Source of the DNA: a virus
DNA: 30,260 bases
Direction: 5' to 3' (one strand)
Virus record (IMG/VR): IMGVR_UViG_3300046501_000263
Coordinates: 1 to 30,260 of that record
The position numbers and the translations under genes are program-made. Positions 1 to 30,260 of the stretch are shown piece by piece (the first letter of the stretch is position 1; each line of letters starts with the position of its first letter). The notes under the pieces were generated by a model. That model saw only the letters and a program-made list of their open reading frames with translations. It was not told where the DNA came from and did no database searches.

Positions 1-75
1 ATCCCTTCAGGCCAGGATTACAAACAGTCGCCTTCGTCGCAACAACTGGTCTAGCGTTTCATTCCCAGTCATCAC

Positions 76-100
76 AGCCCGCCCGGAGCGGGCTTTTTTT
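76..100 (+). terminator. Rho-independent terminator upstream of the early promoter
   Basis: A 7-bp perfect GC-rich stem (AGCCCGC at 76-82 and GCGGGCT at 88-94) has a 5-base loop and is followed by seven T residues, so it terminates + strand transcription entering from outside the window. In lambda-type phages the terminator of the cI/immunity operon lies in this position, just before pL on the same strand. That parallel is inference, because the upstream gene is not in the window. Confidence 0.85.
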
Positions 101-140
101 CGTCTCTACCATCCACTCATCGTCTTCTGCTAAATATTTT

Positions 141-175
141 TATCAATTGCTTGACGACGACTTTAGCAATTGATA
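141..175. promoter_or_regulatory. Perfect inverted repeat, likely repressor operator pair
   Basis: TATCAATTGC at 141-150 and its exact reverse complement GCAATTGATA at 166-175 flank 15 bp that hold the -35 hexamer of the early promoter. Each arm contains the palindrome CAATTG, so the two arms may be two separate half-symmetric operators about 25 bp apart. Position and symmetry suit binding by a phage repressor of CI or C2 type encoded outside the window. The repressor is inferred; the repeat itself is read directly. Confidence 0.65.
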
Positions 176-179
176 CAGT
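151..179 (+). promoter_or_regulatory. Early (pL-like) sigma70 promoter
   Basis: TTGACG at 151-156 (5 of 6 matches to the -35 consensus) is followed after exactly 17 bp by TACAGT at 174-179 (4 of 6 matches to the -10 consensus). Transcription would start near 186, giving a leader of about 46 bases before the first gene at 232. It is the only good promoter seen ahead of the + strand early operon. The -10 hexamer overlaps the right operator arm, so repressor binding would block polymerase. Confidence 0.6.
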
Positions 180-231
180 CACTCCATTGCAGCGAGCTCA
201 GCAACCGCCGAGCCGCGAACTGGAGAGCACG

Positions 232-561
232 ATGTCGAACACCGCCAGCAGCACCATGAAGCAACCGCAACCGCGTTTCGTCCTTGGGGTGGACCGCCTG
301 TCGGTGGCTGACACGACCCGCAAGAGTATCGTCGACAAAACCACCAGCGTGCTGCTGTGCCGCACGACCAACAGCATGGACGCCGAGTTCATCCTCAATA
401 AGCTGAACTCGCACGAGCGGCTGGTGGCGGCTCTCGACGATGCACGCGAGCTGCTGGCTCTGAACGGCATCAACAGCAACGACACTGCCGATTACGGCAA
501 CGGCCGCGCCGACGACATCATCGGCCGCATCGACGAAGCTTTGATGCTGGCGAGGGCCTAA
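232..561 (+). CDS. First gene of the early operon, hypothetical phage protein (109 aa)
   Basis: This is the first reading frame after the early promoter. I place the start at the ATG at 232 because GGAG (222-225) lies six bases upstream. The frame stays open back to a TTG at 151, but that TTG is the -35 box. The protein has a polar N-terminus and a helical C-terminal half (SHERLVAALDDAREL and GRIDEALMLARA), a style common in small early phage proteins of unknown function. It occupies the position of the antiterminator N in lambda, yet lacks an arginine-rich N-terminus, so an N role is not supported. No function is assigned. Confidence 0.7.
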   Translation: MSNTASSTMKQPQPRFVLGVDRLSVADTTRKSIVDKTTSVLLCRTTNSMDAEFILNKLNSHERLVAALDDARELLALNGINSNDTADYGNGRADDIIGRIDEALMLARA

Positions 562-563
562 CC

Positions 564-779
564 ATGCCCCGCACCGACCGTTTCCTCGTGAGCGCCGACG
601 GCATGTTGGCCGACTGGTTCGCGACACCCAATGCGCCAGCCAACTGGCATGACTGCACCGACATGGGTGTGGAAGAGCTACAGCGATTCGTGGCCGAGCG
701 TCAGGCAGTGCGGCCGTACATCGTCGGCGTGGCGATGGGCGACCGCCTGTGCGGCGTCAGCGTGACCTGCCCGGAGTGA
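564..779 (+). CDS. Small hypothetical phage protein (71 aa)
   Basis: The ATG at 564 lies two bases after the previous stop and is preceded by GAGG (552-555) within the end of that gene, so the two genes are probably translated together. The product is 71 aa, slightly acidic, with several Trp, Cys and Met residues (DWFATP, NWHDCTDMG) and a hydrophobic stretch near the C-terminus (PYIVGVAMG) too short to call a membrane segment. I do not recognise the family. Support comes from operon position, ribosome binding site and tight packing. Confidence 0.6.
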   Translation: MPRTDRFLVSADGMLADWFATPNAPANWHDCTDMGVEELQRFVAERQAVRPYIVGVAMGDRLCGVSVTCPE

Positions 780-784
780 CGGCC

Positions 785-1393
785 ATGCTCTTTCCAACCA
801 CTAGCCGTGACTGGGACGGTGTTTGCCTTGTAGGGCAGCTCGTCGGTCTGCGTCTGCAGCCGGATGCGGACGGGAAGATCAGCGTGATGGTGATCGGACT
901 CCCGGAGATCACCGGTCTCAACCAAGATTGTCGGTTGTCGTCGTGCGACGAACTGCCTTCGTTCGCTCCCGCCGAAATCCATGTGCACGACACGCGCCTG
1001 GAGTGCTTCGGTGCTAATCCACTCGCGCCGGTCCTGAGGACTGGGTTCACGCTCGAGCTTGAGCCAGGGATGGCACCGCTGCTGCGCATATGGCTGGCGA
1101 GGCTGGTGGTCGTCGCTACGGCATCCAAGACGATCGCAGACAAGTTCAGCGCACAGCTGCCGCCCCCGATCTACCACATGTTTGGCGCGATCACGTCGGT
1201 CGTCGCGCGGATCGTGCTGGACGGCTGGGAAGCTGAGCATTCGGTCGCGTACGAGCGTGAGCACGGTATTTGGTCCAGGGAACGTGAGTTCATGGCCCAG
1301 TTCGATGCGGAAGACGTGGGCCGGAATCTGCGCGCTTTGGCCACCGCACCGGTCCGCGAGGATCAGCAACGAAACCACCAGGAGCACCCATGA
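785..1393 (+). CDS. Hypothetical phage protein (202 aa)
   Basis: I choose the ATG at 785, which follows a GGAG overlapping the stop of the preceding gene. The start at 749 would overlap that gene by 31 bases and lacks such a site. The N-terminal half looks beta-rich (GQLVGLRLQPD, ISVMVIGLPEIT). The middle has a leucine-rich hydrophobic stretch (LLRIWLARLVVVATA) and the C-terminal third is charged and helical. The gene ends in an ATGA overlap with the next. No family is recognised; an early accessory protein is the most that can be said. Confidence 0.6.
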   Translation: MLFPTTSRDWDGVCLVGQLVGLRLQPDADGKISVMVIGLPEITGLNQDCRLSSCDELPSFAPAEIHVHDTRLECFGANPLAPVLRTGFTLELEPGMAPLLRIWLARLVVVATASKTIADKFSAQLPPPIYHMFGAITSVVARIVLDGWEAEHSVAYEREHGIWSREREFMAQFDAEDVGRNLRALATAPVREDQQRNHQEHP

Positions 1394-1728
1394 CCACCCA
1401 TGCAAACCCCTTGGCGCCCTTGATGATCGAGGCCCAGCAGATCGTCTGCGCAGCCAACGCCACGTTTTCCGACAAGCGTGCCGCCATCAAGCGCCTGTCC
1501 GACCTGCTGTGCACGCCGCAGGCCAACCTCGCTTTGGCGCACGCCGATGCGCACGTTGACAAGAAGGTGGCGGAGGCGCGCGCCGCCTTCGTGCCCGCGC
1601 TGGAGGCGGCCGAGCACAAGCTGGGCGAGCTGCGCCCGCACCACGAGGGCACGCAGGGCATGTCGATCGACCGCGTGCTGGTGAACGTGCGCACCGCGCT
1701 GCACCTGGCCCGGGAGGGCGCGCGATGA
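1390..1728 (+). CDS. Hypothetical helical phage protein (112 aa)
   Basis: The start codon shares ATGA with the stop of the upstream gene (1390-1393), and its own stop shares ATGA with the next gene (1725-1728), the usual sign of coupled translation. The protein is Ala/Leu/His-rich and predicted mostly alpha-helical (EAQQIVCAAN, KKVAEARAAFVPALEAAEHK). No catalytic or metal-binding motif is visible and the family is not recognised. Confidence 0.6.
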   Translation: MTTHANPLAPLMIEAQQIVCAANATFSDKRAAIKRLSDLLCTPQANLALAHADAHVDKKVAEARAAFVPALEAAEHKLGELRPHHEGTQGMSIDRVLVNVRTALHLAREGAR

Positions 1729-2009
1729 CCGGCCTCGCACCAGGGCGTCTCAGTGGCCTACCGGATGCGGAGCAGAACGAGCCGCTCGACGAGGAAGCCT
1801 ACCGGCATCACTGGGCATTGCTCAAATCCCTGCACTGCGCGCGCCCTGTCCTGCACCGCGGCCTGAACCAGTTCATCAGCTGCTTGAGCATCAACGGGAC
1901 GGGCACCCAGATCGAGATGACGGTGTACCTGGCCGGATTTCGTGACGGGTTTCCCAGTGCGGAGATCCAGATCAAACAGGCCACGAACGAGGGAGCCGAC
2001 CCGAGATGA
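1725..2009 (+). CDS. Hypothetical phage protein (94 aa)
   Basis: It is linked by ATGA overlaps to the genes on both sides (1725-1728 and 2006-2009). The N-terminus is polar and acidic. The rest shows a helix (HHWALLKSLHCARPVL) followed by a likely beta hairpin with GTGTQIEMTVYLAGF. No known domain is recognised. Its reality rests on the overlap pattern and on the absence of a better frame. Confidence 0.55.
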   Translation: MTGLAPGRLSGLPDAEQNEPLDEEAYRHHWALLKSLHCARPVLHRGLNQFISCLSINGTGTQIEMTVYLAGFRDGFPSAEIQIKQATNEGADPR

Positions 2010-2392
2010 GCAAGAAACAACGCGGCGGCGTCAAAGGCATCTCCAACGCGGAGAAGATCGCCCTACGCAACAAGGCCGTCAAGCGCATCACCGAGCTGCT
2101 CGGCAACTGCCCGCTATCCGTGGTCGACCTGGCGCGCGTGCTGTGCTTGAACACTAACACTGTGTACGGTTACCTGCGCTACATGGCCGAGATGGGCGAC
2201 GCGCGCCGCGCGGGCACGCAAGACGCCTTCCACCGCGATCTGTGGGAGCTGGGCGCCGAGGACCCGGCCAAGCTGAATGCGCAGGAGGTACGGCAGCACG
2301 GCGCCGTGCTCGGGCCGGCGCGCCAGGTCGGCATGTGGCGCGATGACTTGGTGGCGCCGCTGTTTGGGCCAGCGAGAGGAGCTGCATCATGA
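2006..2392 (+). CDS. Winged-helix/HTH DNA-binding phage protein (128 aa)
   Basis: Residues about 26-70 read as a winged-helix DNA-binding fold: a helix (AVKRITELLGN), a second helix (LSVVDLARVL), a recognition helix (NTNTVYGYLRYMAEM) and a wing around DARRAGTQ. The N-terminus is basic (MSKKQRGG), as often seen in DNA-binding phage proteins. ATGA overlaps join it to both neighbours. It is probably a small early regulator or a DNA-metabolism accessory, but no target can be named. The fold call is inference from pattern. Confidence 0.6.
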   Translation: MSKKQRGGVKGISNAEKIALRNKAVKRITELLGNCPLSVVDLARVLCLNTNTVYGYLRYMAEMGDARRAGTQDAFHRDLWELGAEDPAKLNAQEVRQHGAVLGPARQVGMWRDDLVAPLFGPARGAAS

Positions 2393-2952
2393 GGTCACGC
2401 CAAATTACCGAGCCGCTGTCGCCGGCGGCCAGGCTGATCATCCAGCGACGCATACAGATGTTCATCCACTCGTACCTGTACTACGTGCTGGACACGCCGA
2501 TCATCAGTGATCACCAGTGGCAGAAGTGGGCGAACGAACTGGCCATGATGCAGCGGAACCACCCGAAGCTGGTCCTGAATTTCTACGACCAGGACTTCGC
2601 CGATTGGGACGGCAGCACCGGCATGTACCTGCCGCAATACCCGTGGGTGGTCGACCGTGGCCAGCACCTCCTGCACCTGCACGACCATGCCGAGCTGCGA
2701 GCCGGCCACCTGGAAACGGACCCTGACAAGGATATCCAGGTGCGCATCGACCGGACGCGCGACATGCAGATGGCGGACGCGCGCGAGCTGGGTCGGGCAG
2801 CTGCGGGGGGCGGCAAGCGGCGCGAGCACCCAGCCTACCGCAAGCGCATCGAAATCGACGCGTGGCAGGAAGGATTTGATGAGGTCAAAGCGCCGGCTGT
2901 GCAGCCGGCACCGCTGGAGAAACAGCCAGTCGGCCAAATGTCGCTTTTCTAA
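2389..2952 (+). CDS. LigA N-terminal-domain-like protein with C-terminal clamp-binding motif (187 aa)
   Basis: Residues 31-41 (YYVLDTPIISD) and the following helix up to ANELAMMQRNHP match the pattern of the Ia domain of NAD+-dependent DNA ligases, where this region contacts the NMN part of NAD+. The adenylation, OB and BRCT parts of a ligase are absent, so it cannot be a complete ligase. Around residues 145-160 the pattern HPAYRKRIEIDAWQEGF resembles phage proteins related to ribosome modulation factor. The last five residues, QMSLF (183-187), fit the sliding-clamp-binding consensus QL(S/D)LF. A replication or repair accessory that docks on the host beta clamp is a reasonable inference. It shares ATGA with the gene before it. 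Confidence 0.65.
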   Translation: MRSRQITEPLSPAARLIIQRRIQMFIHSYLYYVLDTPIISDHQWQKWANELAMMQRNHPKLVLNFYDQDFADWDGSTGMYLPQYPWVVDRGQHLLHLHDHAELRAGHLETDPDKDIQVRIDRTRDMQMADARELGRAAAGGGKRREHPAYRKRIEIDAWQEGFDEVKAPAVQPAPLEKQPVGQMSLF

Positions 2953-2972
2953 GAAGGACCACCGAGGACATC

Positions 2973-3755
2973 ATGAGCACCGCCGAGCAGAAGCCCATCA
3001 AGCTTCCCCTATGTAACCGCGGCCTGCGCCCGATTGAGGATCTCGCAGCCAACCGCGAACACGGCGATCGCCTGCGCTACAGGGCCGGCTGCCGTTGCTT
3101 CGCCTGCCGCAGCGCGAACACCGCATATGAAGCATCCAGGAAGGTCGCCCGTGCGGCCGGGAACTGGAACGGACTCGTCTCCGCAGAGAAGGCGCGCGCG
3201 CACCTGAAGACGCTGTCCGCGCAGGGCGTAGGACGGCGTTCTGTTCGTGCGGCAAGCGACGTGGCCGATACCGTGCTGGCCGACATCATATCTGGGCGCA
3301 AAACGAATATCCGCGCGGCGACCGAGCGCGCCATCTTGGCGGTGACGGCCGCCGCCGCGGGCGATGGCGCCCTGGTGCCGGGTAAAGCCACCTGGAAGAT
3401 GCTCGACCAGCTGATCGCTGACGGCTACACCCGGAGGTACCTGGCCGTAAAGCTCGGCAGCAAAAGCAAGGTTCCACAGTTGCAGCTTAAACGCGACTTT
3501 GTCACCGTGCGCAGCGCGTATTTGGTCGAGCGGCTGTTCGAGCAGCTGAAATGCGAGTGCGCCAAGCCCACCATGCGGCTTGTGGCGAAACTGCGGGACG
3601 AGGGCTACACGCAGCATCAGGTCGAGCAGCGCCTTGCGATGCTGGCCGAGAAGCTCGGCGAGCCGGTGCCGTCGATCGAGCCGAACAAAAGAGGAAGGAT
3701 CAGCACGAAAGCGGCTGATCTCGTGGAGCGACTTTATCAAGAACTGACCGCCTAA
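2973..3755 (+). CDS. Zinc-finger-like, HTH-repeat phage protein (260 aa)
   Basis: The ATG at 2973 has GAGGA at 2964-2968. Near the N-terminus His30, Cys40, Cys42 and Cys45 form a compact possible metal site (HGDRLRYRAGCRCFAC), a motif frequent in phage proteins of unknown role. The rest appears built from repeated units. DQLIADGYTRRYLAVKL and AKLRDEGYTQHQVEQRL align as two HTH-like segments. AYLVERLFEQL and ADLVERLYQEL align as the start of another unit, which the stop codon truncates. Nucleic-acid binding is likely. The exact function is unknown. Confidence 0.65.
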   Translation: MSTAEQKPIKLPLCNRGLRPIEDLAANREHGDRLRYRAGCRCFACRSANTAYEASRKVARAAGNWNGLVSAEKARAHLKTLSAQGVGRRSVRAASDVADTVLADIISGRKTNIRAATERAILAVTAAAAGDGALVPGKATWKMLDQLIADGYTRRYLAVKLGSKSKVPQLQLKRDFVTVRSAYLVERLFEQLKCECAKPTMRLVAKLRDEGYTQHQVEQRLAMLAEKLGEPVPSIEPNKRGRISTKAADLVERLYQELTA

Positions 3756-3759
3756 AATC

Positions 3760-4665
3760 ATGAGCGAAAATAGCAAAATCGAGTGGACGGACCACACCTT
3801 CAATCCCTGGGAAGGCTGTCAGAAGGTTGGCCCGGGCTGCGACCACTGCTACGCCGAGACGCGTAACGCGCGCTTCGCCGGCGGCCAGGCCGTGAACTGG
3901 GGTCCGGGCGCACCGCGGCGCCGCACCAGCACCTCCAACTGGCGCAAGCCGCTGGCCTGGAACGCGGCGCACGCCGAGTTCTTCGCCCAGCACGGCCGCC
4001 GTCAGCGCGTGTTCTGCGCCAGCCTGGCCGACGTTTTCGACAACGCGGTTCCCGACGAATGGCGCGCGGACTTGTTCACGCTCATCGAGCAGACGCCGAA
4101 TCTCGACTGGCTGCTGCTGACGAAGCGGATCGGCAACGCGGGCAACATGCTGCCGGTGCCGTTTGACTTCGACCGCCTGTATCCGAACGTATTGCTGGGC
4201 GCGTCGATCGTGACGCGACCCGAAATGCTTCGCGACGCGCCGAAGCTGAAGGCCGCAGGGGCTCGCGTTACCTTCTGGAGCGTAGAGCCGATGCTGGAAG
4301 ACCTGGGCGAGATCCCGCGCGAGCTGATGCCGGACTGGGTCATCGTAGGCGGCGAAAGCGGCCCGGGCGCCCGCCCGATGCATCCGGACTGGGTGCGTAA
4401 CCTCCATTACCAGTGCAAGGTGGCCGGCGTGCCGTTCCTGTTCAAGCAGTGGGGTGAATGGACGCCGGGCGTGAATGTGTCGCGACAGTCCGGCATCGTC
4501 GACACGGCAACCTGGTTTGCCAACGGTTGGACGTTCGACCGAGAGAACCTGGCGAGCTGGGGGCATGCCGACGACGAGCCGGACCTGTACCGGATCGGCA
4601 AGAAAGCCGCCGGCCGCCGGCTCGACGGCGTGCAGCACACCAATTTCCCAGAGACGCAACGATGA
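3760..4665 (+). CDS. Phage Gp37/Gp68 family protein (DUF5131), Cys-cluster protein (301 aa)
   Basis: The sequence opens with WTDHTFNPWEGC and carries Cys20, Cys27 and Cys30 (C-x6-C-x2-C-Y), the hallmark of the Gp37/Gp68 (DUF5131) family. Further typical segments are FCASLADVFD, DWLLLTKR, FWSVEPML, VIVGGESGPGARPM and FLFKQWGEW. The Cys trio and a TIM-barrel-like succession of strands suggest an iron-sulfur, radical-SAM-related enzyme, but the family's reaction is not established to my knowledge. No Shine-Dalgarno sequence precedes the ATG at 3760. The upstream stop is four bases away, so translation may restart from the previous gene. The stop overlaps the next start. Confidence 0.85.
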   Translation: MSENSKIEWTDHTFNPWEGCQKVGPGCDHCYAETRNARFAGGQAVNWGPGAPRRRTSTSNWRKPLAWNAAHAEFFAQHGRRQRVFCASLADVFDNAVPDEWRADLFTLIEQTPNLDWLLLTKRIGNAGNMLPVPFDFDRLYPNVLLGASIVTRPEMLRDAPKLKAAGARVTFWSVEPMLEDLGEIPRELMPDWVIVGGESGPGARPMHPDWVRNLHYQCKVAGVPFLFKQWGEWTPGVNVSRQSGIVDTATWFANGWTFDRENLASWGHADDEPDLYRIGKKAAGRRLDGVQHTNFPETQR

Positions 4666-5426
4666 ACCAACTCACCGACATCAAGCTCGACGCCATCCGC
4701 CTGAAGCTCCTGGCTACCGTGCTCGAGCTGCAGCAGTACACCAGCACCGCAGCGAACGTGATCCCGATCCTGGGCAGCGAGCGCGTGATCGCGATCGGCA
4801 CCGCGGCCGAGGTGGCCGGTCTGGTGAAGCAAGAACACGCCGGCGCAGCGCCGAGCGCCGACTTCGCCACCTGGCTGAAGCAGCACCCCGAGCTGCGCGG
4901 ATTCACCATCGGCGCGAAAGGGGGGCTGGTGTGGATTGCTGCCCAGCAGGCCAGGGCGCCGGCAGCGCAGGCCATCGATGCGCGGAGCGAATCGGCATCA
5001 ATGACCATGGACGAGGCTATCGACCTGCTGCGCGACGCGCTGGAGCACTACAACCACTTGGCTCCTAACACGATCACGGCGCGAGAAGCGCTGCGCCTGA
5101 CCGCCAATATCACGGACAGCGGTTCTGTGGCGGCTGATGCTGCCGTACCGCTCGACGTACTGCACCGCGCACTGGATCGGGCTGGTATCCACGTCGCGCG
5201 CACGCTGGTCGATGAGTGCTTCACCGACGTGTGGGGCAAGGCCGGGGCCGCGCCGGCGGCTGCCGCAGGTGATGTGCGAGATGCGGCGCGGGCCCGCGAC
5301 CACAACAGCCAGAATCCGGATTGCTCTTGCCCGAGCGGGAACGGAAGCCTGCGGTGGCCCTGCCCAGTGCATCCGCCTGAGCGCGCTGCCATATTCCAGC
5401 AGACATCCCAGGGAGATAAAGCGTGA
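4662..5426 (+). CDS. Hypothetical phage protein with C-terminal Cys/His motif (254 aa)
   Basis: The start at 4662 shares ATGA with the Gp37/Gp68 gene. The frame is open further upstream but would lie wholly inside that gene. Residues 1-50 are helical. A segment near residues 66-90 (ATWLKQHPELRGFTIGAKGG) reads as a small alpha/beta unit. A Met/Asp-rich helix follows (TMDEAIDLLRDALEHY). The C-terminal DCSCPSGNGSLRWPCPVHPP places Cys221, Cys223, Cys234 and His237 as a possible metal site. That tail is a recurrent signature in proteobacterial phage proteins. No reaction can be assigned. GTGA overlap links it to the next gene. Confidence 0.65.
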   Translation: MNQLTDIKLDAIRLKLLATVLELQQYTSTAANVIPILGSERVIAIGTAAEVAGLVKQEHAGAAPSADFATWLKQHPELRGFTIGAKGGLVWIAAQQARAPAAQAIDARSESASMTMDEAIDLLRDALEHYNHLAPNTITAREALRLTANITDSGSVAADAAVPLDVLHRALDRAGIHVARTLVDECFTDVWGKAGAAPAAAAGDVRDAARARDHNSQNPDCSCPSGNGSLRWPCPVHPPERAAIFQQTSQGDKA

Positions 5427-5530
5427 AGGCTTATTACAACAACCCGCTGTTCCTCTCCCTCTTGGTGTGGTTCCTGATCTGGCCGGCGTCGGCGCCGGCA
5501 CCTACACCGAAGAAGGAGTCCGATCGATGA
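5423..5530 (+). CDS. 35-residue single-span membrane peptide, GTG start
   Basis: The GTG at 5423 overlaps the upstream stop (GTGA, 5423-5426), and GGGAG (5411-5415) precedes it by seven bases. The frame runs to the TGA at 5528, which overlaps the next ATG (ATGA, 5527-5530). The peptide has a short N-terminus (MKAYYNN), a hydrophobic stretch of about 18 residues (PLFLSLLVWFLIWPASA) and a charged tail (PKKESDR). It may be an inner-membrane peptide or a signal-like sequence. Being locked by overlaps to both neighbours is good evidence for translation. Function unknown. Confidence 0.6.
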   Translation: MKAYYNNPLFLSLLVWFLIWPASAPAPTPKKESDR

Positions 5531-5967
5531 AAGAGGCATACGACCATTACCGGATCAGCCCCGAGGGCCGCCACTTGGGCCAGCAGATGGCCAGACTGTA
5601 CGACCTGGCCGAGGAGCGCCTGGGTGATCTGGCCGACCCTGATGAGCGCTGCAAGACCTGCGCATTCCGGGCCGGTACGGTGCCGAACGGTTGCGCGCAG
5701 ACGCAGCTGGACATCAGCAAATGCGCAGCCGAGGGGATCCCGTTCTACTGCCACCAGCACCGGGGCCAGTTATGCCACGGCTGGGTGACGCTTCGCATCG
5801 CCCTGCGCGACCAGCTCGACGGCCTGGCGCACCTGACGAAGGACACGAAGCTGTCGCCGCCGGACAGCCAGCGCTACATCGTCGACGCCGCCGAGGCGAA
5901 GCGCGAGCGCAGGGCCGCTAAGCTGCGCCAGTTTTCGGCCAAGGGATCTATTGGGAGGAAGGCATGA
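5527..5967 (+). CDS. Cysteine-rich hypothetical phage protein (146 aa)
   Basis: ATGA overlaps join it to the membrane-peptide gene and to the next gene. Six cysteines (42, 45, 56, 66, 75, 83) and His76, His78 and His84 cluster in the middle (CKTCAFR, FYCHQHRGQLCHGW), so one or two zinc sites, or an iron-sulfur site, are plausible. The C-terminal third is basic and helical (AEAKRERRAAKLRQF). Similar Cys-rich proteins occur in the early regions of proteobacterial temperate phages without assigned function. The longer open frame from 5137 would overlap two upstream genes and is not adopted. Confidence 0.7.
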   Translation: MKEAYDHYRISPEGRHLGQQMARLYDLAEERLGDLADPDERCKTCAFRAGTVPNGCAQTQLDISKCAAEGIPFYCHQHRGQLCHGWVTLRIALRDQLDGLAHLTKDTKLSPPDSQRYIVDAAEAKRERRAAKLRQFSAKGSIGRKA

Positions 5968-6161
5968 TTGAACGAAAAGGGGACCGTCGCCGCAGCGTGT
6001 CCTCGTATTTCACCCAGCCGTGCAACGAGCAGCGTCGGCCGGGCTACGACCGCCGGGCGCGCGTGGCCGCGGTGCCGATGCCGGGCGCGGTGCGCGTGGG
6101 GTTCGCGGAGGCGCCGCCACCAGTCGAGCGCCGCCGGTTTGCGGATGCGGGGACGGAATAG
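5964..6161 (+). CDS. Small arginine/proline-rich hypothetical protein (65 aa)
   Basis: It starts in an ATGA overlap with the Cys-rich gene (5964-5967), whose end supplies GGGAGGAAGG as a strong ribosome binding site. The product is very basic (KGDRRRSV, YDRRARVAAVP) and low in complexity, with no recognisable domain. It lies just ahead of xis. Its reality depends on the overlap and ribosome binding site; composition alone would not convince. Confidence 0.5.
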   Translation: MIERKGDRRRSVSSYFTQPCNEQRRPGYDRRARVAAVPMPGAVRVGFAEAPPPVERRRFADAGTE

Positions 6162-6170
6162 GAGAAGATG

Positions 6171-6359
6171 ATGTCAGGAACGAAACAAGCAATCCAGTCG
6201 CGGTACGTCACCCTGCAGGAGTGGGCGGCCATGATGTTTTCAAAGGTGCCGCACGAGAACACGCTGCGCCGGTGGGTGCACGACGGGCACATCCAGCCGC
6301 AGCCGAAAAAAGTGGGGAAGGCATGGCAAGTAAAGCGCGACGCGCAGTATGTGGGGTGA
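6171..6359 (+). CDS. xis: Excisionase, lambda Xis-like (62 aa)
   Basis: The product (SRYVTLQEWAAMM, ENTLRRWVHDGHIQPQP, KKVGKAWQVKRDAQYV) follows lambda Xis closely along its DNA-binding winged helix (TLQEW, TxRRWVR, IxPxPxKxGR in lambda). Xis bends the arm of attP and steers integrase towards excision. Two ATG codons lie in tandem at 6168 and 6171. AGGAG at 6160-6164 is better spaced for the second, which I adopt; the first adds one Met. The lambda protein has a longer C-terminal tail. int follows immediately, so the two are co-transcribed. Confidence 0.85.
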   Translation: MSGTKQAIQSRYVTLQEWAAMMFSKVPHENTLRRWVHDGHIQPQPKKVGKAWQVKRDAQYVG

Positions 6360-6360
6360 T

Positions 6361-7461
6361 ATGGGCCGAAGAAGGCTAGCAAAGAATCGGGCGCTGCCGC
6401 CCAATCTGTACGTGAACCCGGCCGGGTACTACTACTACCGGGATCCCGAGAGGAAAACCCAGAAGGGGCTCGGCAGCGACCGGGCCGCGGCCATCCAGGC
6501 GGCGCGGGCGGCCAATGCGGCCCTTGCCACGCGCGAGGCCTCATCGCTCGTCGACTGGGTCCTCGGCCGCACCGACTACACCCTGGCCAGCTGGCTGCCG
6601 GTGTACCGCGAACTGTGGGAGGCGAAGACGGAACCGGCCGACAACACCCTTGCTGGGGCGAAGAGCCTTCTCAAGCGGCTCGGCGCCTCGGACTTCGCGA
6701 AGATGCGCATGCGGCACATCGAGACGGTGCACGTGGCGACCTTTCTGGAGGAGTTCACGAAAGCCAGCGGGACGGGGGCGGCGCACAACATGCGATCGCG
6801 GTTGAGCGATATCTTCAGGTGGGCGGAAACGCAAGGCGTGATCGAGGTCGGCAAAAACCCGGTAGCAGCGACGTTCACCCCCGGCTACAAGGTCAAGCGC
6901 GAGCGGTTGAGCCTGGAGCAGTTTTGGAAGATCCACGCGGAAGCGTCGGCATGGGCCAAGAACGCGATGATGCTGGCCCTGGTCACAGCCCAGCGGCGCG
7001 ACGACATCGCGAACATGAAGTTTGCCGACTACAAGGACGGGTACCTCCATGTGGCCCAGGGCAAGTCGGCTGGCGAGACGAAGCTGCAGCTGGACGGCGC
7101 GATCAAGCTGGCCAAGGTGGGCGTTTCTATCGGGGAAGCGGTGACCGGGTGTCGCGACCTGATCGTGAGCCGGCACCTGGTGCACCACACGGAGCGCTCT
7201 CAAAAGACCAAGCCGGGTGATCCGGTGAGGGCGTCGATGATCTCGATGGCATTCCAGCGGGCGCGCGAGAAGGCGAAAATTGAAGCGTCCGAGGGGCGTA
7301 CGCCGCCGACCTTTCACGAGATCCGCAGCTTGTCGGAACGCCTCTACCGCGAGGAGTTTGGAGCGGATTTCGCGCAGGCGATGCTCGGGCACAAGAGCGC
7401 GCAGATGACCTCGAAATACGACGATTTGCGAGGCGGCTGGAAGACGATTAAGGCGAAGTGA
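6361..7461 (+). CDS. int: Site-specific tyrosine integrase, lambda family (366 aa)
   Basis: It catalyses recombination between attP and attB. The start at 6361 gives MGRRR followed by LPPNLYVNPAGYYYYRDP, matching the arm-binding N-terminus of lambda and HK022 integrases; an in-frame ATG at 6349 would add four residues inside xis. All catalytic residues are present: Arg212 (TAQRRDD), Lys235 (AQGKSAG), His319 and Arg322 (FHEIR), His344 (LGHKS) and Tyr353 (SKYDD). Arg212 and Lys235 carry the same numbers as in lambda Int, and the later four keep lambda spacing. Length is close to lambda Int (356). Its attP target probably lies directly downstream. Confidence 0.95.
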   Translation: MGRRRLAKNRALPPNLYVNPAGYYYYRDPERKTQKGLGSDRAAAIQAARAANAALATREASSLVDWVLGRTDYTLASWLPVYRELWEAKTEPADNTLAGAKSLLKRLGASDFAKMRMRHIETVHVATFLEEFTKASGTGAAHNMRSRLSDIFRWAETQGVIEVGKNPVAATFTPGYKVKRERLSLEQFWKIHAEASAWAKNAMMLALVTAQRRDDIANMKFADYKDGYLHVAQGKSAGETKLQLDGAIKLAKVGVSIGEAVTGCRDLIVSRHLVHHTERSQKTKPGDPVRASMISMAFQRAREKAKIEASEGRTPPTFHEIRSLSERLYREEFGADFAQAMLGHKSAQMTSKYDDLRGGWKTIKAK

Positions 7462-7733
7462 TTCAGTAAAATTTTATACGAATTTCTGTAAAAATCAGGA
7501 ATGCCCTTTAGGTACGGGCGCGGTTTCGAGGGCTGATATTCACATCTGAAACGTGTTGAATCAGGACTAGTTTCTTAGGGAAATCAACGACATACGAGCG
7601 AAAAACAGCGCCTTCGATACCAACAATTTCCGATCTATTCCACCTAATAGAATCAGATACTTACAACTGTATTTTAGTAATTCTTTCAGCACAATTGAGC
7701 AGCCTCAGGCGACCACCGACCGGCGGCGGCACC
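7462..7733. other. AT-rich non-coding region, probable attP
   Basis: This 272-base stretch carries no convincing gene and is far more AT-rich than the rest of the window. It lies directly after int, where lambda and P22 carry attP, and before the conversion gene. AATCAG recurs as a direct repeat at 7493-7498, 7559-7564 and 7651-7656 (the first two extend to AATCAGGA), possible arm-type sites. GCCC (7503-7506) and GGGC (7516-7519) flank nine bases, TTTAGGTAC, a possible core. A near-match to an IHF site (AATCAACGACATA) begins at 7582. The core is a guess; the regional call is firmer. Confidence 0.5.
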
Positions 7734-7979
7734 ATGGCGTCCATGACTACCAATCGACCAAATACCGAACTTGCTGCCGCCGTCGACCAAGCCCTAGTCA
7801 AGGCCGAGATCGAGGGCGTCCAGACCGCTGCCGCCTTCCTGGTGGCGAGCGGCGCCGGGTTCGCACTCACTTGCCGAGTGCTTACCGAGCCGGCGCGGCG
7901 CCGGCCTGCTCAGCCAGGCCCTGCGGCCGCTTCATCTCTCGAACGTGCCGGCCGATCCGCTGGAACGGCTTCTCGATGA
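7734..7979 (+). CDS. Small hypothetical protein, convergent and overlapping with the acyltransferase (81 aa)
   Basis: The frame opens at ATG 7734 (or ATG 7743) with no strong ribosome binding site. Residues up to about 54 look like a real small helical protein (AAAVDQALVKAEIEGVQTAA and GFALTCRVLTEPARRR). The remainder reads antisense through the last 98 bases of the acyltransferase gene and looks like shadow sequence. The 3' end may therefore have been replaced at a mosaic junction near 7885-7900. It could be a degraded or host-derived gene next to attP. I do not assign a function. Confidence 0.35.
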   Translation: MASMTTNRPNTELAAAVDQALVKAEIEGVQTAAAFLVASGAGFALTCRVLTEPARRRPAQPGPAAASSLERAGRSAGTASR

Positions 7980-8919
7980 GGTAGTAGGAAGCCGTCGCCG
8001 CCAGTAGCGTGCTGCTTACGATCCAGAGTGCGCTGATCGCCTCATCGTTACCGAAGAACGAGATCGCCAGCGGGTGTAGCAGGTAGACCGAATAGCTGAT
8101 CGTGCCCAGGAACACCAGGGTCGCCGGCATCGTCTTGGCGCGTTCGAAGCACAGGAACAGGCCCACGGCCAGGGTATAGGCCAGGGCCCAGCGGTACGGA
8201 TTGTCGCCGGCGCCATGGCTGTAGCCCAGCATGCAGACACCGACCAGGCTGACCAAGAGCACGGCGATGCGGCGCAGCGGGAGGAATTCGCCAGCCAGTC
8301 GGGCCAGACGCAGCTCGGCGCCGAAGAACATCAGCATCAGGGCGATGGGCAGGGCGACAGGCAGCTTCAGCCCGGTGACGAAGCGGGCCGCCGCCATCAG
8401 CAGAGCCAGCACAACGCTCAGGGCGAACGCGGCACGCATCGCCTTGCGGTCGTGCACGACGCCCAGCAGCAGCATGCCGGACACGGTGAAGTAGAAGAGT
8501 AGTTCGATTTGCAGCGTCCAGAACACGCCGAGCGCATTGGGCACGCCGATGAACTGCTGCAGCATGGTGAAGTTGAGCAGCACCTCGGCCGCGCTGAGTT
8601 TCGCCGTCTCCTCGGCACCCATGAGCACCGCCAGCAGGATAGCGACGATGTATAACGGCCAGAGACGGAAGAGGCGGGAGATCCAGAAGGACGACAGCGT
8701 CGATTGCGGGCCGATGCTGAGCGGGATGATGTAGCCGCTGATCAGGAAGAAGGCGGCGACGCCGACGCGGCCCGGGGCGAGGTAGAGGATGTCGGTGAAC
8801 AGCGGGCTGCTGTGGCCAATCCAGTGCAGCGGTACGATGTGCTGCGCCAGGACAAGAAGCGCGGCGATGCCCCGCAGCGCGTCGAGTCCCTGCATCCTCG
8901 TAGTCTTGGAATGGTCCAT
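7882..8919 (-). CDS. Acyltransferase 3 family membrane protein, probable O-antigen acetylase (345 aa)
   Basis: The protein has about ten hydrophobic segments and the markers of the acyltransferase 3 family (PF01757): GLDALRGIAALLVLAQH near the N-terminus (Arg16, His27), FWTLQIELLFYF mid-protein and SYSVYLLHP near the C-terminus. Such inner-membrane enzymes transfer acyl groups to surface polysaccharide. Phage Sf6 oac sits in the same place, between the tail genes and attP, and changes the host O-antigen so that related phages no longer bind. Substrate and conversion role are inference. No strong ribosome binding site is seen before 8919; an in-frame ATG eight codons downstream is possible. 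Confidence 0.8.
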   Translation of the reverse strand: MDHSKTTRMQGLDALRGIAALLVLAQHIVPLHWIGHSSPLFTDILYLAPGRVGVAAFFLISGYIIPLSIGPQSTLSSFWISRLFRLWPLYIVAILLAVLMGAEETAKLSAAEVLLNFTMLQQFIGVPNALGVFWTLQIELLFYFTVSGMLLLGVVHDRKAMRAAFALSVVLALLMAAARFVTGLKLPVALPIALMLMFFGAELRLARLAGEFLPLRRIAVLLVSLVGVCMLGYSHGAGDNPYRWALAYTLAVGLFLCFERAKTMPATLVFLGTISYSVYLLHPLAISFFGNDEAISALWIVSSTLLAATASYYLIEKPFQRIGRHVREMKRPQGLAEQAGAAPAR

Positions 8920-8991
8920 GTCAGCCGGTCATATTGATTTTGACAAGTGGCTGACAGTAGCTGAACAGATGCCGAAACGCAACAGCTTTGC

Positions 8992-9519
8992 TCAGGCGCC
9001 CGACATCTTGGCGATTGTCGCATCCTTAACCTGCGAGCTGCGCGAGCTGCCGAACTCGAACTGGTGCGCATCACGCAGACAGGCGCCGAAGATGCCCGAG
9101 ATCGCCGACAGCAGGCCGACCACCTCGCCGGGCAGCTTTTCTCGGTACAGCACCAGCACCAGCAGGCAGGCAATCAGGCCCAACACGTCGAGCGCCACCA
9201 TGACGTCGGCACGACGGTTGCCAAACCCGGACTTGTGCAGCTCGATGTCGCGGCCGCGCGCACTTTGGACGTCGACCAGGTAGGCTTTCTCCATGTCTCC
9301 CTGCTGGGCGTCGAACGCGAGCTGGAACTCCATGACCTTGGCCGGGTCGGCCTGGATCGCAGCCACGGCGGCCGTCCCGTCCTGCATGCCGGTGACGGTT
9401 TTGGCGACGTCGATGACCTTGCCGGCAACTTCCTCGGCCTTGTCGCTGCCGGTCAACAGCCGGATGATGCCGGGCGCGAACTGCGCCAGTTGCATTGCGA
9501 TGGGGATCAAAGGTGCCAT
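8992..9519 (-). CDS. Holin of the 3TM / GTA type (175 aa)
   Basis: The start at 9519 has GGGAG six bases upstream inside the end of the muramidase gene; the frame extends further upstream but without a site. The N-terminal MAPLIPIAMQLAQFAPGIIRL is amphipathic or membrane-associated. A soluble, charged middle follows (DPAKVMEFQLAFDAQQGDMEK), then two hydrophobic helices (VMVALDVLGLIACLLVLVL and VVGLLSAISGIFGACL). This arrangement fits the 3TM holin family known from gene-transfer agents and phages (PF11351). It would permeabilise the inner membrane and release the muramidase. A general lysis-associated membrane protein is the alternative. Confidence 0.65.
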   Translation of the reverse strand: MAPLIPIAMQLAQFAPGIIRLLTGSDKAEEVAGKVIDVAKTVTGMQDGTAAVAAIQADPAKVMEFQLAFDAQQGDMEKAYLVDVQSARGRDIELHKSGFGNRRADVMVALDVLGLIACLLVLVLYREKLPGEVVGLLSAISGIFGACLRDAHQFEFGSSRSSQVKDATIAKMSGA

Positions 9520-9520
9520 G

Positions 9521-10006
9521 TCATGCTCCCACGAGGATATTGCGCGCGATGCGCCGGGTCCAGCCGCGGGCATTCTGCGGCCAGTTGTTCAGGTCGGTCA
9601 GGTACGTCAGGCGCTTTGCGTTGAACAGCGCGACAGTGCGCCACGGGTCGGCAGCGCGCGCCGCGGCGATGGTCGCAGGGCCGATCACGCCATCCGGCCT
9701 GGCGCCGACGCATTCCTGCAGCCAGCGCACCGGGTAACCGCCGTTATAGGCAGCGTCGAAGACTTGGTAAGCGACGTGCGGGTCGAGCTGGTCGCATTGG
9801 TACTTGTCCCAATACCAGGCCTTGGCGATCTCGCGCGCGGTGGTCAGTGGCAGGTCGCGCATGTCGCCCTTGTAGCCCCACAGGCGGGCGACACGCTCGG
9901 TGACGCCGTACTTGGTCGCGCCGCCCGGGTCGGCCTGCATGTCGCGGTCCGAGAAGCCGCCCTCGATGTCGGCGATGGTGGCAAAGGCGTGGTCGAATGC
10001 GTTCAC
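9521..10006 (-). CDS. Endolysin, GH108 N-acetylmuramidase (161 aa)
   Basis: The N-terminal half matches glycoside hydrolase family 108: catalytic Glu15 in the IEGGFS motif, followed by DPGGATKYGVT (26-36). The C-terminal half, with YNGGYP and GARPDGVIGPATIAA, matches the associated peptidoglycan-binding domain. It cuts the glycan backbone of the cell wall at the end of infection. No signal peptide or signal anchor is visible, so export should depend on a holin. The start codon is GTG (10004-10006), two bases after the stop of the upstream gene. Both neighbours in this cassette are membrane proteins. Confidence 0.9.
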   Translation of the reverse strand: MNAFDHAFATIADIEGGFSDRDMQADPGGATKYGVTERVARLWGYKGDMRDLPLTTAREIAKAWYWDKYQCDQLDPHVAYQVFDAAYNGGYPVRWLQECVGARPDGVIGPATIAAARAADPWRTVALFNAKRLTYLTDLNNWPQNARGWTRRIARNILVGA

Positions 10007-10008
10007 GA

Positions 10009-10254
10009 TCAGCCCCTTACGTGCGAGAGCAGCCAGGTAATGCCGCTACCGAGCGTGCCGGCCGCGCCGCCGATCAGCATCAGCGTGCGCCAACCGCCGC
10101 GCGCTTCGGCCAGCTGGGCCAGCACCTTATCGAGCTTCTCGTTCTGCACGGTGTTGGTCACGCGCAGATCGGCAACCGCAGCCTTTAAGTAGGACACCTC
10201 GACCTGTAGGGCGGCCAAGGTGATCGCGTTTTGTTGTTCCGTGGCGGGAGTCAT
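10009..10254 (-). CDS. XhlA-like lysis membrane protein or small holin (81 aa)
   Basis: The ATG at 10254 begins a protein with a predicted coiled coil (LAALQVEVSYLKAAVADLR, VQNEKLDKVLAQLAEA) and one C-terminal membrane helix (TLMLIGGAAGTLGSGITWLL). That layout matches the XhlA (haemolysin/holin accessory) family. With the muramidase and the 3TM protein downstream it forms a lysis cassette. It could be the holin, a holin partner or an antiholin; sequence alone does not decide. The open frame extends to 10362, but the upstream part overlaps the tailspike end and does not look coding. Confidence 0.65.
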   Translation of the reverse strand: MTPATEQQNAITLAALQVEVSYLKAAVADLRVTNTVQNEKLDKVLAQLAEARGGWRTLMLIGGAAGTLGSGITWLLSHVRG

Positions 10255-10295
10255 GGTTTTTGTTCTTTCATTTTCAGGGTCTAGTTGTGGATCAG

Positions 10296-10313
10296 TAATC
10301 CCGTGCGGGGTTA
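10296..10313 (-). other. Stem-loop at the tailspike 3' end
   Basis: TAATCCC (10296-10302) pairs with GGGGTTA (10307-10313), with one G-T pair and a 4-base loop. The hairpin includes the tailspike stop codon. No T run follows on the - strand, so it is probably an RNA structure at the gene end rather than a terminator. It may be fortuitous. Confidence 0.3.
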
Positions 10314-12014
10314 CAGGCCGAATGCGCCGCTGATGCCGATCTTCGTGACGGTCGCACTGCATTTCACCGTGGCCGCAAACTCTGCAGTGGCAACCAAGGT
10401 CGTGCCGGAGATCGAGAACGTTGGATAGGGCATGCTGCCGCCGAAGTAGTCGAGCAGTTGCACGAGCGTGGTCACGCTGGCGGGCGCATTGAGCGCGAAA
10501 TTCACCACCAGCAGATAGGTTTTCTTGGCCGGCCCGGCCTCATCTGCAAGCTCGACGCGCACCAGGTAGGTCTCGTTCCTGGTCACATACAACGTCGCGA
10601 TGTTGTTGTCCCCAGCAGCCATCGCCACGGGCGCGATTTGGTACGGTTTGATCAATGCATTGACCGTGCCGTCGTCGCGCGTCTCGAAGGTGTCGCACAG
10701 GATGAGTTGCCCGCGGCGGGCATACGGCTGCAGGGAGCTGATGGCGCCGAGCAGATAGGTTCTGTTGGTGCCGGCGCACATGTCCCAGGTCGAGCTCTGT
10801 GCGTCATTGAACAGCTCCAGCGTGATATTGCCGTGGAAGTTGGTGGCAAAGCGAGTCGAGTTGTTCTGGATAATCGCGACCGGCTTGTGCTTCCAGAACT
10901 GGCCCGAGAGCGGCGCGTTGTAGACGATGATGTTATTGCTTGTCGAGTCAGACCCGCCAATGCGAACTTTCGGGACCACTGCCCCGGTCTCACTGTCCAC
11001 CACGGTGCAGTTGCGCAGGCCCGTGCCGTGGAAAGAATCATTCCCTCCGGTGCGACGGTAGACCAGGGCCTCCACGCACTCCGGGGTGAAATCGCAATTC
11101 TCCGCGACGACGAACTCGGTAAAGCTCCCAACAGATTTGTTATGGGCGAGCAGGCCAATGGCGAGCTTGCCGAACTGGCAGTCACGAATGGTCACGCCGC
11201 ACTGGCCGTCGAACTCTAGGGCGTTGGCCAGGCCATCATCGCTGGAAAACAGGACGCCGGAGATAATGGCCCCAGCCAGTCCGCCGCTGCCGCCCGCGCT
11301 GAATAGAATCGAAGTGCCCGCATCGAGCCCATACGAGCGGAACTCGGTGGCTTTGAACCCTTCGCCCACAATGTTGGGGAACTCGAAGGACGAGGGCTTC
11401 TTGATCTGCTTGGTGATCCGATACCCGCCGCCCGGAACGAACATCGTACGTCCCTTCGCATGGCAGTGATCCAGGCAAGCTTGAAGCGGCGCGGTCACAT
11501 CGACGGCGAAGGCCCTGACGCGCACGTCGGCTATCTGCTCCTCGGTCATGAAATCGAACACGCTGACCGTGTCGCTCAGCTTGTCTTGCACGTTGCGCAC
11601 TTCCGCGCCAACGGCGCCCTGGATGAAGCCGATCAGGGATGCGCCGATCTGGGTCGCCAAGTCCGATAGCTTGGCCTTGATGCCGCCGAACCAGGTTCCG
11701 CCGATCTTCTCGGCGCCGTCGTTCGCGCTAAGGTCTCCCGGCATCACTGGCGCCTGATAATTGCTGACCGTATAGATCGTGACGCCGCTGGCGTCCGTGA
11801 TCTTTACGTCGTAGGCCCCGCTCCAGAACACCAGGGCCTCGCCGCGTGCATTGAGCACGATGGGGTTCGGGTTCGCGGTGATTCCGGCCGCGTCCGAATA
11901 CGTCGCCTTTGGCGTGGTCGTCCCGGCTTCGAAGGTGAAAATCCGGCCGCCAGCGAGCGGCACCCCGGCGTTGTTCGTGAACTGTTGTTTGCCAGTTGGC
12001 ATGATGCTCGGCAT
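10311..12014 (-). CDS. Tailspike with beta-helix (pectate-lyase-like) domain (567 aa)
   Basis: Residues about 1-95 form a head-binding-type domain (QQFTNNAGVPLAGGR, FEAGTTTPKATYSDA, NPIVLNARGEALVFW, YDVKITDASG) shared by many podovirus tailspikes. From about residue 150, VSVFDFMTEEQ, APLQACLDHCHAKGRTMFVP and GGYRITKQI mark a Pectate_lyase_3 right-handed beta-helix, followed by repetitive strands (GVTIRDCQFG, GLRNCTVVDSE). Such spikes bind and often cleave host surface polysaccharide. The substrate cannot be read from sequence. The gene follows a terminator-like hairpin at 12033-12048 and has GGAG upstream of its ATG. Confidence 0.85.
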   Translation of the reverse strand: MPSIMPTGKQQFTNNAGVPLAGGRIFTFEAGTTTPKATYSDAAGITANPNPIVLNARGEALVFWSGAYDVKITDASGVTIYTVSNYQAPVMPGDLSANDGAEKIGGTWFGGIKAKLSDLATQIGASLIGFIQGAVGAEVRNVQDKLSDTVSVFDFMTEEQIADVRVRAFAVDVTAPLQACLDHCHAKGRTMFVPGGGYRITKQIKKPSSFEFPNIVGEGFKATEFRSYGLDAGTSILFSAGGSGGLAGAIISGVLFSSDDGLANALEFDGQCGVTIRDCQFGKLAIGLLAHNKSVGSFTEFVVAENCDFTPECVEALVYRRTGGNDSFHGTGLRNCTVVDSETGAVVPKVRIGGSDSTSNNIIVYNAPLSGQFWKHKPVAIIQNNSTRFATNFHGNITLELFNDAQSSTWDMCAGTNRTYLLGAISSLQPYARRGQLILCDTFETRDDGTVNALIKPYQIAPVAMAAGDNNIATLYVTRNETYLVRVELADEAGPAKKTYLLVVNFALNAPASVTTLVQLLDYFGGSMPYPTFSISGTTLVATAEFAATVKCSATVTKIGISGAFGL

Positions 12015-12032
12015 CGGCTACTCCATAAAAAA

Positions 12033-12048
12033 ACCGCCCGAAGGCGGT
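12033..12048 (-). terminator. Terminator-like hairpin between tail fibre and tailspike genes
   Basis: On the - strand the sequence reads ACCGCC, loop TTCG, GGCGGT, then a run of T residues (complement of the A run at 12027-12033). This is a textbook intrinsic terminator with a stable UUCG loop. It lies inside the late region, so polymerase must read through it, or the tailspike is deliberately expressed less. Confidence 0.8.
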
Positions 12049-12070
12049 CTGTATCGAAGGGTTGGTTGTT

Positions 12071-12508
12071 CTAATATCCGGTCGCTTCCCATGTGAAGCG
12101 CTTTGCTGCATTGGTGGTGCCGGCACCCGAGCTGTAGACCGTGACCTGGTCGACGGCCAGTTCGCCGTGTGCGAAAGTGATGCCGCTGGCTTCGGTCACG
12201 CCGGTTTCCTCGCATTTAAGGGCCACGCAACGTGTCTTGAACTGCAAAGGGAACGTAATCACCACGACCCCTGATTCGTCCGTCGCTGCGGCTCCCCACT
12301 GGCGGGTAAAGCCGCCGGGGAAGACTTGGTAGCCGTCCTCGCCGAGCGACTGGTTCTTCCCAGTGAAGTCTGCAAGGCCTATCAGATTGGCCGAGAAGCC
12401 GCCCACGCGATCGAACAGCTGCTGGAAGTAGTTGAGCCATGTGCGCGAGAACATGCCGGTCCGCGGGTCCACGGCCGGTTCGCGAGATGATGGGGGCGTC
12501 AGCTTCAC
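12071..12508 (-). CDS. Tail fibre / gp53-like tail protein (145 aa)
   Basis: The start is GTG at 12508, overlapping the upstream stop (GTGA). The N-terminus (EPAVDPRTGMFSRTWLNYFQQLFDRVGG) is the short virion-attachment segment often seen in podovirus and siphovirus tail proteins. The C-terminal part (GYQVFPGGFTRQWG, VITFPLQFKTRC, VTVYSSGAG) matches the gp53-like C-terminal fold of tail fibres. It sits after the gp10-like gene, where P22 encodes its tail needle gp26, but has no long coiled coil, so it is a fibre-like protein rather than a needle. Confidence 0.7.
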   Translation of the reverse strand: MKLTPPSSREPAVDPRTGMFSRTWLNYFQQLFDRVGGFSANLIGLADFTGKNQSLGEDGYQVFPGGFTRQWGAAATDESGVVVITFPLQFKTRCVALKCEETGVTEASGITFAHGELAVDQVTVYSSGAGTTNAAKRFTWEATGY

Positions 12509-13929
12509 GATGCGCCCAACCTTACCTGCGCCGAGCCCCCGAGCAGCACGACCTTGACCGGGTCACTGATCGTCAGCCGGAAGACCCTGCTGCGGCTGCG
12601 CCCCAGGCGCCGCCAGATCGCCCGGGCGTTGTAGTTGCCGACCGAACCGATCGAGCGCGCGTGCTGATTGCTCCAGACCATGGCCTTGTCCGACCACTCA
12701 AGCACCGCCTGCGGGTCGCTACCCTGGCCGGACTGCAGACCGACGCCCGACTCGAGCTCGACCTGCACCGAGTCGAAGTGCATGTGGTGCGATTCCGGGT
12801 TGGCTATATAGCCGGTCACGCGGATCCGCGGCAACGGTGCACCGTTGTCGGTATAGCAGTCCATGTCGAGCGCGTACAGGTTGCCGTTCTCCCAGTCGCC
12901 CACCACGTGCTGGCCCGTGAAAGCGATATGGCAGATCGAGCGGTGTCGGTTCAGGCTGCCGGTGCCCGGGTTGCGCCACAGGCGCTCGTGCCACTGGCCA
13001 GTCGCGGCGTCGAACACCCATGTGGCGTTAGCGCTCGGGAAGGACAGGACATAGAACGTATGGCCCTCATTCTCGTAGGCGTAGGCAATGGCGTCCCTGA
13101 CCGTCGCGTACTGCGAGATGGCGTAGTCGATAGCCTCGGTCGAGATGCGCGCAGGCTGGTAGCCCTGTGCCCGGAACACCGCCAGCGATCCGGAATCGTC
13201 GGCCCCAAGCCAGATCAACGAGTTGTCCATGCGCGCCACCGACCACGGCGCCGAGCAGCCAACCTGAATCGACGTCGAGGTGCGCGTGAGCGGGAAGTCG
13301 GCGTCGCCAGAGTTCACCCAGATCTCGATGTTGTTCCTCTTGAAGAACCAGATCTCGCGGTGGTCGACGATGTGCCGCACGATCGGGTCGGCCGTTCCTT
13401 CAACGCTGGCGAAGTCCAGCGCATCGAAGGTCGCGGCGAACAGGCCAGAGATGTAAAACTGGGCTGTGCCCGGCTTGTTGAAGATGAAGTAGCCGTCGAG
13501 GTAGGCAACCCAGTTGGCGCCGTAGAAGGCCTCGTCAACGATCTGCTTCAGGGTGTTGTCGGCCAGGGTCAGGCTGTAGCCATTAGCGCCGTCGACGATC
13601 ACCGCGACCTTGCCGTTGTCGGCGATCGACACCGGGCCGGTGGAGGTGGCCAGCGTGCCGACCAGAGTCACGCCCCAGGCGGCATTGATCCGGAAGACCG
13701 ACGAGCCTTGCACCACGATCGGATCACCGACCGACGTCGGGTACATGCCACGGATGCCGCCGGTGCCGGGCAGGGCCAGCAGCAGCCGTAGGCCGGGCGT
13801 GCCGTACATGGCCGTCACCGTGCGCGCGCCGCCGCTCTGGTCGACCACCGGGAACAGGTTGATGCTGCGCTGAGCGTCCATACCTCGGGACCGAAGGGCA
13901 TAGGCGCCGCCTACAAATGGAATCTGCAT
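12505..13929 (-). CDS. P22 gp10-like tail hub / packaged-DNA stabilisation protein (474 aa)
   Basis: The length is close to P22 gp10 (472 aa). The N-terminus (QIPFVGGAYALRSRGMDAQR, INLFPVVD, YGTPGLRLL) and later segments (HREIWFFKRNNIEIW, TSTSIQVGCSAPWSV, NEGHTFYVLSFPSANATWVF, GQWHERLW, DWENGNLYALD) are characteristic of the family. The protein closes the portal after packaging and forms part of the tail hub to which spikes attach. In P22 it directly follows gp4; here it follows the ejection-protein genes, so the order is rearranged while the function is probably kept. Confidence 0.85.
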   Translation of the reverse strand: MQIPFVGGAYALRSRGMDAQRSINLFPVVDQSGGARTVTAMYGTPGLRLLLALPGTGGIRGMYPTSVGDPIVVQGSSVFRINAAWGVTLVGTLATSTGPVSIADNGKVAVIVDGANGYSLTLADNTLKQIVDEAFYGANWVAYLDGYFIFNKPGTAQFYISGLFAATFDALDFASVEGTADPIVRHIVDHREIWFFKRNNIEIWVNSGDADFPLTRTSTSIQVGCSAPWSVARMDNSLIWLGADDSGSLAVFRAQGYQPARISTEAIDYAISQYATVRDAIAYAYENEGHTFYVLSFPSANATWVFDAATGQWHERLWRNPGTGSLNRHRSICHIAFTGQHVVGDWENGNLYALDMDCYTDNGAPLPRIRVTGYIANPESHHMHFDSVQVELESGVGLQSGQGSDPQAVLEWSDKAMVWSNQHARSIGSVGNYNARAIWRRLGRSRSRVFRLTISDPVKVVLLGGSAQVRLGAS

Positions 13930-13948
13930 GGGTCTTGGTCGTAAAGAA

Positions 13949-13964
13949 GCCCGCGTGAGCGGGC
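13949..13964 (-). terminator. Terminator-like hairpin after the large ejection gene
   Basis: GCCCGC (13949-13954) and GCGGGC (13959-13964) form a perfect 6-bp stem with a 4-base loop. On the - strand it is followed by TTCTTTAC, a weak T tract. It lies in the 60-base gap between the large ejection gene and the gp10-like gene. Confidence 0.6.
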
Positions 13965-13989
13965 CGGTGGATTCGTATTACCGGAACTT

Positions 13990-16026
13990 CTACTGCCTGG
14001 GCAGCTGCTGCGCCGGCAGCGCCGGTGTCGCCAGGCCGGCGCCAAGCTCAGCGCCCAGCACGCCGACGCCGTTCGACAGCAGCATGTTGCGGTTGTTGAT
14101 GCTTTGGATCAGCGGGGCCAGGCTGTTCAGCGTCTGCGCGCCGTCGTTGCCGCGGGACAGCAGCAGGTTGCCCATCTGGTCGCGCACGGCCTGGGGAACC
14201 GCGACGCGATTCCAGGCGTTCCTGGCCGCGCCGAGCGCCGTGAGCAGGTTGCCGGTCTTGGCGGCACCGACCGCGGCCCCGGCGTCCGACAGCGCCGACA
14301 TGTCGAGGTCGCCCATGCCGGCCTGGCGCGCCGCGGTCTGCGAGCCGACGCCGACGCTCTGCAGCCGCTTGAGCGTTGCCTCGCGCGCGACGTCGGCCGC
14401 GAACTGGCGGTAGGCGCGTGGGCTGCCGAAAATCGCCTGCAGCTTCTCCTGCGTCGACGGCTCCTTCCACATGTTCATGATGTTGGTCTGGCCGCCCTGG
14501 GTGCCCAGCTTGTTGCGCAGTCCTTCATAGGCACCGATCCGGAACGCCTCGCGCTCGATGTCGGTCATCCCCTTCATCGTGCTCAGGATGCTGGACTCGT
14601 CACGATCGATCGCCAGCCGGCCGGCGCGCGCTGCGTCGATCAGGCCTGACGGTGTGGCGAACGCCTGGCGGGCCTGCCGGTAGAGCGAAGCGCCGGTCTG
14701 AGGGTTGCTCGTGACCTGGTCGAGTTCGCCGATCAGCGCGTTCTTCAGCTGCTGATACGATTCGCCCAGCGGCGTCAGCTTGCCGTCGGGGTTCAGCGCC
14801 TTGCGGCTCGACAGCACCTGGTCGAGGCCCTGCTTGACGTGGTCCAGGTCGCCCATGTTCCAGCGCGACGGCTGGGCCGCATCCAGCGTGAACGGCATTT
14901 GGCGCGCCGTGGCGATCTCGCGGCCGAGCTTGGTCACACCCAGTTCGTCGGCTGCCTTGACGATCGCCTCGAGCTGCGGGCTTGGGGCCACGTCGATCTG
15001 GCGCAGCTGGTTGTACAGCGGCGCCGAGTCCTGCTGGCGGCGCGTGAACAGCGCCTGGACGGTCGTGTCCAGCCGCTGTCCCTGGGTGCCGAGCGCCTGG
15101 TCGGCGGCCTGGCGCATCCGGTCGCCCACGCCGGCGGTGCGCTGGCGTTGCACGTTGAAGACGGCTTCCTTCGTGCGGCCGGGCAGGGTCGCCAGCGTGT
15201 CCAGCAGCTGGTTCGTGTTGCGCCCGCCGGCATCGGCCAGGACCGCTTCGTCGCCCAGTTTGGTAAAGCGTGCGGCGATCTGGGCCAGCGGGTTGGTATA
15301 GCCGCCGGTGGCCAGGGTGCCGCGCGCGTCGCGCGCCAGGGCCTCCGCGATCTTCTGCTTCGCGAATTCGACGGCTGCGGTGCCGGACAGGCGCTGCGCC
15401 GCATTGCGCCCGACTGCGGCGATGCCGGCGGTTACGGGCGTTGCCACGCCGCCCAGGGCTGCACTGGTGACGGCCGACTTTCCGGCATCTGCCAGCACGC
15501 CCTCGACCGTGTCGGCGGTCGAGTGGCCGACGCCGCCCAGGGCGCCGTAGCCGCCACCTACGGTGGCCGCGCGGACCGTACGGGCGCCGAGGCCGGCGAC
15601 GGCAGGTACGGCGCTCGACGTGCGCGCTGCCATTCCTGCCGCCGAGCCGGCGCCGCCCGTGGCCATCGCCAGAGGAATGGTGCCGGCGCCTTGGGCGACC
15701 GCGGTCAGGATCGGGCTGCGCTCGCGCTGCGCGTCTTCCATCCCGCGCAGCACATCGCGGTTTGCGATGTAGTTGGCCTGCAGGTCGGACGACGGGTTGC
15801 GGGCCTTGTCCCACACCGCGCCCAGGGCGCCGCCCAGTTCGTCGCCGAAGCCCATCAGGATCCCGTTCGTGCCTGCCACCAGGCCCTGTTCCCAGGCGGG
15901 CGCGGCTCGGCCGCGCTGGTAGTCCTTGCTCGTCGGTGCCTGCGCCGGTGCTGCCACCGGCTTGGCCGTGGCCGGATTGAAGCCACCCGGGCTGGCCGGC
16001 TTCGCGCTTGCGAGATCGAATGGCAT
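13990..16026 (-). CDS. Large ejection / internal virion protein, gp16-like (678 aa)
   Basis: A long Ala/Gly-rich protein with a Pro/Ala-rich N-terminus (about 1-40). A glycine-rich hydrophobic region follows (about 95-215: AGTIPLAMATGGAGSAAG, GGGYGALGGVGH). A long helical part comes next (about 225-640: REIATARQMPFTLDAAQPS, LKNALIGELDQV, KEPSTQEKLQAIFGSPRAYR). It matches phage proteins annotated as internal virion or DNA-injection proteins. Third of three consecutive genes in the P22 7-20-16 position, it is probably ejected to help DNA cross the envelope. The start overlaps the previous stop by one base (TGATG). Confidence 0.7.
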   Translation of the reverse strand: MPFDLASAKPASPGGFNPATAKPVAAPAQAPTSKDYQRGRAAPAWEQGLVAGTNGILMGFGDELGGALGAVWDKARNPSSDLQANYIANRDVLRGMEDAQRERSPILTAVAQGAGTIPLAMATGGAGSAAGMAARTSSAVPAVAGLGARTVRAATVGGGYGALGGVGHSTADTVEGVLADAGKSAVTSAALGGVATPVTAGIAAVGRNAAQRLSGTAAVEFAKQKIAEALARDARGTLATGGYTNPLAQIAARFTKLGDEAVLADAGGRNTNQLLDTLATLPGRTKEAVFNVQRQRTAGVGDRMRQAADQALGTQGQRLDTTVQALFTRRQQDSAPLYNQLRQIDVAPSPQLEAIVKAADELGVTKLGREIATARQMPFTLDAAQPSRWNMGDLDHVKQGLDQVLSSRKALNPDGKLTPLGESYQQLKNALIGELDQVTSNPQTGASLYRQARQAFATPSGLIDAARAGRLAIDRDESSILSTMKGMTDIEREAFRIGAYEGLRNKLGTQGGQTNIMNMWKEPSTQEKLQAIFGSPRAYRQFAADVAREATLKRLQSVGVGSQTAARQAGMGDLDMSALSDAGAAVGAAKTGNLLTALGAARNAWNRVAVPQAVRDQMGNLLLSRGNDGAQTLNSLAPLIQSINNRNMLLSNGVGVLGAELGAGLATPALPAQQLPRQ

Positions 16027-17402
16027 CAGTGCACCTCTTCGTATTGTTTGCCGTCAGGGCTGACGTACGCGCGGTTCCCGCCCGCGTCGACGTGCAGAGC
16101 CCAGCCTTTGCCGTTCGTCGCCGGCAGCGAAGGCTGGGCCGGCGCGGATGCCTGCGGCGCGGAAAATGCCGCGTGGCCGGCGTTGCTCTTCAAGCCCTGG
16201 ACGGCCAGCTGGCGGTTGGCCGCCTTCTGCTTGAGCACAGCCGCGCTGTCGCCGGGCTGCGGGAAGTACTGCTTCTTCGCATTGTCGAACTCGCCGGCGC
16301 CGATTGCTGCGCCGGATTCCTGGCGCAGCACGGCGTTGACGAAGTCGCGCTGCGCCTGGTCGGCACGCTGGCTGGCATCGCTCAGATTGGAGTTCCAGGC
16401 ATTCCCGAGCGCGCCGCCGACACCCCAGATGTCCGACACCGCGTTCTTGCCATTGATGCCGGCCGGGCTGTACTGACCTTCAAGGTCCGTCAGGATCCTG
16501 TTGGCCTGCTCTGCACGCGCGCCGAATGCGGCCGACTTGCCCTGGAACTCGGTCGGGGCCTTGTTGCTCTGATCGGCCGGGCCGCCTGGGATCGCGACCA
16601 GGGAGCCGTCGGCGTTCGCGCGGTAGCCGGACGGCACCTTGCCTTGGGCGAGCTGGTCACGGGCGCGCTGGTCGGTCAGGTCCTGGCCGCGCACGGTCGC
16701 CGCCACGGTTGCGGCATTGTTCGCGCGCGAGGTGGCGTTCGTGGCTGCATTGTTCGCCGCCGACGTCGCGTTCGTGGCCACGGTGTTGGCGTCAGGCCTG
16801 ATGAAGCCCATGCTGTCCTTCGCCTTCATCACTTGCTGCAGGGTGCCCAGTGCCCACTGATTCAGGCTTTTCGAATCGGCCGGCACGTCGTCCAGTTCGG
16901 CCAGCTTCGCCTGGTAGATCTCCGGCGAGATGACCTTGCTGTGGGCGGCCGCGGCTAGGCCGCTGCGGATCTGCTGCGGTGTCACGTTCGGGTTCTGCGC
17001 CCAGGATGCGGCCAACTGGCCAGCGATCTCGAACTGGTGCGCGGCGGCGTCCAAGCTGAGCTTGCTGGTGTCGGCCTGCGTCTTGGCGACGTCGGCTTGG
17101 CCCTTGTCCAGGTCCTGAAACGTCTTCAGCAAGCCCGGCACCTTGGAGCCCAGGCCGCCGGCCGCAGCATCACCAAGCAGCTTGTTGCGGTCCAGCTTGC
17201 CGTCGACGCCGGTCGCGCCCTTGTAGAGCTGGTTCAGCGCGTTAGTGTCGCTCACCTCGCGCTGCTTCTCGCCGAAGATCAGGTCCGCGAGCCGGTTCTG
17301 GTTCATGGCGGCCTGGGCCTGCTGGAACTGGCCGAACTGTTCCAGCGGATTGGCGATCTGGACCGACCTGATGCCCATGGCGATAGACGGATCGATTGGC
17401 AT
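16026..17402 (-). CDS. Ejection / internal virion protein, gp20-like (458 aa)
   Basis: It opens with IDPSIAMGIRSVQIANPLEQ and a Gln-rich helix (FGQFQQAQAAMNQNRLADLIFG), typical for phage ejection proteins. The middle carries an Asn/Ala/Thr-rich, near-repetitive helix (about 214-240, units like ATNATSAANNAAT). The C-terminal third contains a conserved-looking block (DFVNAVLRQESGAAIGAGEF, KQYFPQPGDS) also common in these proteins. AAGGGG precedes the ATG. Role inferred from gene order: it is assembled in the capsid and delivered with DNA. Confidence 0.7.
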   Translation of the reverse strand: MPIDPSIAMGIRSVQIANPLEQFGQFQQAQAAMNQNRLADLIFGEKQREVSDTNALNQLYKGATGVDGKLDRNKLLGDAAAGGLGSKVPGLLKTFQDLDKGQADVAKTQADTSKLSLDAAAHQFEIAGQLAASWAQNPNVTPQQIRSGLAAAAHSKVISPEIYQAKLAELDDVPADSKSLNQWALGTLQQVMKAKDSMGFIRPDANTVATNATSAANNAATNATSRANNAATVAATVRGQDLTDQRARDQLAQGKVPSGYRANADGSLVAIPGGPADQSNKAPTEFQGKSAAFGARAEQANRILTDLEGQYSPAGINGKNAVSDIWGVGGALGNAWNSNLSDASQRADQAQRDFVNAVLRQESGAAIGAGEFDNAKKQYFPQPGDSAAVLKQKAANRQLAVQGLKSNAGHAAFSAPQASAPAQPSLPATNGKGWALHVDAGGNRAYVSPDGKQYEEVH

Positions 17403-17411
17403 GGATGCCCC

Positions 17412-18158
17412 TTAAAACAGTGTGTTGTCGACGGTGCCGCGGCCCTGGCTGTTGAGTATGCCGAGCAGCTGGTTGCCCTGCTGGTAATTCATGTACTGCC
17501 CAATGCCGTTGTTGATTGCGTTCGCCGTGCCGGTGTAGGCCGATGCGCGCGCGTTGCCGGCGCCGGTCAGGTTGTTCTGGATCTGGCTCGACGCGTTCTG
17601 GCCGGCATTGGCGATCGTGCCGTATGCGCTCTGGCCGGCCTGGCCGATATTGTTCGCGGCGGTCTGGCCGACGCCTGCCAGCGAGGCCAGCCGGTTGAAG
17701 CCGTTGGTCTTCTCGGTGGTGAATCGGTTGAAGGCGTTGCCGAACTCGTCGGACGCAACACCCTGGCTGTAACGGGTCAACGCCTTCGCCGCGGCGCCGG
17801 ACAGCAGGCCACCGCGTGCGGCTGCGCTGCGCTCGATCGCCTGCGTGCCCTGGTCGAGCCGGAACTGGTAGCCCGGGTCGGCCTGGAAGTCGTCCATCGT
17901 GAACGATCGGTTGAACTCGCCGCCGGCCTGCGTGCCAGCTGTGAGCTGCGCCAGTGCGTTCTTGCCGGCGTCCAGCCAGGGCGCCTGGTCGGCGCGCTGC
18001 CGCTCGAGCAGGGCCAACTGGTCGGCGCGCGTCAGGTCGTACTGGCGTCCCGCCTCGCCGTTGGCGGCGTTCGCTGAGCTCGACTGCTTGTTCGCGGCCA
18101 TGTTGGAGCCAACCGCGCCAATGACTGCGCCTCCTACGACTGCTGCTGCTGCAACCAT
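17412..18158 (-). CDS. DNA transfer / ejection protein, gp7-like (248 aa)
   Basis: The N-terminus is a hydrophobic glycine-rich helix (AAAAVVGGAVIGAVGSNMAA) able to insert in membranes. DLTRADQLALLERQRADQAPWLDAG, DDFQADPGYQFRLDQG and AARGGLLSGAAAKALTRY follow, a set of motifs seen in proteobacterial podovirus proteins annotated as DNA transfer proteins. The C-terminal part is Asn/Gln/Ala-rich (IGQAGQSAYGTIANAGQN). It is the first and shortest of the three ejection genes, as in P22 (7-20-16). Function by homology pattern and gene order. Confidence 0.75.
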   Translation of the reverse strand: MVAAAAVVGGAVIGAVGSNMAANKQSSSANAANGEAGRQYDLTRADQLALLERQRADQAPWLDAGKNALAQLTAGTQAGGEFNRSFTMDDFQADPGYQFRLDQGTQAIERSAAARGGLLSGAAAKALTRYSQGVASDEFGNAFNRFTTEKTNGFNRLASLAGVGQTAANNIGQAGQSAYGTIANAGQNASSQIQNNLTGAGNARASAYTGTANAINNGIGQYMNYQQGNQLLGILNSQGRGTVDNTLF

Positions 18159-18161
18159 GAT

Positions 18162-18617
18162 TTATCCTCCCAGCCATTTGCTGTAGTAGGTTTCGACGGG
18201 CGCCGCGCCAATGCGCTTGAACAGCGCGCCGGCGTCGGCGTGGATCTTCGAGCCCATGAACCAGCGCTGCACACCGCGGCGCTTCAGCTCGGCCTCGACG
18301 AAGCGGAACATGCGCACACCCGCGCTGCCGGCGCGCTTGTCCTGGCGCACGTAGAAGATGTCCATCGTGCAGGTCAGGCAGGTCTCGTAGTGCAAACCCG
18401 GCGCGATGAAACCGATGAAGTAGCCGACCAGCTCCCCGGCGTCGCGCAGCGTGACGAACAGCAGGCCGCCAGCACGCTCGCGCTCGATGTAGATGTGGTA
18501 CTGCGGCTGCAGCGGCACCTTGTCCTGGTTTAGGGCCAGCTCGCGGTAGTGCAGCGGCAGCAGCACCTGCAGCTCGGCCAGGCGCTCTTCGAAAGATTCG
18601 GCGTGGCAGGTGATCAT
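18162..18617 (-). CDS. GNAT-fold acetyltransferase (151 aa)
   Basis: The ATG at 18617 overlaps the stop of the oxygenase gene (ATGA), so the two are translationally coupled. The fold is GNAT-like: ITCHAESFEERLAELQVLL, strands GLLFVTLRDAGELVGYFIGFI, a central strand with MDIFYVRQDKRAGSAGVRMF (acetyl-CoA-binding loop RQDKRAGSAG) and the C-terminal KRIGAAPVETYYSKWLG. Related proteins occur in the virion region of several podoviruses. The acceptor is unknown. It may modify a virion protein or a host target early in infection. Confidence 0.75.
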   Translation of the reverse strand: MITCHAESFEERLAELQVLLPLHYRELALNQDKVPLQPQYHIYIERERAGGLLFVTLRDAGELVGYFIGFIAPGLHYETCLTCTMDIFYVRQDKRAGSAGVRMFRFVEAELKRRGVQRWFMGSKIHADAGALFKRIGAAPVETYYSKWLGG

Positions 18618-19183
18618 CGCGAGGTCCTGATGTCGACGATCATGTGGATCCGGTCGTCCGCGCTGTTGTTGATGACCTCGTGCTCCTGGCTGTTGTCGAA
18701 CCACCAGATCTCGCCGGTCCCCATGTAGACCTGCTCGTCGCCGGCGCGGAACACGACGCCCGGCTGGCTCTGCAGCACAATGTGGAAGCGGCTGTAGTAC
18801 TCGGCGTGCGCCGGCGTATCGGCGTGGGGGGAGATCACGCCGCCCGGGGCGATCTTGTTGATCATGACGCGGCCCAGGCGCTCGCCGCCGACGTAGGCCA
18901 TCAGGTTCATCACCAGAGGACGCGCCTCGGGCAGCAGCTTGTAGGCCGGGTAGTCGACGCTCTCGTGCTGGTCGTAGGTGGTGACGTGCTTCTGCAGCTC
19001 CTCCTCGGTCTCGTGCACGGACTTGACCGGGAAGCGCAGCATGATCGACTCGATCTGGTTGAACGGCCCCTGCGGGTAGTCGCGCAGGTAGGTGTCCTCT
19101 TTCCAGAGACCGGGGCGGCGCTTGATCGCCAGCAGCAGCGGCATGATGTCGACGCCGGTGGTGATGCGTTGGAAATTCTTCAT
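18614..19183 (-). CDS. Fe(II)/2-oxoglutarate-dependent oxygenase, aspartyl/asparaginyl hydroxylase-like (189 aa)
   Basis: It carries the facial triad His120-x-Asp122 (ISPHADTP) and distal His168 (SQEHEV), with Arg178 ten residues after that His, the spacing of 2-oxoglutarate-binding Arg in aspartyl/asparaginyl beta-hydroxylases (PF05118). VMINKIAPGG before and GEIWWFDNS after the core also fit a jelly-roll oxygenase. It should hydroxylate a substrate using O2 and 2-oxoglutarate. The target is unknown; virion protein, host protein or small molecule are all possible. It is coupled by ATGA overlap to the GNAT gene and inserted between gp4-like and ejection genes. Confidence 0.8.
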   Translation of the reverse strand: MKNFQRITTGVDIMPLLLAIKRRPGLWKEDTYLRDYPQGPFNQIESIMLRFPVKSVHETEEELQKHVTTYDQHESVDYPAYKLLPEARPLVMNLMAYVGGERLGRVMINKIAPGGVISPHADTPAHAEYYSRFHIVLQSQPGVVFRAGDEQVYMGTGEIWWFDNSQEHEVINNSADDRIHMIVDIRTSR

Positions 19184-19201
19184 GGTTCGGTTTCTCCGCT
19201 G

Positions 19202-19615
19202 TTATTCGTCGTCGCAGCCCACGCCATACGACCGCCGGGGTAGCAGCGGGCACGGCACCTTCAGTTCGGGTATCACCAGGTTCGCGCGCTTGAGCGTCTT
19301 GCGCGCCTGGACGGCCAGCCGGATGATGTCGCCGCGCGCTGGCAACGAGAACACGGTCGGCAGCACCTCGGCCAGTGAATAGCGCAGCGCTGGCTCGTAG
19401 AGCGCCGGCAGGGTGAGGGTGTCGGCGAGGCCTGCGAACGGGGCCAGCACGAACGGCGCCGACGGCACGCACGCCGGGATCACCTGCCACTGCACAATGA
19501 TGTCGTTCAGCGCGGCCAGTGCGTCGGCGGCATCCTCGGCCGGCGCCGTCTCGCCAGCCGCGATCACGCCGGCGTCCTTCAGCGCCCGGTTGATGATGTC
19601 GCCGACGGTGGTCAT
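19202..19615 (-). CDS. P22 gp4-like head-completion / tail accessory protein (137 aa)
   Basis: The N-terminus (TTVGDIINRALKDAGVI followed by an acidic stretch and DALAALNDIIVQWQ) is the typical helix pair of gp4-like tail accessory factors, which bind beneath the portal after packaging. The centre (YEPALRYSLAEVLPTVF) matches the usual second helix pair. P22 gp4 is somewhat longer (166 aa) and has muramidase activity; no such activity can be inferred here. The start overlaps the stop of the upstream small gene (ATGA). Confidence 0.75.
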   Translation of the reverse strand: MTTVGDIINRALKDAGVIAAGETAPAEDAADALAALNDIIVQWQVIPACVPSAPFVLAPFAGLADTLTLPALYEPALRYSLAEVLPTVFSLPARGDIIRLAVQARKTLKRANLVIPELKVPCPLLPRRSYGVGCDDE

Positions 19616-19767
19616 TCGGGCGCCTTTTCCTTGGCCTCGCCGATCATCGCGAAGCCGGCCTTGCGCTTCGCGGATTCTTCCTTCTTGTCGCCGACCATGA
19701 CATATTCGGCCGCGGCATCGCCGCCCTGGTACAAGGCCTTGGGGTATTCCTGGAATTCGTTTTCCAT
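19612..19767 (-). CDS. Small acidic/basic head-region protein (51 aa)
   Basis: The ATG at 19767 begins MENEFQEYPKALYQ, followed by AAAEYVMVGDKKEESAKRKAGF and a lysine/glutamate-rich C-terminus. GGAG is present upstream (on the - strand, 19774-19777). The stop overlaps the gp4-like start (ATGA), strong evidence for translation. Small proteins with this YPxALY and V(G)DxxEE(S)AKxxGF pattern commonly lie beside the coat gene in tailed phages. The function is unknown. Confidence 0.75.
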   Translation of the reverse strand: MENEFQEYPKALYQGGDAAAEYVMVGDKKEESAKRKAGFAMIGEAKEKAPE

Positions 19768-19782
19768 GCTGTTCTCCGATGC

Positions 19783-19808
19783 GCCCGCCCTACCGAAGCA
19801 GGACGGGC
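19783..19808 (-). other. Strong stem-loop directly after the coat gene
   Basis: An 11-bp stem (19783-19793 with 19798-19808, two G-T pairs) closes a C(TTCG)G tetraloop on the - strand. No T run follows, so it is not a standard terminator. Its place 13 bases beyond the coat stop suggests protection of the coat mRNA 3' end or a processing signal. That role is inference. Confidence 0.6.
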
Positions 19809-19821
19809 AGGGTGGTGGGGA

Positions 19822-21039
19822 TTACTCGGTGATGCGGACGGCGTGATCCGGGCGGACGGCAGCGAAGCCGTACAGCACGTCGATACGGGTCGACTCGGTG
19901 TCGGACTTGCCGTCACCGAAGGTCATCACGCGCACCGAGAAGCCGTTCACCGACGCGGTGTAGCCCTCGCACGAAGCAAGAACCGGCAGCGGAGCGAAGG
20001 CGGCGGTGAAGGCATCCTTGTGGAAGCCCAGTTCCTGGCGGTACGCAGTCGATGCGGTACCGACCAGCGCGACGGCCTGGCCGTTGCCGGGCAGGGCCGA
20101 CACGGTACCGATCACGGACTGGCTGGTGACCGACAGGGCCGGGTAGATGCCGATCGAGCCGGTGGCGCCGCCAGCGGTGAAGTCGGCGGTCACGACGAAC
20201 TGGCGCAGCTTGCCGTTCGAGACGCCCAGGATCGGGTGCACGGCGAAGACGCCCGGGATGGTGAAGACCGTGCCCTTCAGGATGGTCTGGCCACCGGTCA
20301 GGTTACCGATGTTCAGCGTGCCACCGGTCTGCCCCGCGCCGTTGATCGTGAAGCCGGTCGCGGTGCCCATGGCGAACATCGGCAGCGACTGGTTCTCGTA
20401 CATATCGAACATCTGCGCGCGCGTGATGTAACCTTCCTTGAACGCCTTGTTCCCGGTGTCGGTCGGGTTCTGCTGGTTCTTGATCGCGTCAGCCAGTTCA
20501 GTGCTCGCGTCCGAGCTGAGCAGGACCGTGCGGTCGCCGCCGGGTGCCAGGAAGCGCTCCAGCGCGCCTTTGGCCTGGCCGTAGGTCTTGAAGGTGTTCG
20601 GCAGGGTGCCCGGCGTGCCGACGACGTTCGGCGTGGCGACGACGGCACGCTGGATCAGGTCGGCCTGCACGACCGAGGCCAGGCTGTTCATCGCCGGCTT
20701 CAGGAAGCGGGTCTTGAAGTCACTGATCGACAGCGCCTTTTCCTTCGCAGTGAAGGTCAGCGGCACGTGCTTTTGCGTGAGCAGCTGCAGGCGCACTTTC
20801 TGCTCGGCTTGGCCCGGGGCGTCGCCGCCGCCGGCGAAGTTGGCGCCGTCGTACACGGTCGGCACCGGCGGGATGCCGATATCGACGAAGTCGCCCTTCT
20901 TGTAGCCGTTCGGCTGGTCCTTGAATTCTTCCTCGCGGCCGCGGTTGATGTTCGAGAGGAAGTTAGCTTCCTCGGCCAGCATGGCGGCAGCTTCGCGGGC
21001 CAGCATCTGGTGGGTGAGAACTTGGTTCTGGGTAGGCAT
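19822..21039 (-). CDS. Major coat protein, P22 gp5-like (405 aa)
   Basis: The opening (PTQNQVLTHQMLAREAAAML, NFLSNINRGREEEF) and the following GDFVDIGIPPVPTVYDG, then QKHVPLTFTAKEKALS, are the recognisable start of the P22 coat family, which has an HK97-like fold with an inserted domain. Later parts (VLLSSDASTELADAI, FKEGYITRAQMFDMYENQSLPMF, LGFHKDAFTAAFAPLP) agree. P22 coat is 430 aa, so this one is similar in length. It forms the T=7-type capsid with the scaffolding protein encoded directly upstream. Confidence 0.9.
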   Translation of the reverse strand: MPTQNQVLTHQMLAREAAAMLAEEANFLSNINRGREEEFKDQPNGYKKGDFVDIGIPPVPTVYDGANFAGGGDAPGQAEQKVRLQLLTQKHVPLTFTAKEKALSISDFKTRFLKPAMNSLASVVQADLIQRAVVATPNVVGTPGTLPNTFKTYGQAKGALERFLAPGGDRTVLLSSDASTELADAIKNQQNPTDTGNKAFKEGYITRAQMFDMYENQSLPMFAMGTATGFTINGAGQTGGTLNIGNLTGGQTILKGTVFTIPGVFAVHPILGVSNGKLRQFVVTADFTAGGATGSIGIYPALSVTSQSVIGTVSALPGNGQAVALVGTASTAYRQELGFHKDAFTAAFAPLPVLASCEGYTASVNGFSVRVMTFGDGKSDTESTRIDVLYGFAAVRPDHAVRITE

Positions 21040-21050
21040 GTTTCAGATTC

Positions 21051-21833
21051 CTATTTGCGGTTTTTCAGGTGGACGCGCGCGTACCACTCGGCGTCGCTCA
21101 TACGCGACGGGTCGCCCACGTCGGTAGACGCGGACGAGCCGAGAGGGGAGATCGGCGCGGGTGCTTTGCTGACAGGTTTCGGCGCGGCCGGCTGGCCCAG
21201 CTTGATTTCCAGCCTGGTCAGCTCGCGCGCCATCTGCACAGGAGGGAGCGTCAGCAGGCGTGCGGTTTCGTCCAGATCGGTGCCCAGGTGGTGGAGCAGT
21301 TTGGCCCCGGCATCGGATGTGGTCGCCAGTTCCAGGAAGTCCCGGTTGACACCCAGCATCTGAAGATTCGCGACGGCTTGGTCGAAGTCGGGGAACGCCG
21401 CCTTGCCATCGCTGTAGACCTTGTTGCACTGATCGGTGAAGCGCTGATCAGCCACCATCCGGGCCGCTTCCTGCTGTGCCAGGGTGCGGATGTCCGTCTC
21501 CTGGCCCTGCGGCTGCGATTGCTGCTGATCCGGTTGGTAGCCCTGCTGAAGCTGGGCCAGTTGCTGCTGGTAGCGCAGCGCCTGCTGCTGGGCTTCGTCG
21601 GCCCGGCGGCGTTCTTCGTGGCGCGCGCGGGTCAGCTCGTCGATGCGGTGCTGGAACCAGGGCGTGCGCTTCGGTTCCTGCTGCTGCTCGCCTTGCTGGC
21701 CCTGCTGCTGGCCTTCCTGTTGCTGTTGCCCGGCGGTCGCTTCCGTGCTGGTGTGCTGCTCGACCTGGTTGGTTGCACCCGTTTCGGCGTTGGCTGCCGG
21801 CGTCGGGAGGCCGCTTTCGGTTTCAGTGCTCAT
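21051..21833 (-). CDS. Scaffolding protein, gp8-like (260 aa)
   Basis: The N-terminal quarter is Gln/Glu/Gly-rich and probably disordered (EATAGQQQQEGQQQGQQG). A long helix follows (RIDELTRARHEERRRADEA, QALRYQQQLAQLQQG), and a basic C-terminus ends in ARVHLKNRK. A coiled-coil protein with a basic C-terminal coat-binding segment between portal and coat genes is the signature of P22-type scaffolding. It guides procapsid assembly and then leaves. CAG/CTG codon runs make the DNA repetitive here. Confidence 0.8.
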   Translation of the reverse strand: MSTETESGLPTPAANAETGATNQVEQHTSTEATAGQQQQEGQQQGQQGEQQQEPKRTPWFQHRIDELTRARHEERRRADEAQQQALRYQQQLAQLQQGYQPDQQQSQPQGQETDIRTLAQQEAARMVADQRFTDQCNKVYSDGKAAFPDFDQAVANLQMLGVNRDFLELATTSDAGAKLLHHLGTDLDETARLLTLPPVQMARELTRLEIKLGQPAAPKPVSKAPAPISPLGSSASTDVGDPSRMSDAEWYARVHLKNRK

Positions 21834-21887
21834 GGTTTCCCAAGTGATTGAAGCCCCGTCGATCCGGACGGGTACGGTGCTGCTGGG

Positions 21888-23996
21888 TTACTGCGGTTCG
21901 GGCAAAGAAAAACCCGCGCTCGGCGGGTTCTCTTCGGGTTGCTGCGGTTCTGCTACTGGCGGGCCAGGCGGCGCGCCGGGCTCGGCGGTTGCCTGCTCGA
22001 GCGGCGGCTCGTTGACCAGGTTCAGCCCGAACTCCTGCGCGATCACCTGCGATATCTGGCCCGGCATGGTCGGGTAGATGATCTTCAGGCGCTCGGTCTC
22101 GGCGCGGTACCGGTCGAGCAACAGCTTCTGCCGCTCGCCGTCCTTGTCGCCGTGCAACTGGTTGTATTCCTGACCCAGGGTCTGAAGCTGCGCCTGCGCC
22201 TGCTGAAGCTGCTGCTGCATCTGCTGCACCTCAGGCGACGCGCCTTCCTTGCCCTTGAGGTTCGGCGGCAGCGTCTTTTCGAAGCGCTCGGCCAGCTCCT
22301 CGGCCATCGGGAAGTCGGCGGCTTTCATCACCAGGTCGCCGGCCACCTGCATCACTTGCGGGTTGCGGCTGGCCATGTCGGTCAGCGTATAGAACGCCTC
22401 CTGGCGCCGGGTGCTGTAGCTCGGGCCCGAGCCGGTGCGCACGTCGTAGCGGCCGATCGCCGGGTTGAAGATCCGCTTGATCTCGTTCGTGCTGGGGTCC
22501 TGCTCCTCCCGGTATGGAACCTTCATTGCCGGGTCGATGTGCACCTCGCCATCCTTCCCGTCCTCGCCCAGTATCTGGGCGATGCGCGGCGTGTCGTAGA
22601 TCTTCGGGATCAGGTCGATCAGGATCTTCCCGGTGTACCGGATCGCGCGGGCGAGGTTGTCGCGGAAGTGGAAGGTCGCCGTGTCGCCTTTCTGCTGCTG
22701 TGCGAACTCCTGGCGGCCCGATGTTGCGTTGCCGCTGCGGCCGAGCGACGAGTCGTACTGCCCGCTGGCCATCTTCAGCTCCTCCGCGGCCACCTGCATC
22801 CCGCTCATGTACATAGGCGCGGCCACCGGAGGCTGTTGCCTCTGCGGCATCGGGATCGTGTTGCCGTTCTCGTCGAAGGCGTTGTAGGGCAGGTAGGGCT
22901 GGTTGCTCGTGTTGATGTTGTTCCAGTACTCCTCGTAGCCCTCGATCGCTTCGGCCGGCGCCAGGTACGGCTGCTTGCCCTGCAGCGCGCCGAACTCCAC
23001 GCCAGCGCTGCTCCAGTAGTTGTACATCCGTTGGGCATCCTTCATGCCGCGGGTATGGCCCTTGCGGTCGATCTCGCCATCGATTTCAAGCTCTTCGCCC
23101 ACCACCTTCACTATTGGGATGTAGCGGCCGGCCAGCTCGCGGCTGTCCAGCTGCTCACCGTCTCCAGCCAGCTTGTACCAGGTCAGCTTCGGACGTTTCA
23201 CTGGGCGCTTGCGCAGGTCATTCCGGAGCTTGTACTGGGCCTGCACGTCCGGCTGCAGCTTGGACCACAGCACCGGGTTGCCGTCGTCACCGACGATGAG
23301 CGTGTCTTCCTCGTCGGTGATCAGGAAGTATTCGCACTCGCGCACGGTGTCCTTGGTCACCCATCCGGCGCTGTCCAGGGTTTCCCAGCTGGCAGCGTTG
23401 ATGTCCGGATAGCGGCGCTGGAACTCTTCGCGCGGCACGTCGTTGAAGATCCACCCCTCCCGCGCATCCGAACCGTCCGCTTCGTTGTGGGGCCCCAGGA
23501 CCACGTTCAGCGGGTTCTTGATGCGGCGGATGAAGATCTCCTGGTCGAAGCTGTCGTCGCGCGCGTAGTCGGTCACCACGCGCCAGTAGCCGACGCCGGC
23601 GTCCACCTGGTGTTCGGTCGCGGTCTCGTAGGCCGAGTCGGCGTCGCTGTTCGCTTCGATGTGGCGGATGACGCCGTTGAGGATCTCGGCCGTTTTCTTG
23701 TCAGCGCCGCCGTCGACCGGGAACACGCGTACGGCGGGCTTGTTCTGGCGCGCCTCGTTCGTGATCTGCCGGTTGTGCTGTTTGGTCTTGTTGACCGTCA
23801 GCGCGGGGCGGGCGCCGTTCGGGTCGTTCTGCCTGGCCTTCAGCAGCGCAGGCTCCCACTGGTAGCCGTTGTCGGGGTCGGCGTTGGCGAACTTGTAGTC
23901 GGCCTTCCAGCGATCGCGTGCAGTGTTCTCGCGCTCCAGCGAACTGGCCAGGCCTTTCTTGCAACGGTCGATCAGTTTTTCGTCTGCTTTTGGCAT
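21888..23996 (-). CDS. Portal protein, P22 gp1-like (702 aa)
   Basis: Motifs throughout match the P22 portal family: ENTARDRWKADYKFAN, NGYQWEPALL, RPALTVNKTKQHNRQITNEAR, HIEANSDADSAYETA, VDAGVGYWRVVTDY, IKNPLNVVLGPH and, in the second half, YDSSLGRSGNATSGR and QKGDTATFHFRDNLARA. Length is close to P22 gp1 (725). The C-terminal region has a Gln-rich coiled coil (QQMQQQLQQAQAQLQTLGQ), as in the P22 barrel. It forms the dodecameric DNA gate at one vertex. The ATG directly abuts the terminase stop (TAAATG). Confidence 0.92.
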   Translation of the reverse strand: MPKADEKLIDRCKKGLASSLERENTARDRWKADYKFANADPDNGYQWEPALLKARQNDPNGARPALTVNKTKQHNRQITNEARQNKPAVRVFPVDGGADKKTAEILNGVIRHIEANSDADSAYETATEHQVDAGVGYWRVVTDYARDDSFDQEIFIRRIKNPLNVVLGPHNEADGSDAREGWIFNDVPREEFQRRYPDINAASWETLDSAGWVTKDTVRECEYFLITDEEDTLIVGDDGNPVLWSKLQPDVQAQYKLRNDLRKRPVKRPKLTWYKLAGDGEQLDSRELAGRYIPIVKVVGEELEIDGEIDRKGHTRGMKDAQRMYNYWSSAGVEFGALQGKQPYLAPAEAIEGYEEYWNNINTSNQPYLPYNAFDENGNTIPMPQRQQPPVAAPMYMSGMQVAAEELKMASGQYDSSLGRSGNATSGRQEFAQQQKGDTATFHFRDNLARAIRYTGKILIDLIPKIYDTPRIAQILGEDGKDGEVHIDPAMKVPYREEQDPSTNEIKRIFNPAIGRYDVRTGSGPSYSTRRQEAFYTLTDMASRNPQVMQVAGDLVMKAADFPMAEELAERFEKTLPPNLKGKEGASPEVQQMQQQLQQAQAQLQTLGQEYNQLHGDKDGERQKLLLDRYRAETERLKIIYPTMPGQISQVIAQEFGLNLVNEPPLEQATAEPGAPPGPPVAEPQQPEENPPSAGFSLPEPQ
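21911..21929 (-). terminator. Terminator-like hairpin inside the portal 3' end
   Basis: AACCCGC (21911-21917) and GCGGGTT (21923-21929) form a perfect 7-bp stem. On the - strand a TTTTTCTTT tract follows the stem. It lies within the last codons of the portal gene, before its stop at 21888, so it could act as an attenuator between portal and scaffold genes. Confidence 0.6.
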
Positions 23997-25457
23997 TTAT
24001 CCCATCCAGCCGGTCGAGCCGGTTTTCAAAGCTGGTCGCGGTTTCGCGCCCGAGGGTTTTGGTTTCTTCTTATCCCGGACCATGAAGCACATCATCAGCG
24101 CGTCGGCCATGTTCGGCGAGGGGATCTTCTTCGCGCGCATTTCGTCCTTGCTGACCAGCTGGATCATCTTCGAGCCGGCCGTGCGTTTGCGCTGCTGGCG
24201 GACCAGCTCAGTCTTGAGCTGCTGCAGGTCCTTGATCTCGCTCGACAGGCTGATCATCGTCATCGGATCGTGGTACTCGCCCTTGACCACCGCCTCGTAG
24301 GTGCGCTTGAAGCGGTCGCGCAGCAGCCACCAACCCATGGCGCGCAGGTTGCGAAACACGTCTTCGTTCAGCCGGTCCTCTTCATACTTGCCCGGCCAGG
24401 GCGAGTCGCCGGCGCCGAAGCCCTGCACATCGATGTCGCGGTCGGCGATGCGCTCCTTCAGCCCGACCTTCACGCCGGCGCCGACGCCGATGCTGTCGTA
24501 CACGATGATGTTGGACCGGTACTCGAAGGCGTCATCGAAGGTGCGCGTGATCGCGTCGTCGATGTCGCCTTCGGTCCAGCGCTTCACATCCTCGACCAGC
24601 ATGCCGTAGCGCTTTGCCACAGCCTTGGCGTCGCTGCCGCTGTCTGCCGGGTCGAAGCCAGTCACGCGGTCGCCGCGCGGCTTGTAGTTCAGCCGTTTGT
24701 GCGCATCGATGGCGGCGTCGATCCATTCGGGCTCGATGATGGAGTCCTCGTAGTCGGCATTGCACTCGCCTTCCCAGACGTGCAGGTATTTCTTGAAGTT
24801 GGTGGCCTTGTCGCGCTCCATCTCGACCCGCAGCACGTCGGGGAAGCGCGGATTGTCCCGCCACGACACCTTGCGCACATAGGTGTAGTCGTCCTCGTAG
24901 ACGCCAGGCCGGCCGGCGGCGATCTCCCTGTTGATGTGCTCGATGTACGGCAGCACGAAGCGCGTATAGGTCGGTGCGTCGGGCTCGCCCGGGTTGAAGC
25001 TGACCCAGATCTCCGAGTTCGCCTCGCGGATGGTCGGGATCAGCACCTTCCAGCTATTCTCGCTGACGTTTTCCGCTTCCTCGACCCAGACGACGTTGTA
25101 GCCGAACTTCGACTTGATCGAGGTGATGTTGCGCGCCAGGCCGACAAACTTGGCCATGGAGCCATTACGGCCGTAGATGCCGTCGTTCTGGACGTCGAAG
25201 AAATCGCCCAGGCCCAGCTTCTCGATCTTGGCCTCCAGCACGGCCTTGCTGGATTCCTCGATTGAGTTCTGGAACTCGCGTGCGCACAAAAGCTTAGTGC
25301 CGTACTGCCACATCATCCACACCAGGATCTCGGCAATCTCTTCGGTCTTGGCGCCGCCGCGGCCGCCGAACGGGACCTTGATCCGCTTCGGGTACAGCAG
25401 GAACTCGAACGCCTCGAACAGTTCAATTTCGAGCGGTTGCTCGAGCACGTTGCTCAT
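23997..25457 (-). CDS. terL: Terminase large subunit (486 aa)
   Basis: The packaging ATPase and nuclease. Walker A is GGRGGAKT (31-38), Walker B is VVWVEEAE (122-129) and the coupling motif is SFNP (153-156). In the C-terminal nuclease domain Asp269 and Asp272 (GFDPADSG) and Asp321 (VYDSIGVG) are candidates for metal-binding acids. The motif style is that of PBSX/P22-like terminases, compatible with headful packaging. Its start overlaps the small-subunit stop (ATGA). Confidence 0.92.
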   Translation of the reverse strand: MSNVLEQPLEIELFEAFEFLLYPKRIKVPFGGRGGAKTEEIAEILVWMMWQYGTKLLCAREFQNSIEESSKAVLEAKIEKLGLGDFFDVQNDGIYGRNGSMAKFVGLARNITSIKSKFGYNVVWVEEAENVSENSWKVLIPTIREANSEIWVSFNPGEPDAPTYTRFVLPYIEHINREIAAGRPGVYEDDYTYVRKVSWRDNPRFPDVLRVEMERDKATNFKKYLHVWEGECNADYEDSIIEPEWIDAAIDAHKRLNYKPRGDRVTGFDPADSGSDAKAVAKRYGMLVEDVKRWTEGDIDDAITRTFDDAFEYRSNIIVYDSIGVGAGVKVGLKERIADRDIDVQGFGAGDSPWPGKYEEDRLNEDVFRNLRAMGWWLLRDRFKRTYEAVVKGEYHDPMTMISLSSEIKDLQQLKTELVRQQRKRTAGSKMIQLVSKDEMRAKKIPSPNMADALMMCFMVRDKKKPKPSGAKPRPALKTGSTGWMG

Positions 25458-26053
25458 GCAGGCCTCACGATCTTGAAGACGGTGCCGCGCGCCGGGTTGG
25501 CGGGGCTGGCCTGCTCGGTGTCGCGCCTGTTCAGGTCCTCGATAGTGTCCTTGTTCGCGCGGAGCAGGTTCAGCGGTCCTTCCATAGCCTGATTCGCCAT
25601 TTTCTGCAGCGTGGCGTGCGCCTGTGCATGCGGCTGGGACTCGCTACCCAGCGGGTTGACGTCATCCATCTTCTGCAGCTGCTGGTTCGCCAGCATTGAC
25701 AGGCGGTGCGCCGATGCCGCGCTGATCTCGGCAGCCGAGCCGATGTGCTCGCTGATGTTGCTCAGCTTGCGCGCCAGGTCGGACACGATCACCTGCTGGG
25801 CCACCGGCAGGCCGGCGATCTGCGAGGTGATGCGCTTGCTCTCGGCGTCGGTGCGCACCTTCTCTTCGGCCAGGACGTGCAGCGGGCTTTTCCCGCTCGG
25901 TGATGCCGCCTTGCCGGGCTTGATCTTGCGGCGGATGGACGACTCGTTCACGCCGAACTCGGCCGCCAGCGCGTTGATCGACACGCCGTCGACCAGGTGC
26001 CGGCGCTCGACTTCGGCCCACTGCTCGGGAGTAAGAGAAGATTTTCGGCCCAT
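25454..26053 (-). CDS. terS: Terminase small subunit (199 aa)
   Basis: Residues 7-45 form a helix-turn-helix (TPEQWAEVERRHLVDGVSINALAAEFGVNESSIRRKI), as expected for the subunit that recognises pac or cos DNA. The rest is helical and oligomer-like (DLARKLSNISEHIGSAAEISAASAHRL) with a polar C-terminus. Coupling by ATGA to the large subunit confirms the call. In P22 the pac site lies within this gene; no pac motif can be pointed out here. GGGGGT precedes the ATG, and a palindrome lies just upstream. Confidence 0.85.
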   Translation of the reverse strand: MGRKSSLTPEQWAEVERRHLVDGVSINALAAEFGVNESSIRRKIKPGKAASPSGKSPLHVLAEEKVRTDAESKRITSQIAGLPVAQQVIVSDLARKLSNISEHIGSAAEISAASAHRLSMLANQQLQKMDDVNPLGSESQPHAQAHATLQKMANQAMEGPLNLLRANKDTIEDLNRRDTEQASPANPARGTVFKIVRPA

Positions 26054-26069
26054 CGCTACCCCCTTTCTT

Positions 26070-26079
26070 GTGATATCAC
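26070..26079. promoter_or_regulatory. GTGATATCAC palindrome upstream of terS
   Basis: A perfect 10-bp palindrome sits 16 bases before the terS start, between the terminator hairpin and the ribosome binding site. It could be a protein-binding site or part of a packaging or transcript signal. It could also be chance. Confidence 0.3.
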
Positions 26080-26089
26080 GAATAAAAAA

Positions 26090-26114
26090 CCCGCACAGGC
26101 TTGCACCTGGCGGG
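26090..26114 (-). terminator. Terminator-like hairpin upstream of terS
   Basis: CCCGC (26090-26094) pairs with GCGGG (26110-26114), and CAGG (26096-26099) with CCTG (26106-26109), with a one-base bulge and a 6-base loop. On the - strand it is followed by six T residues (complement of 26084-26089). It separates the appendage genes from the terminase-to-tail genes. Confidence 0.75.
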
Positions 26115-26157
26115 CGGAAACCACGCGCGTGGTCGCGGTGGAGGAGACAGCGGTAAA

Positions 26158-26259
26158 TCAGGAAGCAGGGCGCATGCGCATCGTGGCGCGCAGGCCCTGC
26201 AGCTGGAGCAACAGCAAGGCCCAGCGGCGCTCGTCTTCGTGGGTCATCTGGAAGTGCAT
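26158..26259 (-). CDS. 33-residue small ORF before the terminase operon
   Basis: The start has an unusually strong ribosome binding site, AGGAGG four bases before the ATG at 26257-26259. The peptide begins MHFQMTHEDERRW, continues with a leucine/glutamine-rich helix (ALLLLQLQGLRA) and ends in a basic tail. It is too short for a family call. The helix is amphipathic rather than a clear membrane span. Confidence 0.5.
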   Translation of the reverse strand: MHFQMTHEDERRWALLLLQLQGLRATMRMRPAS

Positions 26260-26267
26260 GCTGCCTC

Positions 26268-26579
26268 CTATGCGTTGACGGTAAAGCCCACGGGATCCGA
26301 AATCAGCCGCTTCGAGGCGTCGGTGTAGATCACGCGCGCCGAGTAGTCGCCGGCCTGGTCGAGGTCACCGTCCTGAAACACGTAGGTGCAGTACTTCTTG
26401 GCGGCGAACGTGCCCATGCTGGGCGTCACCAGGTCGACCATGCCGACGGTCGCCGGTGCGGTGATCTTCGTGCCATCAGGGCGCGTGATCGCCATCTGCA
26501 CCGACGTCGCCGCCGACATGTCGTAGTTGGTGTTGACGTCATAGGCGATGCCGTATTCGCCCATATTGGGGTTGTTCAT
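26268..26579 (-). CDS. Small beta-sandwich-like virion protein (103 aa)
   Basis: The ATG at 26579 overlaps the stop of the preceding gene (ATGA); the longer frame upstream is shadow sequence of that gene. The pattern is all-beta: QMAITRPDGTKITAPA, VDLVTPSMGTFAAKKYCTYVF, GDLDQAGDYSARVIYTDAS, ISDPVGFTVN. This resembles immunoglobulin-like or baseplate-type phage domains in which a ligand gradient is described as L...PDG / GDLD..G.Y. It is probably a structural or decoration protein next to the LamG-like protein. Function inferred from fold and position. Confidence 0.6.
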   Translation of the reverse strand: MNNPNMGEYGIAYDVNTNYDMSAATSVQMAITRPDGTKITAPATVGMVDLVTPSMGTFAAKKYCTYVFQDGDLDQAGDYSARVIYTDASKRLISDPVGFTVNA

Positions 26580-27793
26580 AGCAGGCTCGCTGTCTGGTTG
26601 ATTCTGTCGGGGCCGAGGTCGACCACGCCGCGCAGCGTGCTCAGGCGCATGATGGTGGCGTCGGCGAAGCGCGGTATCGCACCGGATACCGGCGCGCCGG
26701 TTGCAGCGCCGGTGATGACGTAGCTGCCCGGGGCCGCCGGCAGCCGACGTGCAACTCTGAGCGCAGCTGGCTGCCCGGTGATGGCGTAGGCGCCGCCGGT
26801 CGCCAGCAGCAGGTGGGTTGTCGCGCTTTTGACCAGGTTGGCCGGCTGGCCCGTGATCGAGTAGGCGCCAAGCGCAGCGGCCATGCGACGTGCAACCTTG
26901 AGCGCGGCCGCGTTGCCGGTCAGCCCATAGGTGCCTACGGTCGCGGTCAGCCTTCGCGCGACACGCAGGCCCGCCGGGTTGCCGGTGATCGCGTAGGAGC
27001 CTTGCGCGGCCGGGAGGGCGTAAGCGTTGCCGGCCGGTGCGGAAGCGGCCAACCAGAGGCGGCGCGCAGGTGCCTGGAAGATCTGCCAAGGGTTTGCAGA
27101 GAATGCCTGCACCTCAGCCGGCGAAAGATCCACAATCGCGCGGCCAGCCATGAGCGTATCGCTGGACGAGGTCCAGTACGTCAAATCCTCAACGAAGCTA
27201 CCGACGATGAATTTAGACGCACCGTAGTTGGTCGGGGACTCTGTAACGCTCTTGACCATGACGCCGTTGCGCCAAAACTCCATCCGGTCCTGACGACGCA
27301 CCACCACCAGGCATGTTAGCTTTCCGGCGACGAGCGCCTCGCCCGCCGTGTTCAGCGTCCCCCAGTTGTAGACCGCGCCCCAATCCGTGCCGGTGTAACT
27401 ACCAACTACGATCTCTTTCGTCCCGAGGGAACTGGCGATACCTGTGCTGTTGTTGCTGGAGCCAGTTAAGAATCCAACGTCGCCGTTACCTTTAGAGTAC
27501 AGGTCGCTCGAAGGATAGCCGATCCAGAATTCGACGAACGTCTGGGTACCGATCGCGGGCAACAGCTCCGTCTCGCGGTAACCGTTTTTTCGAAACGAGT
27601 CCGCAATACCGGCGGGTGTGGCCAGCTTCGTGGCCGTTCCCGCTACGGTCAGTGGCTTACCGGTCGCGACGTTGATCGGCAGGCTACCGAGCACGACCGC
27701 TTGCGCGGCAGCGGCAAGCCGATTGCTGCTATCGAGGCGAACACCCTGCTGTGGCTGCTGCCGAAACACCGATGGCAGGATCAGCGAGCCCAT
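26576..27793 (-). CDS. LamG-like virion protein with 22-residue repeats (405 aa)
   Basis: Residues about 35-240 read as a concanavalin/LamG-like beta-sandwich (TFVEFWIGYPSSDLYSKG, LTCLVVVRRQDRMEFWRNG, KFIVGSFVEDLTYW) ending in the usual LSPAEVQAFSANPWQIF. From about 260 to 375 there are five units of the form GxYxITGxxAxLxVARRLxA. Units one, two and four are 22 residues, the third is longer and the fifth is incomplete. Such proteins are usually adhesive or decorate virions. It overlaps both neighbours by one to four bases. The ligand and site on the particle are unknown. Confidence 0.7.
   Translation of the reverse strand: MGSLILPSVFRQQPQQGVRLDSSNRLAAAAQAVVLGSLPINVATGKPLTVAGTATKLATPAGIADSFRKNGYRETELLPAIGTQTFVEFWIGYPSSDLYSKGNGDVGFLTGSSNNSTGIASSLGTKEIVVGSYTGTDWGAVYNWGTLNTAGEALVAGKLTCLVVVRRQDRMEFWRNGVMVKSVTESPTNYGASKFIVGSFVEDLTYWTSSSDTLMAGRAIVDLSPAEVQAFSANPWQIFQAPARRLWLAASAPAGNAYALPAAQGSYAITGNPAGLRVARRLTATVGTYGLTGNAAALKVARRMAAALGAYSITGQPANLVKSATTHLLLATGGAYAITGQPAALRVARRLPAAPGSYVITGAATGAPVSGAIPRFADATIMRLSTLRGVVDLGPDRINQTASLL
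26688..27020 (-). repeat. Degenerate tandem repeat coding 22-residue units
   Basis: Five degenerate copies of about 66 bp encode the GxYxITG...VARRL units in the C-terminal part of the LamG-like gene. They are similar at protein level and less so at DNA level, so copy number may change slowly by recombination. Confidence 0.65.
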
Positions 27794-28230
27794 CAGATTA
27801 CCGTTGCCGAGACTTCAGCCGTGTTGATCGTGCCGGCGGTGAACGCCGCGCCGCTATCGTTCTTCACGACGTATTTCACGTAGGGCGGCAGCACGCCACC
27901 GAACGCTGCCGCAGTCGAAAAGACTTTCGTCTGTGCGGCCGCGTTGGAGTTCAGCGGCAGCGCGCCGACGAAGGTCATGTCGCCTTCGTCGGTTGCGTTC
28001 GCGCCGGTCTGGTAGTTCGCGCCGTCCAGCGACGCCAGGGCAAACAGCAGGGCCTGCTTATTGCCGGCCACGGTGCCTGGGGTGATGGACAGTTCGACCA
28101 ACAGGTCCAGCGGCTGGTTGGCCGTGTTGTTGGCCGCATTGGAGGTGGCATAGGCGCCATTCGCCAAGGTGGCCAGGCCGCCGACGGTAACGGCGGTGCG
28201 CGCGCCGATGGCTTGTTTAACGTTCGCCAT
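27793..28230 (-). CDS. Putative virion structural protein (145 aa)
   Basis: I take the ATG at 28230 (MANVKQAIG); a TTG two codons upstream overlaps the previous stop. The sequence is Ala/Asn/Thr-rich with likely beta strands (PLDLLVELSITPG, KQALLFALASLDG, GDMTFVGALPLNS, YVKYVVKNDSGAAF, AEVSATVI), as in capsid or tail decoration proteins. It resembles hypothetical structural proteins of betaproteobacterial phages found in the same cluster. It ends in a one-base TGATG overlap with the LamG-like gene. Confidence 0.6.
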   Translation of the reverse strand: MANVKQAIGARTAVTVGGLATLANGAYATSNAANNTANQPLDLLVELSITPGTVAGNKQALLFALASLDGANYQTGANATDEGDMTFVGALPLNSNAAAQTKVFSTAAAFGGVLPPYVKYVVKNDSGAAFTAGTINTAEVSATVI

Positions 28231-28232
28231 GG

Positions 28233-28532
28233 TCAACCCACCGCGATCAGGGAGGCGAGCACCGAGTTGACCTGGAACTGCAGGTCACCGTCGGTCGATG
28301 CGCCGGGATTGGAGGCAATCGTCGGGTTGCGCAGCACCTGCATGGCCAGTTGGCGCGGCGTGATGTTGGCGCGGTCCTGCAGGACGCGATTCGCCCAATC
28401 CATGCGCGCACTGTGGTTCGCGGTGGCGGGATCCTCGGCCGCGATGTCCTGCGCCGCCTTCCACATGGCGACTTGGCAGCGGCCCTGGAACAGCGGATCG
28501 TTCGCTGCATTGTAAATGTCTGCGTATGCCAT
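28233..28532 (-). CDS. Small virion-cluster protein (99 aa)
   Basis: The start at 28532 gives MAYADIYNAANDPLFQGRCQ; the longer open frame to 29123 crosses the terminators and another gene and is not accepted. The protein is helical (VAMWKAAQDIAAEDPATANH, RMDWANRVLQDRA, RQLAMQVLRNPTIA) with an acidic C-terminus. This pattern recurs in phage structural clusters next to LamG-like proteins. The exact role is unknown. Confidence 0.65.
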   Translation of the reverse strand: MAYADIYNAANDPLFQGRCQVAMWKAAQDIAAEDPATANHSARMDWANRVLQDRANITPRQLAMQVLRNPTIASNPGASTDGDLQFQVNSVLASLIAVG

Positions 28533-28540
28533 GATGGTCC

Positions 28541-28960
28541 TCAAGCCAGGGTGAAGACGCCAGCAGCCTGGTCGAAGTCGAGCGTGAAGGACTCGCCATC
28601 GGCTAGGGTTACCGGGGCGCCGTAGTCGTAGAAGCAGACCAGCGGGCCGCCGGCCGTGGTCGCGTTGTAGACGACCGCATAGCGGAACGGGCCGATGCTT
28701 CCGCCTGCGGCGGTGATGACCTCGTCGGCAATGACCACTTTGGCCACGCCTGCGGCCTCGGTCAGGACCACGCTGTCGAGCGCGTAGCCGCCGGCCACGT
28801 AGCCAGCACCCGCCGCGATCTGCGCGATGTCGGCCAGCACGGTGTTCGCCACGTTGGGCGCGTTGTTGGTCAGCACCGCCTTGAAGCTGTGCGAGCCAAA
28901 GTCGTGCTTCCCGCGTAGGAGCTGCTCGACGAAATCCTGAAACTTGTTGTATGAGGCCAT
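28541..28960 (-). CDS. Putative virion structural protein, first late gene (139 aa)
   Basis: It begins ASYNKFQDFVEQLLRGKHDFGSHSFKAVLTNNAPN, a start widely seen in phage structural proteins, and continues as a beta-rich domain (YALDSVVLTEAAGVAKVVI, IGPFRYAVVYNATTAGG, ESFTLDFDQAAGVFTLA). GAGGTGA lies upstream of its ATG. It is the first gene after the late promoter and its tandem terminators, hence the first to depend on antitermination. Function is inferred from pattern and position. Confidence 0.7.
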   Translation of the reverse strand: MASYNKFQDFVEQLLRGKHDFGSHSFKAVLTNNAPNVANTVLADIAQIAAGAGYVAGGYALDSVVLTEAAGVAKVVIADEVITAAGGSIGPFRYAVVYNATTAGGPLVCFYDYGAPVTLADGESFTLDFDQAAGVFTLA

Positions 28961-28983
28961 GCTGGCTCACCTCGAATAAAAAA

Positions 28984-29000
28984 GCCCGCACGAGGCGGGC
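28984..29000 (-). terminator. Second terminator of the late leader
   Basis: GCCCGC (28984-28989) and GCGGGC (28995-29000) form a perfect 6-bp stem with a 5-base loop. On the - strand six T residues follow directly (complement of 28978-28983). A further 7-bp hairpin without T run lies just upstream at 29004-29022. Confidence 0.85.
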
Positions 29001-29045
29001 AAGGCCCTGGTTGCGCCAGGGCTGGAGACACGGTTCGGAAAGCAA

Positions 29046-29078
29046 AAAGCCCCGCGTCATCGCTGATCGCAGGGCTTT
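29046..29078 (-). terminator. First terminator of the late leader
   Basis: AAAGCCC (29046-29052) pairs with GGGCTTT (29072-29078), and after a one-base mismatch GCG (29054-29056) pairs with CGC (29068-29070). On the - strand it ends in a five-T tract. It would stop transcripts about 85-115 bases after the late promoter start. Confidence 0.75.
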
Positions 29079-29122
29079 CGGTATTTTCCTTGGACGTGCG
29101 AAGGGCTCCCACTGGGAACCCA

Positions 29123-29231
29123 CTGCTGTCCGATCGGAAAATGTACTGCTGGAAATGTTGAAGTCTGGAATTTACTGCTGAGATTTCCGACTGTCAAGAA
29201 ATTTCGTTCAAGAACTCTTCTGCTGTCCGAT
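29123..29231. repeat. 12-bp direct repeat flanking the late promoter
   Basis: CTGCTGTCCGAT occurs at 29123-29134 and again at 29220-29231, on either side of the promoter. Shorter copies of ACTGCTG lie at 29145-29151 and 29174-29180; the latter ends the promoter spacer. The set may form binding sites for a regulator such as the Q-like protein. That is inference. Confidence 0.5.
29169..29197 (-). promoter_or_regulatory. Late (pR'-like) sigma70 promoter
   Basis: On the - strand a perfect TTGACA (29192-29197) is followed after exactly 17 bp by TAAATT (29169-29174). It lies just after the NinX-like gene stop and about 200 bases before the first late gene. The start would be near 29162. A -10-like TACATT at 29140-29145 follows at about +17 to +22, where Q-dependent promoters carry a sigma-dependent pause element. 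Confidence 0.7.
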
Positions 29232-29579
29232 TTCTGCAGCGGCGCGCACGACGGCGCGGGCTGTGGCGGCGACTGGGTCACGCTCGTATTCGCTGATCGA
29301 CGAGCCGGTGATAGCCCACACCTCGTCTGCCACAGGCCCCAGCTTCAGCTTCACGGCCAGCTCGAACGTATCGCCGTAGAACAGCAGCGGATTCCAGCCG
29401 TACCAGGTCGAGCCGTCCTCGAAGTGCAAGTTGAGCCAGTTCTCACCCTCGACATCCTCGACCCGCACGGCACCCAGGGCGCGCGCGGCCAGTTCAAGCA
29501 GCTCGCGGTCGGCGGCCGGGATGGTCTTGTGCGGGCGCGCTGGCAGTTCGTCTACGGTGTCTTCGTCGTCCAGGTTCAT
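29208..29579 (-). CDS. NinX / DUF2591-like phage protein (123 aa)
   Basis: After an acidic N-terminus the sequence DRELLELAARALG leads to LHFEDGSTWYGWNPLLFYGDTFELAVKLKLGP. This closely follows the WNPxxDxGDxxxLAVKLxL pattern of small phage proteins related to NinX/DUF2591. The C-terminus is Ala-rich and helical (AATARAVVRAAAEIG). In lambdoid phages nin-region genes lie just before Q; here the gene follows the Q-like gene and overlaps its stop (ATGA). The role of the family is not established. Confidence 0.7.
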   Translation of the reverse strand: MNLDDEDTVDELPARPHKTIPAADRELLELAARALGAVRVEDVEGENWLNLHFEDGSTWYGWNPLLFYGDTFELAVKLKLGPVADEVWAITGSSISEYERDPVAATARAVVRAAAEIGQQKSS

Positions 29580-30082
29580 CCCTGCTTCTCCATGTGCTTT
29601 TCGACCACGGATTCTATCGCAGCCTGGGCCTGGCGCAGCCTCGCATCATACTCGTGCGCTGGGAAGCCGCACGCCCCGGCCACGCCCCAGGGCTTGGCAC
29701 ACACGACATAGGTCCAGTGCAACACCCAGCGATCCGCCTCTGGGATCTTGGTGATGGCGACGTTGATGCGCTCGGCGTCCGGCACGTCGATGCGATCGTT
29801 CACCGCGGCGGCCGGGCCAATCTCTCCGATGGCGTTCCGGCGCATGCTGTCGCAGATGACGCCGGTCATGCAGTCGGCCCCGCTGCCACCGCCCCGGTTG
29901 TCCATGTTGGCCCACATGCCCCAGTTCTCCAGGCGGCGGCCGATGCTACGCCGCTCGACCTGGCGCGGCGGCACGGGCTCTGCCGGCTTGGTCTGTTCAT
30001 AAACCTCGACGAAGTCATCGAGCGGGCGGGTGGGCGTGCCGGTCGGGCGCCACTTGAGCGTGAGGATGCCACGATGTGTCAA
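29576..30082 (-). CDS. Putative Q-like late antiterminator (168 aa)
   Basis: I choose the TTG at 30082, because GAGGTGG lies upstream and a short coding frame ends in the same TTGA; the frame upstream to 30214 looks non-coding. RRLENWGMWANMDN recalls the ERWGAWAANN motif of phage 82-type Q proteins, and PEADRWVLHWTYVV with YDARLRQAQAAIESVVE resembles their C-terminal HTH region. Two Cys (in GADCMTGVICDSM) could help form a metal site. Position, upstream of a promoter with tandem terminators at the head of the late genes, strongly favours Q. Sequence support alone is moderate. Confidence 0.65.
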   Translation of the reverse strand: MTHRGILTLKWRPTGTPTRPLDDFVEVYEQTKPAEPVPPRQVERRSIGRRLENWGMWANMDNRGGGSGADCMTGVICDSMRRNAIGEIGPAAAVNDRIDVPDAERINVAITKIPEADRWVLHWTYVVCAKPWGVAGACGFPAHEYDARLRQAQAAIESVVEKHMEKQG

Positions 30083-30111
30083 GGTTCCACCTCGATGGTT
30101 GGGTTGCGCAT
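30079..30111 (-). CDS. Possible 10-residue leader peptide upstream of the Q-like gene
   Basis: An ATG at 30109-30111, with AAAGGA seven bases upstream, opens MRNPTIEVEP and stops at a TGA that overlaps the TTG start of the Q-like gene (TTGA, 30079-30082). It could couple translation onto the weak TTG start. Such short frames arise easily by chance. Confidence 0.3.
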   Translation of the reverse strand: MRNPTIEVEP

Positions 30112-30260
30112 GTCTCGTCCTTTCGTTGTTCGTTTCGCCGGGTCTTCGGCAAAACCGGATTCTCTTGTTCTGGCGCGCGGCGCGGCTTTCGCTCTGTGCG
30201 CCGCGCATTTGCACGACTTTTTGTCTCGGCTTTATTCGGCTTTATCGTCCGGCTTTATGG
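30112..30260 (-). other. Right-edge region with three CGGCTTTAT repeats and a possible gene end
   Basis: CGGCTTTAT occurs three times as a direct repeat at 30227-30235, 30237-30245 and 30250-30258. On the - strand one frame through these repeats reads IKPDDKAE and stops at 30232-30234, so this may be the C-terminus of an upstream gene cut by the window edge. Between it and 30111 no convincing start or promoter was seen. Confidence 0.3.

Follow-up and report, generated by a model that had tools for sequence, protein, structure and literature searches.

A conserved, coupled oxygenase-acetyltransferase gene pair beside the ejection genes of short-tailed phages and its possible role in virion-protein modification

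We found that a 2-oxoglutarate (2OG)/Fe(II) oxygenase gene and a GNAT-family acetyltransferase gene, located in the late block of a viral DNA stretch of 30,260 nucleotides (hereafter, the window), belong to a conserved and coupled late module that may modify virion proteins, with the ejection proteins as the first candidates. The pairing itself is well supported; the proposed role, which is predicted from sequence, we favor only tentatively, our confidence falling a little short of even. Gene content suggests that the window derives from a short-tailed phage, probably temperate because it carries an integrase gene, and the P22-type late genes for TerL, portal, scaffold, coat and a gp10-like protein were present (Table 1). 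The initial annotation had reported both open reading frames, the ATGA common to them and their location between gp4-like and ejection genes, and our reanalysis agreed on each point, with phrog_637 matched upstream and phrog_598 downstream. Elsewhere in the window, a gene on the minus strand (7882-8919) encodes an O-antigen-type O-acetyltransferase (phrog_3333, 1.3e-42) and is likely a lysogenic conversion gene.

Table 1. Coordinates of the late genes of the window and of alternative proteins found directly before the ejection gene in other loci
Locus	Feature	Coordinates	Strand	Basis
Window	Integrase	6349-7461		
Window	gp10-like head closure Hc3, here downstream of ejection genes	12505..13929	-	phrog_578 9.5e-133
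Window	Third ejection-type protein, gp16 position	13990..16026	-	Position; phrog_5880 1.8e-41 (function not annotated)
Window	Second ejection-type protein, gp20 position	16026..17402	-	Order; conserved with ej1 in related loci; phrog_35431 7.9e-08 (function not annotated)
Window	P22 gp7-like DNA ejection protein (ej1), directly downstream of GNAT	17412..18158	-	phrog_598 8.7e-37
Window	GNAT-family acetyltransferase, 151 aa, P22 gene-14 slot	18162..18617	-	phrog_1249 'acetyltransferase' 6.5e-12
Window	ATGA stop/start overlap, oxygenase/GNAT	18614..18617	-	Read from sequence
Window	Asp_Arg_Hydrox-type (AspH/LpxO/proline hydroxylase) 2OG/Fe(II) oxygenase, 189 aa	18614..19183	-	PF05118 9.6e-18
Window	gp4-like head-tail adaptor, upstream of oxygenase	19202..19615	-	phrog_637 head-tail adaptor Ad3 1.8e-10
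Window	Coat protein, P22-type	19822..21039	-	PF11651 1.3e-27
L075	Cupin-like slot protein, probably misannotated	4390-4884		
L228	Cupin-like slot protein, probably misannotated	4270-4746		
L237, L247, L258	Cupin-like slot proteins, probably misannotated			
L073 (Rhodoferax phage P26218)	Fusion of cupin-like N-terminus and SET-like C-terminus, directly before ejection gene	4015-4890		
L074	Fusion of cupin-like N-terminus and SET-like C-terminus, directly before ejection gene	613-1497		
L212	Radical SAM protein with HMPTM-type zinc ribbon, directly before ejection gene	3676-4854		

With the oxygenase as query, viral contigs yielded 67 loci, and in nearly all of these contigs a GNAT gene and then an ejection gene followed. 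The reciprocal scan with the GNAT gave 181 candidates, and the oxygenase was present in all 80 of the best 80 that were kept, 44 of which lay on contigs outside the oxygenase scan. The order oxygenase, GNAT, ejection gene was thus recorded in 118 locus entries, so that looking for this pair elsewhere, as the initial annotation had proposed, had a positive outcome, and 21 further entries stop at the GNAT, where the contig ends or the ejection gene was unrecognised; these 118 and 21 entries are not all independent, since many contigs were reached by both scans and some nearly duplicate one another. The 4-base stop/start overlap was retained in 42 of the 56 homologous pairs measured. Furthermore, dN/dS against close relatives was about 0.04-0.25 for the oxygenase and GNAT alike, and both genes are under purifying selection; taken together with a gene order conserved in more than 100 loci, these values argue that the pair is not a chance arrangement. 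Related loci were also detected in five bacterial genomes (Massilia, Janthinobacterium, Acinetobacter, Rhodanobacter and Dyella), where they are apparently prophages.

Two departures from the common architecture were observed among the homologous loci. At L007:3740-4198, about 457 bases separate the oxygenase from the GNAT, unlike in nearly all relatives. At L056, L057 (6001-6597) and L116, the last a Dyella jiangningensis prophage, the oxygenase gene contains two in-frame TAG codons at positions where its relatives encode Gln, and the other late genes of L056 and L057 also appear broken under translation table 11, so in these phages TAG is probably translated as Gln.

The predicted oxygenase matched Asp_Arg_Hydrox (PF05118) at 64.9 bits, above the curated cutoff of 22.6. 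The four key residues named in the initial annotation, comprising the Fe(II) triad HxD...H (His120, Asp122, His168) and the 2OG-binding Arg178, were invariant in all 47 sequences of a homologue alignment that reaches down to ~30% identity, and, because the full set of iron and 2OG residues is kept, the protein is expected to be catalytic. Its AlphaFold2 model (pLDDT 92) matched the fold of 2OG oxygenases, the best PDB matches being 4p7w (cis-4-proline hydroxylase), 7v4f, 1e5r and AspH, and its nearest neighbors by function being L-proline cis-4-hydroxylase, a nucleoside-antibiotic hydroxylase, proline 3-hydroxylase and AspH. Since these structures include hydroxylases of free amino acids (4p7w and 1e5r) together with the protein hydroxylase AspH, the fold does not imply a protein substrate.

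The partner was assigned to the GNAT family by its homologues and its fold. The window protein scored slightly below the Pfam cutoff for Acetyltransf_1 (E 0.0014; 19.3 bits against 20.7), and 41 of 43 homologues match this family. The AlphaFold2 model (pLDDT 94) matched GNAT folds. Nearest to it were GNATs encoded by phage VpV262 and roseophage CRP-4, together with aminoglycoside and ribosomal-protein acetyltransferases, the latter two groups being its best PDB matches. Around the CoA and catalytic strands, E26, Y66 and R95 were invariant in all 43 GNATs and D86 was conserved in at least 90% of them. The CoA loop reads RAGSAG in the window, compared with the classical R/QxxGxG/A and with RGAGAG in homologues such as L044.

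Oxygenase distances correlated with GNAT distances across loci, with a Mantel r of 0.81 that was reached in none of 999 permutations. In ten loci, the oxygenase was on average ~60% identical to the others and the GNAT only 39%; the L031 oxygenase is 73% identical to that of the window, its GNAT 37%, and L066 carries a different GNAT at the same place, again with an ATGA overlap. In Limnohabitans phage DC33, the pair lies between the portal gene and a terminase-like gene whose product is 29% identical to the podovirus terminase annotated in L079 (E 4e-17), away from the ejection genes; in Pseudomonas phage PfAn1, it directly precedes the ejection gene. From the ten loci, L031, L066 and DC33, we infer that partners swap and the unit relocates while the oxygenase-GNAT partnership persists, and by these sequence comparisons the pairing goes beyond shared descent. 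In L243-L245 and L250, a cupin-like protein follows the oxygenase instead of a GNAT.

The initial annotation had contrasted the window with P22, which was said to encode only structural proteins at this position. This contrast fails, because P22 gene 14 (151 aa, 'head morphogenesis'), an assembly gene, fills the slot directly before gene 7, T7 gene 13 directly precedes gene 14, and Zobellviridae place a GNAT in the same slot. Since P22 gp14 fills it, the GNAT is best viewed as the slot occupant and the oxygenase as the added gene. A survey of 55 loci found via gp10, 18 of which were not readable, recovered oxygenase plus GNAT in 8, oxygenase plus cupin in 4, cupin in 8, A8 GNAT in 6, GNAT alone in 2 and none of these types in 9. 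Among loci with a readable ejection gene, matches to the GNAT, A8-GNAT and cupin families were confined to the slot, and two oxygenase matches fell outside it. The gp10 proteins closest to that of the window, those of L215 and L228 (both 89% identical), belong to phages without the oxygenase, which is therefore dispensable; the L215 slot holds a short protein that is GNAT-like by eye, and the L228 slot a cupin-like protein. Such variation of slot occupants among related phages indicates that the module is both dispensable and exchangeable.

Among 27 non-standard slot proteins, a Pfam scan detected five matches to Acetyltransf_3 (best 1.7e-7), five to DUF2824, the family of gp14 (best 7.4e-5), and three to Cupin_2; judging from the counts alone, the two sets of five would be the same proteins. 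One alternative slot protein is named 'tail fiber adhesin' or 'short tail fiber' after phrog_24280/12032; we rejected this name in favor of a cupin-like identity, given that its profile matched PDB cupins (best 5e-4) and that Cupin_2 was matched by three of the 27 proteins. In the cupin-SET-like fusion, the SET-like motifs NHSPNPSA and GDEVTIDY were read by eye; the SET match of Rhodoferax P26218 gp30 was weak (Pfam E 0.015), and a PDB profile search with this domain returned no match. The slots of L203, L204, L210 and L213 appear by eye to hold non-enzymatic proteins. A broader reading of these occupants, which we regard as doubtful, is that the gene-14/13 position is a swappable protein-modification slot of short-tailed phages, in which lineages place a GNAT, oxygenase plus GNAT, oxygenase plus cupin, a cupin-SET-like fusion or a radical SAM protein that would chemically modify the ejection machinery; if this is true, the modification perhaps matches the host envelope or escapes exclusion.

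For the oxygenase-GNAT pair itself, modification of virion proteins is the likeliest role, because the families stay in the assembly-factor slot beside the ejection genes. Both enzymes would be made late with the virion genes, as co-orientation and overlap suggest; the initial annotation had reasoned likewise, and the overlap, the late-block position and the conserved adjacency to ejection genes make this a sound expectation. The GNAT takes the assembly-factor position of P22 gene 14 and T7 gene 13, with the oxygenase joining as its partner, and the two would act on co-expressed phage proteins during particle assembly, adjacent ejection proteins first, the GNAT acetylating amino groups and the oxygenase hydroxylating a side chain. 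The module is exchangeable, the slot of related phages being filled by cupin-like proteins or by modifying proteins of another kind. Late co-expression, catalysis, a protein substrate and an ejection-protein target are all elements that we infer, and the absence of the oxygenase from close relatives, together with the position of the DC33 pair, counts against a virion-protein role, as do the RAGSAG loop of the window GNAT and the free amino-acid hydroxylases among the nearest solved oxygenases. A further point against this role is that no residue separating oxygenase-positive from oxygenase-negative phages was found in ej1, ej2, gp10, coat or adaptor.

The targets might instead be proteins, lipid A or metabolites of the host, modified by the enzymes at a late stage of infection, for instance through LpxO-like lipid hydroxylation or ribosomal-protein or antibiotic-like acetylation, the place of the two genes in the late operon being incidental. 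Genes of an accessory kind typically occupy variable arms or the ends of operons, whereas these families keep to one slot beside the ejection genes, that of the assembly genes gp14 and gp13, and we accordingly consider a host-directed function unlikely. It nevertheless draws on the lipid and free amino-acid hydroxylases within the Asp_Arg_Hydrox family, on the aminoglycoside and ribosomal-protein acetyltransferases matched by the GNAT model, on the variable presence of the pair in close relatives, as for accessory genes, and on a study of other phages that called their GNAT and their Asp hydroxylase auxiliary metabolic genes and did not treat them as a pair (PMC12195039).

We give somewhat less credence still to the idea that the GNAT, as a GNAT-fold protein of the gp14/gp13 type, mainly assists assembly of the ejection proteins or chaperones them, with catalysis secondary and the oxygenase tuning or partly replacing that role. 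P22 gp14 is annotated as a head morphogenesis or virion stability factor, PF11090 carries the name 'probable scaffold protein Gp13', the A8 slot GNATs are collinear with gp14 and five slot proteins match its DUF2824 family, and the slot proteins of L215 and L224 read as short and GNAT-like without a CoA loop; conservation around the CoA and catalytic strands of the GNAT argues the other way, as does an oxygenase whose intact iron and 2OG residues predict that it, at least, is catalytic. Highly improbable is the second option of the initial annotation, in which both enzymes are packaged, leave the particle together with the gp7/gp20/gp16-like proteins and act on a host target as the next infection begins. 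Adjacency to the ejection genes is the one argument for it; the gene order of other podoviruses suggests an assembly role over cargo, and compact folded globular enzymes would have to unfold for portal passage.

The preferred reading, that the pair modifies virion proteins, concerns an essentially unexplored activity: in the literature searched, we found no described case of a phage-encoded oxygenase modifying phage particle proteins, nor the conserved coupled pair, the exchange of GNAT partners or the wider slot pattern. Each part of the pair was already known, and the pair offers a widespread system that is open to testing, since isolates and prophages are available. The initial annotation had held that no such podovirus system was described, which stands insofar as the pair has not been described as one and gives way in that the genes themselves occur in two cultured phages. 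In PfAn1 (PV364321) and DC33 (PQ492659), the two genes lie side by side in the order found in the window, the oxygenase and GNAT being 57% and 56% identical to those of the window in PfAn1 and ~35% and 28% in DC33; there they are labelled just hypothetical or putative acetyltransferase, or, for ORF8, Asp/Asn hydroxylase (PMC12195039). DC33 (L003) is classed under Inoviridae despite a 39-kb genome and a head-tail connector gene, which is a taxonomy error.

With the AspH/LpxO/L-proline cis-4-hydroxylase family (PF05118), the window oxygenase shares the fold and the His-Asp-His/Arg site; it differs in being a single short domain, with no TPR or membrane part seen, and is ~15-22% identical to solved PF05118-type structures. 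P22 gp14 (DUF2824, PF11039) occupies the slot of the window GNAT before the gp7 ejection gene and has an equal length of 151 aa, but lacks an oxygenase partner. Direct hhalign comparison of the window GNAT family with gp14 gave no profile similarity, and gp14 had no acetyltransferase match in Pfam; the link is weak and transitive, running via a second GNAT family of the slot, the A8 GNATs (L198, L199, L217, L223 and L265), which are collinear with gp14 over ~125 residues at 10.1 bits. T7 gp13 (PF11090) directly precedes the internal virion protein genes, as the window GNAT precedes the ejection genes, and profile similarity between the two was undetectable. We therefore rejected a direct homology between either protein and the window GNAT; by sequence, P22 gp14 is probably GNAT-derived, and a link between T7 gp13 and GNATs had been proposed earlier for roseophages (PMC6775973). 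The slot proteins of Zobellviridae and roseophages (VpV262, CRP-4 and Vibrio 1.253.O) are clear GNATs with a fold highly similar to that of the window GNAT, the oxygenase being absent from every Zobellviridae locus examined. These comparisons would place P22 gene 14, and perhaps T7 gene 13, both long-unexplained assembly genes, among the GNAT-fold proteins.
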